Source of the DNA: Candidatus Minthosoma equi
GTDB lineage: Bacteria > Bacteroidota > Bacteroidia > Bacteroidales > Bacteroidaceae
DNA length: 64,000 nucleotides
Direction: 5' to 3'
Assembly (NCBI GenBank): GCA_018064885.1
Contig: JAGHUI010000004.1
Span: 1 to 64,000, forward strand
The notes under the pieces were generated by a model. That model worked only from the letters and a program-made list of their open reading frames with translations, was not told where the DNA came from and ran no database searches. Every line of letters starts with the position of its first letter. Position 1 is the stretch's first letter. Both the position numbers and the translations under genes were made by a program. This document shows positions 1 through 64,000 of this stretch, in pieces.

Positions 1-278
1 GTCGCAACAACTGGCACATCCATCACGGAGCACACCAGATACTCATCTGCGTAAGCGGTGAAGGCATCTATCAGGAATGGGGCAAACCTGCCATCCGACT
101 CCATGCAGGTGACATCATCGACATCCCTGAAGGAGCAAAGCACTGGCATGGAGCAACCAAGGATTCATGGTTCCAGCACCTTGCAAGCCATGTTCATGTA
201 GGTGATCCTGAGAGCAACGAGTGGCTAGAACCTGTTTCGGACGAACAATACAACGAAGCAAACAAGGTTTCGAAATGA
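1..278 (+). CDS. Cupin-domain protein, C-terminal part (5' end outside window)
   Basis: An open frame runs in from the left edge (first whole codon at base 3) and stops at TGA 276-278, giving 91 visible residues. It shows a small beta-barrel cupin pattern: an HIHHG histidine cluster, then GEGIYQEWG, HAGDIIDIPEG and KHWHGA, the usual metal-binding histidines of cupin motifs 1 and 2. Small stand-alone cupins of this kind often occur alone or fused to carboxymuconolactone decarboxylase domains in Bacteroidetes. The substrate cannot be told from this fragment. A strong terminator hairpin follows. Confidence 0.75.
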   Translation, partial: RNNWHIHHGAHQILICVSGEGIYQEWGKPAIRLHAGDIIDIPEGAKHWHGATKDSWFQHLASHVHVGDPESNEWLEPVSDEQYNEANKVSK

Positions 279-330
279 AACACAGACAGAATAAGGAAAA
301 GCGTAAGCCTCATACATTCGCTTCATGATA

Positions 331-376
331 ATCATGGCTTCATTCACATCATTTGTGATTGAAGCCATGATTTTAT
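331..376 (+). terminator. Intrinsic terminator after the cupin gene
   Basis: A perfect 12-bp stem (ATCATGGCTTCA at 331-342 pairing with 360-371) is followed by a short T run. It lies 52 bases after the cupin stop and ends that transcript before the HU-like gene. Confidence 0.8.
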
Positions 377-415
377 ATAACAGTTGGAAAAATATTTTCG
401 AATAAGATTAAGAAA

Positions 416-448
416 TTGTACAATATATAATAATTTTTGTATCTTTGC
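416..448 (+). promoter_or_regulatory. Bacteroidetes-type promoter of the HU-like gene
   Basis: TTG at 416-418, 21 bases, then TATCTTTGC at 440-448, matching the Bacteroidetes sigma-ABfr pattern. Transcription would start near 455, leaving a leader of about 150 nt that contains a small hairpin (GGTGTG-AGT-CACACC, 572-586). Confidence 0.7.
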
Positions 449-607
449 ACAAAATTAGTTTTTGAATAAAAGGAAAAAAACTTGCGCTTATATGTCTGAC
501 AACTTATGCTCGCGCAACAAAGAGAAATAAAGAAAGCAGTTGATGTGACTGTATGTAATAAACACAAAAGCGGTGTGAGTCACACCACCTATAATAAACA
601 ATAAGGT

Positions 608-1009
608 ATGTTGATAGTAAGAAAAGCAAAGAAAAAGATCGTTAGACCTGACGGAATGCACGAGGCATGGATATACCAGTCTCCTGCCCAGCCAATCATT
701 CCATTCCAAGACTTGATTGACGAATGCTGCGTGGCATGCGGTGAGCATCCAGCCAAGACTACAGGTGTAGTGCGAGCAATGGTTGACCGCATCGCAATGT
801 ATCTCACGATGGGACGCGCCGTGCAAATTGACGGCATTGGCACTTTGAAGCCTGTGATAAATTCCGCATCAGCTTCCACTGCGGAGGAACTTGATGAACC
901 TACTATTGCCATCAAGGGTGTGAAAGTGAGATTCTACCCTCATGCTCCGCTTCAAGAAGCTATTGCAAAGAATGGCTATGAATATCAGCCTGAGCTGGAT
1001 CAGAAATGA
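608..1009 (+). CDS. HU-family DNA-binding protein
   Basis: A 133-residue basic protein with the HU/IHF-like layout of the Bacteroidetes HU-related family: a lysine-rich start (MLIVRKAKKKIV), a helical part containing TTGVVRAMVDRIAMYL, then the strand GRAVQIDGIGTLKPVI, which matches the HU segment before the DNA-binding arms. Such proteins are nucleoid-associated, with an unknown role for each paralogue. It has its own promoter 160 bases upstream and the next gene follows after 39 bases. It is longer than classical HU (about 90 residues), with an extended N-terminus. Confidence 0.75.
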   Translation: MLIVRKAKKKIVRPDGMHEAWIYQSPAQPIIPFQDLIDECCVACGEHPAKTTGVVRAMVDRIAMYLTMGRAVQIDGIGTLKPVINSASASTAEELDEPTIAIKGVKVRFYPHAPLQEAIAKNGYEYQPELDQK

Positions 1010-1048
1010 AGCATGGCTATGATATTGAATATGAAATCTTGAACAATA

Positions 1049-1672
1049 ATGAGCAGCAAGAACATAGAGCTATCGGATGGTAATGTAGAGTATCATCCGT
1101 TGAAACCTTTTTTGCCAGAAGGCTGCAAAGTGCTGTTCCTGGGCAGTTTCCCTCCTCAAAGAAAGAGATGGGCAAAAGATTTTTGTTTCTTTTACCCAAA
1201 CTTCATCAACGACCATTGGAGGATTGAGGGATTACTGTTCTTCGGCGACAAGAATCATTTTGTCGATACTGAGAATAAGACGTTCAAGCTGGCAGATATC
1301 GTTGCGTTCCTCGAAGAGAAAGGCATTGGTTTCTATGACACGGCTACAGCGGTGAGGCGATTAAAGGACAATGCATCGGATAAGTTTCTGGAGGTGGTTG
1401 AGAAGACGGACATCGCAGCACTTCTGAAATCCATTCCAGAATGCCGAGTCATTGTCACCACAGGAGAAAAAGCAACTGCTACAATATGCGAGACTTTGTC
1501 TATCAGCAAGATGCCAAAGGTTGGCGAACACGTTACCATTCACAATGAAGATCTTCCACAGCACGATATAGCCCTTTATCGTCTGCCCTCTTCGTCACGT
1601 GCCTACCCATTATCTTTAGATAAGAAAGCAGAGGCTTACAGCAAGATGTTTGCTTTCGCTGGAATAATATGA
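1049..1672 (+). CDS. Uracil-DNA glycosylase superfamily protein
   Basis: A 207-residue protein resembling the Bacteroidetes uracil-DNA-glycosylase-like family. The N-terminal motif VLFLGSFPPQRKRWAKDFCF occupies the place of the UDG motif that positions the catalytic water, and RLPSSSRAY near the C-terminus resembles the DNA-intercalation loop with its PSS element. It is expected to excise damaged bases in the cytoplasm, but the exact lesion is unknown. It follows the HU-like gene by 39 bases and probably shares its transcript. An ATG start is used; no Shine-Dalgarno site is visible, as is usual in this phylum. Confidence 0.7.
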   Translation: MSSKNIELSDGNVEYHPLKPFLPEGCKVLFLGSFPPQRKRWAKDFCFFYPNFINDHWRIEGLLFFGDKNHFVDTENKTFKLADIVAFLEEKGIGFYDTATAVRRLKDNASDKFLEVVEKTDIAALLKSIPECRVIVTTGEKATATICETLSISKMPKVGEHVTIHNEDLPQHDIALYRLPSSSRAYPLSLDKKAEAYSKMFAFAGII

Positions 1673-1737
1673 ACACAGGGTACACCCTAGTTAATAGTAG
1701 AAAAGTTGAGCTTTTAACTTGTAAAAGCAGGATAGTT

Positions 1738-1769
1738 TTTGCTACCTTGCTTTTTTTTCGTACTTTTGC
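1738..1769 (+). promoter_or_regulatory. Promoter of the GH35-like gene
   Basis: TTTG at 1738-1741 and TACTTTTGC at 1761-1769, 19 bases apart. The start site would fall near 1776, so the whole tandem-repeat block at 1777-1879 lies in the 5' leader. Confidence 0.6.
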
Positions 1770-1776
1770 AAAATAA

Positions 1777-1879
1777 AACTAAAACTATAACGAAAACGAT
1801 AACGATAACGAAAACTATAACGAAAACTATAACGAAAACTATAACGAAAAACTATATGAAAACTATAACGAAAAACTAT
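1777..1879 (+). repeat. Tandem ACTATAACGAAA repeats in the leader of the GH35-like gene
   Basis: About 100 bases of 12-base units ACTATAACGAAA and variants, ending with two copies of a 24-base unit that contains ATATGAAAACT. The 24-base unit duplicates the start codon: ATG occurs at 1856 and again at 1880, in the same frame. Because unit lengths are multiples of three, the frame stays open through the block (it would read Thr-Ile-Thr-Lys repeats). Related A-rich blocks occur at 19810, 26782 and 30706. Confidence 0.85.
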
Positions 1880-3601
1880 ATGAAAACTAGGCTTTTCTTC
1901 TACATTGTCGGACTATTGCTGAACATCGGCTGTTATGCTCAGCCCAAGCTGGAACATCATGGAGATTGGGCAAGAATCACAGCTAATGGCAAACCAATGC
2001 TCATGATTGGTGGTGAATTGGGCAACTCCTCTGCTTCTACGCTCGAAGACGTGCAGCGCAACTTTGCGCATCTGCATTCACTTGGTCTTAATACTGTCCT
2101 TGCGCCAGTCACATGGGAACTGATTGAGCCAGAAGAAGGCAAGTTTGACATGACTTCACTCGACAACATCATTCAAGAAGCCAGACGCAACGATCTGAAA
2201 GTGGTGCTGCTGTGGTTTGGGGCATGGAAGAACAGCATGAGCTGCTATGCTCCAGAGTGGTTCAAGCGTGACACGAAACGCTTTCCAAGAGCCCATACAC
2301 AAGATGGCAAACCAGTTGAGGAGGCAAGCTCGCTAAACAAAAATGTGCTTGATTCTGACCGTCGTGCCTTCTGCCGAATCATGGAGCATCTGCGCGACTA
2401 TGATAAAGAACAGACAGTCATAATGATACAGGTAGAGAATGAGATTGGCATGATAGAGGTTCCACGCGACTACTCCGCTGATGCTACCAAGCTATACAAT
2501 AGTGCCGTTCCTAAACAACTGACAGATTATCTGACAAAAAACATAAATTTACTGCACCCATACATCAAAGATAAACTGAAAAAAATGCCGCCTTATAAGG
2601 TGGAACATAATTGGACATCTCTTTTTGGCGATGACATCTATACTGAGGAGATTTTCCAGACATGGACATACGCTACCTACGTGCAGCAGCTGGCAGAAGC
2701 TGGACGCAAAATCTACAATCTGCCTATGTATGTTAACGTTGCGCTCAACAGCCGTGGTCGCAAGCCAGGCCAGTATCCTTCTGGCGGTCCTCTGGCTCAC
2801 CTTATTGACCTGTGGCATTGCGGAGCACCATCCATTGACGTACTTGGCGTAGATATATATGATATAGGATATAAGGATTGGCTCAACCGCTACCATCTGC
2901 CAAACAATCCGCTCTTCATACCAGAGATTCGCCTTGAGGACAAAGATGCCATGTATGCGCTTTATGCCTTCGGACATCATGGAGCCATGGGATTCTGTCC
3001 ATTCAGCATTGAAGACTACCCACTCTATGCCAAAGCATCAAGCAAAGACATGACCACTATGGATCTGAGCCAGGACGACCAGCTTAATGCATTCTCCAGC
3101 GACCATGCAAGCAGACCCCTCTCCCCTATCGCCTCCATTTACAAGCTGTTGCGCCAAGCAGAGCCACTCATCATAGAGCGACAAGGTACAAAAAATATGG
3201 ATGCCGTACTTCTTGACAATAACAACCGTGAGGCAGAGATCATAACGCCTGATGGCATACGCCTCACTGTGAAGCACAGCTATTCTCTCGGTTGGGAGCC
3301 TGGAGCCAAAGACGAAACATGGCCAGAGGCAGCATGCATAATCATGAGGTTGGACAAGGAAGATTATCTCGTGCTGGGCAGTGGCATTGTCATCACGTAT
3401 TCCCCTGCTGAATCATCACCAGCATGGCAAAAGGGCGATGCCCGCATTGGTCTTGCAAAGTGTGAAGCTATCAATTATGAAAAAGGCAAGATGCACGTTT
3501 TGCGCCACCTGAGCGGCGACCAGACACATCAAGGCAGACACATTCGCATCCCTGTGGGACAATATGAAATACAACATTTTAGATTGTATAGGTATAAATA
3601 G
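1880..3601 (+). CDS. Secreted GH35-like glycoside hydrolase (DUF5597 type)
   Basis: The start at 1880 is chosen because it begins a clean signal peptide (MKTRLFFYIVGLLLNIGCYA, cut before QPK); longer versions would translate the leader repeats. The 573-residue protein has a GH35-type TIM barrel: NTVLAPVTWELIEPEEGKFD near the N-terminus, the likely acid/base glutamate in IQVENEIG, and a second candidate glutamate in FIPEIRLED. A beta-rich C-terminal part resembles DUF5597. Family members act as beta-galactosidases or related exo-enzymes on plant glycans in the periplasm or at the surface. It stands at the head of a polysaccharide-degradation region. Confidence 0.75.
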   Translation: MKTRLFFYIVGLLLNIGCYAQPKLEHHGDWARITANGKPMLMIGGELGNSSASTLEDVQRNFAHLHSLGLNTVLAPVTWELIEPEEGKFDMTSLDNIIQEARRNDLKVVLLWFGAWKNSMSCYAPEWFKRDTKRFPRAHTQDGKPVEEASSLNKNVLDSDRRAFCRIMEHLRDYDKEQTVIMIQVENEIGMIEVPRDYSADATKLYNSAVPKQLTDYLTKNINLLHPYIKDKLKKMPPYKVEHNWTSLFGDDIYTEEIFQTWTYATYVQQLAEAGRKIYNLPMYVNVALNSRGRKPGQYPSGGPLAHLIDLWHCGAPSIDVLGVDIYDIGYKDWLNRYHLPNNPLFIPEIRLEDKDAMYALYAFGHHGAMGFCPFSIEDYPLYAKASSKDMTTMDLSQDDQLNAFSSDHASRPLSPIASIYKLLRQAEPLIIERQGTKNMDAVLLDNNNREAEIITPDGIRLTVKHSYSLGWEPGAKDETWPEAACIIMRLDKEDYLVLGSGIVITYSPAESSPAWQKGDARIGLAKCEAINYEKGKMHVLRHLSGDQTHQGRHIRIPVGQYEIQHFRLYRYK

Positions 3602-3633
3602 TTTCTCCACCTCATCATGTGAAACCTTCATGC

Positions 3634-3780
3634 CTATTCAAATGTCACATTCTCCACATGATTGCCTACGAAGCAACGCATGATGTCCCATGTCTTGTAC
3701 CAGGCTGGTTTGCCAGGCATCTTGTCATGGATGTGAGTGCCGTTGATGCGGAGGTTCTCGAACTTCACATTCTTTTTTTC
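3634..3780 (-). pseudogene. C-terminal remnant of a right-handed beta-helix (GH28-like) protein
   Basis: On the minus strand an open stretch ends at a TAG at 3634-3636 and reads KNVKFENLRINGTHIHDK, then a Trp-rich piece, ending VENVTFE. The NV-x-FEN-x-x-ING pattern is typical of a coil of GH28-type beta-helix enzymes. There is no start codon with a suitable upstream region, and only about 45 residues remain, so I read it as the tail of a deleted gene. It is not a copy of the intact GH28 gene at 57.6 kb. The rest of the 3602-3935 gap holds only a promoter-like site. Confidence 0.5.
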
Positions 3781-3842
3781 TGAAATTCTGCTACAAAGAT
3801 AGTTATTTAGTTCAAAAGAATATCAAAATCAGAGTTTTTATT

Positions 3843-3851
3843 TATCTTTGC
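3843..3851 (+). promoter_or_regulatory. Promoter -7 element before the BNR-type pseudogene
   Basis: TATCTTTGC, about 85 bases before the ATG at 3936. No clear TTTG partner is visible upstream, so this is weaker than the other promoters. Confidence 0.4.
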
Positions 3852-3935
3852 AAAAAATATGGAAACAAACAAAAAGGACAAACTGTATGTTTTTACCAAC
3901 GATTGCTAACAATCTAACTAATTCTATTAACTTAT

Positions 3936-6289
3936 ATGAATACAAAGTTTTTTCTTCTATCTAATCGGACTATTGCTGAGCACATCGGTATTTGCCCAGC
4001 AGACACAGCAAAACGGCTATACCGTGGCTGACGAAGGCGCATGGTGCTGGTTTGCCGACCCTCGTGCTCTGCACTATGAGAATGAGAGCGGCACTATCAA
4101 TGCCACCTACATTGGCTACATCGACTACCACGGCAGTATCAAGGCTACTCAGGTGGATTGGAAAACCAACACCACGAGCGAGGTACTGATTCGCAGCTGG
4201 TTCCAGCCAGACGACCACGACAACCCTGCCTTCCTGGTGCTGCCAGATGAGCGCATCATGATCATTTACTCCCGCCACACCGACGAGGCATGTTTCTACT
4301 ACCGCATCTCGCACAAGCCAGGCGACATAACCAACCTTGGAGATGAGAAGCGACTTGCCACAGCCAACAACACCACCTACCCTAACCCATATATCCTCAG
4401 CGATGCCCCTGACCATATCTACATGTGTTGGCGCGGCATTGGCTGGCATCCAACAGTTGCTCAGATGAGCATGCCAGACGAAAATGATGACATCAGCTTC
4501 ACATGGAGACCATACCAGATGGTGCAGAGCACAGGCGCACGTCCTTACGCTAAGTACATGAGCAATGGCAAGGACAAAATCTATCTCGCCTACACCACTG
4601 GTCATCCTGACAATGAATACCCAAACTGGTTGTATTGCAACGTGTTTGACATCAACGACAAATGCCTCTACGACCTCAACGGCAAGAAGCTTTCCACTGT
4701 GCAGAACGGAAAGTTCAACGTGAACAAGACCGACAGCTATAAGAGCCAGTACCCTGCCACAGTGGTGGATGCCACATCCAACCGCCGCGACTGGATTTGG
4801 AACATGGCGTTCAGCAAGGAGGGCAACCCTGTCATTGGCATGACAAAGATTAGCCAGGACAAGCAGAACCACGAGTACTACTACGCAAAGTGGAACGGCG
4901 GCAAGTGGAATGTGAGCTTTATGGCAAACGGCGGCAAGTATTTCCACCACAGTTCAAACACTGAGAACTGCTACTCATCGGGCATGGCTATCGACCGCGA
5001 CAATCCTAACATCGCCTACTGCGGTGTGCCTGTAGAGGGCGACTAGGCACCATGCACGAGATATGGAAATACACTCTCGACGATGCTGGCAAGGTTGTAG
5101 CGTCGGAGGCTATCACTAAGAACTCTAAGAAGACCAATGCCCGTCCTTTCGTCATCGAAGGTACACAGAATGCCAAGGATGGTGCCGACAGGCTCCGTCT
5201 CACATGGATGAATGGCGATTACTACTACTGGATTGTCAACACAACCTACAAGCAGGCTTACCCTACCAGCATCATGGCTGAGTGTGCAATGCCTGTGAAT
5301 GAGACAAATGCCGAAGGCACAACCATCTCCATCGACCTTGCCATGAACGCAAGCAACTATACTGGCGATCAACTGAAATTCAACAACGATATCGTGTGGG
5401 GTGTGAACAGCAAGCAATACTCATACGTGAGAATCAATGGCAAAGAATACACAAGCCAGAATGTACTTGGCACCGCTGACAGCTGGCAGACAGAGAACAC
5501 AGGCACAACTGGTGGCACATGGCTGAGCAAGACAAAGCTTGGCAAATTCAATCTCACCATGACTGCCGATGGCAAGTATCTCACCATCTATCGCAATGGC
5601 ATCATCGACCAGAAGATTGAGTACGCTGGCTCTGTGAGCAAGGCTAAGACTGCTGGAGGCGCAACCATTGAGGCTCAGGAACTTTCTGCTAATGCCGCAA
5701 CACAGAGCAGCATCAAGAATAACATGCGTGCTTCGCTCGACAAACTTGACTAGACTGGCAACACAGCGGCTGGCTTTGCAAGCAACAAATTCGGAAAGCT
5801 CGACTAGGGGCTGCTCAAGGACATGCGTAGCTACACCGTATTGCTCAAGGCTAACGCAGAAGGATGTGTGTGATGCTCAAAGCATCCCCTTTCAAGCAAA
5901 GGAATATGCACAAGAAATAGTGAATGGCGACTTTGAGGGCAGCTATGCTCCAATGGCTAACAGCGGTGTGAGCTGTGACCGCGCCATCTACGCTCCTGAG
6001 GGTTGGACAGTAGAGTATAGCACTCGTAACGAGAACGACCTCACCTCGATGAAGAGTGGCGGACCTGTACTACAGCAATTTCTTTGCCAGCAAACCTCAG
6101 AACACCAACGGAGGCAAGCAGACCATGTGGGTGCGCCAGCGTTGGGGCAGCTCCATCATCACTCTCTACCAGGAGGTTAAGCTGCCTGCTGGCACCTACA
6201 CTCTGAATGCTGACATGCTGGCAAGCGCCTCAGCAACAGGCTACTACTCTCGTCAGGCATTCGCAGCTCGCAGCATCATAAGGGCGTGA
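3936..6289 (+). pseudogene. Decayed secreted BNR_4-type glycan-active protein with C-terminal carbohydrate-binding region
   Basis: The original product had a signal peptide (restored reading MNTKFFFYLIGLLLSTSVFA), a BNR/Asp-box-like sialidase-fold domain (YTVADEGAWCWFADPRALHY onward), a beta-sandwich segment (about 5300-5740) and a C-terminal carbohydrate-binding-like domain starting EIVNGDFEGSYAP. It is now broken: a T6 run at 3948-3953 puts the start out of frame with the signal peptide; a one-base loss at 5044-5046 creates TAG; in-frame TAG codons lie at 5751 and 5805; and further frame changes occur near 5860, 6050 and 6260. BNR_4 proteins are linked to breakdown of rhamnose- or uronate-containing glycans. 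Three breaks fall at the hexamer GACTAG. Decay is likelier than sequencing error given the number of lesions. Confidence 0.7.
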
Positions 6290-6379
6290 ACATTGTCCGT
6301 CATTCAGATAGCACAGTAAGCAAGATTATTATTCAAGATAAAAAACAATTGATTGATTTATATCCGAAAGAAGAAAACA

Positions 6380-7123
6380 CTAAATCAGCTTCTCTATTTT
6401 CTTATTCTCCACATCGGGTAACACACGTTTCAAGTGGTCAATGATGCGTTCGCGTGACTGCTTAGGAGTTCTGCCCTCAACCTTATCTTTTATCGGGAAT
6501 AAATCAGGGTACATGGCTTCTGGTGTGCAATAACGAGCAACTTCCCAACCGTATGGTTCTCCCTTCTTTGAGATAAGATATTCAAAGTCAGCTATGCATA
6601 CATGAGTACCCATCTGCAACTGAGCAATCAAGCCATCAAATGCCATTCCATTCTTCTTATTTACAATTGACTCCTCTGCTGTTTCATGATTAAGTTTGTT
6701 CTGTGCAGGATAAATGTTTTTCTTCCTGCTTAGCGTAAAGCCACTCGCCACTTTAAGTTGTTTAGATAGCATAGATTCATTCTCAACCAGAACCTCATGA
6801 ATATGGCGCGCATCCATCGTTTCCTTCTTTAGAGGAAGCTGAGAACGTCTCCAATTCATGAAATCAGGCAACCATTCCATACTCACATATCCTGCTTTTT
6901 TCTGAAAAAACTTACCGTATGCCGACTCCCAATTACCAATGATTGGTCCCTTCCATTGCCAAGGTCCATTTTCCATATCATAGCCAAACAACAACTCGGG
7001 AGGTGTCATCTCCTCAATAGAGAATCCTGGGATTCCATTCCTGAAGAAAGGCAAGAATCCCCACTCTTTTATCAGCGCTTCCAATTGTTCCTGGCGCTCT
7101 ATTACAATGCCAAATCTATCCAT
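6380..7123 (-). CDS. AlkZ-related protein (tentative)
   Basis: A 247-residue cytoplasmic protein of the type often annotated in Bacteroides as AlkZ-related, a family related to winged-helix DNA glycosylases acting on alkylated or cross-linked DNA. Conserved-looking pieces are FGIVIERQEQLEALIKEWGF, IPGFSIEEMTPPELLF, WQWKGPIIG and YGKFFQKKAGYVS. The family call is from memory of the pattern, and I see no catalytic motif that proves it. The start at 7123 is preferred over one six codons upstream because that upstream ATG lies before the promoter element at 7128-7136. The message would then have almost no leader. The product ends in a basic tail. Confidence 0.5.
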   Translation of the reverse strand: MDRFGIVIERQEQLEALIKEWGFLPFFRNGIPGFSIEEMTPPELLFGYDMENGPWQWKGPIIGNWESAYGKFFQKKAGYVSMEWLPDFMNWRRSQLPLKKETMDARHIHEVLVENESMLSKQLKVASGFTLSRKKNIYPAQNKLNHETAEESIVNKKNGMAFDGLIAQLQMGTHVCIADFEYLISKKGEPYGWEVARYCTPEAMYPDLFPIKDKVEGRTPKQSRERIIDHLKRVLPDVENKKIEKLI

Positions 7124-7127
7124 ATTT

Positions 7128-7136
7128 GCAAAGTTA
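7128..7136 (-). promoter_or_regulatory. Promoter -7 element directly before the AlkZ-like start
   Basis: TAACTTTGC on the minus strand, four bases from the ATG at 7123. Transcription would begin at or next to the start codon, so the mRNA would be leaderless or nearly so. Confidence 0.5.
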
Positions 7137-7207
7137 CACATTTATTTAAAAATAAGATGTACAGATAATACCTATGTAAACAAAAATATCAAATAATCAT
7201 ATAAAAA

Positions 7208-7241
7208 TTGTATATATATGATATGAAATGAGTACCTTTGT
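7208..7241 (+). promoter_or_regulatory. Promoter of the MBL-fold gene
   Basis: TTG at 7208-7210 and TACCTTTGT at 7233-7241, 22 bases apart, followed by a short A-rich leader to the ATG at 7264. Confidence 0.55.
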
Positions 7242-7263
7242 ACAAATAAATAATTAAAAGAAC

Positions 7264-8028
7264 ATGAAATCTGCTCAATTAAGACTTAAAATCATTTGTA
7301 TAATGGCTTTTACTATGAGCCTTTTAGTATGTAACGCACAAAATGTCAGCAAGAAGAATAGTGTTGACACATTCACAAGCGTCAATGGTACCAATGTTAA
7401 CATGCATTGCATCAAACATGGCAGCCTCAGCATTAATGTGGGAAACAAGTGGATTTATATTGATCCTGTTACGGACAAAGTTCCACCTGTAACTGATTAT
7501 TCCACAATGCCTAAGGCTGATTATATTCTTGTAACACATGAGCATCCCGACCATCTTGACGCCAAGGCTATAGAACAGCTCACAAAAGAAGGCACAGTAC
7601 TTATTGCAAATCCCCGCAGTTGTGAAATTCTCGGTGGCAAAGGTGATGTGATGAAAAACGGCGACATAAAGAAAGTAGCTGATTTTACTGTTGATGCTGT
7701 GCCTGCCTACAATATATCTGCAGACAAACAGCAATTCCATCCAAAGGGGCGTGACAATGGCTACATCCTGACCATCGAAGGGCTACGCATCTACATTGCA
7801 GGTGATACAGAGCCTATCCCTGAGATGATAGACATCAAAGACATTGACATTGCGCTTCTTCCATGCAACCTCCCCTTCACTATGACGCCAGAACAGTTGG
7901 CTGAGGCAGCAAAGACGATTCGTCCAAAAGTGCTCTTCCCTTATCATTACGGCAATACAGACATTCAACAAGTTGTGAAACTGCTTAATGGTAGTGGCAT
8001 TGACGTTCGAATAAGAGAGTATCAATAA
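7264..8028 (+). CDS. Exported MBL-fold metallo-hydrolase
   Basis: A 254-residue protein with a signal peptide (hydrophobic core IICIMAFTMSLLVCNA) and the metallo-beta-lactamase fold: the zinc motif THEHPDHLD, a later IAGDTE and the C-terminal FPYHYGNTD, each supplying expected metal ligands. It resembles the UPF0173/UlaG-like branch of the superfamily, whose members are phosphodiesterases or lactonases; this branch is rarely characterised. The export signal places it in the periplasm, unlike UlaG itself. It has its own promoter. Confidence 0.75.
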   Translation: MKSAQLRLKIICIMAFTMSLLVCNAQNVSKKNSVDTFTSVNGTNVNMHCIKHGSLSINVGNKWIYIDPVTDKVPPVTDYSTMPKADYILVTHEHPDHLDAKAIEQLTKEGTVLIANPRSCEILGGKGDVMKNGDIKKVADFTVDAVPAYNISADKQQFHPKGRDNGYILTIEGLRIYIAGDTEPIPEMIDIKDIDIALLPCNLPFTMTPEQLAEAAKTIRPKVLFPYHYGNTDIQQVVKLLNGSGIDVRIREYQ

Positions 8029-8103
8029 TTATGAGAGAAGTCTCCCATGAACCTGCTCATGCATGAAGATACATCTTTATGCCATCCTCTTTCATACCAC
8101 GTG

Positions 8104-8112
8104 TATATTTGC
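8104..8112 (+). promoter_or_regulatory. Promoter -7 element of the Y-family polymerase gene
   Basis: TATATTTGC, 17 bases before the ATG at 8130. It argues against the longer reading frame that would start at 8079. Confidence 0.5.
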
Positions 8113-8129
8113 AATCAAACAGATTGGAC

Positions 8130-9641
8130 ATGACGGAAAACCGCACATACATTGCCATTGATCTAAAGTCTTTTTATGCATCCGTTGAATGCGTGGAACG
8201 AGGACTTGATCCATTGACTACCAATCTGGTAGTGGCAGACGAAAGCAGGACAGAGAAAACCATCTGCCTTGCTGTTTCGCCATCGCTTAAAGCATACGGC
8301 ATTGGCGGTCGAGCACGTTTGTTCGAGGCTGTTCAGCGTGTCAAGGAGGTAAACTATGAACGCCGAATGAATATTCCTCAGCATCAGTTTACTGGCAAAT
8401 CTACAAATGACAATGAGATAAAGCAGCATCCAGATTGGGAACTGGATTTCATAAGCGCAACACCCCGAATGGCGTTCTACATAGAATACAGCACTCGCAT
8501 TTACAAGATTTACCTCAAATACATAGCCCCAGAGGATATTCATGTGTATTCTATAGACGAAGTGATTATGGATGTTACCGATTATCTCAGCACATACAAG
8601 ATGACGGCTCACGAGTTAGCCATTACCATGATTCGCGATGTGCTGAAAAACACAGGAATAACAGCAACTGCTGGCATCGGAACAAACATGTATCTTTGCA
8701 AGGTTGCCATGGACATTGTTGCAAAGCATATCCCTGCAGACAAAGATGGTGTGCGCATTGCTGAACTGGACGAGATGTCGTACAGGAAAAAACTTTGGAA
8801 TCATCGTCCGCTGACAAGCTTTTGGAGAGTGGGCAGAGGCATTGCCGACAAGCTTGCTATGTATGGGCTGGACACAATGGGCAAGGTTGCTCGCTGCTCA
8901 ATAGAAAATGAAGACTTGCTCTATCATCTGTTTGGTGTCAATGCCGAACTGCTTATTGATCATGCATGGGGATGGGAACCAGTAACGATGGAATATGTGA
9001 AAGCATATAAGCCAGAAACTAATACCATGAGCAGCGGTCAGGTGCTTCAGGAGCCATACACCTTTGAGAAAGCAAGGAATGTGGTGATGGAAATGGCGGA
9101 TGCTATCTCGCTCGACTTAGTTGACAAACATCTTGTAACCAATCAGCTTGTGCTGACAGTAGGCTACGACACAGAGAGCCTCACACGTCCTGAGATAGCT
9201 AATAAATATCAGGGTGAGGTAGTAATGGATCACTATGGTCACCCTACCCCAAAACATGCTCATGGCACAGCAAATCTTGACAATCATTCATCTTCAGGCA
9301 AAGAAATAATTAATGCAGTTATCTCATTGTATGACAGAATAGTCAACAAAGATTTATTAATCCGTCGCTTGAACATAACATCCAACAATGTAATTACAGA
9401 AGAGAAAGCAAAACAAAAAGCCTCACAACCTGTTCAGCTCGACCTCTTTACCGACTACGAAACATTGGCAAAGAAAGAAGAAGAGAAGAAGTACAAGCGC
9501 GAGAAAGAACGAAAGATGCAAGAGGCACTTCTTTCCATAAAGCATCGTTTCGGAAAGAATGCAATTCTCAAAGGCACAAGCTATGCAGAAGGAGCAACGG
9601 CAAGAGACAGGAACAAACAAATAGGGGGACACAAGGCGTGA
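8130..9641 (+). CDS. Y-family DNA polymerase (DinB/UmuC type)
   Basis: A 503-residue translesion polymerase. Palm motifs are visible: YIAIDLKSFYASVECVERG near the N-terminus with the first catalytic aspartate, and YSIDEVIMDVTDYL with the second Asp-Glu pair. The thumb has the expected GIGTNMYLCKVAMDIVAKH. Compared with classical Pol IV it has extra residues after motif I (a KSTNDNEIKQHPDWELDF segment) and a lysine/glutamate-rich C-terminus. It should copy past damaged template bases. The small YolD-like gene downstream is a recurrent partner. The start at 8130 follows the promoter element. Confidence 0.9.
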   Translation: MTENRTYIAIDLKSFYASVECVERGLDPLTTNLVVADESRTEKTICLAVSPSLKAYGIGGRARLFEAVQRVKEVNYERRMNIPQHQFTGKSTNDNEIKQHPDWELDFISATPRMAFYIEYSTRIYKIYLKYIAPEDIHVYSIDEVIMDVTDYLSTYKMTAHELAITMIRDVLKNTGITATAGIGTNMYLCKVAMDIVAKHIPADKDGVRIAELDEMSYRKKLWNHRPLTSFWRVGRGIADKLAMYGLDTMGKVARCSIENEDLLYHLFGVNAELLIDHAWGWEPVTMEYVKAYKPETNTMSSGQVLQEPYTFEKARNVVMEMADAISLDLVDKHLVTNQLVLTVGYDTESLTRPEIANKYQGEVVMDHYGHPTPKHAHGTANLDNHSSSGKEIINAVISLYDRIVNKDLLIRRLNITSNNVITEEKAKQKASQPVQLDLFTDYETLAKKEEEKKYKREKERKMQEALLSIKHRFGKNAILKGTSYAEGATARDRNKQIGGHKA

Positions 9642-9765
9642 AAATATTGGTAATATTTTCGCGACTTGTGGGGTGCAGTGCTCGATTGGTCGGAGGACAA
9701 CGAAGGAAGGCCGAACGAGCAAGCGCCAAGCACAAAGGGGGATTAAGGCGTGAAAATATTGATAC
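9632..9765. repeat. Direct-repeat-flanked hairpin element between polymerase and yolD-like genes
   Basis: AAGGCGTGAAAATATTG occurs at about 9633 and again at 9745, flanking roughly 95 bases. Inside, GAAAATATT-GGT-AATATTTTC is a perfect 9-bp hairpin. The remainder forms an imperfect inverted repeat (CTTGTG...TGCTCG against CGAGCA...CACAAAG). The 9642-9775 stretch encodes no convincing protein. Confidence 0.55.
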
Positions 9766-9775
9766 ACAAAATCAT

Positions 9776-9955
9776 ATGAAAGAAGATTACGATGACATAA
9801 TAAACCTGCCGCATCATGTTTCAAAGAACAGACCTCAGATGTCTATGTATCAGAGGGCTGCCCAATTTGCACCTTTTGCTGCACTAACAGGGCATGATAA
9901 AGCAATTGAGCAAACAACAAAAGATAATGTGGAAAGTTACGAGAATAACTCATAA
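9776..9955 (+). CDS. YolD-like small protein
   Basis: A 59-residue protein with the conserved YolD core: INLPHHVSKNRPQMSMYQRA and QFAPFAALTGHDKAI. In many bacteria a YolD protein is encoded next to a Y-family polymerase, and the pair is thought to work in translesion synthesis or its control. Here it lies 134 bases after the polymerase. The start is ATG 9776; an extension upstream would run through the hairpin element and is not credible. Confidence 0.75.
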   Translation: MKEDYDDIINLPHHVSKNRPQMSMYQRAAQFAPFAALTGHDKAIEQTTKDNVESYENNS

Positions 9956-10020
9956 CCTTCCACATCACGAACATATTATTTACTAACTTTATTCTTTATT
10001 ATCATTATAATACTACTTTT

Positions 10021-12453
10021 TCATTTCGCAGCAATGTTCACGCTTGCCGTCTTGACCTTGTCGCTGGTGCAAGTCACAACAACATTGCCCTTCTCCTTCG
10101 TGCTCTGCACAATCACCTGCGCATAGCCATTGAAAGCAGGGATGCTGAACTGCTTGCAGTCCTTGTCCTTTGGATGATCCTCGCCCAGATAAGAAGGGTC
10201 GCCATTGCCTACGCCGATGATGCGTCCCTCGCCTTGCAGAGTGAATGTGAGCTCGTTGCAAGCATCTGGCACGAATCTGCCCTTGCCGTCGTGAAGCGAG
10301 ATGTTGATCACGGCAACGTCGCGTCCGTCAGCATTGATCTCTGTTCTGTCGGCAGCAATCTGCATCTTCGCAGCAGCATTCGTTGTCTCTATCGTCTCAG
10401 TCATCACAAGCTTGCCTTGCTTGTAGCCCTTAGCTACAACCTTTCCAGGCTGATATGTTGCTTTCCACGTGAGGTGACCATTCTTAGGCATAGCCTTGTG
10501 CTCCAGTTTCTTGCCGTTCACAATCAGCTCAACCTCGTCGCAGTTGCTATACACCCACATGTCAACTTCCTCTCCCTCATGACCTTGCAGGTTCCAGTGA
10601 GGGAACACATGAAGCGTAGTCTTATCTGTCCACCACGACTGCAGATACCATGCCTCGTCCTTCCAGAATCCGCAATAGTCCAGAATGCCGAACTCAGAGT
10701 CCGTAGCAGGGTAAGAGAGTGGGTTAGGCTCGCCGCGATAGTCGAAGCCTGTCCAGTAGAACAAGCCTGCAGCCCAGTCGTGATCGGCATAGAACTTCCA
10801 TCCTCTCTCAATCACGTTCTCCACGCCCTTCTCGCCGCTGCGGTTTATGCTCTGCATGTGTCCTTCCTTCTTCTTCTCGTCCTTGGCGAACTCATACACG
10901 CCACGAGTGCCACAGCCTGTTGTCTCCTCTGTGCCCACAATCTTCCAGTCTGGGTGCTGGTTCTTGCGGTTCACCACATCGTTCTGGATAATGTAGTTGA
11001 AGCCAACCACGTCCAGCGACTTGATCATCTCTGTGCCTCCTGCGTTAGCCACTGTTGAGTGACGAGTAGGGTCGAGCAGATGAGTATATTCACGCATGGA
11101 AGCAGCAATGCGCACGCCCATGTCGCTGTTCTCCAGTCCCCATTCCTCGTTGCCATCGCTCCACAGGATGACGGAAGGGTGGTTGCGGTCGCGCTTTATC
11201 ATTGTCTCGAGCAAGCGCAGATGCTCTGCGTTCACGCCCATCAGTCGGTTCTCGTCTATGCACAGTATGCCCTCGCGGTCGCAGATGTCGAGCAGGGCAG
11301 GAGTCATTGGATTGTGCGAAGCGCGATAAGCGTTGCAGCCTATCTCCTTCAGCTTCTTTATGCGATACTCCTGCAGTGCGTCAGGTATTGCAGAGCCCAC
11401 GCCAGCGTGGTCCTGATGATTGTTCACGCCCTTCAGCTTCATCTGCTTGCCGTTCAGCACAAAGCCCTTGCTTGCGTCGAACACCACCTCGCGAATACCA
11501 GTCGTGGTAGTGTATTCATCCACCACTTTTCCGTCCACGCTCACCGTTGTGATCACCTTATACAGATATGGGTCGTCCGTGCTCCACAGATGCGGATTCT
11601 GCACCTTCATTGTCTGCCTGCAAGCACCTGTCTGCTTTGCAATGAGAGGCAGCATTGCCTCGTCAGTGCTGGCAATCTCCTTGCCCTCAGCGTCGATGAG
11701 TCTCTGCTTCACGGTGCACTTCTGTCCCTTCAGCGAACCATTGTTAACCTCAGTCTCCACCGTCACCACAGCGCTTGTGTATGGGCTGTGAATGTCTGCA
11801 TACACGAATGTGCCATAAGGAGCCACGCCCACTTCCGAGCGTTTCTGAAGCCACGCATCGCGATAGATGCCCGCACCCTCGTAGAACCAGCCCTCCTCAA
11901 ACGTAGCATCGGCACGAACGCAGATGAGGTTGTCCTCACCATATTTCACATAGTCAGTCACGTCAAATATCTGCGAAGCATAGCCGCTTGGCTCTGTGCC
12001 CATATACACGCCATTGAACCACACCTTAGCGTTGCGGAATATGCCATCGAAGCGAAGCTCAAGGTGCTTGCCCATGTCCTCCTTGCCAATGTGGATAGTC
12101 TTGCGATACCATCCCACGCTGGTCTCCGGATACTTATATCCCACCGTCTTGTAGCCATGCGAATGGCTTGCCGTGCTGGCATAGGGAAGGGTAGTCACCC
12201 AGTCGTGAGGAATGCGCACTTCCTCCCAAGCCGAGTCGTCGAACTTGCTGCAGTATGGTCCTTCGTTATGAATAGAGCTTGCCTTGGTCAGGTAGTTGAA
12301 ATACTCTGTGCCATTGCCGAAATCCTTCATCGGGTCGCTGGCATTGCCGAGAGAGAACTTCCATCCCTCGTCCAGAAGGATAGCCTCTCTGTTGTTCTGC
12401 GCATTCATGCCCATAGAAAGCATAAGCGCTATGAATATCATTATTTTTCTCAT
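10021..12453 (-). CDS. Secreted GH2 beta-galactosidase-like enzyme with DUF4982
   Basis: An 810-residue exported enzyme (signal peptide MRKIMIFIALMLSMGMNA). In order: an N-terminal sugar-binding jelly roll (DEGWKFSLGN, PHDWVTTLP), an Ig-like GH2 domain, a TIM barrel with the acid/base glutamate in WSDGNEEWG and a likely nucleophile in VGTEETTG, a DUF4982-type segment after FYWTGFDYRGEP, and a C-terminal Ig-like domain. It should release non-reducing-end galactose from plant side chains. The ATG overlaps the stop of the upstream GH26 gene by four bases (ATGA, 12450-12453), so the two are translationally coupled. Confidence 0.9.
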   Translation of the reverse strand: MRKIMIFIALMLSMGMNAQNNREAILLDEGWKFSLGNASDPMKDFGNGTEYFNYLTKASSIHNEGPYCSKFDDSAWEEVRIPHDWVTTLPYASTASHSHGYKTVGYKYPETSVGWYRKTIHIGKEDMGKHLELRFDGIFRNAKVWFNGVYMGTEPSGYASQIFDVTDYVKYGEDNLICVRADATFEEGWFYEGAGIYRDAWLQKRSEVGVAPYGTFVYADIHSPYTSAVVTVETEVNNGSLKGQKCTVKQRLIDAEGKEIASTDEAMLPLIAKQTGACRQTMKVQNPHLWSTDDPYLYKVITTVSVDGKVVDEYTTTTGIREVVFDASKGFVLNGKQMKLKGVNNHQDHAGVGSAIPDALQEYRIKKLKEIGCNAYRASHNPMTPALLDICDREGILCIDENRLMGVNAEHLRLLETMIKRDRNHPSVILWSDGNEEWGLENSDMGVRIAASMREYTHLLDPTRHSTVANAGGTEMIKSLDVVGFNYIIQNDVVNRKNQHPDWKIVGTEETTGCGTRGVYEFAKDEKKKEGHMQSINRSGEKGVENVIERGWKFYADHDWAAGLFYWTGFDYRGEPNPLSYPATDSEFGILDYCGFWKDEAWYLQSWWTDKTTLHVFPHWNLQGHEGEEVDMWVYSNCDEVELIVNGKKLEHKAMPKNGHLTWKATYQPGKVVAKGYKQGKLVMTETIETTNAAAKMQIAADRTEINADGRDVAVINISLHDGKGRFVPDACNELTFTLQGEGRIIGVGNGDPSYLGEDHPKDKDCKQFSIPAFNGYAQVIVQSTKEKGNVVVTCTSDKVKTASVNIAAK

Positions 12454-14039
12454 TTTACTAATACTTTTTTGCCATCAATTATATAAATTCCTTGATGAAG
12501 ATTACACTCGTCATTGAACTTAATTCCCTGAAGATTATAAATAGCGTGATCAACAGCATGATTGTCTGTCATTACAGATTCAACAGTTGTATATGCATCC
12601 CATCCTGGCATCTTATCAAGAGTAATCGTATGTTCGTCTGTCATGCACTTTTTCCACTCTGCAGCTGATGTCTGATTGACAAATCCGCCGTTCCATGACT
12701 GATACCATGGCATCCACCATGACCACATAGCTTCGTCTGCAACTTGGCTTTCTATGTCTGGAATCGGTCCATTCTCTGCCAAAGCAATGATTTTCTTTCC
12801 CTTAGTAAGCGCCTTTAGTTTGTCAAACATAGGATAATTGCTTGAGTAGTCATATTTTTCGTTGTAAATATCTGTTGAGACAATATCAAAGTATTCCTCA
12901 CCCGGACACCATTTGTCGCCAACGTTACAATCTGCATTCCAATCCCAGATAACATTTCGCACACCCTTCACATTCACCATTTCATCATAGATAAGTCGGT
13001 AAAGTTTCTTGCATGGCTCAGCACCCTTAGAACCCCACCAGAACCAGCCGCCATTGGCTTCATGAAGAGGACGGAAAATGCAAGCCATATTCTCCTTCTG
13101 AAGCTGAAGGAAATAGTCGGCAACGATATCTATATCCTTAATGATGTTCTTGTAAAGAGGAGAAGAAGTGTTCCATGTGCCATCACTGTTCATTGCAGAT
13201 GTGAAGTTGAACGACACTCTATCTGTATAGAATTCATTGGTTTCACGGCTTGGATCACGCCAATGCCAAGTGAAATCAGGTATTCCGCCTTGCTTCCATG
13301 TGTCTTTTGCAAGCGAGATAACCTTTGCTGCGTAGTTCATCATCCACGAATCCTTCTTATCTATTGACTGACCTGTAGAGTTCATGAAATCGAAGCCCAC
13401 AAGAGCTGGATAGCGACCTGACACCTTATAGACAGCTGCAACATCCTCGTGAGCCTTAATATTCTTGCCGTTAGTACCATCCATGCTGCCAGTCATCATG
13501 CCAGAGATTGTGCGCTTGCCGAAATTCACCTTGAGAAAAGCATAAAGAGCTTTGGCCTCAGGAGTAGCATTTTCTGTTATTGGGCTATCAGATATTTCAA
13601 ATGCAATGCTTCCGCCATCAGCAGTCTCAATGCGAATGTAATCAATGTTGAACCATGTCCAGCTTGGAGAAATAACAATTTCATTGCTGCCTTCGTTAAG
13701 AATGAATGTACCTATTTCCACCTCAGCATATCCGTTTGCCTTGAACACAGTAGCAGCTCCATTGATCTTGCACTTTATGTCCTTCTGTCCGCCAATACCC
13801 TCAGCAGCCACAAAGATTTTGTATTTCTGACGCTTGGCAATATCTACGGTAAATGTGAGAGATGCAGATTCTTCTGTCATTCTCACAGCTTTCTTGCCAG
13901 AATACTTATTATCCGAAACAACTGTGCATGTGGACATCCTGGCATTTTCTGCCTCATACTTCATATCCTCTGCCTTCATGTTCAGCATGAACAATGGACA
14001 GAAAATAATGATTGCTAATGTTAGTAATTTTCTAAGCAT
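12450..14039 (-). CDS. Secreted GH26 beta-mannanase with N-terminal carbohydrate-binding module
   Basis: A 529-residue exported protein. Residues about 25-150 form a CBM6/35-like beta-sandwich (KYEAENARMS... NEIVISPSWTWFNIDYIRIE). Residues about 160-480 are the GH26 barrel, with the acid/base glutamate in FRPLHEANGGWFWW and the nucleophile in IIALAENGPIPD. The last 30 residues (YNLQGIKF ... GIYIIDGKKVLVK) look like the short C-terminal tail common on secreted Prevotella proteins and may be a sorting signal. The substrate is probably mannan or galactomannan, which fits the coupled GH2 enzyme. It is the first gene of the pair and has a promoter 48 bases upstream. Confidence 0.9.
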   Translation of the reverse strand: MLRKLLTLAIIIFCPLFMLNMKAEDMKYEAENARMSTCTVVSDNKYSGKKAVRMTEESASLTFTVDIAKRQKYKIFVAAEGIGGQKDIKCKINGAATVFKANGYAEVEIGTFILNEGSNEIVISPSWTWFNIDYIRIETADGGSIAFEISDSPITENATPEAKALYAFLKVNFGKRTISGMMTGSMDGTNGKNIKAHEDVAAVYKVSGRYPALVGFDFMNSTGQSIDKKDSWMMNYAAKVISLAKDTWKQGGIPDFTWHWRDPSRETNEFYTDRVSFNFTSAMNSDGTWNTSSPLYKNIIKDIDIVADYFLQLQKENMACIFRPLHEANGGWFWWGSKGAEPCKKLYRLIYDEMVNVKGVRNVIWDWNADCNVGDKWCPGEEYFDIVSTDIYNEKYDYSSNYPMFDKLKALTKGKKIIALAENGPIPDIESQVADEAMWSWWMPWYQSWNGGFVNQTSAAEWKKCMTDEHTITLDKMPGWDAYTTVESVMTDNHAVDHAIYNLQGIKFNDECNLHQGIYIIDGKKVLVK

Positions 14040-14086
14040 TTCAATAATTGGTTATTTAGTTAGTTTTCTAATGATTTATTTCCATG

Positions 14087-14095
14087 GCAAAGTTA
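14087..14095 (-). promoter_or_regulatory. Promoter -7 element of the GH26-GH2 operon
   Basis: TAACTTTGC on the minus strand, 47 bases before the GH26 ATG. Confidence 0.55.
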
Positions 14096-14204
14096 CACAT
14101 TACATTATATATATTATTGTACTATAATATCCAATTATTGCCTTTGCAACATTTGAATCACACAAATAACACAAAAACATACCATAAATCTCATTAAATC
14201 ATCC

Positions 14205-14213
14205 TATATTTGC
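14205..14213 (+). promoter_or_regulatory. Promoter -7 element of the large GH127 gene
   Basis: TATATTTGC, 35 bases before ATG 14249. It rules out the upstream start at 14210, which falls inside the element. It is divergent from the GH26 promoter. Confidence 0.55.
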
Positions 14214-14248
14214 ATAAAAATATTACTTATCAACAGAAACCAACTATT

Positions 14249-17200
14249 ATGAAGAATATTATTAGTTATGTCATTTCTGCCGTAGCATTAGCATCAAGTC
14301 TTACGGCACATGCGCAATCAGAGCTTTACCCAGAGCACTTCGACCTTGAAGAAGTCACCCTCTTGGATGGCCCTATGAAAACTGCAATGGACAAAAATGT
14401 CCAACACTTGCTTCGATATGACACCGACCGCTTGCTTACTCCTTTCATTCGTCAAGCAGGTCTTTCCGACAAATCTGGCAGCAAATATTATGGATGGACA
14501 TCAAAGCATCCCACATTCCCTAACTGGGGCGATTCTGGCTGGAGCCTTGAAGGTCATGTTGGAGGTCACTACATGTCTGCCCTTGCTCTTGCATACGCAG
14601 CTTGCCATAACGAAGCCTCACGCACAAAAATTAAAGACCGCATGGATTACATCCTTAGTGTTCTAGAAGATTGCCAGAACGCATACAGCACCAGCACAAA
14701 TGGCATGAAAGGATTTATTGGAGGACAGCCTATCAATCAAGTGTGGACAGGATTGTATAACAACAACATAGACGCTTTCCGTCAATATGGAGGCTGGGTG
14801 CCATTCTATTGTCAGCATAAAGTGCTTGCAGGATTGCGCGATGTTTATTTGTATGCTGATGGAGAAACGGCTATTAAGGCAAAGCAGTTATATCGCGGTT
14901 TAGCCGATTGGAGCGTGAATGTCGTTTCTAAACTTGACACGAACACCATGCAGCAAGTGTTAGGTTGGGAACATGGAGGCATGAATGAGACGCTTGCAGA
15001 TGCTTATCACATTTTCAAGAATGATCCTGATGTTTCTGCTGCAACAGCAAGGAAATATCTTACCGCAGCAAAGAAATACAGCCATCAGTACATGATCGAT
15101 GGTATGAAGTCGCTGAACACCACATTCTTGAATGGCAAGCATGCCAACACACAAGTGCCAAAATACATTGGTTTTGAGCGCATATACGAGGAAGATGCCA
15201 CAATGACAGATTATCGAAAGAGCGCTGAGAACTTCTGGCAAGATGTAGCAACACATCGCACGGTATGTATTGGCGGTAATTCTGTGAATGAGCACTTTCT
15301 CGGACAAGATGGAAATGCTTATGTCAACGAACTTGACGGCCCAGAATCGTGCAACACAAACAACATGCTGAAATTGTCGGAAAACCTTTTCGACCGTACT
15401 CATGATGCCAAATATGCTGATTTCTACGAAGCAGCCATGTGGAATCATATTCTCTCAACTCAAGACCCTGAAACTGGAGGTTATGTCTATTTCACCCCAC
15501 TCCGTCCACAAAACTACAAGATTTATTCTGTGCCAAACAAGGGAATGTGGTGCTGTGTGGGCACCGGCATGGAAAATCACAGCAAGTATGGACACTTCAT
15601 CTACACCCACTCCACCACCTCTGAAGGAAAAGACATCCTTTACGTTAATCTCTTCACAGCCAGCGAACTCAACTCAGAGAAGTTTGGTCTTAAGCAGGAA
15701 ACACAATTCCCTTACGAACAGCATTCTCGCATCACAATAACAAAAGCAGGCCATTTCACCCTCGCCATTCGCCGTCCAAGCTGGATTGACGGAAGCAAGG
15801 CAACATACACATTTGAGGAAAAGGACTGGAAAGTTGGCGACGTGGTTGAAATAGAGTTGCCTATGTCGCTCCGCTATGAAGAATGTCCTAACCTGCACGA
15901 TTACATTGCATTTAAGTATGGTCCTATCCTCCTTGGAGCTCGCACCACGAAGGTGAAAGCAACGGATGCAGGCAACCTGCAGTACGAGAAACTGAACAAC
16001 GAATATGGCGGCGAAGGCCGTATGGATCATTCCGAGAAAAGCATGACAAAGGCACTCTCGCTTTCTTCTGCTCCATTGCTTATCGGCAAGCGCTCAGAAG
16101 TGTTGAACCGCATCAAAGCTGATGAAAATTCTGCCTCAACTCTTACTTTCACCATTGACGCATCTCGTCCTGGTACTGAAGGATATAAATGGACAACCCT
16201 CACCTTGCAGCCATACTTCACAATACATCATTCACGCATGATGAACTATTGGTATCAGCAAACAGAAGAGGAATACGCAAAGAGCAGCATGGCGCTTTCC
16301 GAACAAGAAAAAGCAAAACTCGAAGAGCGCACAATAGACTTTGTTGCTACAGGAGAACAGCAGTCGGAAGCAGGTCATGAATACAAATATTCCACCAACA
16401 CATCATCTGGCTCGTACAACGGCGAGTTCTACCGCGATGCGCAAGCAACGGGATACATCCAGTACAACCTCTACAACCCAGATGGAATATCAGACCACCT
16501 CGGCATTCTCTGCCGTTTCACAAAGGCAGACAAGGGACGCAAAGGCACATTAACAGTTGATGGCACAAAGATTGCAGACATTGAAATAACAGGCAATGAA
16601 GAAGCTGACGACAACGGATTCTTCAACAAAGAAATCAGCTTGCCAGAAAGTATTGTATTTGACAAGAATGGTAATGTGAAAAAGACATTCACCGTACGAC
16701 TCTCTGCCAACAAAGGCACCATTTGCCCTGGATTCTATTATCTCCGACTCACCTACGGATACCAGCCTCACACATACGTTTTCAGCGCCCCCAATTGGGT
16801 TACTGGAGATGCAAGCCGTGTTGCGCAAAGCAACATAAAGTACGACAACGAGAGCAATACAATAACACTCAAAGCTGGGACAGGAGCCAACAACGTCTGC
16901 CTCGGTTTTGACTTCAACAAAAGTCCTCAGTACCGTATTGGCGAAGACCATCATTACTTGCTCGTATGCGGCAGCAACCTTTCCACCCAATCTGGCAAGA
17001 GTTACCTATGGTGGTTGAATGGCTCCAACCACGGTTCGAGCGTTGCACCTGCAGTATGCAAAAGCATTGATGCTGACCACGTTGTCATAGCTTGGGACAT
17101 TCGCAACTCTGGCATTGCCGAGAACTGCCAAGGCGATCAATGGTCTTTTAATGCAGGAAACACCATTTTCGGGCTCACCTCCACAACTGGCACATCCGTC

Positions 17201-17404
17201 ATCAGCGACATCTGTTTCGTTTCAGACGTAAATGCATACATTGAAGCACTCCAGCAAGCAGTCAGCATTCACTCTATATCAACCCCCTCTACAGCCTCAC
17301 AAGCCTTCTACACACTTGATGGCACAAAACATGCAAGTGCGAAAAAAGGCATAAACATCATAAAGCAGTCAAACGGCAGGACACAAAAGAAATTATTCAA
17401 GTAG
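14249..17404 (+). CDS. Secreted GH127 beta-L-arabinofuranosidase-like enzyme, large form
   Basis: A 1051-residue exported enzyme (signal peptide MKNIISYVISAVALASSLTA). The GH127 (DUF1680) barrel carries the zinc and catalytic signature: Glu366-Ser-Cys368 in PESCNTNNM and Cys435-Cys436 in MWCCVGTGMENH, where the first Cys of the pair is the expected nucleophile. Beta-rich domains follow, then a C-terminal part (from about residue 830) with a short tail FYTLDGT...KKLFK like other secreted Prevotella proteins. It should cleave beta-L-arabinofuranosyl groups from plant glycoproteins or pectin side chains. It is about 250 residues longer than the paralogue at 38.8 kb; the extra is C-terminal. Confidence 0.88.
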   Translation: MKNIISYVISAVALASSLTAHAQSELYPEHFDLEEVTLLDGPMKTAMDKNVQHLLRYDTDRLLTPFIRQAGLSDKSGSKYYGWTSKHPTFPNWGDSGWSLEGHVGGHYMSALALAYAACHNEASRTKIKDRMDYILSVLEDCQNAYSTSTNGMKGFIGGQPINQVWTGLYNNNIDAFRQYGGWVPFYCQHKVLAGLRDVYLYADGETAIKAKQLYRGLADWSVNVVSKLDTNTMQQVLGWEHGGMNETLADAYHIFKNDPDVSAATARKYLTAAKKYSHQYMIDGMKSLNTTFLNGKHANTQVPKYIGFERIYEEDATMTDYRKSAENFWQDVATHRTVCIGGNSVNEHFLGQDGNAYVNELDGPESCNTNNMLKLSENLFDRTHDAKYADFYEAAMWNHILSTQDPETGGYVYFTPLRPQNYKIYSVPNKGMWCCVGTGMENHSKYGHFIYTHSTTSEGKDILYVNLFTASELNSEKFGLKQETQFPYEQHSRITITKAGHFTLAIRRPSWIDGSKATYTFEEKDWKVGDVVEIELPMSLRYEECPNLHDYIAFKYGPILLGARTTKVKATDAGNLQYEKLNNEYGGEGRMDHSEKSMTKALSLSSAPLLIGKRSEVLNRIKADENSASTLTFTIDASRPGTEGYKWTTLTLQPYFTIHHSRMMNYWYQQTEEEYAKSSMALSEQEKAKLEERTIDFVATGEQQSEAGHEYKYSTNTSSGSYNGEFYRDAQATGYIQYNLYNPDGISDHLGILCRFTKADKGRKGTLTVDGTKIADIEITGNEEADDNGFFNKEISLPESIVFDKNGNVKKTFTVRLSANKGTICPGFYYLRLTYGYQPHTYVFSAPNWVTGDASRVAQSNIKYDNESNTITLKAGTGANNVCLGFDFNKSPQYRIGEDHHYLLVCGSNLSTQSGKSYLWWLNGSNHGSSVAPAVCKSIDADHVVIAWDIRNSGIAENCQGDQWSFNAGNTIFGLTSTTGTSVISDICFVSDVNAYIEALQQAVSIHSISTPSTASQAFYTLDGTKHASAKKGINIIKQSNGRTQKKLFK

Positions 17405-17429
17405 TATTGTTGTTGTCCTCGTTCTCTTT

Positions 17430-18497
17430 TTAAAGGATGTAGGCGAGCGATGCGCAACTGATGACAATCCAAAGAAGCACTCCTTGAATGAGGGGGCGCA
17501 CACCAACAGCTTTCAATGTTTTGCGAGTCAATCCTGCTCCAATGAAGAAGAGCGAGAGGGTGATGATGTGCTTGGCAAGCAGATTCACACCGCTGCTGAT
17601 TGATGTGCCTGCGGATGCTGCGTCTTCACCAATAAGCGATGCATTGGAGAGAACATAGGTGTTTATTAGTATTGCAACGACAAACCAAATGATGAAGCGT
17701 GGAATGGCCTGATACCATGGCTTGCCTGATGCGCCGGATTCTTCCTTGCTTCGCATAATGAATGGAGTGACTAGCACAATTGCAACAATCCACAGGGCGC
17801 GTGTAAGCTTGATGGTTGTAGCTACCTCAAGCGCTGAAACTCCTTCGCTTGCCATAAGTTCGGGATGCATAGCATCGTATGCTGAGCCTGCGCCTACAAC
17901 GGAGCTTGTGTCGTGGATGGCTATGGCTGCCCACATGCCAAACTGTTTCATAGTCATTCCGATAGCATCACCTATGTATGGGAAGATAAACAGGGCAATG
18001 GCATTGAGCACAAACACAACGCCAAGGGCTACTGACATGGATTCTGCCTTTGCTTTGATTGTGGGACCTACGGCTGCAATGGCAGAACCACCGCAAATAG
18101 CTGTGCCTGAAGAAATGAGGTAGCTTGTCTGGCTATCGACCTTCAGCATCTTTCTGCCCAATAGCCAGCCGATGGCAAGGGTGCCGAACACGCTCACGAT
18201 TGTGAACAGCATTCCTTCCCTGCCCGATGCAAGCGCCTGATTCACATTCATTCCAAAGCCAAGGCCTATGACTGAATATTGAAGCATCTTCTTCGACATC
18301 AGTTTGGTGAATTTCTCGTAGGTTGCACCAAATGACAGGGCAAATACAATGCCTAACAGCAATGCGACAGGAGAGGACACCCAGTGTGCTATCCAGCTCA
18401 TTGCGCCAAGATCAACTCCAAATTGCTTTGTGGCGAACTCTGCAAGAAGAGAGATGCTCAATGCTGCAACAATAATTATGTAGATTGCTTTTTTCAT
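17430..18497 (-). CDS. YeiH-family putative sulfate exporter
   Basis: A 355-residue polytopic membrane protein with about ten hydrophobic segments, matching the YeiH/UPF0324 family: LGFGMNVNQAL, SSGTAICGGSAIAAVGPTI and IAIHDTSSVVGAGSAYD are the conserved glycine-rich re-entrant motifs. The annotated role, export of sulfate or another anion, is a family inference with little direct proof. It follows the esterase gene by 17 bases on the same strand and may be read through from it. Confidence 0.8.
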   Translation of the reverse strand: MKKAIYIIIVAALSISLLAEFATKQFGVDLGAMSWIAHWVSSPVALLLGIVFALSFGATYEKFTKLMSKKMLQYSVIGLGFGMNVNQALASGREGMLFTIVSVFGTLAIGWLLGRKMLKVDSQTSYLISSGTAICGGSAIAAVGPTIKAKAESMSVALGVVFVLNAIALFIFPYIGDAIGMTMKQFGMWAAIAIHDTSSVVGAGSAYDAMHPELMASEGVSALEVATTIKLTRALWIVAIVLVTPFIMRSKEESGASGKPWYQAIPRFIIWFVVAILINTYVLSNASLIGEDAASAGTSISSGVNLLAKHIITLSLFFIGAGLTRKTLKAVGVRPLIQGVLLWIVISCASLAYIL

Positions 18498-18514
18498 GCG
18501 ATTTTATCTTTACT

Positions 18515-19696
18515 CTACTTAAATATTTTCTGAGAGAATACGATAAGGTAGTTACGCCAGTTTTTCCAGATGTGGCCATCTTCTGTCTCGTAGTATTCGT
18601 ATGGATAGTTGTTGGCATCCATATACTTACGGAGACCTACATTCTGCTGGAAGAGGAAATCTGTTTTGCCTATTCCAATCCAGTAAAGGTTTGGCTTGTT
18701 TTTGGCAGAGAAAAGTGTCTTGAACTGCTTGCTGATTGTCTTGTCGTTTGCAATCTGCTGATCAACAGGTGTGTTGCCACCTCCCATATTGAGAGCTGCA
18801 GAGAAAAGACCTACATAGCCGAACTTGCCTGGATAGAGCTTTGAAATGGCATAAGTATGGAAACCTCCCATTGACAAACCGCAAATGGCAGTATTGTTCT
18901 TGCCCTTCTGCACACGATAGTGCTTCTCTACGTATGACATTACATCCTTGTATGCCTCTTCTGTAGTTGCCTTTGCTGGACTTTCTGAATGTGACATGAA
19001 GGATGGCTTGTAGAATCCTTTGTGCCATTCTCCTGGAGCTGCATCACAGTTTGCATTGCCATTTGACATAACTACAATCATTGGCTTTGCCTTGCCTTGG
19101 GCAATAAGATTATCCATGATTTGCGCTGCACGACCAAGCGTCACCCAAGCTTCTTCGTCGCCGCCGGCACCATGAAGAAGGTAGAGAACAGGATAGCTGC
19201 CGCCCTTCTCGTATGTTGGCGGAGTGTAGATTGTCATACGGCGCTGAGTGCCAAGAGTTGGAGAGTCATACCAAACACGATTCACGTTTCCATGTGGCAC
19301 ATTATTTACAGAATACATGTCTCCGCAATCGCCTTTCTCCTTGGAAATGATGAACATATTGGTGAAAGAGACAATGTCACGGTTGCGGTACACGTTTGAT
19401 GGGTCAAGATAATCCAATCCATCAACTTTGAACTGGTAAGAATACAATTCAGGGCCAAGAACAGGTGTTGTGTAAGTCCACACGCCTCGCTGCTCTTTCA
19501 TTTCTACTGGCTTAGAGAGGAAGTCGCCTGTAAGTTCCACCTTTACAGCTTTAGGAGCTGCAACACGGAATGTGACAGTTCCATCTTTATTGATCTCAGG
19601 AGATGTGAGGTTCTGAGTGTTGAACAGAGCCTGCTGTGCCAATGCGCTGACAGACATCAGCATGGCACTGGATAAGGTTAGTAATAATTTTTTCAT
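18515..19696 (-). CDS. Secreted CE1-type carbohydrate esterase with N-terminal CBM48-like domain
   Basis: A 393-residue exported protein (signal peptide MKKLLLTLSSAMLMSVSALA). Residues about 30-120 form an early-set/CBM48-like domain (NKDGTVTFRVAAPKAVKVEL). The rest is an alpha/beta hydrolase with YPVLYLLHGAGGDEEAW for the oxyanion region, nucleophile Ser in GLSMGG, acid Asp in GKTDFL and His in EDGHIWKNWR. Similar enzymes remove feruloyl or acetyl groups from xylan or pectin. The start at 19696 is chosen over 19702 because it begins the signal peptide. A diverged palindromic repeat lies just upstream and no promoter is evident. Confidence 0.85.
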   Translation of the reverse strand: MKKLLLTLSSAMLMSVSALAQQALFNTQNLTSPEINKDGTVTFRVAAPKAVKVELTGDFLSKPVEMKEQRGVWTYTTPVLGPELYSYQFKVDGLDYLDPSNVYRNRDIVSFTNMFIISKEKGDCGDMYSVNNVPHGNVNRVWYDSPTLGTQRRMTIYTPPTYEKGGSYPVLYLLHGAGGDEEAWVTLGRAAQIMDNLIAQGKAKPMIVVMSNGNANCDAAPGEWHKGFYKPSFMSHSESPAKATTEEAYKDVMSYVEKHYRVQKGKNNTAICGLSMGGFHTYAISKLYPGKFGYVGLFSAALNMGGGNTPVDQQIANDKTISKQFKTLFSAKNKPNLYWIGIGKTDFLFQQNVGLRKYMDANNYPYEYYETEDGHIWKNWRNYLIVFSQKIFK

Positions 19697-19702
19697 AAAC
19701 AA

Positions 19703-19748
19703 AAGACCCTCTCTGCCCTGCGGGCATCTCTCCCATAAAGGGCGAGAC
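19703..19748 (+). repeat. C/G-rich palindromic repeat, copy A (diverged)
   Basis: AGACCCTCTCTGCCC at one end and CTCCCATAAAGGGCGAGA at the other match the ends of copies B-G, though the middle has drifted. It sits between the esterase start and the ThiE/TenI-like gene. Confidence 0.5.
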
Positions 19749-19809
19749 CATGCGGAACAACCCGGGTCATGGCTTTTGAATTTTAATTATTTAGCTATTG
19801 AAGTCTCAA

Positions 19810-19850
19810 GTTTTCGTTTTGGTTTTGGTTTTCGTTTTGGTTTTCGTTTT
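19810..19850 (-). repeat. AACGAAAACCAAAAC-type repeat block
   Basis: Read on the minus strand, a run of AAAACGAAAACCAAAAC units begins right at the stop codon of the ThiE/TenI-like gene. It is related to the blocks at 1777, 26782 and 30706. Confidence 0.8.
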
Positions 19851-20403
19851 ATCTCCACGCTGCTCCAAGCATTGCTGCACCAGAGAAACCAAGCTGCTCA
19901 ACCTCTTGCAGGTTTTCTGGACAAATGCCTCCGAGAGCATAGACATTATTTTCAAGAATACCTTGGCTGCGTGCTTCAGCAAGTTCCTCACGAGAAAATG
20001 CCGCCCCATAGCCTTCTTTGGAAATACTGTCAAAAATAGGACTTAGGAATAGATAATCGCACTGCTGCTTGTAAGCCTTGATTTCGTCCAATGAATGGCA
20101 AGAGCGAGATACGGTAATCGGACGAGAAAGGCGTTCCTCAGCAAACCATGCTGGCAGTTCTGGATTTCTGCTATTGATATGAATGCCTCCAAGCGAGTAT
20201 TCCTTTGCTAAAGAATGATGGTCATGCACAACAATACGATGACGGAATGGCAGAGCTATGCGCTCAATCCATTCTGCCATTTCTTGTTTCGTCGCTTTGG
20301 GTTTGCGAAGGTGAAGATGCTGCATGCCTTGCTCAAACTTTTGGTTGACTAGCACTGTTTCACCTTCGAAGAAATCAGGACGTGTGATTACTATTATTTT
20401 CAT
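19849..20403 (-). CDS. Second ThiE/TenI-like protein
   Basis: A 184-residue protein of the thiamin phosphate synthase/TenI superfamily: HLHLRKPKATKQEM, VVHDHHSLAKEYSLGGIHIN, FLSPIFDSISKEGYG and VYALGGICPENL follow the ThiE barrel. It is shorter than the operon's main ThiE (208 residues) and lacks the typical diphosphate-binding GTxxNT and TxTK elements. It may therefore act as a TenI-type thiazole isomerase or have a relaxed role. It is the last gene of the thiamin operon, 50 bases after thiH. Confidence 0.75.
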   Translation of the reverse strand: MKIIVITRPDFFEGETVLVNQKFEQGMQHLHLRKPKATKQEMAEWIERIALPFRHRIVVHDHHSLAKEYSLGGIHINSRNPELPAWFAEERLSRPITVSRSCHSLDEIKAYKQQCDYLFLSPIFDSISKEGYGAAFSREELAEARSQGILENNVYALGGICPENLQEVEQLGFSGAAMLGAAWR

Positions 20404-20453
20404 TCCTTTAAGAAATAACTCGACTTTAACTTATAATCTTTCCGTCTCGGCTT

Positions 20454-21587
20454 TCAAGCATTAACTTTCAACTTATCAAAGCAAGCATCCCAATCTTTCC
20501 ATACTGGTTCTATGCCTCTATCCTTGAGTGACTTTGCAATCTCTTCTACTGTTCTATCATCACTTACACTAAATTGCTCAAGTGCTTGAGGATAAGTATA
20601 GTAACCACCTGGATTAACGCGGCTCGCTGCAGACATGGTTGTGACTCCAAGAGTACACATATTATTACGTATGAACTCTGGTTCGCGTGTAGAATAGGAA
20701 ATATCTACATCGTGGTCAAAGATACGCATGGCAAAGGTGATCTGTGCCAGCTGCTTGTCATTGACAAAGCAATTTGGCTGGAAGCCTTCGTTCTGTGCAG
20801 GGCGCATGCGAGGGAAGTTTACGGAATACTTTGTTCGCCAGTATTTCTTCTGAAGATAGCGCAGATGATAAGCAAGCATAGCAACGTCTGTGCGCCATTC
20901 TTTTTCCAATCCAAGCAATGCTCCCATGCCGATAGAATGAACGCCAGCCATACCCATGCGGTCAAAACCGTCCAAACGCCATTCGAACTTACTTTTCATG
21001 CCACGAGGATGATACAGCTTGTAGTTCTGGGCATTATAGGTCTCTTGGAAACAGATCACTCCGTTCAAGCCATGATGAGTGAGCATCTCATAATCCTCGG
21101 TTGACAGTGGCATAACCTCAATCTTAAGATTTGAGAAATAAGGCTTTGCACGGTCAAGTGCTTTGGCAAGATAACCAACACCTGCCTTTGCTGGATTCTC
21201 TCCTGTAACAATGAGCAGATTCTCAAAAGGACCGAGTTTCTTGATAGCCTTGTATTCATCCTCACACTGGTCAATCGTAAGTATTGTGCGTGCCATTGGA
21301 TTCTCTCGATGGAAGCCGCAATAGACACATGAATTGCTGCATGAGTTGGTGATGTAGAGCGGAATGAACATTGACATTGTCTTGCCAAAACGCTCACGAG
21401 TGTATTTCTGTGAGAGTCGTGCCATCTGCTCAAGATAAGGCTCAGCAGCAGGAGATATAAGTGCCATGAAATCAATGACATCAAGATGGCTCTTTGCCAA
21501 AGCTCGGCGTACATCCATATCGGTCATCTGAGCAATGCGCTCTGTGGTTTCATCCCAACTTATATTTTTTATTACTTCTGAAAACAT
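20454..21587 (-). CDS. thiH: 2-iminoacetate synthase ThiH
   Basis: A 377-residue radical SAM enzyme that cleaves tyrosine to give dehydroglycine for thiazole formation. The iron-sulfur motif CSNSCVYC is followed by the ThiH-typical GFHRENPMAR, and the C-terminus has GVTTMSAASRVNPGGY. Length and motifs match the anaerobe-type ThiH, rather than the ThiO oxidase, which suits an anaerobic gut bacterium. It starts two bases after the thiF stop. Confidence 0.93.
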   Translation of the reverse strand: MFSEVIKNISWDETTERIAQMTDMDVRRALAKSHLDVIDFMALISPAAEPYLEQMARLSQKYTRERFGKTMSMFIPLYITNSCSNSCVYCGFHRENPMARTILTIDQCEDEYKAIKKLGPFENLLIVTGENPAKAGVGYLAKALDRAKPYFSNLKIEVMPLSTEDYEMLTHHGLNGVICFQETYNAQNYKLYHPRGMKSKFEWRLDGFDRMGMAGVHSIGMGALLGLEKEWRTDVAMLAYHLRYLQKKYWRTKYSVNFPRMRPAQNEGFQPNCFVNDKQLAQITFAMRIFDHDVDISYSTREPEFIRNNMCTLGVTTMSAASRVNPGGYYTYPQALEQFSVSDDRTVEEIAKSLKDRGIEPVWKDWDACFDKLKVNA

Positions 21588-21589
21588 GA

Positions 21590-22387
21590 TTAAAACTTTT
21601 TAGAGCATGGCTGAAAGGCATACTCCTTGATTGTTGTTATTGTAGGATTGTCTCCGCAAAGGTGACATCCTGTATTCTTTTCGAAAGGAAAGCGGTTAAA
21701 TTGCATGTTCAGGGCATCAAAGGTAAGGAGAGCATTTGTAAGAAGTTCGCCTGTACCAGTAATACATTTGATAGCTTCTGTTGCCTGCAAAGTGCCGCAA
21801 ATTCCGGCAATACTTCCTAAGACTCCTACCATTGAACATGTTTCAACATCCTTTTGCAATGGCGGTTCTGGAAATAAGCAACGATAACACGCTGTGCCTG
21901 GAATGTGAGTCATAATCTGACCATTAAAGCGATTAATTCCTCCCATACAGAAAGATTTTCCTGCCATGACACACGCATCGTTGATAAGATATTTAATGGC
22001 AAAATTGTCCGTTCCGTCAATGACAAAATCATATTCTTTTACCAAATCAAGAATAGTGTCTTCTGTAACATAAGAACTGTATTTTATGACCTTAACATCT
22101 GGATTGAGATCATTGATAGCTCGTTCGGCAGAATCTACTTTATCCTTTCCAAGATCAGCAGTCCTATGAATGACTTGCCGTTGCAGATTTGTAATAGATA
22201 CCGTATCGCCATCAGCAATTCCAAGAGTGCCAACCCCTGCTGCTGCAAGGTAGAGGGCGCAGGGCGAACCAAGTCCACCTGCACCAACAATAAGCACCTT
22301 TGAATTTAACAGTTTCTCCTGACCATCAGGACCTATACCATCAAGAATAAGATGACGATTGTATCTACGTTTCTGTTCTGCGTTCAT
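21590..22387 (-). CDS. thiF: Sulfur-carrier adenylyltransferase ThiF
   Basis: A 265-residue E1-like enzyme that adenylates the C-terminus of ThiS. It shows the nucleotide-binding VLIVGAGGLGSPCALYLAAA, the arginine-containing NLQRQVIHR and a zinc site built from CYRCLFPEPP and a C-terminal CHLCGD pair. Its ATG directly follows the thiC stop (TAAATG). Confidence 0.92.
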   Translation of the reverse strand: MNAEQKRRYNRHLILDGIGPDGQEKLLNSKVLIVGAGGLGSPCALYLAAAGVGTLGIADGDTVSITNLQRQVIHRTADLGKDKVDSAERAINDLNPDVKVIKYSSYVTEDTILDLVKEYDFVIDGTDNFAIKYLINDACVMAGKSFCMGGINRFNGQIMTHIPGTACYRCLFPEPPLQKDVETCSMVGVLGSIAGICGTLQATEAIKCITGTGELLTNALLTFDALNMQFNRFPFEKNTGCHLCGDNPTITTIKEYAFQPCSKKF

Positions 22388-24986
<2,599 letters not shown>

Positions 24987-25030
24987 AAGACCCACCCCTT
25001 ACCCCTCCCTTGCATGGAGGGGAATGAATG
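24987..25030 (+). repeat. C/G-rich palindromic repeat, copy D, directly before thiG
   Basis: AAGACCCACCCCTTACCCC then TCCCTTGCATGGAGGGG, abutting the thiG start codon. It has the same orientation as copy B. In the mRNA the hairpin would end a few bases before the ATG. Confidence 0.75.
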
Positions 25031-25054
25031 CCCAGGAGTGAAAGGCTTTATTTG

Positions 25055-25681
25055 TTATTTACTACTATTATTCACTATTTCCAAAAGACGCTTCATTTCA
25101 TCCACAGGACTCTCCGCACGAAGCACCGTGCCGCTGATGGCAATGCCAGTAACGCCCGTCTGCATGATTGCAGGAATGTCATCTGCAGTAATACCGCCTA
25201 TAGCAACAATAGGAATATCTATCTTTTCCTCTTTCATTTTCAACACGATATCCATATACCCCTCAAGTCCTAATATAGGAGAAAGCTTTTCCTTTGTTGT
25301 CGTAAAACGGAATGGTCCGCAACCAATGTAATTAGCACCATCCTGATAATGCTTGCGAACATCCTCAAACGTGTTTGCCGTACCGCCGATGATGAAATCC
25401 TTGCCAAGAATGCGGCGAGCCTCAGCAACAGGCATGTCGTTCTTGCCCAGATGCACACCGTCAGCACCAATGGCCTTCACCATATCCACACGATCATCAA
25501 TGATGAACGTAGCACCATGCTCCTTGCACATTTTCTGCGCCTCAAGAGCCATCGGCAAGACATCCTCATCTGAAGCGCCCTTCACCCTCAGCTGAATCCA
25601 TCGGCAACCGCCCAAGAGAGCAAGCCTTATGCTGTCAAGGTACGAATACTGCTCTGTGTAATGCGAAATAAACTGAATCAT
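25055..25681 (-). CDS. thiE: Thiamin phosphate synthase ThiE
   Basis: A 208-residue barrel enzyme coupling HMP-diphosphate and thiazole phosphate. Motifs: WIQLRVKGASDEDV, FIIDDRVDMVKAIGADGVHL, IIGGTANTFEDV, YIGCGPFRFTTTK and VAIGGITADDIPAI, matching full-length ThiE. The start at 25681 overlaps the thiS stop as ATGA, implying coupled translation. Confidence 0.93.
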   Translation of the reverse strand: MIQFISHYTEQYSYLDSIRLALLGGCRWIQLRVKGASDEDVLPMALEAQKMCKEHGATFIIDDRVDMVKAIGADGVHLGKNDMPVAEARRILGKDFIIGGTANTFEDVRKHYQDGANYIGCGPFRFTTTKEKLSPILGLEGYMDIVLKMKEEKIDIPIVAIGGITADDIPAIMQTGVTGIAISGTVLRAESPVDEMKRLLEIVNNSSK

Positions 25682-25875
25682 CCTCCACAAGCAGCTTTAA
25701 TGATTACGACATTAGCACCTTCCGTTAACAGAGTACCCTCCCACTCTGTTCGTGGCACCATCTTATTTGAAACAGCAACAGCCACACCTCTTTCAGGCAA
25801 GTTCAGCTCTGCTGCAAGCTCACTAAGGCTCTTTGTCTCAGTCTCTGTCTGCTTATTGTTAATCAAAATTTTCAT
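25678..25875 (-). CDS. thiS: Sulfur carrier protein ThiS
   Basis: A 65-residue ubiquitin-fold protein ending in the required Gly-Gly (KAACGG), which is adenylated by ThiF and thiocarboxylated before handing sulfur to ThiG. VAVAVSNKMVPRTEW is the conserved central strand. Its stop overlaps the thiE start by four bases. Confidence 0.93.
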   Translation of the reverse strand: MKILINNKQTETETKSLSELAAELNLPERGVAVAVSNKMVPRTEWEGTLLTEGANVVIIKAACGG

Positions 25876-25921
25876 CTTTCAATATATATATTTACAACTT
25901 TTGAAATTCATCTGCATAGCT

Positions 25922-25962
25922 TTCTCCCTCCCTATGTGGCAGGGTTCGGGGAGAGGGTCTTT
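25922..25962 (+). repeat. C/G-rich palindromic repeat, copy E, at the end of thiD
   Basis: CTCCCTCCCTATGTGGCAGG then GTTCGGGGAGAGGGTCTTT. The last ten codons of thiD and its stop lie in this copy, so the repeat supplies the C-terminus VKTLSPNPAT. Confidence 0.7.
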
Positions 25963-26756
25963 ACATGATTCACAGGTCCATGTCCGTGTCCTATCTCGTA
26001 GTCAGCTCCTGCAATGATAGCCTCATTGATGAAGTTCTTGGCAAATTTTGCCGCCTCCACCACCGACAGCCCCTTTGACAATGCCGAAGCCAAGGCAGAC
26101 GACATTGTGCATCCTGTGCCATGAGTATTCTTGGTGTTGATTCTAATGGAAGGCAGTTCCGTTATGGAACCATCCACATTATTATAAAAAATATCAATAA
26201 GTTTTTCTTCCGTCAAATGTCCAGCCTTGAGAAGCACAGACGTGCCGTATTTCTCTCCCAATTGCTTTGCCGCATCATAAAGATTCGCCTGTTTATCCAG
26301 CACTTTGCCATCCAAAAGAATCTCAGCCTCAGGAATGTTCGGAGTGATAACCGCAGCAAGCGGAAGCAGCTCCGTTCTGAGCGACTGCATAGCACCCTCC
26401 TCTATCAGTCGATGACCGCTCGTGGAAACCATTACAGGATCAACAACAACATTCCTGCATCCATATTTCCTCAACATGCGGACAATGCACCTCACAATCT
26501 CACCCGATTGAAGCATGCCAATCTTAATGGCATCAGCACCAATGTCGCTCAGCACGGCATCAATCTGCCCTTCCACAAACTCCACGGGCACAGGATGAAC
26601 GCCAGTAACGCCCAGCGTATTCTGCACCGTAACAGCAGTAATAGCTGTCGAAGCATAGCATCCGCATGCCGATATAGTCTTAATATCAGCCTGAATGCCA
26701 GCACCGCCGCCGCTATCGCTTCCTGCAATAGAAAGAACAGTATTGTAGTGTTTCAT
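25932..26756 (-). CDS. thiD: Hydroxymethylpyrimidine (phosphate) kinase ThiD
   Basis: A 274-residue ribokinase-fold enzyme that phosphorylates HMP and HMP-phosphate. Signatures: VLSIAGSDSGGGAGIQADIK at the N-terminus, NVVVDPVMVSTSGH, and the anion-hole motif NTHGTGCTMSSALASAL. It is the first gene after the TPP riboswitch. The natural end was probably near GHGHGPVNH; the following residues come from the palindromic repeat. Confidence 0.93.
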   Translation of the reverse strand: MKHYNTVLSIAGSDSGGGAGIQADIKTISACGCYASTAITAVTVQNTLGVTGVHPVPVEFVEGQIDAVLSDIGADAIKIGMLQSGEIVRCIVRMLRKYGCRNVVVDPVMVSTSGHRLIEEGAMQSLRTELLPLAAVITPNIPEAEILLDGKVLDKQANLYDAAKQLGEKYGTSVLLKAGHLTEEKLIDIFYNNVDGSITELPSIRINTKNTHGTGCTMSSALASALSKGLSVVEAAKFAKNFINEAIIAGADYEIGHGHGPVNHVKTLSPNPAT

Positions 26757-26781
26757 AATCACTCTTTATGTATATTTCAAT

Positions 26782-26811
26782 TAGTTTTCGTTTTCGTTTT
26801 AGTTTTCGTTA
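26782..26811 (-). repeat. AACGAAAACTAAAACGAAAAC-type repeat in the thiD leader
   Basis: On the minus strand a short AACGAAAACTAAAACG-like tandem lies between the TPP riboswitch and the thiD start, 25 bases upstream of the ATG, where the riboswitch's expression platform might act. Confidence 0.75.
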
Positions 26812-26879
26812 TTTATAAACAACGTCAACAGACGAAACGCCAACCGTTAACCAAAAGAGCGACCACATTCCGAACTACT

Positions 26880-26958
26880 CAATCCCTACGGCAGTACTAA
26901 CTGCATCAGGTTCGAAGGTATAATCTCAGCCCCCACACACTTCATTGGGGCACCCTTT
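26880..26958 (-). ncRNA. TPP riboswitch (THI element)
   Basis: The minus strand carries the conserved TPP aptamer: GGGTGCC near the 5' end, GGGGGCTGAGATTATACC, GAACCTGATGCAGTTAG and TACTGCCGTAGGGA. It lies upstream of thiD and downstream of a Bacteroidetes promoter, so it should repress the whole thiamin operon when thiamin diphosphate is plentiful. I see no classical terminator stem with a T run directly after it, so control could act on translation. Confidence 0.95.
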
Positions 26959-26972
26959 TGATGTTCCGATAT

Positions 26973-27005
26973 GCAAATGTACGGTTTTATCGGATAACAA
27001 CCAAA
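26973..27005 (-). promoter_or_regulatory. Promoter of the riboswitch-thiamin operon
   Basis: On the minus strand TTTG (27002-27005) and TACATTTGC (26973-26981) are 20 bases apart, just upstream of the aptamer. Confidence 0.7.
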
Positions 27006-27090
27006 TTTTCTGCATCAAGATTATTATTTTTCTTTCCGATAGCCAAATAAACATAATAAATCAATAACTTTGCAAACGGGAAAAGGGAAA

Positions 27091-27107
27091 TGTAACACGA
27101 TTGTAAC
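27091..27107 (-). promoter_or_regulatory. Two GTTACA repeats 11 bases apart before the response-regulator gene
   Basis: Read on the minus strand, GTTACA occurs at 27102-27107 and 27091-27096, with ATC-GT between them, as in the array before the porin gene (GTTACAATC shared). This fits a binding site for the adjacent regulator, possibly autoregulatory. Confidence 0.5.
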
Positions 27108-27114
27108 ACAACAT

Positions 27115-27149
27115 TTTGCAGCCGTGTTGCATTTATGCCGTAACTTTGC
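27115..27149 (+). promoter_or_regulatory. Promoter of the two-component operon
   Basis: TTTG at 27115-27118 and TAACTTTGC at 27141-27149 (22 bases apart), with an A-rich 27-base leader to ATG 27177. The GTTACA sites end just upstream. Another TAACTTTGC at 27066-27074 is a possible second promoter. Confidence 0.6.
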
Positions 27150-27176
27150 AAAAAACATAAAACATAAAAATAAATT

Positions 27177-27878
27177 ATGAAGATTCTTGTTGTTGATGAC
27201 GAACAAGATATTTGCGACATTTTGCAATACAATCTTGAAACAGAAGGCTATGAAGTGGTAACTGCAAATTCAGCAGAAGAAGCACTCCAGCTTCCTCTGC
27301 ACGAATTTTCTCTCATTCTATTAGATATCATGATGGGAGAAATGTCAGGATTTCAGTTGGCTCGCAGATTGAAAGCAGATACTGTAACAGCTCAAATTCC
27401 AATCATTTTCATTACCGCCCTTGACGACGAAGACAACACCGTCAAAGGACTAAACATAGGCGCAGACGACTACATCGCCAAACCATTGAGCCTTAGAGAA
27501 GTGAAAGCAAGAGTGAAAGCCGTGCTCAGAAGAATTACTGCTCCTGTATCTTCAACAAGGAAAGAAGAGTATGGGCCTTCATCTGATAATGAAATTCGCT
27601 ATGAAGGCATCACTATCAACCTCAGCGCCAAGACAGCCACTCTCGACAATAATGATCTTCAACTGACAAAACTTGAATTCGAACTGCTATCCCTTCTTCT
27701 GCAACATCCCAACAAGGTATTTTCACGCGAAGACCTGCTTGCAAGATGCTGGCCACAAGAAGTGTATGTTCTCGATCGAACCGTAGATGTGAACATAACC
27801 CGACTCAGAAAGAAGATTGGCGCATACGGAAAACAGATAAAGACTCGTATTGGCTATGGCTACTGCTTTGAGAAGTAA
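27177..27878 (+). CDS. OmpR/PhoB-family response regulator
   Basis: A 233-residue regulator. The receiver domain (1-120) has the acidic pocket Asp7-Asp8, phospho-acceptor Asp50 in LLDIMM, and lysine in IAKPLS. The winged-helix DNA-binding domain (about 135-230) has FELLSLLLQHPNKVFSREDL and VDVNITRLRKKIG. The neighbouring phosphate porin and Pit transporter, and the 11-base direct repeats in front of this gene and the porin, suggest a PhoB-like role; that is an inference. Its end overlaps the kinase gene start. Confidence 0.9.
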   Translation: MKILVVDDEQDICDILQYNLETEGYEVVTANSAEEALQLPLHEFSLILLDIMMGEMSGFQLARRLKADTVTAQIPIIFITALDDEDNTVKGLNIGADDYIAKPLSLREVKARVKAVLRRITAPVSSTRKEEYGPSSDNEIRYEGITINLSAKTATLDNNDLQLTKLEFELLSLLLQHPNKVFSREDLLARCWPQEVYVLDRTVDVNITRLRKKIGAYGKQIKTRIGYGYCFEK

Positions 27879-29301
27879 ATCGTTCCAGAAGAACCTGCTG
27901 ATGAGCATTGGCGGCATATTCCTCCTCTTTGCTATCAGTTTCAGCGTATATCAATACAATCGCGAAAAAGAATATAAGATAGACATTCTTCATTCCAGAT
28001 TGCAGATGTATAACTACGAGATGATGCAATCACTCGGAGAAGAAGGAATGTTGAACGACAGCCTTTTCAATGACTATACTAAATCGCACAGCATTGACCG
28101 TATGCGTGTCACAATCATTGACACTAAAGGTCGTGTATTACAGGACAATAACTATATTGACACAGATTCATTGTCGAACCATCTGAAGCGCCAGGAAGTA
28201 CAGCAAGCACTTGCTAAAGGCAACGGCTATGACATCAAGCGAACATCACAATCCACTCACGAAACGTATTTCTATTCTGCCACTCGCTTCGGCAACCTCG
28301 TCATCCGCTCCGCAGTACCCTATTCTGCCGAACTCACAGAATCGCTCAGAGCAGACAACACATATATTTATTTTACTATACTCATCACCCTTCTGCTTGG
28401 CATTGCTCTCTATTGGAACACTCATCGTATCAGCCGCCACATTGGATATTTGCGTGAGTTTGCCATGAAAGCAGAACAAGGCAAACAGTTGGATCATGAA
28501 TTGGAGCGCCGCCTTCCTGATGATGAGCTTGGCGACATTTCCCACACCATCATCACTCTCTATTGGAAACTGCGCAACTCCGAAGAAGACAAGATTCGCA
28601 TCAAGCGACAGCTCACCCAGAATGCCGCCCACGAGCTCAAGACTCCAGCTGCAAGCATACACGGATATTTGGAAAGCGTACTTGATAATCCCGAAATGCC
28701 AAATGACAAACGACAGCATTTCCTTGAGCGATGCTATGCCCAGAGCGAACGCATGAACAAGCTTTTGCTTGATATGAGTGTCCTCACAAAGCTTGACGAA
28801 ATGGAAAGCAAAAGCACACAACAGAAAGATGAGTTTCACAAAATCAATGTTCTCACAATCATCCAGAACGTACTGGAAGACACAGATCTGCAACTGCAGA
28901 GCAAGGGAATAAAGACTATGCTTACAGCTCCTCAGCACATTGAAATAAATGGAGATCAGAGTCTTATCTACAGCATTTTCCGAAACCTCATAGACAATGC
29001 CATTGCCTATGCAACAGGAGCAACAGAAATCAAAATCAAGTGTGAAAAAGCAGACGACACAAAGGATAAAGACCTATACCATTTTGCCATTAGCGATAAC
29101 GGTCAAGGAGTTGACCCTTTACATCAGCCACATTTGTTTGAGCGCTTCTACAGAGTTGACAAAGGCAGAAGCCGCAAGCTCGGAGGCACAGGCTTAGGAC
29201 TTGCCATTGTGAAAAATGCCGTTGCAGCTCATGGAGGAACAGCAACAGCCGAGACCACTCCAGGCGGAGGTTTGACCATACGATTCACGCTTCATGGGTA
29301 G
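27850..29301 (+). CDS. Sensor histidine kinase (PhoR-like)
   Basis: A 483-residue membrane kinase: a transmembrane segment near residues 15-35, a periplasmic sensor part, a second membrane segment near 175-195, a HAMP-like linker, phospho-acceptor His261 in NAAHELKTPAAS, and a full ATP-binding domain with N box NLIDNAIAYA, DNGQGVDP and GGTGLGLAIVKNAV. It overlaps the regulator gene by 29 bases; ATG 27856 is an equally good start. It is probably the cognate kinase in a phosphate-responsive pair. Confidence 0.9.
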   Translation: MAMATALRSKSFQKNLLMSIGGIFLLFAISFSVYQYNREKEYKIDILHSRLQMYNYEMMQSLGEEGMLNDSLFNDYTKSHSIDRMRVTIIDTKGRVLQDNNYIDTDSLSNHLKRQEVQQALAKGNGYDIKRTSQSTHETYFYSATRFGNLVIRSAVPYSAELTESLRADNTYIYFTILITLLLGIALYWNTHRISRHIGYLREFAMKAEQGKQLDHELERRLPDDELGDISHTIITLYWKLRNSEEDKIRIKRQLTQNAAHELKTPAASIHGYLESVLDNPEMPNDKRQHFLERCYAQSERMNKLLLDMSVLTKLDEMESKSTQQKDEFHKINVLTIIQNVLEDTDLQLQSKGIKTMLTAPQHIEINGDQSLIYSIFRNLIDNAIAYATGATEIKIKCEKADDTKDKDLYHFAISDNGQGVDPLHQPHLFERFYRVDKGRSRKLGGTGLGLAIVKNAVAAHGGTATAETTPGGGLTIRFTLHG

Positions 29302-29330
29302 ATTGTTTTTTGATATTTTGTTGCAAATAC

Positions 29331-29380
29331 ATTACAAAGGCGTTACAGCCATGTTACAATCATGTTAAGATATTGTTAGA
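29331..29380 (+). promoter_or_regulatory. Five GTTACA-like direct repeats at 11-base spacing before the porin gene
   Basis: ATTACA (29331), GTTACA (29342), GTTACA (29353), GTTAAG (29364) and GTTAGA (29375) are each exactly 11 bases apart. They end four bases before a -7-like CACATTTGC (29383-29391) with no -33 TTTG, the layout of an activator-dependent promoter. The period matches Pho boxes bound by PhoB/PhoP dimers in other phyla. The two-copy version before the regulator gene supports a shared regulon. Confidence 0.65.
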
Positions 29381-29492
29381 AGCACATTTGCAACAGAAAT
29401 GAAACATGTTTGCAAACACCCTGTAACAGCCATTTGTGACCTTTGCAATGTCAATAAAGAGGCACAACCATTTCCTCTGTTGACATTACAAT

Positions 29493-30569
29493 ATGACAAT
29501 AGAAAAAGCAAAGAAAATCACAAAGATTTACAATTGGATCAGGCTTATCATCTTGGTTGTAAGCCTTACCTTCTTCTGTGCGGGGTATTTGAGCGCACAG
29601 ACAGCAAGTCCGCAAATTCATGGAATCCTTCGCGGGAAGTACGAATATCAGCCAGATCTTGGAGCATCAAGATTTGAAGTGCGCAATGCCAGACTTTCCG
29701 CCAATGGTTCCCTCACAAACTACTCCTCATACAAATTGGAGGTTGACCTTTGCGACGAATCAGCCATCAAAATGAAAGACGCATGGGTGAGAGTTAATCC
29801 TTGGAACAGCCTCAGGATGACTATAGGTCAACAGAGAATGCCGTTCTCTATTGATGCTCACCGCAACCCTTCGGCGCAGTACTTTGCCAATCGTTCCTTC
29901 ATTGCAAAACAAGTTGGCGACATGCGAGATGTTGGTTTTCAGACAGGTTATGATTTCAAGAACAAAGAAAACCGAACCCTTCTCTCGCTCGACGCAGGAG
30001 TTTTCAACGGCAGTAACCTTGACAATCAGAAGACTGCTTGGTTCAAGTCGCCAGGATACTCTGCTCGCATTCAGTATTATCCAATAAAGGGATTTGCCAT
30101 CATCCCAAGCATCCAGCATCAGCAGATTGCAAATCGTGAGACTTACTACACTTCGCTCGACTTCGGTTCTTACTACGAATCAAACGGTTGGCACATAGAA
30201 GCAGAATACCTGCATAAGTTCTACGGAAGAGATGCTTTCGACGATTGCAATGCCGTTGACGCAATGATAATCTACTCCCAGAAACTCAACAACAATCAAA
30301 GTTTCATTGAAAAGATTTCATACTTAGGGCGTTACGACTGGATGCAAGATCATTCATCTGGCAAAAACGGTTTTGCTGAAAACTCTAAGCTTTTGCAACT
30401 TACTGATGCTGAACGTCATCGCATGACACTCGGTGCAACCTTCAGCCTTCGCAACGCTGCTTTTCCAACAGACATACGCCTCAACTACGAAAAGTACTGG
30501 TATCCACATGGCGGTGCCAAGGAAAGCGAACAGGACAAACTCGTATGTGAACTCATGATAAAATTCTAA
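29493..30569 (+). CDS. Phosphate-selective porin (OprO/OprP family)
   Basis: A 358-residue outer-membrane barrel with a signal anchor-like start (IIILVVSLTFFCAGYLSAQ, residues about 18-36). The body alternates beta strands with aromatic girdles, including FEVRNARLSANGSL, MTIGQQRMPFSID and the terminal LVCELMIKF ending in Phe as expected for BAM-dependent barrels. Family members admit phosphate or polyphosphate. It follows the GTTACA array and precedes the acidic microprotein and Pit transporter, forming a probable phosphate-uptake operon. Confidence 0.85.
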   Translation: MTIEKAKKITKIYNWIRLIILVVSLTFFCAGYLSAQTASPQIHGILRGKYEYQPDLGASRFEVRNARLSANGSLTNYSSYKLEVDLCDESAIKMKDAWVRVNPWNSLRMTIGQQRMPFSIDAHRNPSAQYFANRSFIAKQVGDMRDVGFQTGYDFKNKENRTLLSLDAGVFNGSNLDNQKTAWFKSPGYSARIQYYPIKGFAIIPSIQHQQIANRETYYTSLDFGSYYESNGWHIEAEYLHKFYGRDAFDDCNAVDAMIIYSQKLNNNQSFIEKISYLGRYDWMQDHSSGKNGFAENSKLLQLTDAERHRMTLGATFSLRNAAFPTDIRLNYEKYWYPHGGAKESEQDKLVCELMIKF

Positions 30570-30580
30570 AAAACACACTT

Positions 30581-30709
30581 ATGAAATATGATGAAGAATT
30601 AACCATCTTCCCAGACTTTGACGAATTGGAAGTTCCTCGCAACCTCTCATCATCCATATTTGATGATGACGACGATGACGACTGGGATGATGACGACGAC
30701 GACGATTAA
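30581..30709 (+). CDS. 42-residue aspartate-rich microprotein
   Basis: An ATG at 30581 opens a frame of 42 codons ending at TAA 30707. It reads MKYDEELTIFPDFDELEVPR, then about seven mostly uncharged residues, then seven Asp, one Trp and seven Asp. It begins 11 bases after the porin stop and ends 43 bases before the transporter start, so it lies inside the operon. Both GAT and GAC codons are used, so the tract is not a simple trinucleotide expansion. The charge suggests binding of cations or of a basic partner; the function is unknown. Translation is not proven. Confidence 0.6.
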   Translation: MKYDEELTIFPDFDELEVPRNLSSSIFDDDDDDDWDDDDDDD

Positions 30710-30741
30710 AACTTAAACGAAAACTTAAACGAAAACTTAAA
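30706..30741 (+). repeat. AACTTAAACGAAAACTTAAAC-type repeat before the Pit gene
   Basis: Three AACTTAAACGAA-like units lie between the microprotein stop and the GTG start of the transporter gene. They are related to the blocks at 1777, 19810 and 26782. Confidence 0.8.
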
Positions 30742-30752
30742 TATTCAATAAC

Positions 30753-33083
30753 GTGGATACTCTTTTTTTCGGAATAGTCATATTCCTCATTGTCCTTGCC
30801 GTGTTCGACCTTGTTGTCGGCGTGAGCAACGACGCAGTCAATTTCTTGAATTCTGCCATCGGCGCTAAGGTGGCTCGTTTCAGAACCATTGTGCTTATCG
30901 CCGCTATTGGCGTATTTGCTGGCGCAGCAATGAGCAACGGCATGATGGACGTGGCACGTCACGGCATCATGACGCCAGAATACTTCTCGTTCTACGATGT
31001 GATGTGCGTCTTCCTTGCTGTCATGGTGACAGACGTAATCCTTCTGGACGTGTTCAACACGCTCGGAATGCCTACGTCAACAACCGTCAGCATGGTGTTT
31101 GAATTGCTTGGCGGCGCATTTGCCATCGCTCTCATCCAGATCATCGGCGGCGCAACAGATGCTGATGGCGTAGCCCTCACGCTTGGCGATCTGCTGAACA
31201 CGGAAAAGGCGCTCAGCGTCATTCTTGGCATCTTCCTCAGCGTGGGCATAGCTTTCGCCTTCGGCACTCTCGTTCAATGGATTGCCAGAATCATATTCAC
31301 CTTCACCTATAGACCCTCCCCCTTTGCCCCCTCCCGTAAAGGGCGGGAAATAGTATCCTTTGTCAAACAAACGCTATTTGGCGGAATATGTTTCACGAGC
31401 ATCATCTGGTTCTTGCTTATCAATGGATTGAAAGGTTCGTCGCTGATGACTTCTGACTTGAAACTATGGATTAATGAGAATACATGGATGGTATTGGGCA
31501 TAACATTTTGTGCAGCATTCCTTGTTAGTGCGCTATTGTATCTACTCCCCCGCCCTTCACGGGAGGGGGCAAGGGGGGAGGGTCTTCCAGTGCTCAAGTT
31601 CGTCGTCCTTCTCGGCACATTCGCCCTCGCCATGGCATTCGCTGGCAACGACCTCGTAAACTTCGTTGGTGTTCCTCTTACTGGTCTCGACGCATACAAC
31701 GACTATATGGCTAATGGTCAGGGCGACGCATCCGCATTCATGATGAAATCCCTGATGGACACAGCCCACACACCTGTCATCTACCTCATTCTGGCAGGCG
31801 TGGTGATGGTGCTCTCACTCGTGTTCTCAAAGAAAGCGCAGAACGTGGTCAAGACATCCGTTGACCTTGCCCGACAGGACGAAGGTGACGAGATGTTCGG
31901 CTCAAGCGGCATTGCACGCATCCTTGTGCGCACATCCCAGAGAATAGCCAACGCCGTTTCTGGCATCGTGCCAAAGAACATGAGCCGATGGATCGACTCA
32001 CGATTTAACTCCTATGCAGCCTTCCTGGAAAAAGACGCAGCCTTCGACCACATCCGCGCTTCCGTCAACCTCGTGCTTGCAGGACTTCTCGTCGCCTTCG
32101 GCACAAGCATGAAACTTCCTCTCTCAACAACCTACGTCACCTTCATGGTGGCAATGGGAACATCGCTCGCCGATCGTGCCTGGAGTCGTGAGAGCGCCGT
32201 GTTCCGCATCACAGGCGTGCTGAGCGTCATAGGCGGCTGGTTCATCACAGCAGGCGTAGCCTTCATCATGTGCTACCTCATCACCAACGTCCTCTTCTAC
32301 GGCTCATTCATCGCCATGGGCATCGCCATCATCGTAGCCATCTTCCTCCTCGTGCGCAGCAACGTGATTTACAAGAAGAGAGGCGGCAAGAGAAAGCAGA
32401 AGGAGGAGAAGCGTGAGATGGCAGACGATATTTTCAGAAGCATCATCCGCTCCAGCGACAAGAAGAAATGCTACGAGTATCTCTGCGAACACATGGAACT
32501 CACAACAGACGAAGAATTGAGATCAGCCATAGAGCACTACGAGACGCTGACCACAGCATTCTTCCACGAAGACTACCGCACCCTCAAGAAGATGACCACA
32601 CTCCTTGAGGACGAGCGAAAAGAAATCAAGCGACTGCGCCGCAAGCAAGTCATCGCCCTCCGCAGAGTAGATCCGATGGTCAGCGTAGAGAAAGGCACAT
32701 GGTACTTCCTCGTAAACAGTTCCCTCTCACAGATCGTCTATTGCCTCAAGCGCATGGCAGAACCTTGCCGAGAGCATGTAGGCAACAACTTCCACCCAGT
32801 GCCAGAACCATACGTGCGCCAGTTCATGTCCTATCGCGACGAAGTGATCCACGTGTTCCGTCAGGCACTCACGTCACAGAATGTGGAAGACGTGCGCAAC
32901 GATGCCGCATCCATACAGGCAGCCCTCTCCGACTATCGCAAGAGCATCATTCAGGACTTGCAGACCAAGCAGCTCAACATAGAAAGCATGACCGTCTTCC
33001 TCTCTCTCGTTCAGGAATCGCAGGAACTCCTCAGCGGATTGCGTCACACGATAAGAGGCGAGGTGAAGTTCAAAGAGAATTAG
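30753..33083 (+). CDS. Pit-family inorganic phosphate transporter with PhoU-like C-terminal domain
   Basis: A 776-residue inner-membrane protein starting at GTG. The two Pit signatures are visible: GVSNDAVNFLNSAIGAK near the N-terminus and AGNDLVNFVGVPLTG near residue 300, followed by membrane segments to about residue 545. The cytoplasmic C-terminal 220 residues are helical and charged, resembling the DUF47/PhoU-like domains fused to or paired with Pit. Residues about 186-202 and 262-278 are encoded by two inverted copies of the C/G-rich palindromic repeat and would form proline/arginine-rich inserts, placed near membrane-segment ends. The frame is kept open through both, so the gene is probably functional. 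Confidence 0.9.
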   Translation: MDTLFFGIVIFLIVLAVFDLVVGVSNDAVNFLNSAIGAKVARFRTIVLIAAIGVFAGAAMSNGMMDVARHGIMTPEYFSFYDVMCVFLAVMVTDVILLDVFNTLGMPTSTTVSMVFELLGGAFAIALIQIIGGATDADGVALTLGDLLNTEKALSVILGIFLSVGIAFAFGTLVQWIARIIFTFTYRPSPFAPSRKGREIVSFVKQTLFGGICFTSIIWFLLINGLKGSSLMTSDLKLWINENTWMVLGITFCAAFLVSALLYLLPRPSREGARGEGLPVLKFVVLLGTFALAMAFAGNDLVNFVGVPLTGLDAYNDYMANGQGDASAFMMKSLMDTAHTPVIYLILAGVVMVLSLVFSKKAQNVVKTSVDLARQDEGDEMFGSSGIARILVRTSQRIANAVSGIVPKNMSRWIDSRFNSYAAFLEKDAAFDHIRASVNLVLAGLLVAFGTSMKLPLSTTYVTFMVAMGTSLADRAWSRESAVFRITGVLSVIGGWFITAGVAFIMCYLITNVLFYGSFIAMGIAIIVAIFLLVRSNVIYKKRGGKRKQKEEKREMADDIFRSIIRSSDKKKCYEYLCEHMELTTDEELRSAIEHYETLTTAFFHEDYRTLKKMTTLLEDERKEIKRLRRKQVIALRRVDPMVSVEKGTWYFLVNSSLSQIVYCLKRMAEPCREHVGNNFHPVPEPYVRQFMSYRDEVIHVFRQALTSQNVEDVRNDAASIQAALSDYRKSIIQDLQTKQLNIESMTVFLSLVQESQELLSGLRHTIRGEVKFKEN
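31310..31357 (+). repeat. C/G-rich palindromic repeat, copy F, inside the Pit gene
   Basis: AGACCCTCCCCCTTTGCCCC then CTCCCGTAAAGGGCGGGAAA and TAGTATC. In the gene frame it encodes RPSPFAPSRKGRE. It is inverted relative to copy G about 180 bases on. Confidence 0.85.
31538..31586 (+). repeat. C/G-rich palindromic repeat, copy G, inside the Pit gene
   Basis: GTATCTACTCCCCCGCCC then TTCACGGGAGGGGGCAAG and GGGGGAGGGTCTT. It encodes LLPRPSREGARGEGL, the same reading of the repeat as in thiC. Confidence 0.85.
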
Positions 33084-33156
33084 GAAAAGGGGCATGTGTC
33101 CAAGGTTTCCCTCACACTTCTTTTGTTTTCTCAATGGCACATGCTCTTTTCCTTTG
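33083..33156 (+). terminator. Long stem-loop after the Pit gene
   Basis: GGAAAAGGGGCATGTG (33083-33098) pairs with CACATGCTCTTTTCC (33138-33152) around a loop of about 40 bases. It starts at the stop codon. The T run is weak, so it may stabilise the 3' end rather than terminate. Confidence 0.5.
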
Positions 33157-33238
33157 ATAAAAACTTGACAAAGTCAATATTTTTTCGTAAATTTGCATTG
33201 CAATTCTATACTTTAGAAGTAAAATCACACAAACCAGT

Positions 33239-33317
33239 CAAAGCTTTTGTCTAATGAATCAAAAGCTTTGTCTAACGGGACAAAAGCCTTGTCGCACCAG
33301 CCAAAGCTTTTGTCCCG
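33239..33317. repeat. Cluster of CAAAGCTTTTGTC words with a 12-bp hairpin
   Basis: The word (C)AAA(A)GC(C/T)TTTGTC occurs four times in both orientations. CGGGACAAAAGC (33276-33287) pairs perfectly with GCTTTTGTCCCG (33306-33317). No protein is encoded. Confidence 0.75.
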
Positions 33318-33329
33318 TTTTGTTTACGA

Positions 33330-33405
33330 ACATTTTCATGTTGATGATACGAGCGTTTACACGTTGCAATTACGAGCATGCGCCTGTTCAACTTGCGAGT
33401 GTGTG
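33330..33405. repeat. Degenerate tandem ATTACGAGC-type words
   Basis: Three imperfect units of 21-24 bases (ACGAACATTTTCATGTTG, ACGAGCGTTTACACGTTGCA, ACGAGCATGCGCCTGTTCAA) follow the hairpin cluster. The word TACGAG recurs in the repeat at 44782. The remainder up to 33470 shows nothing recognisable. Confidence 0.45.
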
Positions 33406-33471
33406 GTTATTTCAATTATTAGCATTTTATATTTTGGCAAAGCAATTACTTCTTATATCAAATATTTTGTA

Positions 33472-33480
33472 TAACTTTGC
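33472..33480 (+). promoter_or_regulatory. Promoter -7 element of the coiled-coil/GIY-YIG pair
   Basis: TAACTTTGC, 33 bases before ATG 33514. No clear TTTG partner is visible. Confidence 0.5.
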
Positions 33481-33513
33481 ACAAGGGAAATAAACACCAA
33501 AAGATTTTTCGAT

Positions 33514-34476
33514 ATGAATCCAAGAACATTTCTTAGCATATACCAAACTTATTCTTTAGAAAAGATTAGCGCACTTAGCAAACAAGGGTTAGCCATGCAA
33601 TATGCTCAATGTGAGCAACTGGTAAAACTAAAAAATGAGATGGCTGCCAACATGATGGCAACAAATAAAATACTCCAGAATCAGATAAAAGAATTAGAAA
33701 GACAAGAGGCACAGAGATATTTTAAGTCATTAACCTTCAATACAAAAAAAACACTTGAGATAATAGAACAACAGGAAAACACCAACTTTAAGTCTTTTCT
33801 TCGTGAATTGTTTCTTCCTGCACTCAAATCTTATGCTAAACAAGCAATGGATGTGTTGGAAGAAATACATGACAAAGAATACGCCAACTCCATTCTTAAA
33901 AGAATTCAAAGTATAGATTTATCATCGTCAAAAAACACAACATACAATAATTCTCCATGGCAATTGTTTCTACAGATACAAAGGATTCAGAATGACTCAC
34001 AATTAAATAAAAAACTTTGTGAAAAGCAAGCTGAGTTATCTGAGGCAAATGTTAGGCTTAAAAAAGAAACAAGCAAGCTTTCCACTTACAAAACAGCAAA
34101 AGGTTGTTTCTTAATTACTTGTATTCCTCTAGCATTTACTTTGTTGGGATTGTTTTTTATGCTAATAAACAAAGATTATGAAGTAATTAGCGGTGGGGTA
34201 ATATGCTTATTAATAAGCCTTGCTGTATTTTCTCTTGGTTTGTATTGGAAAAACAAATACAAAAAATATAACAATACACATTACAAATCCGAAGAACATA
34301 AAAAATATGCAGAATTAGTTAGTAACCTCGAAGATGAAATATGTGACATTAACAGGGAAATGACCAATAAACAAATAGAATATAACGAATGCTTACAGGC
34401 CATAACGTTGGATGTCCCTGACTGGGAAAAAACATTTAATGACATCGTTAATTGTATTCCACCAATAAACTCATAA
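33514..34476 (+). CDS. Unrecognised membrane protein with coiled coils
   Basis: I do not recognise this 320-residue protein. Residues about 25-75 and 165-200 are charged, glutamine/lysine-rich and predicted to be coiled coil. Two adjacent hydrophobic segments (CFLITCIPLAFTLLGLFFML and GGVICLLISLAVFSLGLYW) form a hairpin anchor near 205-250. A second coiled coil follows (HKKYAELVSNLEDEICDINR). No catalytic motif is seen. Codon use is A/T-rich compared with the flanking genes. It lies six bases before the GIY-YIG gene, so the two are surely co-transcribed. A role as a membrane-linked sensor or effector partner is speculation. Confidence 0.65.
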   Translation: MNPRTFLSIYQTYSLEKISALSKQGLAMQYAQCEQLVKLKNEMAANMMATNKILQNQIKELERQEAQRYFKSLTFNTKKTLEIIEQQENTNFKSFLRELFLPALKSYAKQAMDVLEEIHDKEYANSILKRIQSIDLSSSKNTTYNNSPWQLFLQIQRIQNDSQLNKKLCEKQAELSEANVRLKKETSKLSTYKTAKGCFLITCIPLAFTLLGLFFMLINKDYEVISGGVICLLISLAVFSLGLYWKNKYKKYNNTHYKSEEHKKYAELVSNLEDEICDINREMTNKQIEYNECLQAITLDVPDWEKTFNDIVNCIPPINS

Positions 34477-34482
34477 ATAAAT

Positions 34483-35232
34483 ATGGAATTCAAGCAAAGT
34501 GTAAAAGAAGCTTTGAATTATTATGTATATGCATTGGTTAATCCAATCAGTCACATGATATTCTATATAGGCAAAGGAAAAGGAGATAGAGTGTTTCAAC
34601 ATGCAGAAGACGCTCTTAATGAGAATACACAAAGTCTGAAACTTGACACAATCAGAGAGATAATCTCACTTGGTGAAAAAGTAAATTACTTCATTCTACG
34701 TCACAACCTTACTGAGGAAGAAGCTTTCTTGCTTGAATCCACATTGATTGATATGCTTACATATTCAAAATTCAATCATGAAAATCAATTGACAAATATA
34801 GCCTCTGGCTACCATCAATGGGACGAGGGTATTAAAACTATAGATGAGGTAAATGCATTATATGATTGCCAAAAGATAGAGGTTAATAGCAATGACAGAC
34901 TCTTATTGGTCAGCCTCAACCGTAGTTTTAATCAAGCAAAAGCTAATGGAGTTTATCGTCGTCTTGACATTTACGAATCTACAAGAAAGTATTGGGCTAT
35001 AGGAACAGACAAGGCTCAAGAAATCGATTATGTTTTGGGAGTGTACAAAGGAATTGTTAGATGTGTCATCAAGGTTGAATCACACAAATGGGTCAGTCAA
35101 GCAGAAGATGGTACGATATTCAAGAAACCAAGATGTTGTTTTGACGGAAAGAACTGTACAGATTCTATTTATTTAAATAAAGATGTCACAGATTATCCTT
35201 TCGGTAGCGGCGGTGCGATTAGATACATTTGA
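34483..35232 (+). CDS. GIY-YIG nuclease domain protein (LEM-3-like)
   Basis: A 249-residue protein with an N-terminal GIY-YIG domain of the LEM-3/ankle2 type: YYVYALVNP for the first signature and IFYIGKGKGDRVFQH for the second, with a conserved glutamate in EEAFLLESTLID. The C-terminal half contains a YWAIG...YVLGVYKGIVRCVIKV segment seen in other stand-alone members of this group. Such proteins cleave DNA, but their cellular role in bacteria is unclear; some sit in mobile or defence contexts. It is A/T-rich like its upstream partner. Confidence 0.75.
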   Translation: MEFKQSVKEALNYYVYALVNPISHMIFYIGKGKGDRVFQHAEDALNENTQSLKLDTIREIISLGEKVNYFILRHNLTEEEAFLLESTLIDMLTYSKFNHENQLTNIASGYHQWDEGIKTIDEVNALYDCQKIEVNSNDRLLLVSLNRSFNQAKANGVYRRLDIYESTRKYWAIGTDKAQEIDYVLGVYKGIVRCVIKVESHKWVSQAEDGTIFKKPRCCFDGKNCTDSIYLNKDVTDYPFGSGGAIRYI

Positions 35233-35269
35233 CTATGTTTATTATAATCATAAAAGAATCTATATCAAC

Positions 35270-35833
35270 ATGACAAACAAAGATAAAGACCCAATGGAAT
35301 GGGAAGTACTTGAAAGTGAGTACCTTTATAAAAGACCTTGGCTGACAGCAAGGCGCGAACATGTGAAACTGCCTACGGGGGCGGAGATAAAGGATTTCTA
35401 TGTATTGGAATATCCTGAGTTCTGCAACGTAATTGCTATTACAAAGGATGGGAAGTTCCTGATGGAACGTCAGTACCGTCACGCTCAGCATCTTACTGGT
35501 TATGAAATTCCTGCAGGATGCGTGGAGGATGGTGAAGATCCGATGGAAGCTGCAAAGCGAGAACTGTATGAGGAAACAGGTTTTGGCGGTGGCGAATGGA
35601 GCCACTTCATGACTATCAGCCCTAACGCTGGAGCTTGCACGAACAACAGCTACACTTTCCTTGCCATTGGCGTAGAACAGATTTCCGAACAGCATCTTGA
35701 AGAATCTGAGGACATTAAGATTGTTCTCATGGAACAGGAAGAAGTCATCCGTATGCTAAAGAACGATGAGTTTCATCAGGCTATGATGGCTGCTCCGCTT
35801 TGGAAGTACTTTGCTATGAAGCATTTAATTTAG
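35270..35833 (+). CDS. Nudix hydrolase
   Basis: A 187-residue hydrolase with a complete Nudix box, GCVEDGEDPMEAAKRELYEE followed by TGF, preceded by GYEIPA. The N-terminal segment (WEVLESEYLYKRPWLTARRE) resembles the ADP-ribose/nucleoside-diphosphate-sugar pyrophosphatase subgroup. The ATG at 35270 is chosen because a longer frame would overlap the GIY-YIG gene. A possible TACATTTG promoter element lies at 35224. A bidirectional terminator follows. Confidence 0.85.
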   Translation: MTNKDKDPMEWEVLESEYLYKRPWLTARREHVKLPTGAEIKDFYVLEYPEFCNVIAITKDGKFLMERQYRHAQHLTGYEIPAGCVEDGEDPMEAAKRELYEETGFGGGEWSHFMTISPNAGACTNNSYTFLAIGVEQISEQHLEESEDIKIVLMEQEEVIRMLKNDEFHQAMMAAPLWKYFAMKHLI

Positions 35834-35880
35834 CACAAATTCCACATAAGAAAAGAATGCCTCTTTGGACAACAGAAATA

Positions 35881-35922
35881 AAAAAAGTATCGGGAACAAC
35901 TATATGTTTCCGATACTTTTTT
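35881..35922. terminator. Bidirectional terminator between Nudix and SDR genes
   Basis: A 13-base arm AAAAAAGTATCGG pairs with CCGATACTTTTTT, with further pairing of AACA/TGTT inside. It serves both convergent genes. Confidence 0.9.
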
Positions 35923-35946
35923 CTGTTTATATGATTAAGCGACAGC

Positions 35947-36720
35947 TTACATGCAGGTGTAGCCGCCATCGACTGGCACCATGATGCCATTCACATAGCT
36001 TGATGCAGGGCTTGAGAGGAAGAGGGCTGCTGTGTCTAGTTCGCCTTCTATGCCATAGCGTTCTTCTGGAATTGCCCCCTTAGCATATTCCGTGAACCAA
36101 GGGCTGTCGAGAGTTTCCTTTGTGAGAGGAGTGACGAAATAGCCTGGACAGATACAGTTGACTGTGATGCCATGCTTACCCCATTCTGCTGCTAACGCAC
36201 GAGTGAGGTTGACTACGCCACCCTTGGCTGCATGATATGGTGAAGCAGGGGCAATCTTGTTGCCCACAAGACCATACATTGAAGCGATGTTGATGATTCT
36301 GCCAAACTGAGCAGGAATCATGGCTTGCTTGGCAACGGCACGGGCAACCTTGAAGGATCCGAAGAGGTCAATGTTCATCTCATTGGCAAACTGCTCGTCT
36401 GTGATGTCCTCTGCAGGTGCCACAGCACCTGTACCGGCATTGTTGATGAGGATATCAACACGTCCATACTTTTCCATAACCTTCTGAACCGTTGCATTAA
36501 CCATTTCTGTGTCGGTAATGTCGCAGCGGATAGGATAGGTTTCGACACCATACTCCTCAGTAAGCATCTTTGCAACTTCCTCAAGTTTTTCCATGCGTCT
36601 GGCAATCGGTACGATGGTGCAACCCTGATTGGCAAGAGCACGAGCCATCTGAACTCCAAGTCCTGTAGAGCAACCTGTTACGATAGCAACTCTACCTGTA
36701 AGGTCAAAATAATTTTTCAT
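35947..36720 (-). CDS. Short-chain dehydrogenase (gluconate 5-dehydrogenase-like)
   Basis: A 257-residue classical SDR: cofactor motif VTGCSTGLGVQMA, NNAG, catalytic Ser in INIASMYG and the Tyr-x-x-x-Lys as YHAAKGG, with the C-terminal SSYVNGIMVPVDGGYTCM. It is close to gluconate 5-dehydrogenases and related sugar-acid reductases, which fits uronate or gluconate catabolism in a plant-glycan degrader; the exact substrate is not shown. The start at 36720 is used. Its leader is long (about 235 bases) and carries a perfect 31-bp inverted repeat. Confidence 0.85.
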   Translation of the reverse strand: MKNYFDLTGRVAIVTGCSTGLGVQMARALANQGCTIVPIARRMEKLEEVAKMLTEEYGVETYPIRCDITDTEMVNATVQKVMEKYGRVDILINNAGTGAVAPAEDITDEQFANEMNIDLFGSFKVARAVAKQAMIPAQFGRIINIASMYGLVGNKIAPASPYHAAKGGVVNLTRALAAEWGKHGITVNCICPGYFVTPLTKETLDSPWFTEYAKGAIPEERYGIEGELDTAALFLSSPASSYVNGIMVPVDGGYTCM

Positions 36721-36802
36721 GTTCATTATCATTTAATGTTAGTAAATAAGTAACTGTTCAAAATTAATTTTATAATCACAGATGACTACTTTATTTTATT
36801 TT

Positions 36803-36907
36803 GAACACGACCCTTTAGCTGGGCGTAGCCAATCTCACTAATTACACGAATATTTTTAATTCGGGAGATTCGAGAAATTGGCTACGCCCAGCTAAAGGGT
36901 CGTGTTC
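36803..36907. repeat. Perfect 31-bp inverted repeat in the SDR leader
   Basis: Left arm 36803-36833 begins GAACACGACCCTTTAGCTGG and right arm 36877-36907 is its exact reverse complement, with a 43-base loop. The loop is not conserved coding sequence. The SDR promoter element lies at 36961-36969 on the minus strand, so the hairpin would be transcribed in the SDR leader. Confidence 0.9.
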
Positions 36908-36960
36908 GTTATTATAAAAATCATTGTGTTCACTTACTTAAAGGTTACAGATTATGTGTC

Positions 36961-36969
36961 GCAAATTTA
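36961..36969 (-). promoter_or_regulatory. Promoter -7 element of the SDR gene
   Basis: TAAATTTGC on the minus strand, upstream of the inverted repeat. No strong -33 TTTG. Confidence 0.45.
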
Positions 36970-37083
36970 CTATTTTTTGTTTAATAAAAATCATTCACTT
37001 TTGGGGAAAAAAATAACATGACTGCATTTTTATCACTAAATAATGCTATTTGAAAGGAACACTTTACAAAACCAATTTTTTTT

Positions 37084-37092
37084 ATAACTTTG
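37084..37092 (+). promoter_or_regulatory. Orphan TAACTTTGC element
   Basis: A good -7 match on the plus strand just before the end of the convergent nhaC gene. No plus-strand gene follows; it would give antisense RNA to nhaC or be a relic. I see nothing else in 36970-37135. Confidence 0.3.
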
Positions 37093-37135
37093 CAATACAA
37101 ATAATCTTACTCTTAGTCCAGTAGTTAAAGAGAAG

Positions 37136-38587
37136 TTAAAGTTTCTTTTTCGGAACAAAGCCAAGGGCTGCAACTATGCAGCTCATGATTGGGCTGATGA
37201 TGTTGAAAAAACAGAAGGGAAGATATACTATGGTTGGAATGCCAAGGACTGTGGATTGCGTCATGCCGCATGCTGTCCATGGCACAAGGACGGAGGTTAC
37301 CGTTGAGGAGTCTTCTGTAGATCGGCTGAGCAGTTCTGGCTGATAGCCTCGTTCTGCATACTCGTCACGATAGATTGATGCGTTCATAATGATGGATAGG
37401 AACTGGTCGCCCATCACGAGATTGAGCAGCACGCCTGATGTTACTGTGGATAGCACGAGGGAGAATGTGTTTCTGATGGATTTCAAAAGAACATGTGTGA
37501 GGCTCTTGAGCATCTGGCTTGCCACCATGCATGAGCCAAAGCACATGGCGCAAAGGATGAGCCAAACGGTATCTAACATTCCTGCCATTCCGCGAGTTGC
37601 AACAAGATGGTTGACAACATCGTACCCTGTGTCTATCTGAGTATGAGTATAACTTGCTTTCATGAGTCCTACGAAGAGTGCTCCTGCTGTCTTATGGTCT
37701 GCTTCTGCAATACTGACGAGTGCGTCTGGCTGGAAAATCAAGGCGCAAAGTGCTGCTGCAAGCGATGAGAGAATGAGGGTGATAAATGATGGCACTTTCT
37801 TCCAGATCAGCACTCCTGTCAGCACAGGCACAAGCAATGTCCAAAGGGAGATGTTGAAACCTCGTTGAAGTCCCATGAGATAAATGCTTGGCTCTACTCG
37901 CTCACCTCCATACCATAGTCCCATTATGAGATAAAGGATGAGCGTGATCGATATGCTTGGCACTGTTGTGTACATCATGAAGCGGATATGCCTGAAGAGA
38001 TCGGCTCCCGATACCGATGAGGCAAGCACCGTGGTATCTGACATTGGCGACATCTTATCGCCAAAGTATGCTCCAGAAATAATTGCGCCTGCGGTAAATG
38101 CTTCTGGAATATCAAGCGCATTGCCGATTCCAAGAAGAGCAATGCCGATGGTGGCAATGGTTGTCCATGAAGTGCCTGTCATCAGAGAAATCATGCCAGA
38201 GATGATGCAGGCGCATGGCAAGAAGAATGTTGGTGACATGAACTGTATGCCATAATATATTAATGTGGGCACTACTCCGCTAATCATCCATGTGCTTGAC
38301 ATCACTCCTATTAGCAACAGGATAAGTATCGACACCGTAGAATCGCCGATTGTCGCTTTAATGCTCTGCTCGAAAACGTCCCATTTCGTCTTGTAAATCA
38401 GCATGGACAGGGCAACACAGATGGTGGCAGCAACCACCATAGCTATCTGGCTTGCACCACCAAGGGCGTCGTCGGGCAGCATCTGCATCACGGTAACAAT
38501 GAGTGCTACGAGGACGAGCAGAGGGATTACGGCGATGAGGGGATGAGGATGTTTGTTGCTATTGTTTTTTGGAATACTATTTCCCAT
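37136..38587 (-). CDS. nhaC: NhaC-family Na+/H+ antiporter
   Basis: A 483-residue inner-membrane protein with about twelve hydrophobic segments. NhaC-type motifs include MISLMTGTSWTTIATIGIAL and GAIISGAYFGDKMSPMSDTT, which contain the conserved polar residues in the membrane. The partner-facing C-terminal half has TEDSSTVTSVLVPWTACG. It should exchange Na+ for protons, though some family members carry malate/lactate, so substrate is uncertain. Confidence 0.85.
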   Translation of the reverse strand: MGNSIPKNNSNKHPHPLIAVIPLLVLVALIVTVMQMLPDDALGGASQIAMVVAATICVALSMLIYKTKWDVFEQSIKATIGDSTVSILILLLIGVMSSTWMISGVVPTLIYYGIQFMSPTFFLPCACIISGMISLMTGTSWTTIATIGIALLGIGNALDIPEAFTAGAIISGAYFGDKMSPMSDTTVLASSVSGADLFRHIRFMMYTTVPSISITLILYLIMGLWYGGERVEPSIYLMGLQRGFNISLWTLLVPVLTGVLIWKKVPSFITLILSSLAAALCALIFQPDALVSIAEADHKTAGALFVGLMKASYTHTQIDTGYDVVNHLVATRGMAGMLDTVWLILCAMCFGSCMVASQMLKSLTHVLLKSIRNTFSLVLSTVTSGVLLNLVMGDQFLSIIMNASIYRDEYAERGYQPELLSRSTEDSSTVTSVLVPWTACGMTQSTVLGIPTIVYLPFCFFNIISPIMSCIVAALGFVPKKKL

Positions 38588-38709
38588 TATTGTGAATTAT
38601 TTTGGTTTGATGAGAAGGGGGAGATTTAACAATAAATGCTATTTTCGGATACAAAGGAAAAGAAAAATCTCTTCATTTCAAAATAAAATCACTACGAAAT
38701 ACCCATTTG

Positions 38710-38742
38710 TTTGGTCATTTCGTAAATTAAGTGTAATTTTGT
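38710..38742 (+). promoter_or_regulatory. Promoter of the second GH127 gene
   Basis: TTTG at 38710-38713 and TAATTTTGT at 38734-38742, 20 bases apart. Confidence 0.6.
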
Positions 38743-38783
38743 AGTTCAAATTGACAAAACAAATTTTACACATTATATTTAAC

Positions 38784-41174
38784 ATGAAATTTAGATCTTT
38801 TTTTCTTTCCGCAGTTTTCACCTCAATCTCGGTGAGCAGCTTTGCTCAGGATAAGCTCTATCCTAACGAATTTCCTATCAGCGATGTTGAAATTACAGAT
38901 GGCGTGCTGAAGCATGCTTGTGATGTTAATGCTCACACGTTGCTCAGATATGATGTTGACCGTCTCTTGGCTCCATTCCGCAAGGAGGCTGGCATGACGG
39001 AGATTGCGCCGCTCTTCCCTAACTGGGCAGGACTGGACGGACATGTTGGCGGTCATTACCTTACGGCCATGGCTCTCTACGCTGCTCAGGGCAACAAGGA
39101 GTGTGAGGCTCGCATGCTTTACATGATTGAGGAATTGAAAAAATGCGCTGAGGCTGCCGAAAAGAACTTCCCTGCATGGGGCAAAGGTTACATTGGTGGT
39201 GTGCCAAACAGCGACAAGATGTGGACAACCTATAAGCAGGGTGACTTCCGCGCTTTCAACGGTGCATGGGTTCCATTCTATAATCTGCACAAGGTTTATG
39301 CTGGATTGCGAGATGCTTGGCTCTATTGCGGCAATGAGGATGCTCGCAAGCTTTTCTTCGGATGCTGCGACTGGCTCATTGATGTTTCTGCCAACGTTAG
39401 CGATGAACAGTTGGAGAAGCTTCTGGGCATGGAGCATGGCGGTGTGAATGAGGTGCTGGCTGATGCCTACCAGATGTCTGGCGACAAGAAATATCTTGAT
39501 GCAGCTCGCCGCTATTCCCACAAATGGTTGCTCAACCCAATGAAGGAGCATAATGGAAATCATCTCGACCTTATCCATGCCAACACTCAGGTTCCTAAAG
39601 TTGTTGGTTTTGCGCGTGTTGGTGAGCTTGCTAATGATCAGGATTATATAGAGGCGAGCCGTTTCTTCTGGGATGAGGTGGTAAATCGCCGCAGCCTTTC
39701 TGTTGGCGGCAACAGCCGACGTGAGCATTTCCCAAGCAAGGAAGCATGCATCGACTGGACTCAGGACATTGACGGTCTGGAAACTTGCAACACAAACAAT
39801 ATGCTGAAGCTTACAGAGGATTTGGCTCGCATGGAACCGAACAACTCTCTCTATGCTGACTTCTTCGAACGTGCCACTTTCAACCATATTCTTTCATCTC
39901 AGCACCCAGAGCATGGAGGTTACGTTTATTTCACTTCTGCTCGTCCACGCCATTACCGCAACTATTCTGTTCCAAATGAGGCAATGTGGTGCTGTGTTGG
40001 CACTGGTATGGAGAATCATGGAAAGTATGGTCAGTATATCTACACAAAGCCTGCTGACGGCATTCTGAGCGTGAATCTCTATGCTGCTTCTAAGCTCAAC
40101 TGGAGGGAGAAGAACATTAAGATTGAACAGCAGACTGCATTCCCATACGGCGAAAGCAGCAAGATTACTATCACAGAGGGTAATGGCAACTTCACTCTCC
40201 GTCTGAGATACCCAAGCTGGGTGAAGAAAGGCGAATTTGCTGTTTCTGTAAATGGAAAGAAGGTTAATTCCAGCAGTTGGAAGCCTGGCACATACGTTGA
40301 TATTGCTGAAAATTGGAAGAAGGGCGATGTTATTGACATTCAGTTCCCTATGCATGCATCTATCGAACGCATGCCAAACGTGCCACAATATGTTTCTATC
40401 ATGTATGGACCTATTGCTCTCGGCATGAAGACAGGCACAGAGGATCTTCGTGGTCTCCTTGCTGATGACAGCCGCTTCGGCCAGATGGCATCAGGCAAGA
40501 AACTTCCTGTGGATCAGGCTCCATTCCTCGTAGCAAACAAGATTGACGACATTGCCAATGACCTCGTTCCTGTTCCTGGCAAACCTCTCCATTTCAATCT
40601 TAACACTCGCATGGAGAACAAGATTGAGGGCGAGCTTCAGCCATTCTTCGAGATTCACGACAGCCGCTACATGCTCTACTGGCTCGCATTGGGCAGTAAG
40701 GATTATAAGGCATACATGGATAATCTTGCTCGTGAGGAGAAGGAGCGCATGGATCTTGAAGCACGCACAACAGACAAGGTTCAGCCAGGCGAACAGCAGC
40801 CAGAGAGCGACCACTTCATGGAAGCTGACGAGACTTCTAACCGCGGCATCAACAATGATGTTCCATTCCGCGATGCTCGCAATGGTGGCTACTTCAGCTA
40901 TCTCATGAAGACAAACGGAGAGCAGAACCTCAGCGTTCGTGTAAGATACTGGGGACAAGACGAATGGCGTACTTGCGAGTATGACCTCTATGCTGATGAC
41001 GTTCTTGTAACTTCTGTAAACAACTCAAAGAAGTGGCGCAGTTCACAGTGGAAATACGAAACTTACGCTATTCCTGCCGAGGCTCTCAAGGGCAAGAATC
41101 AAGTTCGCATCAAGTTCGTAGCCAAGCCACACAAGCAGGTAGGCGAAATCTACGAAGTAAGACTTGTGAAATAA
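38784..41174 (+). CDS. Secreted GH127 beta-L-arabinofuranosidase-like enzyme, short form
   Basis: A 796-residue exported enzyme (signal peptide MKFRSFFLSAVFTSISVSSF). The metal and catalytic residues are Glu333-Thr-Cys335 in LETCNTNNM and Cys403-Cys404 in MWCCVGTGMENH. The N-terminal barrel parallels the 14.2-kb paralogue (LLRYDVDRLLAPF, GLDGHVGGHYLTA, WVPFYNLHKVYAGLRD), and a beta-sandwich follows. It ends without the tail seen on the longer paralogue. It should remove beta-linked L-arabinofuranose. It stands alone with its own promoter, and greA follows closely. Confidence 0.9.
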   Translation: MKFRSFFLSAVFTSISVSSFAQDKLYPNEFPISDVEITDGVLKHACDVNAHTLLRYDVDRLLAPFRKEAGMTEIAPLFPNWAGLDGHVGGHYLTAMALYAAQGNKECEARMLYMIEELKKCAEAAEKNFPAWGKGYIGGVPNSDKMWTTYKQGDFRAFNGAWVPFYNLHKVYAGLRDAWLYCGNEDARKLFFGCCDWLIDVSANVSDEQLEKLLGMEHGGVNEVLADAYQMSGDKKYLDAARRYSHKWLLNPMKEHNGNHLDLIHANTQVPKVVGFARVGELANDQDYIEASRFFWDEVVNRRSLSVGGNSRREHFPSKEACIDWTQDIDGLETCNTNNMLKLTEDLARMEPNNSLYADFFERATFNHILSSQHPEHGGYVYFTSARPRHYRNYSVPNEAMWCCVGTGMENHGKYGQYIYTKPADGILSVNLYAASKLNWREKNIKIEQQTAFPYGESSKITITEGNGNFTLRLRYPSWVKKGEFAVSVNGKKVNSSSWKPGTYVDIAENWKKGDVIDIQFPMHASIERMPNVPQYVSIMYGPIALGMKTGTEDLRGLLADDSRFGQMASGKKLPVDQAPFLVANKIDDIANDLVPVPGKPLHFNLNTRMENKIEGELQPFFEIHDSRYMLYWLALGSKDYKAYMDNLAREEKERMDLEARTTDKVQPGEQQPESDHFMEADETSNRGINNDVPFRDARNGGYFSYLMKTNGEQNLSVRVRYWGQDEWRTCEYDLYADDVLVTSVNNSKKWRSSQWKYETYAIPAEALKGKNQVRIKFVAKPHKQVGEIYEVRLVK

Positions 41175-41201
41175 AGGTTAGCAATCAGAAGTTTGAGTGA
41201 T

Positions 41202-41666
41202 ATGGAATATTTGTCGCAAGAGTGCTATGACAATCTGGTCGCAGAATTGAACGAGCTGATAAACGTAGAATTGCCCCGAGTCAAAAACGAACTTGTGGAA
41301 GCACGTGAGAAAGGAGACTTAAGCGAAAACTTTGAGTATCATGCAGCTAAGCGCGAACACGGCAAACTTTTAGGCAAAATCAGATTCAAGCAGAAAGTGC
41401 TGCATTATGCCCGAGTGTTAGACACTTCCAATCTTGACAGCAATACTGTCGGCTTGTTCCGTAAGGTGGAAATCACAAACATAGGAAATGGATTCAAAAT
41501 GGCATACACCATTGTCAATCCGCACGAAGCAAACCTGAAAGAAAGCAAAATTTCCATCAAATCACCAATTGCCGAAGCACTTGTAGGCAAGAAAGTGGGT
41601 GACACAGTTGACGTTCAAGTGCCTTCTGGCATACTTAAGCTCAGAATAGACAACATCTCCATATAA
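41202..41666 (+). CDS. greA: Transcription elongation factor GreA
   Basis: A 154-residue factor that helps RNA polymerase cleave backtracked transcripts. The N-terminal coiled coil carries the acidic tip motif AREKGDLSENFEYHAAK, and the C-terminal FKBP-like part has SPIAEALVGKKVGDTVDVQV. The ATG at 41202 is preferred to a TTG three codons upstream. It lies 27 bases after the GH127 stop and ends in a bidirectional terminator. Confidence 0.93.
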   Translation: MEYLSQECYDNLVAELNELINVELPRVKNELVEAREKGDLSENFEYHAAKREHGKLLGKIRFKQKVLHYARVLDTSNLDSNTVGLFRKVEITNIGNGFKMAYTIVNPHEANLKESKISIKSPIAEALVGKKVGDTVDVQVPSGILKLRIDNISI

Positions 41667-41684
41667 AACAGACAACACATATAT

Positions 41685-41727
41685 AAAAAAAGACTCAAAT
41701 GGCAATCTCCATCTGAGTCTTTTTTTG
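41685..41727. terminator. Bidirectional terminator between greA and the DKNYY-like gene
   Basis: AAAAAAAGACTCA pairs with TGAGTCTTTTTTT, with additional ATGG/CCAT pairing in the loop. Confidence 0.9.
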
Positions 41728-41736
41728 TATTAGCAA

Positions 41737-42474
41737 TTATCTGATTTTCTTTCCGAAGTAATAAGTGTTGAAGTTATCATGTGCATATCCGTCTCTATCT
41801 ACATGGAAACTTGATGTGCTTGCTCCCTGTACCTTTTCTCCATTATAAAAGACGTTGAATGCATCTTTGCTGTAACCGTAACCGAGCAGCTCAAATCTGT
41901 TTCCACTCACTCCATTGAGCTTCACACCATCATAATAGACATTGAAGGCATCTTTGCTGTAACCATAGCCAATAACTTGGAAACTGCTGCCTGTAGATCC
42001 ATGAATCTTCTTTCCAAAATAGTATGCGCTAAAGCTGTCGCAACCATAACCGTCACCTAAATCCTTGAAAGATGATGCGGATGCTCCCTGCACCTTTTCA
42101 CCATTGAAATACACATTGAACCTGTCCATGTGGTAGGTTGGGCGATTGACATAGTCGCCACGATGACCTCCGCCAACAATGTTGCCTGGTCTTCCTGGAT
42201 TTGGATGAGCCATATCGCGCTCATAAAGGCGGAATGTCTGTGGATCAACGAATCTGAGAATTTGTCCGTCAAGATACACATTATAGCGATCTTTAGCATA
42301 TCCATGTCCTAAAATCTGGAATGATTTAGCATCAGCTTCGCGAATCACCCTTCCTTCGTATGTTGCCTCATTGCCTCTTACTGAATAAGCAGACTCATAT
42401 CTCTGTGCGCTAACCATTGTTGTGAGTGACAGCATTGCAGCAGCCAGCATCATCTTTTTAACCATCTTCTTCAT
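41737..42474 (-). CDS. Exported DKNYY-like tandem-repeat protein
   Basis: A 245-residue protein with a signal peptide (KKMMLAAAMLSLTTMVSAQ) followed by about six repeats of roughly 25-32 residues built on the pattern G-Y-G-Y-x-x-D-x-F-N-V-Y-Y-x-G-x-K-V-x-G-A-S, as in DKNYY-family proteins of unknown function. Two central repeats are nearly identical (GYGYSKDAFNVYYDGVKLNG and GYGYSKDAFNVFYNGEKVQG). It is probably periplasmic or surface. The start at 42474 is used; the frame extends upstream past the promoter at 42531, which cannot be translated. Confidence 0.75.
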   Translation of the reverse strand: MKKMVKKMMLAAAMLSLTTMVSAQRYESAYSVRGNEATYEGRVIREADAKSFQILGHGYAKDRYNVYLDGQILRFVDPQTFRLYERDMAHPNPGRPGNIVGGGHRGDYVNRPTYHMDRFNVYFNGEKVQGASASSFKDLGDGYGCDSFSAYYFGKKIHGSTGSSFQVIGYGYSKDAFNVYYDGVKLNGVSGNRFELLGYGYSKDAFNVFYNGEKVQGASTSSFHVDRDGYAHDNFNTYYFGKKIR

Positions 42475-42530
42475 AATCATTTTCCTTTCTTTATTTATAT
42501 AAATGTTACACTTTTTTGTTTTTTGATGAT

Positions 42531-42539
42531 GCAAAGATA
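42531..42539 (-). promoter_or_regulatory. Promoter -7 element of the DKNYY-like gene
   Basis: TATCTTTGC on the minus strand, 56 bases before the chosen start. Confidence 0.6.
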
Positions 42540-42682
42540 GGCATATGCAGTTATGGCATCAAAAGTGAAATCCCTAAAACACAGAATATTTCCCCTATTC
42601 GTATTAGGAATAGGGGCTTCTTTTCTGGGGTTGCAAATATTATTCATAATTCACTTTTTCCATATAATGTTATAAAACGTGT

Positions 42683-43483
42683 TTATAACATCTGCAATAT
42701 TCTTGCCACGCCATCATCATCAACGGTTGAGGTGACCACATCGGCTGCGGCTTTGACATCATCGTTGGCGTTGCCCATAGCAACACCAATGCCGGCATGA
42801 CGGAGCATGGTGATGTCGTTGCCGCCATCGCCGAATGCCATGGTTTCGGAAAGGTCAAAGCCATAATACTCAATCACTTTGTCCATGCCTGCAGCCTTGT
42901 CCGTTCCCTTTGCCACACAATCGGCAAAGGATGGATGCCAGCGTGTTTCGTTGCAGTCGGTCAGAACATCATTCATTATATGGCAGCTCTCCTGCTGAGT
43001 GAAAAAAGCAATCACTTGCATCACATCGAACGTCAGGGCTTCCTGTGGCGAATAGAGTGTCGGGATATTGAGATCAAGGAGTGTGAAGACCTCTTTCAGT
43101 TCTTCTGGTATGCCATGAGGAGCTGTAAGAATGGCTCTTTCCTTGCCTGCATAGACAACAGCCTTGCCTGTCTTTTCCTGTTCAGCAATCATGCGGATAA
43201 CTGCATCTCTACTTACTGGTTTAGAGTATATTATCTTATCTTCTTTCTCTCCATTGGTATCTGATGAACGGACAATGCAATGGGCACCATTCACGCACAT
43301 CACGCCATCGTACTCCAAACCTTCCAGATTATTTATGAAAGGCATTGGACGCCCAGTTGCTATCCATACCTTCACTCCATGCTGTCGCACTTTATGGACA
43401 GCATCTATTGTTGACTGCGGTATCTTATGTGTATTGAACGACACCAATGTGCCGTCTATGTCGAAAAAAATTATCTTTGTCAT
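42683..43483 (-). CDS. Cof-type HAD-superfamily sugar phosphatase
   Basis: A 266-residue cytoplasmic hydrolase with the HAD motifs in order: IFFDIDGTLVSF (nucleophile and general acid Asp), IATGRP (motif II), the motif III lysine, in GTDKAAGM or just upstream (CVAKGTD), and FGDGGNDITML (metal-binding Asp). The cap between motifs II and III is the C2B type typical of Cof proteins acting on sugar phosphates or similar metabolites. Confidence 0.9.
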   Translation of the reverse strand: MTKIIFFDIDGTLVSFNTHKIPQSTIDAVHKVRQHGVKVWIATGRPMPFINNLEGLEYDGVMCVNGAHCIVRSSDTNGEKEDKIIYSKPVSRDAVIRMIAEQEKTGKAVVYAGKERAILTAPHGIPEELKEVFTLLDLNIPTLYSPQEALTFDVMQVIAFFTQQESCHIMNDVLTDCNETRWHPSFADCVAKGTDKAAGMDKVIEYYGFDLSETMAFGDGGNDITMLRHAGIGVAMGNANDDVKAAADVVTSTVDDDGVARILQML

Positions 43484-43558
43484 TTTTCTGATACAATCAT
43501 GCTTTGAAGAAACGAAGAACTCCCATGTGCAATCAAGTATTTGTCTGTTTTGCAGGGT

Positions 43559-44296
43559 TTATTCTTCATCTGGCTGCTGACCATCATGCGCCTTCCACAT
43601 GCATTCTGTTATCTGCATGTCTGTGAACACAGCCTTGAACGATGATTCCTCAGGTGAGCAAGCGTAGATTCCAAAACGTATTTCGTCCTTTGCCTCATAC
43701 ATGTGGCAGACGCGCATCTGACTCCATTCCTTGCCATCTGCAGAACACTCAATGCAGAAGTCATCCTCACGGCGTGAGAGACGATACCACATACTTTTCA
43801 CATCAGCAGGGATGGCTGTTGTTGCCCAGTCACTATAACCGTTGTTTGTCGCCACGCTGCCAAGGTGCTGGAATTGCTCATTCTCATATTCTATGCTGCC
43901 TTTCAGCCAGTTATCGGAGTCAAGGTACATCACCACGCCACACTGGTCGAAGCGATGATGGCTCTCCTCAAAATTGGTCTTCACAACGAAGCTGAAGAAC
44001 TTCTCCTTGGTGCTAATCTGAAGCACAGGAGCATTATCGTTGCGGAAGTGGTAGTAAGTGCGTTGCCAAAGGTCTGTCTTTGGTTTTGTCACAATCTCGA
44101 TAGTATCACCTTTGATGGCAAAACTCTCTGGCTCGCGTGTCCATTCAAAATCCGAAAGATTAAGTTTTACGCTATCTTTCAACACATTAGCTACCACATC
44201 GATAGAATCGTTGATTACCATATTATTGTTCTCTGTTTTGTTTGATGTACATGCCAGCATTGAGGCAGCAAGTACTATGTATAAAATCTTTTTCAT
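43559..44296 (-). CDS. DUF1349 lipoprotein
   Basis: A 245-residue lipoprotein (lipobox LAASMLAC; Cys16 is the lipidated residue). The body is a concanavalin-like beta sandwich of the DUF1349 type: FEWTREPESFAIKGDTIEI, DQCGVVMYLDSDNWLKGSIEY and RFGIYACSPEESSFKAVF. Such domains are thought to bind carbohydrates, but no activity is established. It is likely anchored in the outer membrane. Confidence 0.8.
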   Translation of the reverse strand: MKKILYIVLAASMLACTSNKTENNNMVINDSIDVVANVLKDSVKLNLSDFEWTREPESFAIKGDTIEIVTKPKTDLWQRTYYHFRNDNAPVLQISTKEKFFSFVVKTNFEESHHRFDQCGVVMYLDSDNWLKGSIEYENEQFQHLGSVATNNGYSDWATTAIPADVKSMWYRLSRREDDFCIECSADGKEWSQMRVCHMYEAKDEIRFGIYACSPEESSFKAVFTDMQITECMWKAHDGQQPDEE

Positions 44297-44338
44297 ATTA
44301 TAATGAGATATTACTAATGGTTATAGACTTTCCAGACA

Positions 44339-44347
44339 ACAAAGTTA
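44339..44347 (-). promoter_or_regulatory. Promoter -7 element of the DUF1349 lipoprotein gene
   Basis: TAACTTTGT on the minus strand, 42 bases before the ATG. Confidence 0.5.
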
Positions 44348-44460
44348 CATTAAAAAATCAAAATAAAAATAAAAGTGACCACAAAATCGCAGATGTATAG
44401 CTATTTATCAGTTCAAATCTTATGGTATTAGCACATTTACGCTCAAATGGTGCTACATGT

Positions 44461-44469
44461 TAAATTTGC
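44461..44469 (+). promoter_or_regulatory. Promoter -7 element before the ABC ATPase remnant
   Basis: TAAATTTGC, about 110 bases before the ATG of the fragment; possibly a surviving promoter of the lost transporter operon. Confidence 0.35.
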
Positions 44470-44580
44470 TCCCTGTTTCTACCATCTTCTCTTAAAAGTA
44501 AATAATATAGAGCTCACCCCTCGCATGGTCAGAGATGATAGTGCGAGTTTAGCAATAACAACTAAAAAACAATATACAAT

Positions 44581-44793
44581 ATGATCAAGATTGAAAATCT
44601 CACAAAAGTATTCCGCACAGAGAATGTGGAGACAACAGCGTTGAATGGCGTAAGCCTGGAAGTAAAGGAAGGTGAGTTCGTGGCTATCATGAGACCTCAA
44701 AGCTGGAAATCGCTACTTCAAATCCTGTTGAAAGCATCAAGACGGAATAGAAAAATACAGCACGGAATTACATCCTATAGTATTACGAGGTAA
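44581..44793 (+). pseudogene. Truncated ABC-transporter ATPase (MacB/LolD-like) remnant
   Basis: The first 36 residues (MIKIENLTKVFRTENVETTA, then NGVSLEVKEGEFVAIM) are a standard start of a LolD/MacB-type ATPase. The Walker A motif that should follow (GPSGCGKSTLLN) is corrupted to RPQSWKSLLQ, and the frame ends after 70 residues inside a repeat block. No Walker B, signature motif or permease follows. This is the 5' stump of a deleted export operon; repeat DNA joins it to the next promoter. Confidence 0.8.
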
Positions 44794-44864
44794 TCACTCT
44801 CAGCTTTACGAGGTAATGCAGCGTTGAATTACGAGGAAATGCAACGCTGCATTACCTCGTAATT
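44782..44864. repeat. ATTACGAGGTAATGC words with a perfect 21-bp hairpin
   Basis: TTACGAGGTAATGCAGCGTTG (44806-44826, written here in full at 21 letters less the last: TTACGAGGTAATGCAGCGTT) pairs exactly with 44842-44862. The 15-base loop itself holds another copy of the word ATTACGAGG, and an isolated copy lies at 44782-44794. The block directly follows the ABC remnant. Confidence 0.85.
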
Positions 44865-44968
44865 GTTTTTTAAGGCAAGAGAACAAAAGAAAAAAATATA
44901 GCAAAATACATTTTTTGTTAGCATAAAGAATTATTTTATTTATTTTTGCTATCTTTTTGAAAGATATA

Positions 44969-45001
44969 TTTGCACATAATCTTTCTTTTTGATACCTTTG
45001 C
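44969..45001 (+). promoter_or_regulatory. Promoter of the ATP-grasp operon
   Basis: TTTG at 44969-44972 and TACCTTTGC at 44993-45001, 20 bases apart, 66 bases before the first ATG. Confidence 0.7.
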
Positions 45002-45067
45002 ACAGGTTTTGATTACAGATGTATTAAATAAACTAACACAAACATACACAACAACACAACACAAACA

Positions 45068-46450
45068 ATGATTATGAGCACCGAATTAGACACAAACACA
45101 ACAATGAGCAACGGAGCTGCCATGTCTGAGACAGACTTAGTTGACTGCCGTGACACAGTAAACAAATGGATGGAGCGCTACGGCGTGAGATTTGGAGTTT
45201 ATAAGAACGGCGTGTTCAACGAGCAGCTGTTTCCTTTCGACGCTATTCCACGTCAGATTCCTGCTGACGAATGGGAAATGCTCGAGCGCGGCCTCGTACA
45301 GAGAGTAAAAGCGCTGAACATGTTTTTATATGACATTTATCATGACAAAAAGATTGTTCAGGATGGAGTAGTTCCAAAAGAATTCACATACGAAAGCAAG
45401 GGATATATGCCTGAATGTGAGGGCATCACCCCTTCAAAGGATGTTTATGCACACATTGCAGGCATCGACCTCGTCCAGGCAAAGGACGGCAGATGGCTCA
45501 TCTTGGAGGACAACCTGCGCATCCCTTCTGGTGCCAGCTATCCTATGATTGCCCGCACCGTGACTCGCAAGGCAAGTCCTCAGACTTTCCGTGACAATCT
45601 CATTCACGACAATCGCAACTATGGCGAGATGCTTCGTGAAATGATGGACTACATCAATGACGGACGCGGCATAAACGTGATCCTTACACCGGGACGCTAC
45701 AATTCAGCCTTCTTCGAACATTCATTCTTAGCAGAAAAAACAGGTGCCACACTCGCATTCCCAGGCGACTTGATTGTTGACAATGGAATTGTGTATTACA
45801 CAGGAATTTACAAGGAAAAAGTACGCGTGGGAGCCATCTATCGCCGTGTAAGCGATGAGTATCTTGATCCTCTTGCATTCGAGCCTACCTCACTTCTCGG
45901 CGTGCCAAACCTCATGGAGGCTTATCGCGCAGGCACCGTGGGAGTGATCAACGCACTTGGCAATGGCGTGGCAGACGACAAGGGTATCTATTATTTCGTT
46001 CCAAAGATGGTTAAATACTATCTCAACGAGGAACCTATCCTTCAGAATGCTCCAACTTATTTGCCATTCTTTGAGGAAGATTTTAACTATATTATTAATA
46101 ATATAGATAAGCTCGTCATAAAGGATGTTGCCGAGGCAGGCGGTTATGGCGTGATGTTCGGCCGCGACATGACTCCAGAAAGACTTGAAGAGGTTAAGAA
46201 TCTGATCATAAAAGATCCACGCCGCTGGATTGCCCAGGAGGTCGTTGACTTCATTGATCTTGACATCATCGATGAAACCGGAAAGCCTTCACCACGCAAG
46301 TGCGACCTCCGCGCTTTCGTCATCACAGGCAAGGAGACTAAAGTATGGCGTTCTGGTCTCACACGCTTCAGCCGCAACCCTAATTCGTTCGTGGTGAACT
46401 CAAGCCAGGGCGGAGGATTCAAGGACACTTGGGTGATGGACAAAAACTAA
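45068..46450 (+). CDS. Circularly permuted ATP-grasp protein (COG2308 type)
   Basis: A 460-residue cytoplasmic protein of the circularly permuted ATP-grasp family. Typical pieces are FPFDAIPRQIPADEWEMLER, LVQAKDGRWLILEDNLRIPS, VKYYLNEEPILQNAPTYLPF, VIKDVAEAGGYGVMFGRDM and the C-terminal SSQGGGFKDTWV. Family members are predicted to ligate amino groups to carboxylates (peptide or amide bonds). It heads a set with alpha-E, transglutaminase-like and AstE-like proteins, a combination predicted by comparative genomics to make or trim an unknown peptide or amide. ATG codons at 45068, 45074 and 45104 are all possible starts. Confidence 0.88.
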   Translation: MIMSTELDTNTTMSNGAAMSETDLVDCRDTVNKWMERYGVRFGVYKNGVFNEQLFPFDAIPRQIPADEWEMLERGLVQRVKALNMFLYDIYHDKKIVQDGVVPKEFTYESKGYMPECEGITPSKDVYAHIAGIDLVQAKDGRWLILEDNLRIPSGASYPMIARTVTRKASPQTFRDNLIHDNRNYGEMLREMMDYINDGRGINVILTPGRYNSAFFEHSFLAEKTGATLAFPGDLIVDNGIVYYTGIYKEKVRVGAIYRRVSDEYLDPLAFEPTSLLGVPNLMEAYRAGTVGVINALGNGVADDKGIYYFVPKMVKYYLNEEPILQNAPTYLPFFEEDFNYIINNIDKLVIKDVAEAGGYGVMFGRDMTPERLEEVKNLIIKDPRRWIAQEVVDFIDLDIIDETGKPSPRKCDLRAFVITGKETKVWRSGLTRFSRNPNSFVVNSSQGGGFKDTWVMDKN

Positions 46451-46559
46451 TTAGGGATAATTGGTCTTATAAGTTTTTTTTGCTCTTATTGGTCTTATTA
46501 GACTCATTAGACTTATAAGCCCCATTAGACTAATCAAACTCATTAAATAATAACACTAT

Positions 46560-47261
46560 ATGGACAAAGTGATTAGCGCAAACACAGCGAATCAGCTCTT
46601 CTGGCTGGGACGCTATGCAGAAAGAGGATACCTCATGTTGCACCTTATGCGTCGTGCCTACGACGAGGTGATTGATGTTCCTGTCGGTGAGAAACCTTAC
46701 AGCGATTTTCTTGAGAAACTTGGCGGATACGTGGCTAACAACATGACAAGCAGCTATCAGATGATGGCTCAGCTCTACGATCCAAATACAGTCAGTTCAC
46801 TTTATAACATTATCGAGCGCATGATGGACAATGCTATCGTTCTCCGTTCTATCATCTGCTCCGAGTCATTCGCTTACATCGAGCTTTGCCGCGATCTGCT
46901 CAAGCAGAAGTCTGCCAGCAAAGAGATGAACATCACAGAGTTGCAGCCTATCACTGACTGGCTCTTGGCATTCTGGGGCAGCATTCGCGAGAGAGTTTAC
47001 GGACAGTCTTACGCTCTGCTTGAGGTGGGACGCTTGGTTGAGCACCTTGACATGAACATGCGCTTTGAGTATAAGCACTACCGCATTGACGAGGCTTGGG
47101 ACATGCTGAAACGCTACATGCAGAGCGAGCAAGACCTCTTCGACCGTGTTCAGGCAGGACGTTTCGAGATGTATGCAGCCACTCAGGAAGCTTACGACGA
47201 AAACATCAAGGAACATAAGTTCGAGATGACAGCAGCACTTAATGGACTTGTTAAAGTATAA
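46560..47261 (+). CDS. Alpha-E domain protein (DUF403, COG2307 type)
   Basis: A 233-residue all-helical protein: ISANTANQLFWLGRYAERGY at the N-terminus is the family hallmark, with further helices (NIIERMMDNAIVLRSIICSE, LLEVGRLVEHLDMNMRFEYK). Alpha-E proteins nearly always accompany the COG2308 ATP-grasp protein and probably form a complex with it. The gene follows the ATP-grasp gene after 109 bases of A/T-rich, word-repeating DNA and overlaps the transglutaminase gene by 20 bases. Confidence 0.88.
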   Translation: MDKVISANTANQLFWLGRYAERGYLMLHLMRRAYDEVIDVPVGEKPYSDFLEKLGGYVANNMTSSYQMMAQLYDPNTVSSLYNIIERMMDNAIVLRSIICSESFAYIELCRDLLKQKSASKEMNITELQPITDWLLAFWGSIRERVYGQSYALLEVGRLVEHLDMNMRFEYKHYRIDEAWDMLKRYMQSEQDLFDRVQAGRFEMYAATQEAYDENIKEHKFEMTAALNGLVKV

Positions 47262-48000
47262 TTATCAGTATATTACGGAATCTTCGTTCGTTCCACCGGT
47301 AGAGCACCATTTCTTCAAGATGCGTGCTTTGCCGATGGAGAACGCATGTCAGCATATCTTGACTGCAGAAATGACGGTGAGTCCGCAATGCCAACTCAAT
47401 CATAGCAAAGACGGCTTTGGTAATAGCGTGCAATGCGGAAGTTTCTCCGAGCCTCACAATCATTTCCGAATAGAAAGCCGTGGCGTAGTGGAATGCTCTG
47501 CTTATTGCATTCCTGATGCATCGCCCAAGGATTTCTATCTCTACCCTACTCGCCTTACGGAATGGAACAAGGATATTGCTCAGCTCGCTTCATCGGGCAA
47601 TGCGCATGACATCATGCATGCTATCTACGGACTGCTCACTTACGAGCGCTTTGCAACAGACAACTCAACAACAGCAATTGACACATTCTCAATAAGAAAA
47701 GGAGTCTGTCAGGATTATGCTCATCTGATGATAGCAGCTTGCCGATCGGCTGGATTGAAGGCACGCTACGTCAATGGTCTCATGCTGGGCGAAGGCGAGA
47801 CTCACGCATGGGTGGAGGTTCACGATGGCGAGAAATGGCTGGGCTACGACCCAACTCATGATTGCCAGATTGATTACGGCTACATCAAGTTTGCCCACGG
47901 CAGAGACGTGGCAGACTGTCCAAGCAACCGAGGGAGGTTCTACGGATGGACGATGGAAACTATGGCCGTAACTTGCAAACTTATCAAACAAGAAAACTAA
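47242..48000 (+). CDS. Transglutaminase-like cysteine peptidase
   Basis: A 252-residue protein with an N-terminal beta domain (bacterial transglutaminase-like N region, HFRIESRGVVECS) and a papain-like transglutaminase core. The triad is visible: Cys in IRKGVCQDYAHLM, His in GETHAWVEV and Asp in YDPTHD. It lacks a signal peptide. Together with ATP-grasp and alpha-E it completes the conserved trio; hydrolysis or transfer on the ligase product is the usual proposal. It overlaps the preceding gene by 20 bases. Confidence 0.88.
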   Translation: MDLLKYNYQYITESSFVPPVEHHFFKMRALPMENACQHILTAEMTVSPQCQLNHSKDGFGNSVQCGSFSEPHNHFRIESRGVVECSAYCIPDASPKDFYLYPTRLTEWNKDIAQLASSGNAHDIMHAIYGLLTYERFATDNSTTAIDTFSIRKGVCQDYAHLMIAACRSAGLKARYVNGLMLGEGETHAWVEVHDGEKWLGYDPTHDCQIDYGYIKFAHGRDVADCPSNRGRFYGWTMETMAVTCKLIKQEN

Positions 48001-48014
48001 CAAAACACATAGAA

Positions 48015-48950
48015 ATGATACAAAACGTCACTTCACTTGAAATGCCTGTAGATGAGGAGTTTCGCATTGTCAAGAACCACATGACTCGTGGCAAAGGCAA
48101 GCGCATCTGCATCGTTACAGGCACACACGGAGACGAGCTGGAAGGGCAGTTCGTTTGTTATCTGATAGCAAAAATGGTGAGCGAGAACAAGCAGAAGCTC
48201 AACGGTACGGTTGACATTTATCCTGCTCTCAATCCGCTCGGCATAGACACCATGCAGCGCGGCGTCCCTGCATTCGACATTGATATGAACCGCATATTCC
48301 CTGGCAATAGCCGAGGCTCCATGATAGAAAAGGTTGCTCATGACATTTACACAGATTTGAGTGGCGCCGACTTAGTGGTTGACATTCACTCTTCAAACAT
48401 CTTCCTTCGTGAGGTGCCACAGGTGCGCATAAGCGAAATGACAGCCTCAACACTCGTTCCATACGCAAAGATGATGGGCATTGATTTCATCTGGATACAT
48501 CAGGCAGCAACAGTCCTTGAATCCACACTTGCCCACTCTCTCAACTCTACTGGCACACCTTGCATCGTTGCAGAACTTGCTGTAGGAGGACGCATCAGCC
48601 ACTCGATGTGCCAGCGTCTTGTTGATGGCATTCAAAACATTATGTATAACATGGGAATATGGAGCGAGCAGCCTGACCCTTCCAAGATTGGCGAAAGCAT
48701 TGTCTGCGAAGGCGCTGACCCAGTTGCTTTCATCAATGCTCAAACAAGCGGAGTATTCATTACTGATATTCATAACGATATGAATGTAAGTAAAGGACAG
48801 AGTATAGGACAGATCATTTCCCCTCTTACAGGCAAGGTGCTCAGCGAAGTGACAAGTCCATGCGACGGCTTCCTATTCACTATACGAGCATACCCTATTG
48901 TTTACGAAGGAAGCTTGCTAGGAAGAATTTACAAAGATACGACATATTAG
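48015..48950 (+). CDS. AstE/AspA-family zinc deacylase, active form
   Basis: A 311-residue M14-like deacylase. Zinc ligands are present: His and Glu in TGTHGDELEG and His in VVDIHSS; the conserved DIDMNRIFPG follows the family pattern and a likely catalytic Glu lies in VAELAVGG. A C-terminal beta-barrel domain (FITDIHNDMNVSKGQSIGQI and after) resembles that of aspartoacylases. It would cleave an N-acyl or amide bond of an unknown small molecule. The start at 48015 is 14 bases after the transglutaminase stop. Confidence 0.85.
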   Translation: MIQNVTSLEMPVDEEFRIVKNHMTRGKGKRICIVTGTHGDELEGQFVCYLIAKMVSENKQKLNGTVDIYPALNPLGIDTMQRGVPAFDIDMNRIFPGNSRGSMIEKVAHDIYTDLSGADLVVDIHSSNIFLREVPQVRISEMTASTLVPYAKMMGIDFIWIHQAATVLESTLAHSLNSTGTPCIVAELAVGGRISHSMCQRLVDGIQNIMYNMGIWSEQPDPSKIGESIVCEGADPVAFINAQTSGVFITDIHNDMNVSKGQSIGQIISPLTGKVLSEVTSPCDGFLFTIRAYPIVYEGSLLGRIYKDTTY

Positions 48951-48989
48951 GCCTATGAGACTCATAAGACCGATACCCCAAATATAATC

Positions 48990-49967
48990 ATGAAAGTTCA
49001 AACTATATTCAATATGCCATCGCCTTACCGCGATGATTTCCGCATCAAGGCTTACACCTTTGGAGAAGGAGAAAAGACGCTTTGCATCGTTGGCAGCATG
49101 CGAGGCGATGAAATGCAACAGCAATATGTGGCAAGCCGAATGGTTGCCATTCTGAAAGCCGCCGAGGAAGATGGACACATAGCTAATAACGTGAGCATCA
49201 CTGTCATACCTTGCGTAAACCCTTCCAGCATCAACATTGAGAAGCGTTTCTGGGCACTCGACGGAACAGATATTAACCGTATGTTCCCTGGATACGACCA
49301 GGGCGAGACAACGCAGCGAATTGCAGCAGGACTTTTTGAGTTCATCAAAGATTTCAAGTTCGGCATTCAGCTGGCAAGCTATTATTTGCCAGGCAACTTC
49401 CTTCCTCATGTGAGAATGATCCATACTGGTTTTGAGGACATTGACGACTCTCGCCTCTTCGGCTTTCCTTACATCGCCATTCGCCAGCCAGAACCTTTCG
49501 ACACAGTATTGCTGAATTACAACTGGCAGATCTGGGAGACACAGGCTTTCTCTCTCTATGCTGGCACAACCGATGTTATTGATCATGAGATGGCAGACAT
49601 CAGCATTGATGCCATTTGCCGATTCATGCTGAAAAAAGGTTTCACAAACAGCAGTATTCGTTCTTCCATCTCAAAGGGCGGCAATATTAATATAAATGTG
49701 GATGTGGATGATCCTACTGTCATTACTCAAGATAATCTCATTAGCATTCAGGCTCCTCACGCAGGATTGTTCCTCTTGAATTGCACGCCTGGACAGGAAG
49801 TGAAGAAGGGCGACATACTCGCACGAATCATGCATCCGTACGAAGGTGTGGAGATCAGCTGCATCAAAGCTCCATGCGACGGCATCATATTCTTTGCCAG
49901 AAACAAGTCAATCACTTTCCAAAACACACTACTATTTCGCATTATTATAGCAAATAGCGAACAATAA
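48990..49967 (+). CDS. AstE/AspA-family protein lacking zinc-binding histidines
   Basis: A 325-residue paralogue of the preceding protein with the same layout, including TDINRMFPG and a C-terminal barrel (GLFLLNCTPGQEVKKGDILA). The zinc site is lost: the position of the first ligand is Arg38 (SMRGDE against THGDE) and the third ligand position is Ala129 (IQLASY against VDIHSS), while Glu41 is kept. It is therefore probably not a zinc hydrolase. It may form a heteromer with its neighbour, bind the substrate, or use another chemistry. The intergenic 39 bases repeat words seen upstream in the operon. Confidence 0.8.
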   Translation: MKVQTIFNMPSPYRDDFRIKAYTFGEGEKTLCIVGSMRGDEMQQQYVASRMVAILKAAEEDGHIANNVSITVIPCVNPSSINIEKRFWALDGTDINRMFPGYDQGETTQRIAAGLFEFIKDFKFGIQLASYYLPGNFLPHVRMIHTGFEDIDDSRLFGFPYIAIRQPEPFDTVLLNYNWQIWETQAFSLYAGTTDVIDHEMADISIDAICRFMLKKGFTNSSIRSSISKGGNININVDVDDPTVITQDNLISIQAPHAGLFLLNCTPGQEVKKGDILARIMHPYEGVEISCIKAPCDGIIFFARNKSITFQNTLLFRIIIANSEQ

Positions 49968-50019
49968 TGTCCATTTGATAACAAATTTGATGTTTTAATA
50001 TAATTTTGTCAACGTTTTA

Positions 50020-50052
50020 TTTGTTTGGTATTTCTTTTTGCTATAAATTTGC
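50020..50052 (+). promoter_or_regulatory. Promoter of the ammonium transporter gene
   Basis: TTTG at 50020-50023 and TAAATTTGC at 50044-50052, 20 bases apart; about 90-base leader. Confidence 0.7.
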
Positions 50053-50149
50053 ACTCGATTTAAGGCAAAGCGTAACCGTTTTTAGGTAAGGATAGCCACA
50101 ACGACACAAAATAAAAACAACCAAACAACACAAAACAACAAACACGATT

Positions 50150-51529
50150 ATGAAGATTAACAAAAGATGGATCATCATGTCGGTGATCATGCTCGTCATT
50201 GCAATAGTGGGAGCGCTTATGCCTGAAGACCCAGGCTTGTGGGAATTCCATGAAACAGAAGAATGCACATCAAGCAACGTGGCATGGATGATTACAGCCA
50301 CTATCTTTGTGCTTATGATGACTCCTGGACTCTCCTTCTTCTATGGAGGTATGGTGGGAAAGAAGAATGTCATCAGCACAATTTTGCAATCTTTCATCGC
50401 CATGGGTATCATCAGCGTAATGTGGGTGGTATTCGGCTTCAGCCTCTCATTTGGCGACGATGTGGGCGGTCTCGGACTCATCGGTGACCCAACGCAATTC
50501 TTCATGTTCCAGCACGTTGGAGCTCAGCCATATGAGAAGATCACAGCCTCTATCCCATTGGCTCTCTATGCGCTTTTTCAGATGAAATTCGCAATCATCA
50601 CACCTTCCCTTATCACGGGTTCGTTTGCTGAGCGCGTGCGTTTCTCTGCCTATATGGTTTTCATGATGCTTTTCTGCATCTTCGTATATTGCCCTCTCGC
50701 ACACTGGACTTGGCATCCTGACGGAATCCTTCACCAGTGGCTCAACATCCACGACTTCGCAGGTGGTATCGTTGTTCACGCATCATCTGGTGTTGCCGCT
50801 CTTGCCGGAGCCTTGTTCCTTGGACGACGCACAAAGACAAACACAGGACACCTTCCTGCAAATATCCCATTCGTCATTCTCGGCGCAGCACTTCTTTGGC
50901 TCGGATGGTTCGGTTTCAACGGTGGTTCTGGCCTTGCGGCTGATGGCATAGCAATCAAGGCATTCCTCAACACTAACACCTCTGGTGCAACAGCCATGAT
51001 GTCATGGATTTTCATTGACTGTCTCCGCGGCCGTAAGCCTTCTGGCATGGGAGCTGCAGTAGGTGCAGTTGTAGGTCTTGTGGCAATTACTCCATGTGCA
51101 GACGTTGTGACAACAAGCCAGAGCTTCATCATCGCTGTACTCACAACTATCGTCTGCAACTTCGCCGTTTACCGTACATCAAAATCAGGCATCGATGATG
51201 CTCTCGATGTATTCCCTACTCATGGCATGGGCGGTATCTTTGCAACAATCCTCACAGGCATTTTCTCTTACAGCGGACTCATCCACGGAGGATGGGAAGA
51301 ATTCGTAAATTCTATCATCGGTGTTATCATTGTAATTGCATACACATTCGTTGTCAGCATCGCTCTTTACTGGATCACAAACAAGATGATTCCAATGCGT
51401 GTCAGCCTCAAGAGTGAAAAGATTGGTCTTGACGTCAGCCAGCACGATGAAACCTATGCATTCTCTGATAGCGCAGAGCGTGAAATCGCTGAATATTTTG
51501 AGAGTCACGATAACGGAAACAAATCGTAA
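50150..51529 (+). CDS. amt: Ammonium transporter (Amt family)
   Basis: A 459-residue inner-membrane channel with about eleven helices. Signatures include FFYGGMVGKKNVISTILQSF, FAGGIVVHASSGVAALAGA with the first pore His, WFGFNGGSGLAADG, and FPTHGMGGIFATILTG with the second pore His. No P-II (glnK) gene adjoins it here. It stands alone between its own promoter and a terminator. Low-nitrogen control is expected but not visible in the sequence. Confidence 0.93.
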   Translation: MKINKRWIIMSVIMLVIAIVGALMPEDPGLWEFHETEECTSSNVAWMITATIFVLMMTPGLSFFYGGMVGKKNVISTILQSFIAMGIISVMWVVFGFSLSFGDDVGGLGLIGDPTQFFMFQHVGAQPYEKITASIPLALYALFQMKFAIITPSLITGSFAERVRFSAYMVFMMLFCIFVYCPLAHWTWHPDGILHQWLNIHDFAGGIVVHASSGVAALAGALFLGRRTKTNTGHLPANIPFVILGAALLWLGWFGFNGGSGLAADGIAIKAFLNTNTSGATAMMSWIFIDCLRGRKPSGMGAAVGAVVGLVAITPCADVVTTSQSFIIAVLTTIVCNFAVYRTSKSGIDDALDVFPTHGMGGIFATILTGIFSYSGLIHGGWEEFVNSIIGVIIVIAYTFVVSIALYWITNKMIPMRVSLKSEKIGLDVSQHDETYAFSDSAEREIAEYFESHDNGNKS

Positions 51530-51622
51530 ATTCCCCAAAAAGCAAATATAATAACTGAATAGTTATTGCAAGCAAAGACTTGGCATAGTCCATACAATTT
51601 TATCAATCTATTATACTATATT

Positions 51623-51653
51623 GCACTCTCTCTTGGAAGGGAGTGCTTTTTTT
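51623..51653 (+). terminator. Terminator after amt
   Basis: GCACTCTC...GGGAGTGC stem of eight pairs (one G-T) followed by seven T. Confidence 0.85.
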
Positions 51654-51698
51654 GCAAAATTGGTGGGATTTTATAGTCTATGAGTCAAGAAAAATCAT

Positions 51699-51707
51699 TA
51701 ACTTTGC
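51699..51707 (+). promoter_or_regulatory. Promoter -7 element of prs
   Basis: TAACTTTGC, 39 bases before the ATG. Confidence 0.55.
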
Positions 51708-51746
51708 ACTGAAATTCTAACATAAATTCTCTAAAAGAAGTAAATC

Positions 51747-52685
51747 ATGAGTGAAGGAAGACCTTTCAAGGTATTTTCAGGTACAAAGACAAGGTATTTG
51801 GCAGAGCGAATCTGCCAGAGTTTGGGATGTCCGCTAGGCAATATGATCATCTCTCATTTTGCCGACGGTGAGTTTGCTGTCAGCTTCGAAGAGAGCATCC
51901 GCGGCAATGATGTGTTCCTCGTACAGTCAACATTCCCTAACAGCGATAACCTTATGGAGCTTCTCCTGATGATTGATGCCGCAAAGCGCGCAAGTGCAAG
52001 AAGCATCATAGCCGTTATCCCTTACTTCGGATGGGCTCGTCAGGATCGCAAGGACAAACCAAGAGTTAGCATCGGCGCTAAGCTCGTTGCTGATTTGCTC
52101 AGCGCCGCAGGCATTGACCGTCTCATCACAATGGACCTTCATGCTGACCAGATTCAGGGTTTCTTCAACGTGCCTGTTGATCACCTTTACGGCTCACTTG
52201 TTGAGGTTCCTTACGTTGAGTCTCTTGGACTTGAGAACCTTGTTATTGCGACTCCAGACGTTGGCGGAGCTAAGCGTGCAGGACTTTTCGCTAAAAAGCT
52301 TCATGCTCCACTCGTACTCTGCAACAAGACTCGCGCTCGTGCCAATGTGGTTGAGTCAATCCAGATTATCGGTGACGTTAAGGGCAAGGATGTTGTCCTC
52401 GTTGATGATATGGTGGACACAGCCGGCACAATCACTCGTGCTGCCGACGAAATGCTGAAGGCTGGCGCTCATAGCGTCCGTGCCGTTGCAAGCCATTGCG
52501 TGATGAGCGACCCTGCAAGCGATCGCGTTCAGAACTCTGCACTCGAAGAAATAGTATTCACAGACTCAATTCCTTACGCACAGAAATGTCCTAAGGTGGT
52601 TCAGCTTTCTATCGCAGATATGTTTGCTCGTGCCATCCGTGCCGTTTCACGCGAGGAGAGCGTCAGCGAAGAATTCGACTTCTAA
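51747..52685 (+). CDS. prs: Ribose-phosphate diphosphokinase
   Basis: A 312-residue class I PRPP synthase supplying PRPP for nucleotides, histidine and NAD. Motifs: FADGEFAVSFEESIRGNDVF, the ATP flexible loop IPYFGWARQDRKDKPRV, DLHADQIQGFF, and the PRPP loop DVVLVDDMVDTAGTI. Length is normal. It is monocistronic with its own promoter. Confidence 0.95.
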   Translation: MSEGRPFKVFSGTKTRYLAERICQSLGCPLGNMIISHFADGEFAVSFEESIRGNDVFLVQSTFPNSDNLMELLLMIDAAKRASARSIIAVIPYFGWARQDRKDKPRVSIGAKLVADLLSAAGIDRLITMDLHADQIQGFFNVPVDHLYGSLVEVPYVESLGLENLVIATPDVGGAKRAGLFAKKLHAPLVLCNKTRARANVVESIQIIGDVKGKDVVLVDDMVDTAGTITRAADEMLKAGAHSVRAVASHCVMSDPASDRVQNSALEEIVFTDSIPYAQKCPKVVQLSIADMFARAIRAVSREESVSEEFDF

Positions 52686-52813
52686 CACATATATATAATA
52701 ATGTGTAAGGCATCATAGACATTAGCCTCTATTGTGCTTTGCACATTATTTGTTTTATTGATAATATTTCCCTCGAAAATTAAAACAATCTATAAATACC
52801 AAAACCTATTCCA

Positions 52814-54802
52814 ATGACTAATAAACTATTACTTGCTTCTACGCTCTGTCTTGCAATGGCAGGAAGTGCTTTTGCACAGAAAAAAGCGCCAGCAAAAACA
52901 ACTGATCCAAACGAAAAGGTTTCATTCCTTTTCACTTACTTCACTGGAAATGCACCTCAAGAAGAGCAGATTTGCTATGCTCTCAGCGAAGACGGCTACA
53001 ACTACACACTCCTCAATCAGGGACTTCCTGTAATCAAGTCAGACTCAATCGCATATACTCAGTGCGTTCGTGACCCACACATCCTTCGCGGTGAGGATGG
53101 AAAGACTTTCTATATGGTTGTTACAGATATGAAGTCTTCTCTCGGATGGGCTTCAAATCGTGGCCTTGTGCTGATGAAATCAACAGATCTTATCCATTGG
53201 ACTCACTCCGCTATCAACTTCCCTACTAAGTATCCTAAAACTTGGAAGAACGTTACTCGCGTTTGGGCTCCTGAAACCATCTATGATCACAAGGCTGGCA
53301 AATACATGGTATTCTTCTCCCTACTTACAGACGATGGCAAGCTAAATTACGATAAGATTTTCTATCAGTATGCCAATGAGGACTTTACTGATCTTGAAGG
53401 CGAGCCTACACTTCTCTTCGATGATGGCAGAGCAGCTATCGACGGCGACATCGTGTTCAACGAGGAAGATCAGAAGTTCCACCTCTTCTATAAAAGCGAA
53501 GCAGGAGGCGGAATCTATCAGGCTGTTGCTGACCAGCTTACAGCAGAGCCTGGTAAGCCACTATGCAGCCAGTGGACAAAATGGCCAGACCGTGTAGAGG
53601 TTTGCAAGAAGGCTGTTGAGGGCGTAGGCGTTTGCAAGAGCCTTGACGGAAAGTCTTGGGTAGTGATGTATGACTGCTATGGCGCAGGTCACTATCAGTT
53701 CTGCAAGTCTGCCGATCTCAAGAAGTTTGAATGGGTAGCAGATACTAAGACTTCTGGCATGTTCACTCCTCGCCACGGTACAATCATGCCTATCACTCAG
53801 GCTGAGAAGGATCGTCTTCTTGCTGAATGGGGCGACGGAAAGAACCCAATTCTTCCTGGCTTCCATGCAGATCCAGAGGTTATGCATGCAAAAAAGGATG
53901 GTAAATTCTACATCTACTCTACCACAGATGGTACTCCAGGCTGGGGCGGTCATGACTTCAGCGTATTCTCTTCTACAGACCTCATCAACTGGACAGACGA
54001 GGGCAAGATGCTCGACGTGAAGGGCGATCAGGTTAAGTGGGCTGTTGGTAATGCTTGGGCTCCATGCATCATTGAGAAAAAAGTAGGTAAAGGATATAAG
54101 TACTACTACTATTTCTCTGCTCACAACCCTCAGACAAACCGCAAGGAAATCGGTTGCGCTATAGCCGATGATCCAAAGGGACCATTTGTTGACTGCGGCC
54201 ACTCAATCGTAACAGACGAAGATCGTCCAGAAGGAGTAAGGGGCGGACAGGCTATCGACGTTGATGTATTCCAGGATCCTAAGACTGGCAAGTTCTACCT
54301 CTATTGGGGCAATGGTTTCATGGCAGGCGCAGAGCTTAACGAAGATATGATTTCCATAAAGAAGGAAACAACAGTAAACCTCACACCTAAGGGAGGTTCT
54401 CTCCAGGACTACAACTACCGTGAAGGTACTTATGTGTTCTACCGCAAGGGTATCTACTATTTCCTCTGGTCTGTTGACGACACAGGCGCCGACAACTACC
54501 ATGTAGCATACGGAACTTCAACAAGTCCTCTAGGCCCTATCAAGGTAGCTGACCAGCCTGTTATCCTCCAGCAAGATCCTTCACAGAAGATTTACGGAAC
54601 AGCTCATAACTCTGTTCTTCAGGTAAATGGCAAGGACGAATGGTATATCGTTTACCATCGCATCAACCCTAACTTCCGTGAGCGTCAGCTTTCTCCAGGC
54701 ACTCACCGTCAGGTTTGCATCGATAAGATGACTTTCGACAAGGATGGCAAGATTAACGTAATCAAGCCAACTCAGGAAGGTCCAGCACCATTGAAGAAAT
54801 AA
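52814..54802 (+). CDS. Secreted tandem GH43-type glycosidase
   Basis: A 662-residue exported protein (signal peptide KLLLASTLCLAMAGSAFA) with two five-bladed beta-propeller modules. The first (about 35-340) has a CVRDPHILRGEDGKTFYM start and VWAPETIYD. The second (about 345-650) has LPGFHADPEVMHAKKDGKFY, NAWAPCIIEK, a QAIDVDVFQD segment and YNYREGTYVFYRKG. The Asp in each ADPE/RDPH start and later Asp/Glu residues match GH43 catalytic positions, most clearly in the second module. It probably removes arabinose, xylose or galactose from plant side chains. A terminator follows. Confidence 0.85.
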   Translation: MTNKLLLASTLCLAMAGSAFAQKKAPAKTTDPNEKVSFLFTYFTGNAPQEEQICYALSEDGYNYTLLNQGLPVIKSDSIAYTQCVRDPHILRGEDGKTFYMVVTDMKSSLGWASNRGLVLMKSTDLIHWTHSAINFPTKYPKTWKNVTRVWAPETIYDHKAGKYMVFFSLLTDDGKLNYDKIFYQYANEDFTDLEGEPTLLFDDGRAAIDGDIVFNEEDQKFHLFYKSEAGGGIYQAVADQLTAEPGKPLCSQWTKWPDRVEVCKKAVEGVGVCKSLDGKSWVVMYDCYGAGHYQFCKSADLKKFEWVADTKTSGMFTPRHGTIMPITQAEKDRLLAEWGDGKNPILPGFHADPEVMHAKKDGKFYIYSTTDGTPGWGGHDFSVFSSTDLINWTDEGKMLDVKGDQVKWAVGNAWAPCIIEKKVGKGYKYYYYFSAHNPQTNRKEIGCAIADDPKGPFVDCGHSIVTDEDRPEGVRGGQAIDVDVFQDPKTGKFYLYWGNGFMAGAELNEDMISIKKETTVNLTPKGGSLQDYNYREGTYVFYRKGIYYFLWSVDDTGADNYHVAYGTSTSPLGPIKVADQPVILQQDPSQKIYGTAHNSVLQVNGKDEWYIVYHRINPNFRERQLSPGTHRQVCIDKMTFDKDGKINVIKPTQEGPAPLKK

Positions 54803-54818
54803 CAAACATAATAATAAT

Positions 54819-54866
54819 CATATTCGCATCGTTCGGCAGAAATGCTGAGCGATGTGTATGTTTTTC
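54819..54866 (+). terminator. Terminator after the tandem GH43 gene
   Basis: CGCATCG-TTCGGCA pairs with TGCTGAGCGATGTG through an AAA loop, with a GTTTTTC tail. Confidence 0.75.
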
Positions 54867-54887
54867 AATAAATAAAGAAGACAAACA

Positions 54888-55277
54888 ATGGAAACAGTAA
54901 AAGCTATAAGCACTCCAAATGCACCTGCTGCCATCGGTCCATATAGTCAGGGAATTATCACAAACGGAACAAGCACAGTCTATGTAAGCGGACAACTTCC
55001 TATCGATCCTGCTACAGGCAACTTTGCTGAAGGCGGAATCAAAGCAGAAGCACGCCAGAATCTAACAAACATTCAGAACATACTTAAAGAAGAAGGACTT
55101 ACAATGGCAAATGTTGCAAAAGTTACTGTTCTTCTTGCAAACATCAGTGATTTCGCAGCTGTAAACGAAGTATATGCAGAGTTCTTCCAGGAACCATACC
55201 CTGCTCGTTCTGCATTTGCTGTCGCAGCACTTCCTAAGGGAGCAAATATTGAGATTGAAGCTATCGCTTGTAAATAG
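54888..55277 (+). CDS. RidA-family reactive enamine/imine deaminase
   Basis: A 129-residue member of the RidA/YjgF/UK114 family, trimeric enzymes that hydrolyse reactive enamines and imines formed by PLP enzymes. It shows APAAIGPYSQGI near the start, VYVSGQLPIDPATGNF, and the conserved arginine in PARSAFAVAALPKGANIEIE. The length is typical. It is followed by an agmatine-deiminase-like gene on the same strand. Confidence 0.93.
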   Translation: METVKAISTPNAPAAIGPYSQGIITNGTSTVYVSGQLPIDPATGNFAEGGIKAEARQNLTNIQNILKEEGLTMANVAKVTVLLANISDFAAVNEVYAEFFQEPYPARSAFAVAALPKGANIEIEAIACK

Positions 55278-55366
55278 TTTGAATTGGCGGTTTTCATACA
55301 TTTTTGCGCTTCGCGCAGGAATCTCAAAAGCAACACGCACCATCTTTATCATTTAATATAAATAAC

Positions 55367-56413
55367 ATGACAAAAGAATATCTTCCAGCCGAATGGCATA
55401 AGCAACTTTTCGTACAACTCACATGGCCTCATGCTAATACCGACTGGGCACCAGTCCTATCTGATGCTATTGAGTGCTTTTGCAATATCGCAAGGGAGAT
55501 AGCCAAGCGTGAACATCTTGTTGTTGTATGTCAGGATATTGATCAAGCAAAATCCGACATGCAGCAACATGGCGTTGCTTTTGACAACATACAGTTCCTT
55601 CAGTGCAACACAAATGACACATGGGCAAGGGATCATGCGTTTATCACGACCATCAATAGCAGCACAGTAAATCTGTTGGATTTTCAGTTTAACGGATGGG
55701 GAATGAAATTTGCTGCAAACCATGACAACATGATAAACAAGAATATTTATCCTGATGTTCTTGCCTTGTATCAGAAACATAACATAGTAGCCACATACGA
55801 GAACCATCTTGATTTCACATTCGAAGGCGGAAGCATTGAGAGTGACGAGAATGGAACGCTTATGGTGACATCAAGCTGTTTGTTGTCGGAGAATCGCAAT
55901 GACTCACTGACTCAGGAAGTTATAGAACACAGATTGATGAAATTCTTTAATGCAGAAAGAGTAATTTGGATCAATCATTCATGGCTTGCTGGAGATGACA
56001 CAGACGGTCATATTGATACTGTTGCACGCTTCTGTTCACCAACAAGCATTGCATACATCAAGTGTGATGATAAGGAAGATGAACACTATGAAGAGCTGAA
56101 AGCAATGGAAGAAGAACTTAAAGATTTGCGTACAAAAGACGGAAAGCCATATACCCTCTTCGCACTCCCCTTCCCCGATGCTTGCTATGACGAGGAAGGC
56201 GAACGTCTGCCAGCCACTCATGCAAACTTCCTCATTATGAATGGTGCAGTTCTTGTGCCAACATACAATCAGCCAGAAAAAGATGCACAAGCAATAAAAG
56301 TACTTCAAGAGGCTTTCCCAGACAGGGAAATCATCGGCATTGATTGCAGAGTGCTTGTTATCCAGCATGGTTCACTTCATTGCTCAACCATGCAATATCC
56401 AGCAATTGCCTAA
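55367..56413 (+). CDS. Agmatine deiminase family protein
   Basis: A 348-residue guanidino-modifying enzyme of the PAD_porph/agmatine deiminase family, which turns agmatine (or peptidyl-arginine) into the carbamoyl product plus ammonia. Catalytic elements are visible: TWARDHAF, FEGGSIESD, His in DGHIDTVARF, and the nucleophile Cys in HGSLHCSTMQYP. The start at 55367 follows a short leader. No N-carbamoylputrescine amidase gene is adjacent, although that enzyme is often next door, so the substrate is not settled. Confidence 0.85.
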   Translation: MTKEYLPAEWHKQLFVQLTWPHANTDWAPVLSDAIECFCNIAREIAKREHLVVVCQDIDQAKSDMQQHGVAFDNIQFLQCNTNDTWARDHAFITTINSSTVNLLDFQFNGWGMKFAANHDNMINKNIYPDVLALYQKHNIVATYENHLDFTFEGGSIESDENGTLMVTSSCLLSENRNDSLTQEVIEHRLMKFFNAERVIWINHSWLAGDDTDGHIDTVARFCSPTSIAYIKCDDKEDEHYEELKAMEEELKDLRTKDGKPYTLFALPFPDACYDEEGERLPATHANFLIMNGAVLVPTYNQPEKDAQAIKVLQEAFPDREIIGIDCRVLVIQHGSLHCSTMQYPAIA

Positions 56414-56416
56414 GAG

Positions 56417-57634
56417 TTATCTTAGACGACTCTTTATATAATAATTACGTACATAAACGAAATAGAAAATAACTCCTAAAACATTCACAATGAAAGCAAA
56501 CCAGAATGCAGCAGAATAACTGATGTATTCTATTGCCATACCACCGAAGAACACACCGAGTCCCATTCCCACATCCCACATGGTAAGCTGAGTGGCATTT
56601 GCCGTTCCGCGCTTATTGTTTGGCGCAAGATTTATCATCATCGTCTGCATGCCAGGCCAAATATGACCATTGCCAAGACCTATTATTATTGCAGCACCAT
56701 AATAAGCTATAGGATGCTTGATTGCAGCAAAAAGCAGATAGCCAAACACACTTACAAGAATGCCATGAGTAACATTCTCAACAACTTTGCCCTTCCTTAA
56801 AGAACGTGCGCCAACAAGACGTGAAAGAATCAAACCGCCGCTTAACACAGCAAACCATACGCCTGTGCCAGATGTCATTCCCAATTCTTCCTTTCCGTAA
56901 ATAGCAAGATAGTTAGCAAGCACTCCGTATGACAATCCGATAGTTGCCATAACAATGCCTAAGCTCCATCCTTTCAGAAGGAAAAAGCGGTCAAGCGACA
57001 GCGGATCCTTATTTGGAATGATGTCTTTCTTTGGAAAATGAACACTTGAATTGATTGCAAATCCAATGCCAGACATAAGTAAAGCTACCATGAAGATAAG
57101 TGTGAAAGATTCACAGCCAATAACATGATGAGGCAGTTTACTCACATAATCATAAATGAGAAGTCCAATTGTTGGCGCAATAGACGTTGCGAGATTATTG
57201 CTAAGTCCATAATATCCAATTCCTTCTGCACGACGCTGCGGATGAAGCACATCAATAGCGCTGGTACTGTTTGCCACAGTAACAGAACCCATTGGAGCAC
57301 CATGAATTGTACGAACGATAGCAAAAAGAGTAAGCGAAGTTGCAACAAGATACCCTGCAAAAAATGCAAAGAACAGGAAATAGCAAATGAGCAGAACTGC
57401 TTTGCGTGAGAAACTATCAACAAGATATCCTGCAATAGGACGAGCAAGCAATGCCGTCAACGTATATCCTGACAAAACAAAACCAATAGTGTCTTTATCT
57501 GCTCCAAATTCTTCACTAAGATAAATCGGAAGTAACGGTGTAACTATCATGAAAGAAAAGAAAATCATGAAGTTGGCACACCAAACCTTTATGTAATTAC
57601 TATTCCAAAGTCGAACAGAATTATCCATTTTCAA
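56417..57634 (-). CDS. Major facilitator superfamily transporter
   Basis: A 405-residue inner-membrane carrier with twelve hydrophobic segments. The MFS loop 2-3 motif is present as GYLVDSFSRKAVLL, and the N-terminal half has APMGSVTVANSTSAIDVLHP and GYYGLSNNLATSIAP. It resembles the drug/sugar-efflux-like group common in Bacteroidetes; the substrate is unknown. It converges with the deiminase gene at a three-base gap and begins seven bases after the GH28 stop, so it is likely in the GH28 transcript and could carry its products. Confidence 0.85.
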   Translation of the reverse strand: MKMDNSVRLWNSNYIKVWCANFMIFFSFMIVTPLLPIYLSEEFGADKDTIGFVLSGYTLTALLARPIAGYLVDSFSRKAVLLICYFLFFAFFAGYLVATSLTLFAIVRTIHGAPMGSVTVANSTSAIDVLHPQRRAEGIGYYGLSNNLATSIAPTIGLLIYDYVSKLPHHVIGCESFTLIFMVALLMSGIGFAINSSVHFPKKDIIPNKDPLSLDRFFLLKGWSLGIVMATIGLSYGVLANYLAIYGKEELGMTSGTGVWFAVLSGGLILSRLVGARSLRKGKVVENVTHGILVSVFGYLLFAAIKHPIAYYGAAIIIGLGNGHIWPGMQTMMINLAPNNKRGTANATQLTMWDVGMGLGVFFGGMAIEYISYSAAFWFAFIVNVLGVIFYFVYVRNYYIKSRLR

Positions 57635-57641
57635 ATTTGAC

Positions 57642-58970
57642 TTATTTATGGATTCTTATACCCTCGGCATCCACACTTGTCACATTCTTTTCAATATAAA
57701 TGTATGGATTGCCTTTCACAAAACCTTCACCTACACAAGGACGGCGATCATAAACTCCAGACTGCTCTGTTGCTGGTGAAGGAATCAAATCAACATCCCT
57801 GAAATAAATGTCCCGAACTTTTCCTTTTGTATCACATCCAACAAATATGCCATTTGGAGAATAACACTTCACATTCTGAAAATAGATGTCGCTCACTTCT
57901 CCGCACTTGCCTTCAGTAGCGCCCTTAGGGAAACGCCAGCCTGCATCCTTATGATTTCCAACAGCACGCGGATAGCTTGTCACATAGATAGGTTCTGCTT
58001 TTCCCCACCAGACATCGCTGAAGAATTGTCCTTCAACAATCATATTACTGAAAATTACATTGGTAACAGTACCTTCATCACGATTCTGAATACCCAAGCC
58101 ACGATTGCTAGCACGAATAATGCAATTGTCAAAAAGAACATGAGAGATGCTGTCCATATTCTCCGAGCCGATCTTTATGGCGCATGAGCGAGAAGTCATC
58201 ACACAATTAGCAACAACAATATCCTGGCATGGTCCGTATTTCTCATACTCACGGCGATTCTTCAAGCAGATGCAATCATCACCGCTTTCTATGAAACAGT
58301 TGCTGATGCGAACTTTACGAGAATGATCAATATCTATGCCATCGCCATTGCGGATTTTCAGTTGGTTAAGAAGCGAGATATCATCTATAACAGCATCGTA
58401 GCATCCTATGAGATGAACAGTCCAATACGCTCCATCCTTAATAGTCACATCATGAATTCTAAGTTTATTGACCGCCTCTAGAGTAAGCACATGCGGACGA
58501 GGATCAAACGGGCCATTAAGCGGTTTAAGTTCATAACTATCAAAGAGTTCTGCACCCATAAAATCAATACCGCTGCCATCAATAGTACCTTTGCCAGTAA
58601 TAGACAGATTTTCAACACCAAGGCAATAAATCCATTTCATGCCTTCACCTTCATTGGCATAAAAAGCACTAAGATGATAGATACTTTCATCTGGACGGCA
58701 CTTCAACGTGGAATTGACATCAATATGAAAATCAATGTTGGATTTCAATTCGATAGGTCCAGCAAGGAACGTATGTCCTGTAGGAAGCAGCACCTGTCCG
58801 CCGCCATTCGCAGTACATTCGTCAATAGCCTTCTGAATAGCTTCTGCATCATCAGTCATGCCATCCCCTTTTGCACCATAGTTCATAACATTATAAACAT
58901 TCTGCGCATCAACGACAAAGAACAAAGACTGCACCACCAGAAGAAGTATTGTTGAAAAAAAATATCTCAT
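57642..58970 (-). CDS. Secreted GH28 polygalacturonase-like enzyme
   Basis: A 442-residue exported beta-helix protein (signal peptide MRYFFSTILLLVVQSLFFVV). The GH28 start NVMNYGAKGDGMTDDAEAIQ is followed by catalytic elements RNGDGIDIDHS, SGDDCICLKNR and CAIKIGS. It should cut galacturonan or rhamnogalacturonan in pectin, matching the arabinosidases and galactosidases elsewhere. The start at 58970 is chosen because it begins the signal peptide; the longer frame runs through an A/T-rich leader. The MFS gene follows after seven bases. Confidence 0.88.
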   Translation of the reverse strand: MRYFFSTILLLVVQSLFFVVDAQNVYNVMNYGAKGDGMTDDAEAIQKAIDECTANGGGQVLLPTGHTFLAGPIELKSNIDFHIDVNSTLKCRPDESIYHLSAFYANEGEGMKWIYCLGVENLSITGKGTIDGSGIDFMGAELFDSYELKPLNGPFDPRPHVLTLEAVNKLRIHDVTIKDGAYWTVHLIGCYDAVIDDISLLNQLKIRNGDGIDIDHSRKVRISNCFIESGDDCICLKNRREYEKYGPCQDIVVANCVMTSRSCAIKIGSENMDSISHVLFDNCIIRASNRGLGIQNRDEGTVTNVIFSNMIVEGQFFSDVWWGKAEPIYVTSYPRAVGNHKDAGWRFPKGATEGKCGEVSDIYFQNVKCYSPNGIFVGCDTKGKVRDIYFRDVDLIPSPATEQSGVYDRRPCVGEGFVKGNPYIYIEKNVTSVDAEGIRIHK

Positions 58971-59047
58971 ATATATATAATAATGTGTAAGTGAATTATG
59001 AGTCGTGAGTTTGGGGTTGTAAATTAATAGGCAACCCCTAACAACAT

Positions 59048-59056
59048 ACAAAGTTA
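59048..59056 (-). promoter_or_regulatory. Promoter -7 element of the GH28-MFS operon
   Basis: TAACTTTGT on the minus strand, 77 bases before the GH28 start. Confidence 0.5.
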
Positions 59057-59059
59057 GAC

Positions 59060-59095
59060 AAAAAAAGAGACACACCCAAAGGATGCGTCTCTAAA
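59060..59095 (-). terminator. Terminator after the aquaporin gene
   Basis: GAGAC...GTCTC stem with inner pairs, followed on the minus strand by a run of T. It separates aquaporin from the GH28 promoter. Confidence 0.7.
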
Positions 59096-59116
59096 TCTTT
59101 ATTATTTGAGAAATAA

Positions 59117-59788
59117 TTACTTTTCCTCGCCAATAATCTTCCAGATACCAGCAGCGATGATAGCACCTACGAATGGACCAACGATGAACACCCAAATCTG
59201 CTCAAGAGCCTGACCACCCTCGAAGATAGCAGGACCGATTGAACGAGCTGGGTTTACAGATGTACCTGTGTAGTGGATACCAACAAAGTGGATAAGAATG
59301 AGTGAAAGACCGATTGCAAGACCAGCGAAATTGCCTGCACCCTTCTTTGCGTCTGTTGTACCGAGAACCACGAGAACAAAGATGCAAGTAAGAACGATTT
59401 CTGCAATGAGACCTACAACGACACCATGATCGCCACAAGCGTTAGCACCTGTAGTTGTGCCACCAGCAAGAAGCTGATCTGTTGAAGTGAGAGCGAAGAG
59501 AATTGCAGATCCTATGATTGCACCAATTGTCTGGAAAACCATATAAAAACCTGCATCCTTACCGCTGATGCGCTTTGTGAGAAGGCAGCCAAGTGTGATA
59601 GCTGGATTAATGTGGCAACCAGAGATGCCACCGATTGTGTAAGCCATTGCAACAACTGCAAGACCGAATGCCATTGCTGTACCAACTACAGATGCTGTGT
59701 CAGAACCACAATTGAGAGAAACTGCTGTACCACAGCCAAGAAGTGTAAGAACCATAGTTCCCACCATTTCTGCTAAATACTTTTTCAT
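59117..59788 (-). CDS. Aquaporin (MIP family)
   Basis: A 223-residue channel with six membrane helices and both NPA boxes: CHINPAITLGCL and TSVNPARSIGPA. Small residues and a conserved Arg after the second NPA fit a water-selective AqpZ type more than a glycerol facilitator. It has a short 5' gap to the DUF4831 gene and its own terminator. Confidence 0.92.
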   Translation of the reverse strand: MKKYLAEMVGTMVLTLLGCGTAVSLNCGSDTASVVGTAMAFGLAVVAMAYTIGGISGCHINPAITLGCLLTKRISGKDAGFYMVFQTIGAIIGSAILFALTSTDQLLAGGTTTGANACGDHGVVVGLIAEIVLTCIFVLVVLGTTDAKKGAGNFAGLAIGLSLILIHFVGIHYTGTSVNPARSIGPAIFEGGQALEQIWVFIVGPFVGAIIAAGIWKIIGEEK

Positions 59789-59858
59789 AACTGATTAAAT
59801 TTTGATTTGTTATACATTAATTTAATTAGAAAGCCATAATTATTGGAGCATCGCCTAA

Positions 59859-60908
59859 CTACTGCTCCAAGTGAATGATTCCACCAGTTGCAGGATCGAG
59901 CGTGAGTTTTGTTGTAGCGCCCTTATTGAAAAGTGTTGGCGCAAGCATGTCGATAGTGCCGAATTGAGCAAACGGCAATTCTCTCTCATACAACGCACCG
60001 TTCATCGTACTTATAATAACGGTTGCCATGCTCGGCATATTATATACAAGACCAGAAATTTTTCTCTTTGCCTGATCTTTTTCTGATGGAAGAACAACAG
60101 TATGCTTGTCTTTTATAGAAAGATAATATGGTTCGCCAGCCAAATCGTCAGCATCCACGAAACCAAGTTTGCCTGAGAATCGGAAAAGAACCGACTTGTC
60201 AACATCTTCCATTGGCAGAAATGCGTATGTTTCTGAAACGTATGTTGTATCAGAATATCCAACAAACATCTGCGTAAGCGCATCCTCCTGATTGTTAAGC
60301 TCGTCAAGAACAATCTTCAGCGATGCGCCGTCCTTTGGCATAGATTCTGCCTGACCACGCTTGATAGTGTTCTTGCTGTCCCTGATGTCCATAATTTCCT
60401 GAGCAGCAAGTTCTGCCATCTTTGCCAGCGAAGTAGCAGAAAGTATATCTTCAGTAAGATACTGTTTAGCGTCAAGACGATGACTTACAGTCTTTTGAGC
60501 TGGAAGAGAATGCTCTGCAATAGGATTTTCCGTATTCACAGCCACAAGTATTCCGCTCTTAGTCAACTGAACCATTGGAGCAACTGTCTTATCTTTCATC
60601 TTAACAGTAAACACCTTTGTTGTATCTGGTGTACCATCTTGATAAACAGTGATATTCTTCACCTTCCATTCTGTAGAAGACTCCTTCTTAACATCGGCAA
60701 CATGAAGGTAACGCTCTGCATACTTTGCAAACTCGCCAGGAGTATAAGTCACCTTAATAGCCTCCACATCAACCTTGAGAATCGTAAGCGGAAGAGCATA
60801 ATTCACACCCTCCGAACCTATTCCCGGATTAAATTCAGTCACCTGTGTCTGCGCCATCATGAATGCAGATATGACACAGGACATTGCTGATAGTATAATC
60901 TTTTTCAT
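59859..60908 (-). CDS. Exported DUF4831 protein
   Basis: A 349-residue protein with a signal peptide (KKIILSAMSCVISAFMMAQ) and the layout of DUF4831, a Bacteroidetes-specific family of unknown function: EGVNYALPLTILKVDVEAIK near the N-terminus and YERELPFAQFGTIDMLAP in the C-terminal part. Its ATG overlaps the stop of the nnr gene (ATGA), so the two are co-translated. What links an exported protein to NAD(P)H repair is not evident. Confidence 0.8.
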   Translation of the reverse strand: MKKIILSAMSCVISAFMMAQTQVTEFNPGIGSEGVNYALPLTILKVDVEAIKVTYTPGEFAKYAERYLHVADVKKESSTEWKVKNITVYQDGTPDTTKVFTVKMKDKTVAPMVQLTKSGILVAVNTENPIAEHSLPAQKTVSHRLDAKQYLTEDILSATSLAKMAELAAQEIMDIRDSKNTIKRGQAESMPKDGASLKIVLDELNNQEDALTQMFVGYSDTTYVSETYAFLPMEDVDKSVLFRFSGKLGFVDADDLAGEPYYLSIKDKHTVVLPSEKDQAKRKISGLVYNMPSMATVIISTMNGALYERELPFAQFGTIDMLAPTLFNKGATTKLTLDPATGGIIHLEQ

Positions 60909-62452
60909 TTAGTTTTCAATTCTTTAAATGCCTTTGGGAGGAATGCCACAATATCACTAGCTATGAGACTTTCTTCACAACCCAAATCCTCAACAGCCAA
61001 ATCACCGGCAAGACCATGCAGATACACACCCATACGAGCAGCCAGTTCCTGATTGTAACCCTGCGAGAGAAGAGCAAGAATCACGCCTGTAAGCACATCG
61101 CCGCTTCCTGCCGTTGCCATGCCCGGATTTCCTGTAATATTGAAATACACAGAACCCTCTGGCGTTACAATAGCAGAATATGCACCCTTTATAACTATAT
61201 ATATCTGCTGACGCACACAAAGTTCGCGAGTGCGCTCAAGTTCCTCGTACGAGTTACGGGTAGTGCTGATAAGGCCGAAAAGCTCTTTCTTATGCGGAGT
61301 GAGAATCGTCTTTCTTGGAATCTGAGCAATCCATCCGCGATGTGAGCCTATGATGTTCAGCGCATCTGCATCAATTACAGATGGGCATTTAGTCATGGTC
61401 ATCTGTTCAATAAAAGCCTGTACCGTGTAGCTTCCCGTGCCAATGCCAGGACCTATAGCCATAGCATCATACATCTGAGTGTCAAACGATTGACTGAACA
61501 TATTTGCATCAACATCCACATCAAGTATTGCCTCAGGAACTGTTGTCTGAAGAATCTGCACATTTGACTCTGGCGTGCGGACAGTCAGTTTACCCACACC
61601 TGATCTCATGCACGACTTTGCTGATAAGATTGCAGCACCTGCCATTCCCTTCTTTCCAGCAATGAGCAGAGCATGTCCCATAGTGCCCTTATGCGCAAAC
61701 TTAGAACGTGTCTTCAGTTTCCCTACGAAATCTGTCTTTTCACTCAGATTGTAAGGCGATGCCATCGACTCAGCCTGAGGCTCTATCAAACCAATATCCA
61801 AGACCTCCCATTTGCCCACAAGGCTCTCGTGTTCTGGGAAGAAGAAAGCAAGTTTCGGACAATGAATTGTAAATGTGTAAGTTGCACGAATCACATGGTT
61901 CATCACATTGTAAGTATTATCCTCCGTCATCATGCCCGAAGGAACATCAATACTTACGACAATAGCCGATGAGCTATTGATATATTTCACCACAGAAGCG
62001 AAGCCTCCATTCAGCGGACGTGAAAGTCCTGTGCCGAAAAGACCATCAATGACAAGATCGGTGCTTTCAAGCTTTGGAGGAACAAATTGCGATGTGATTT
62101 CTGTAAATTCAATGTTATGCGCCCCAAGCAGGTTATGCTTTTCTGCCTGGAATTCAATCAGTCTCTGTCTGTTGCGCTTACAGTCAGGAGAAAGATTGTC
62201 CGATGTGTTGAACAGATAAACATAAACCTTATAATTTGCCTCGCCCAACATTCTGGCAACAGCAAGAGCATCACCGCCATTGTTTCCTGGACCAGCAAAA
62301 ATCTTCACAGGAGTGCTTGAGTCCCAGCGACTCATAATTTTATCTGCCACAGCACGAGATGCACGCTCCATCAGATCTATAGAACTGATCGGTTCATGCT
62401 CCATGGTGTAAGCATCAATTTCTTTTAATTGCGCTGCAGTTAAAATCTTCAT
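60905..62452 (-). CDS. nnr: Bifunctional NAD(P)H-hydrate epimerase/dehydratase
   Basis: A 515-residue fusion. The N-terminal part (about 1-215) is the YjeF-type epimerase with FAGPGNNGGDALAVARML and VIDGLFGTGLSRP. The C-terminal part (about 225-510) is the ribokinase-like dehydratase with GHALLIAGKKGMAGAAIL, DADALNIIG, LTPHKKELFG and GNPGMATAGSGDVLTGVI. It repairs hydrated NADH and NADPH in the cytoplasm. It is first in a two-gene operon with the DUF4831 gene. Confidence 0.95.
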   Translation of the reverse strand: MKILTAAQLKEIDAYTMEHEPISSIDLMERASRAVADKIMSRWDSSTPVKIFAGPGNNGGDALAVARMLGEANYKVYVYLFNTSDNLSPDCKRNRQRLIEFQAEKHNLLGAHNIEFTEITSQFVPPKLESTDLVIDGLFGTGLSRPLNGGFASVVKYINSSSAIVVSIDVPSGMMTEDNTYNVMNHVIRATYTFTIHCPKLAFFFPEHESLVGKWEVLDIGLIEPQAESMASPYNLSEKTDFVGKLKTRSKFAHKGTMGHALLIAGKKGMAGAAILSAKSCMRSGVGKLTVRTPESNVQILQTTVPEAILDVDVDANMFSQSFDTQMYDAMAIGPGIGTGSYTVQAFIEQMTMTKCPSVIDADALNIIGSHRGWIAQIPRKTILTPHKKELFGLISTTRNSYEELERTRELCVRQQIYIVIKGAYSAIVTPEGSVYFNITGNPGMATAGSGDVLTGVILALLSQGYNQELAARMGVYLHGLAGDLAVEDLGCEESLIASDIVAFLPKAFKELKTK

Positions 62453-62605
62453 ATTTAGCTAAACGAAGAACTCGAGTTAATCTTCATTGTGCAAAAATAA
62501 TAAATATGTATTAAAATTTATATATAAAATTGCCAAAAACTTGTTATCTGTTGAAAAAAACAAGATAAATATTTACAAATTTTCTCCAAACTTGTGATTT
62601 TTGTG

Positions 62606-62614
62606 TAACTTTGC
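62606..62614 (+). promoter_or_regulatory. Promoter -7 element of hpt
   Basis: TAACTTTGC, 27 bases before the ATG. Confidence 0.6.
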
Positions 62615-62641
62615 ATCAGTTTATTGACAATCTAAACCACA

Positions 62642-63172
62642 ATGATACAGATATTGGACAAGCAGTTCGATTTGTTTATCACTCGCGAACAAATCGATCG
62701 CGATATAACTGCAATTGCAGAAAAGATTAATGCCGACTATGCAGAACGAAAGCCGCTTCTCATCGGAACACTCAATGGCGCTTTCATCTTCGCTGCCGAC
62801 CTCGTTCGAAAGCTTAACTTTGAACATGAAATCCAATTCACAAAAATCTCATCCTACGATGGAATGGACACAACTGGCGAAGTGAAGGAGCTCATAGGCC
62901 TCACTGTTGATATTACCGGTCGCGACGTGATCATTGTAGAAGACATCATCGACACTGGAACCACTATGTCTCACCTCGTTCCGCAGCTCAAGGCAAAAGG
63001 AGCGCGCAGCGTGGAAATTGCAGCACTCCTCATGAAGCCAGGCAAACTCAAAGTTCCTCTTGATGTGAAGTATTGCGCAATGGAAATTCCTAACGAATTT
63101 ATCGTTGGATATGGTCTCGACTACGACAACTACGGTCGCAACTATGCCGACATCTATGTAGTGAAGGAATAA
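62642..63172 (+). CDS. hpt: Hypoxanthine phosphoribosyltransferase
   Basis: A 176-residue purine-salvage enzyme. The PRPP loop is VIIVEDIIDTGTTMSHLV, with GTLNGAFIFAADL upstream and the purine-binding IVGYGLDYDNYGRN near the C-terminus. It is followed by adk and obg, a gene order often seen in Bacteroidetes. Confidence 0.95.
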   Translation: MIQILDKQFDLFITREQIDRDITAIAEKINADYAERKPLLIGTLNGAFIFAADLVRKLNFEHEIQFTKISSYDGMDTTGEVKELIGLTVDITGRDVIIVEDIIDTGTTMSHLVPQLKAKGARSVEIAALLMKPGKLKVPLDVKYCAMEIPNEFIVGYGLDYDNYGRNYADIYVVKE

Positions 63173-63262
63173 CAAAACTGTTGCAAAGCAATTGAACTTG
63201 CAGGTTAAGACTATTAATGAAAACATCTGTATATTAAAAAATTATCATCATAAATAAAACAC

Positions 63263-63844
63263 ATGAAGAATATCATTATCTTTGGTGCTCCAGGCTCAGG
63301 CAAGGGCACTTACAGCGACGAAATCGTTGCTAAGTACGGAATGGGTCACATCTCAACAGGCGATGTGCTCCGCGGTGAAATCAAGAACGGTACAGAACTC
63401 GGCAAGATTGCAAATGGCTACATCGACAACGGCCAGCTCATCCCAGACGAGCTCATGATTGACATCCTAGCAAAGACATACGACGCACTTCCAAAGGGTC
63501 AGGGCGTTATCTTCGACGGTTTCCCACGCACTATCGCTCAGGCAGACGCTCTCAAGAAGATGCTTGCTGAGCGCGGCGACGACATGGGCATGATGATCGA
63601 GCTCGTTGTAGGCGAGGACATCCTCATGGCACGTCTTCTCAACCGTGCAAAGGAGCAGGGCCGTGCAGACGACAACGAGGAGACAATCAAGAAGCGCTTC
63701 GAAGTATATCACAATCAGACAGCTCCACTCGCTGAGTGGTTCGAGAAGGAAGGCATGCGCAACACTTTCGAGTGGGCAAAGAACCCTTCTAAGGAGCAGA
63801 TGCTCGCTGAAATCTTCGCTGCTATCGATGCCAAGAATGCTTAA
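63263..63844 (+). CDS. adk: Adenylate kinase
   Basis: A 193-residue kinase interconverting ATP, AMP and ADP. Motifs: P-loop FGAPGSGKGTYSDEI, GHISTGDVLRGEI for AMP binding, and GVIFDGFPRTIAQADAL. It is the short form without the lid zinc domain. It lies 90 bases after hpt. Confidence 0.95.
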   Translation: MKNIIIFGAPGSGKGTYSDEIVAKYGMGHISTGDVLRGEIKNGTELGKIANGYIDNGQLIPDELMIDILAKTYDALPKGQGVIFDGFPRTIAQADALKKMLAERGDDMGMMIELVVGEDILMARLLNRAKEQGRADDNEETIKKRFEVYHNQTAPLAEWFEKEGMRNTFEWAKNPSKEQMLAEIFAAIDAKNA

Positions 63845-63916
63845 TTAGTGACGAGCCGGGACATCTAGCCAAACGATTCCCTGCACTCTAATCATTAATT
63901 AAACTTCAAAGACATT

Positions 63917-64000
63917 ATGGCACAACAGACAAATTTCATTGACTACGTAAAAATCTATTGTCGCTCGGGACGAGGCGGACGAGGTTCCACCCACATGCAC
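63917..64000 (+). CDS. obg: Obg-family GTPase, N-terminal start (runs off the window)
   Basis: ATG 63917 opens a frame reading NFIDYVKIYCRSGRGGRGS, the start of the glycine-rich Obg fold. The GTPase domain lies beyond the right edge. Obg works in ribosome assembly, and its position after adk supports the call. Confidence 0.85.
   Translation, partial: MAQQTNFIDYVKIYCRSGRGGRGSTHMH

Follow-up and report, generated by a model that had tools for sequence, protein, structure and literature searches.

The Pit transporter gene of Candidatus Minthosoma equi carries two palindromic sequences, here called F and G, inside its reading frame. The locus raises the question of what these sequences are and how the gene of a membrane protein could come to contain them without being interrupted. 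The gene lies in a 64,000-nucleotide stretch of contig JAGHUI010000004.1, which was analysed as a whole and is referred to as the window. An initial annotation had taken F and G for palindromic repeats inserted in frame, had likened them to the coding elements of Rickettsia and had named no established equivalent in Bacteroidetes.

Repeat copies F and G in the Pit gene

The peptides RPSPFAPSRKGRE and LLPRPSREGARGEGL are both read through in an intact Pit open reading frame with no stop. F and G form an inverted repeat of 37 nt, whose arms (31311-31347 and 31549-31585) are 95% complementary and lie 201 nt apart. These results confirmed the annotated arrangement of two opposite copies that encode the two peptides with the frame unbroken. 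Folding of positions 31305-31592 as single-strand DNA gave -63.4 kcal/mol (z = -8.1), and none of 200 shuffled sequences was equally stable. The repeat model (R1) scored 52 bits for F (E=2.6e-12 over 31310-31351, plus strand) and 59.5 bits for G (E=2.6e-14 over 31545-31586, minus strand), both copies being among the 12 sequences from which the model was built. When up to 3 mismatches were allowed, the hairpin motif matched 11 times, at 6 window sites (palindromic sites match on both strands), with 0.01 matches expected from shuffles. An element of the F and G kind leaves on average 4.2 of the 6 frames open, compared with 3.5 for random 42-mers, so the read-through of one copy is by itself unremarkable.

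Table 1 The Pit gene, its repeat copies and further copies in the window (positions are those of the window; bit scores are from the R1 model)
Feature	Position	Strand	Basis
Pit/PHO4-family sodium-phosphate transporter gene with C-terminal PhoU-like domain, 776 aa	30753..33083	+	ORF; PF01384 E=2.3e-25; fold match 6l85
Repeat copy F, REP-like hairpin element, encodes RPSPFAPSRKGRE, residues 187-199	31310..31353	+	R1 model; low-confidence loop 188-197
Native Pit coding sequence separating F and G; normal core, element-adjacent parts divergent, low GC3 (0.48)	31354..31541	+	
Repeat copy G, same element as F reversed; other strand reads LLPRPSREGARGEGL, residues 264-278	31542..31586	-	R1 model; low-confidence loop 268-277
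Further copy, first of convergent pair	24064..24105	+	R1 41.1 bits
Further copy, second of the same convergent pair	24175..24216	-	R1 51.1 bits
Further copy	24987..25027	+	R1 41.8 bits
Diverged copy	25920..25961	-	R1 23.2 bits, E=1.4e-4

Several other features were observed in the window. A very acidic ORF of approximately 40 aa, with aspartate runs at its end as judged by eye, lies directly 5' of Pit at about 30591-30710 on the plus strand. AT-rich arrays with units of the AAACTATAACG or AAACTTAAACG type occupy four places (1758-1898, 19796-19847, 26781-26812 and 30699-30750). A TPP riboswitch at 26866-26967 on the minus strand scored above the Rfam gathering score and was the only Rfam match at the gathering threshold over 19000-34000.

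The predicted structure of Pit (mean pLDDT 77, pTM 0.60) matches 6l85, a sodium-dependent phosphate transporter, at E=3.6e-7, while its comparisons with PhoU structures gave E-values above 0.05 with a probability near 1; no solved structure matches Pit by sequence at E<=0.01. The two low-confidence loops of Table 1, with pLDDT below 50, make up most of both peptides. They are bounded by helices at residues 150-185 and 198-223 in the case of F, and at 244-264 and 280-321 in the case of G. The model thus places both peptides in unstructured inter-helix loops, and because these lie two helices apart they are probably on the same side. Both loops are basic, in agreement with the annotated view of basic peptides at the ends of membrane helices.

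Pit was aligned with 86 homologues, comprising 79 of the 80 loci of one set (L126, with two frames, was dropped) and 7 genus loci; at least three of the 86 are duplicates (L016/L108, L017/L128 and L018/L149). None of the 86 carries the F peptide, as judged by eye, or the G peptide, as judged by segment length, and peptides at the same places in distant Pit proteins, which would have spoken against insertion, were not found in this alignment. The G segment measures 27 aa in the window and 16 aa in all 86 homologues, a net gain of 11 aa, and about four native residues appear to have given way to the 15-codon element. The F segment, also 27 aa in the window, measures 30 aa in 62 homologues, 34 in 4 and 15 in 20. 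Based on these lengths, F would be a replacement of a loop rather than a pure insertion, unless the ancestor had a short loop. The annotated insertion of palindromic repeats therefore holds for G as a net gain and has to be modified for F. In a search of 301 family genomes, of which 113 have a match, all listed matches except the window's own begin at query residue 7 or later, so that none of these covers the whole F peptide.

Analysis of identity along the protein located the divergence of this region. Compared with the reference pairs, identity to 46 close relatives is reduced chiefly over residues 181-210 and 241-270, which comprise the elements and their inner sides, whereas the core at 211-240 and nearly everything outside are normal. 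Smaller dips occur at residues 151-170 and 421-440. When residues 204-262 are averaged, the mean identity is 0.51 to 38 relatives with flanks at 0.80-0.85, compared with 0.71 (sd 0.06) for other pairs. GC3 of the segment separating the copies, at 0.48 versus 0.63 and 0.69, ranks 19th among 715 windows. Short-loop homologues supply two of the three best matches to the middle segment, and no close donor is present among the matches in the 301 family genomes, the best sharing 60% identity. Replacement of the F-G block appeared strong from segment averages and was weakened once the divergence had been located beside each element. Since F replaced a loop and the inner sides of both copies are unusually divergent, a clean cut-in is only putative. 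A Pit orthologue of a genus relative (G002, contig 154, L022) has one open frame and lacks approximately residues 187-283, near the F-G block; it also lacks approximately 542-733, most of the PhoU-like domain.

The repeat family and its copies in other genes

The window genome is a draft of 3.51 Mb in 114 contigs. It contains at least 65 R1 matches at E<=1, at least 49 of them at E<0.01; both counts are lower bounds, as 150 of 518 candidates were scored. The family consists of dispersed, GC-rich, hairpin-forming and near-identical palindromic copies, most of which lie outside genes. Two main forms can be distinguished by eye from their ends, GGGGAGTAG-NTAC and GGGCGAGGGAG-nCCATnCGG. With stricter filters, 33 of 45 genus genomes, the window's own included, have one or more R1 matches at E<=1e-3.

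Ten neighbouring pairs among the 49 copies lie less than 700 nt apart (a limit of our choosing), of which eight are convergent, the Pit pair being one of them, two are tandem and none is divergent; all eight opposite-orientation pairs within this distance are thus convergent. Orientations of neighbours farther apart are mixed (++ 6, -+ 5, +- 2, -- 2). The spacers of the eight convergent pairs are mostly unlike, and resemblance is limited to two weak cases (68% over 92 nt; 14 identical nt). The pairs therefore seem to bracket native DNA, and these spacers lend no support to movement of pairs as a unit in this genome. A convergent pair at G000 C49:275-658 has a longer first element part, perhaps a third subtype, and a spacer with its own inverted repeat.

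Copies were counted as lying within genes if the ORF was at least 300 aa long and extended at least 12 codons to either side of the copy; ORFs shorter than 300 aa, cases adjacent to a start or stop, and ORFs antisense over UvrA were dropped beforehand. Eight of the 49 copies qualify: two in Pit, two in UvrA and one each in ORFs on contigs 12, 96, 70 and 24. Random placement at 90% coding (a simple ORF count of the window) would put about 44 of the 49 in genes, and the in-gene copies therefore look like rare survivors. The UvrA copies, in a protein matching TIGR00630, encode DPLPEPSPVKGEGEPF and KTLPLPLPLPSMEGG in frame. The contig-12 ORF has no Pfam or NCBIfam match and has relatives in 32 of the 45 genus genomes, its own included, while the contig-96 ORF has a BT4734-like match below its cut-off. 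The copy lies shortly before the C-terminal end in the contig-70 ORF and 12 codons before the end in the contig-24 ORF, which we take to be a secreted-type, PhoH-like protein.

Elements of this type recur at the same loops in related species. UvrA is matched in 44 of the 45 genus genomes, and sequences from 29 of the 43 other matching genomes were aligned with that of the window genome (G000). Element-type inserts occupy loop 1 (near residue 221) in G000, G030, G040 and G043, and loop 2 (near residue 608) in G000, G040 and possibly G021. The DNA at these inserts is GC-rich and hairpin-forming; in G030 (L183) loop 1 holds a nearly perfect inverted pair with its spacer, encoding about 44 aa. UvrA loops of other relatives differ in length without repeats. 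In the linker of the contig-12 gene, element-type peptides occur in 5 of 14 distinct loci (G000, G009, G010, G014 and G035), with repeat-model matches in all but G010, where the peptide alone is found; this linker also varies without repeats.

A related element of about 115-120 nt recurs as a unit in sister species. It was found in frame in a ComEA-like helix-hairpin-helix (HHH) gene adjoining a RAYT-like gene, where its peptide reads RPSPQPSPxMGRETMRxxGNEPDGLPIMGEMSAGQRGS, and nearly the same peptide is encoded in AroE of G030. Matches to the peptide at E<=0.01 are present in 22 of the 45 genus genomes, the window's own included, and plasmid and phage collections gave none at E<=0.001. Of those listed, 30 matches in long open frames were examined and 12 were not counted as hosts: nine appeared antisense or spurious by eye (L328, L330, L332, L335, L336, L338, L340, L342 and L349), and three were ambiguous (L345, L350 and L351). 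L350 had no family match in the HMM searches. These searches covered nine proteins and then eight of these plus the ComEA-like protein. The hosts identified by HMM are leucyl-tRNA synthetase (LeuRS), an ArgE/DapE-type deacylase, Mfd, aspartokinase/homoserine dehydrogenase, QueA, topoisomerase III, an RND adaptor, AroE and the HHH protein; for L346, L352, L347 and L331 the assignment came solely from their matching flanks. The family match spans both sides of the insert in 7 of the 9 hosts and one side only in the RND adaptor and the HHH protein. Matching flanks place the insert at the same site in LeuRS of G014, G009 and G010, in Mfd of G021 and G019, and in the deacylase of G030 and G043. Solved relatives of AroE and QueA lack the inserted stretch, and of the two inserts in topoisomerase III only the first is clearly absent from solved relatives. 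The frames in which the sister elements are read differ between genes. The same or related elements thus lie in frame in other conserved genes, both in the window genome and in sister species.

The insert shared by the ComEA-like genes was compared across 12 loci from 11 genomes, some copies being eroded. Its pN/pS is 0.75, compared with 0.23-0.26 around it, and its pS is 0.36, compared with 0.55-0.66. These values indicate that the peptide of this one shared insertion is old and evolves under weak constraint as protein; the low pS may reflect constraint at the DNA level or conversion between copies. This one ComEA-like site, which holds the in-frame element in many genomes, presents a series of repeat decay within coding sequence (L281 931-1869, L262, L263, L267, L284, L286, L324-L327 and L341), in which some copies are eroded.

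Relation to known systems and candidate mobilisers

Rickettsia provides the best-known cases of palindromic repeats that code for protein, and these are often discussed in terms of genome decay. The Rickettsia elements are palindromic repeats lying in frame within many unrelated conserved proteins, as described in the relevant parts of PMC10969869 and PMC3733652. The annotated likeness to them is strengthened by UvrA and the further genes that hold copies in frame, and by the sister-species element (about 115-120 nt), whose peptide is shared by unrelated proteins. The elements of the window genome differ in being shorter, in using several reading frames and in belonging to another phylum, and the comparison concerns behaviour, not sequence. 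No account of protein-coding palindromic elements from Bacteroidota emerged from our search of the open-licence literature, which lacks most subscription papers. The annotation has to be supplemented in one respect: coding intragenic REPs had already been described from several phyla, uvrA being one of the genes hit, in the sections consulted of Di Nocera, De Gregorio and Rocco (2013, PMC3733652).

The same sections describe the GTAG and CGTC REPs concerned as short dispersed palindromes, single or as inverted dimers and mostly intergenic, with RAYTs proposed to mobilise the GTAG kind; CGTC repeats are named in Bacteroidetes, coding copies there going unmentioned in that portion of the text. 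The repeat of the window genome likewise consists of dispersed hairpins, single or as dimers. It differs in that its close opposite pairs are all tail-inward (TT), whereas head-to-head (HH) dimers predominate among the REPs surveyed and TT dimers are frequent among GTAG families (PMC3733652, in part). GTAG REPs are defined by a GTAG that stays unpaired at the hairpin's 5' end. In the present repeat 13 of the 49 copies have GTAG on the 3' side of the hairpin, and 4 of the 49 have it close to the 5' end or, as CTAC, in the tail; copy F has ATAG instead. The unpaired CGTC at one end that defines the other superfamily, or its complement, is found near an end in 1 of 49 copies. The repeat is accordingly placed outside both superfamilies.

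REPIN/RAYT systems offer a further comparison. Subclasses 2.4 and 2.6 are reported from Bacteroidetes, REP insertions inside transposase genes are noted for subclass 2.4, and the systems combine inverted REP pairs with Y1 HUH transposases (PMC6006769, in the part concerned with these subclasses). The window genome differs in that its pair spacers are mostly unrelated DNA and the fetched regions around its own RAYT-like genes contain no R1 copy. BrickBuilt MITEs of Porphyromonas gingivalis are also small non-autonomous repeats in Bacteroidota; they differ in being reported as strictly intergenic in the corresponding part of PMC10969869.

Two RAYT-like proteins with HUH and Y1-type motifs are encoded in the window genome, one of 449 aa on contig 35 (MPDHCHVLV and YIRRNAPRLW) and one of 353 aa on contig 9 (MPDHLHMIV and YLDDNPRRL). 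Profile matches of the contig-35 protein are weak (PF01797, 23.5 bits against a cut-off of 23, over model positions 38-85 only; NF047646, 32.7 bits, below the cut-off of 80). PF01797 proved too insensitive as a transposase test for the RAYT-like type, and the protein of the window genome was used as query instead, identifying the family in 34 of the 45 genus genomes, its own included. Near RAYT-like genes the repeat gave 9 hits in 8 of 40 chosen regions versus 1.4 expected, an expectation computed at a stricter threshold that two of the 9 hits would fail. Six of the nine lie in copies of one ComEA-like gene and one in AroE; the remaining 2 or 3 are chance-like (P 0.42 and 0.17). One gene family and a lenient comparison carry the excess, and the association was dropped as independent evidence. 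With linkage chance-like, we infer mobilisation from the kind of element, by which a RAYT (Y1 HUH) transposase is the likely mobiliser of the repeat.

Origin and consequences of the coding copies

We consider it quite probable that F and G are copies of a dispersed REP-like palindrome of about 42-50 nt, convergent in Pit and kept because they preserved the frame and fell in an inter-helix loop. The repeat as a whole is best read as a REP/REPIN-like element that is perhaps moved by a RAYT, the in-gene copies that survive being those that preserve the frame and occupy tolerant loops. A RAYT (Y1 HUH) transposase would act on single-stranded hairpins and so move the repeat. Two copies would have come to lie convergent in the Pit gene, each retained because the frame was kept and an inter-helix loop was hit. 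The peptides would be translated and would represent tolerated disordered linkers rather than a selected function.

Retention for a function, with Pit expression or regulation tuned by the long F-G hairpin (as DNA or mRNA) or by the basic peptides, would suit the very stable fold, the basic loops and the fewer synonymous changes in the shared ComEA-like insert. We regard it as unlikely, given that the Pit inserts are common to none of the 86 homologues, that the best-sampled insert is weakly constrained at the protein level and that reading frames differ between host genes. Somewhat less probable again is that the F-G block came from another Pit lineage by recombination, or that gene decay is beginning, with the repeats only marking break points. 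The low averaged identity of residues 204-262, the short-loop homologues among the best middle matches, the low GC3 and the shortened Pit of G002 fit such an event; confinement of the divergence around a near-normal core, the lack of a close donor among the family matches and the intact Pit ORF speak against it.

The proposal that F and G are ordinary hypervariable GC-rich loops, alike by chance and with no mobile repeat, can point to the UvrA loops and the contig-12 linker, which also vary without repeats. It is very improbable in view of the dispersed near-identical palindromic copies, mostly outside genes, and of the 6 window sites against 0.01 expected matches, with copy number and E-values contrary to it. 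An assembly artefact might be suspected in a draft of 114 contigs and deserves the least credence, as the intact frame lies well within an 87-kb contig and insertions of the same kind occur in several other genomes.

Returning to mobile repeats kept in tolerant loops, on balance we lean towards the wider view that a REP/REPIN system of the genus keeps adding linkers to housekeeping proteins, the UvrA and contig-12 loops having been hit in several species. Even leucyl-tRNA synthetase, expected to be essential, carries such an insert. If true, the Rickettsia elements would have an equivalent in Bacteroidota, in a setting other than a reduced intracellular genome. Core genes with inserts in Bacteroidaceae whose genomes measure 2-4 Mb, alongside relatives' orthologues without them, offer a natural insertion-scanning experiment, the inserts showing which loops of UvrA, Mfd, topoisomerase III, LeuRS or Pit tolerate some 11-40 extra residues. 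The origin of new protein segments from repeated, possibly mobile, DNA thereby becomes directly testable.
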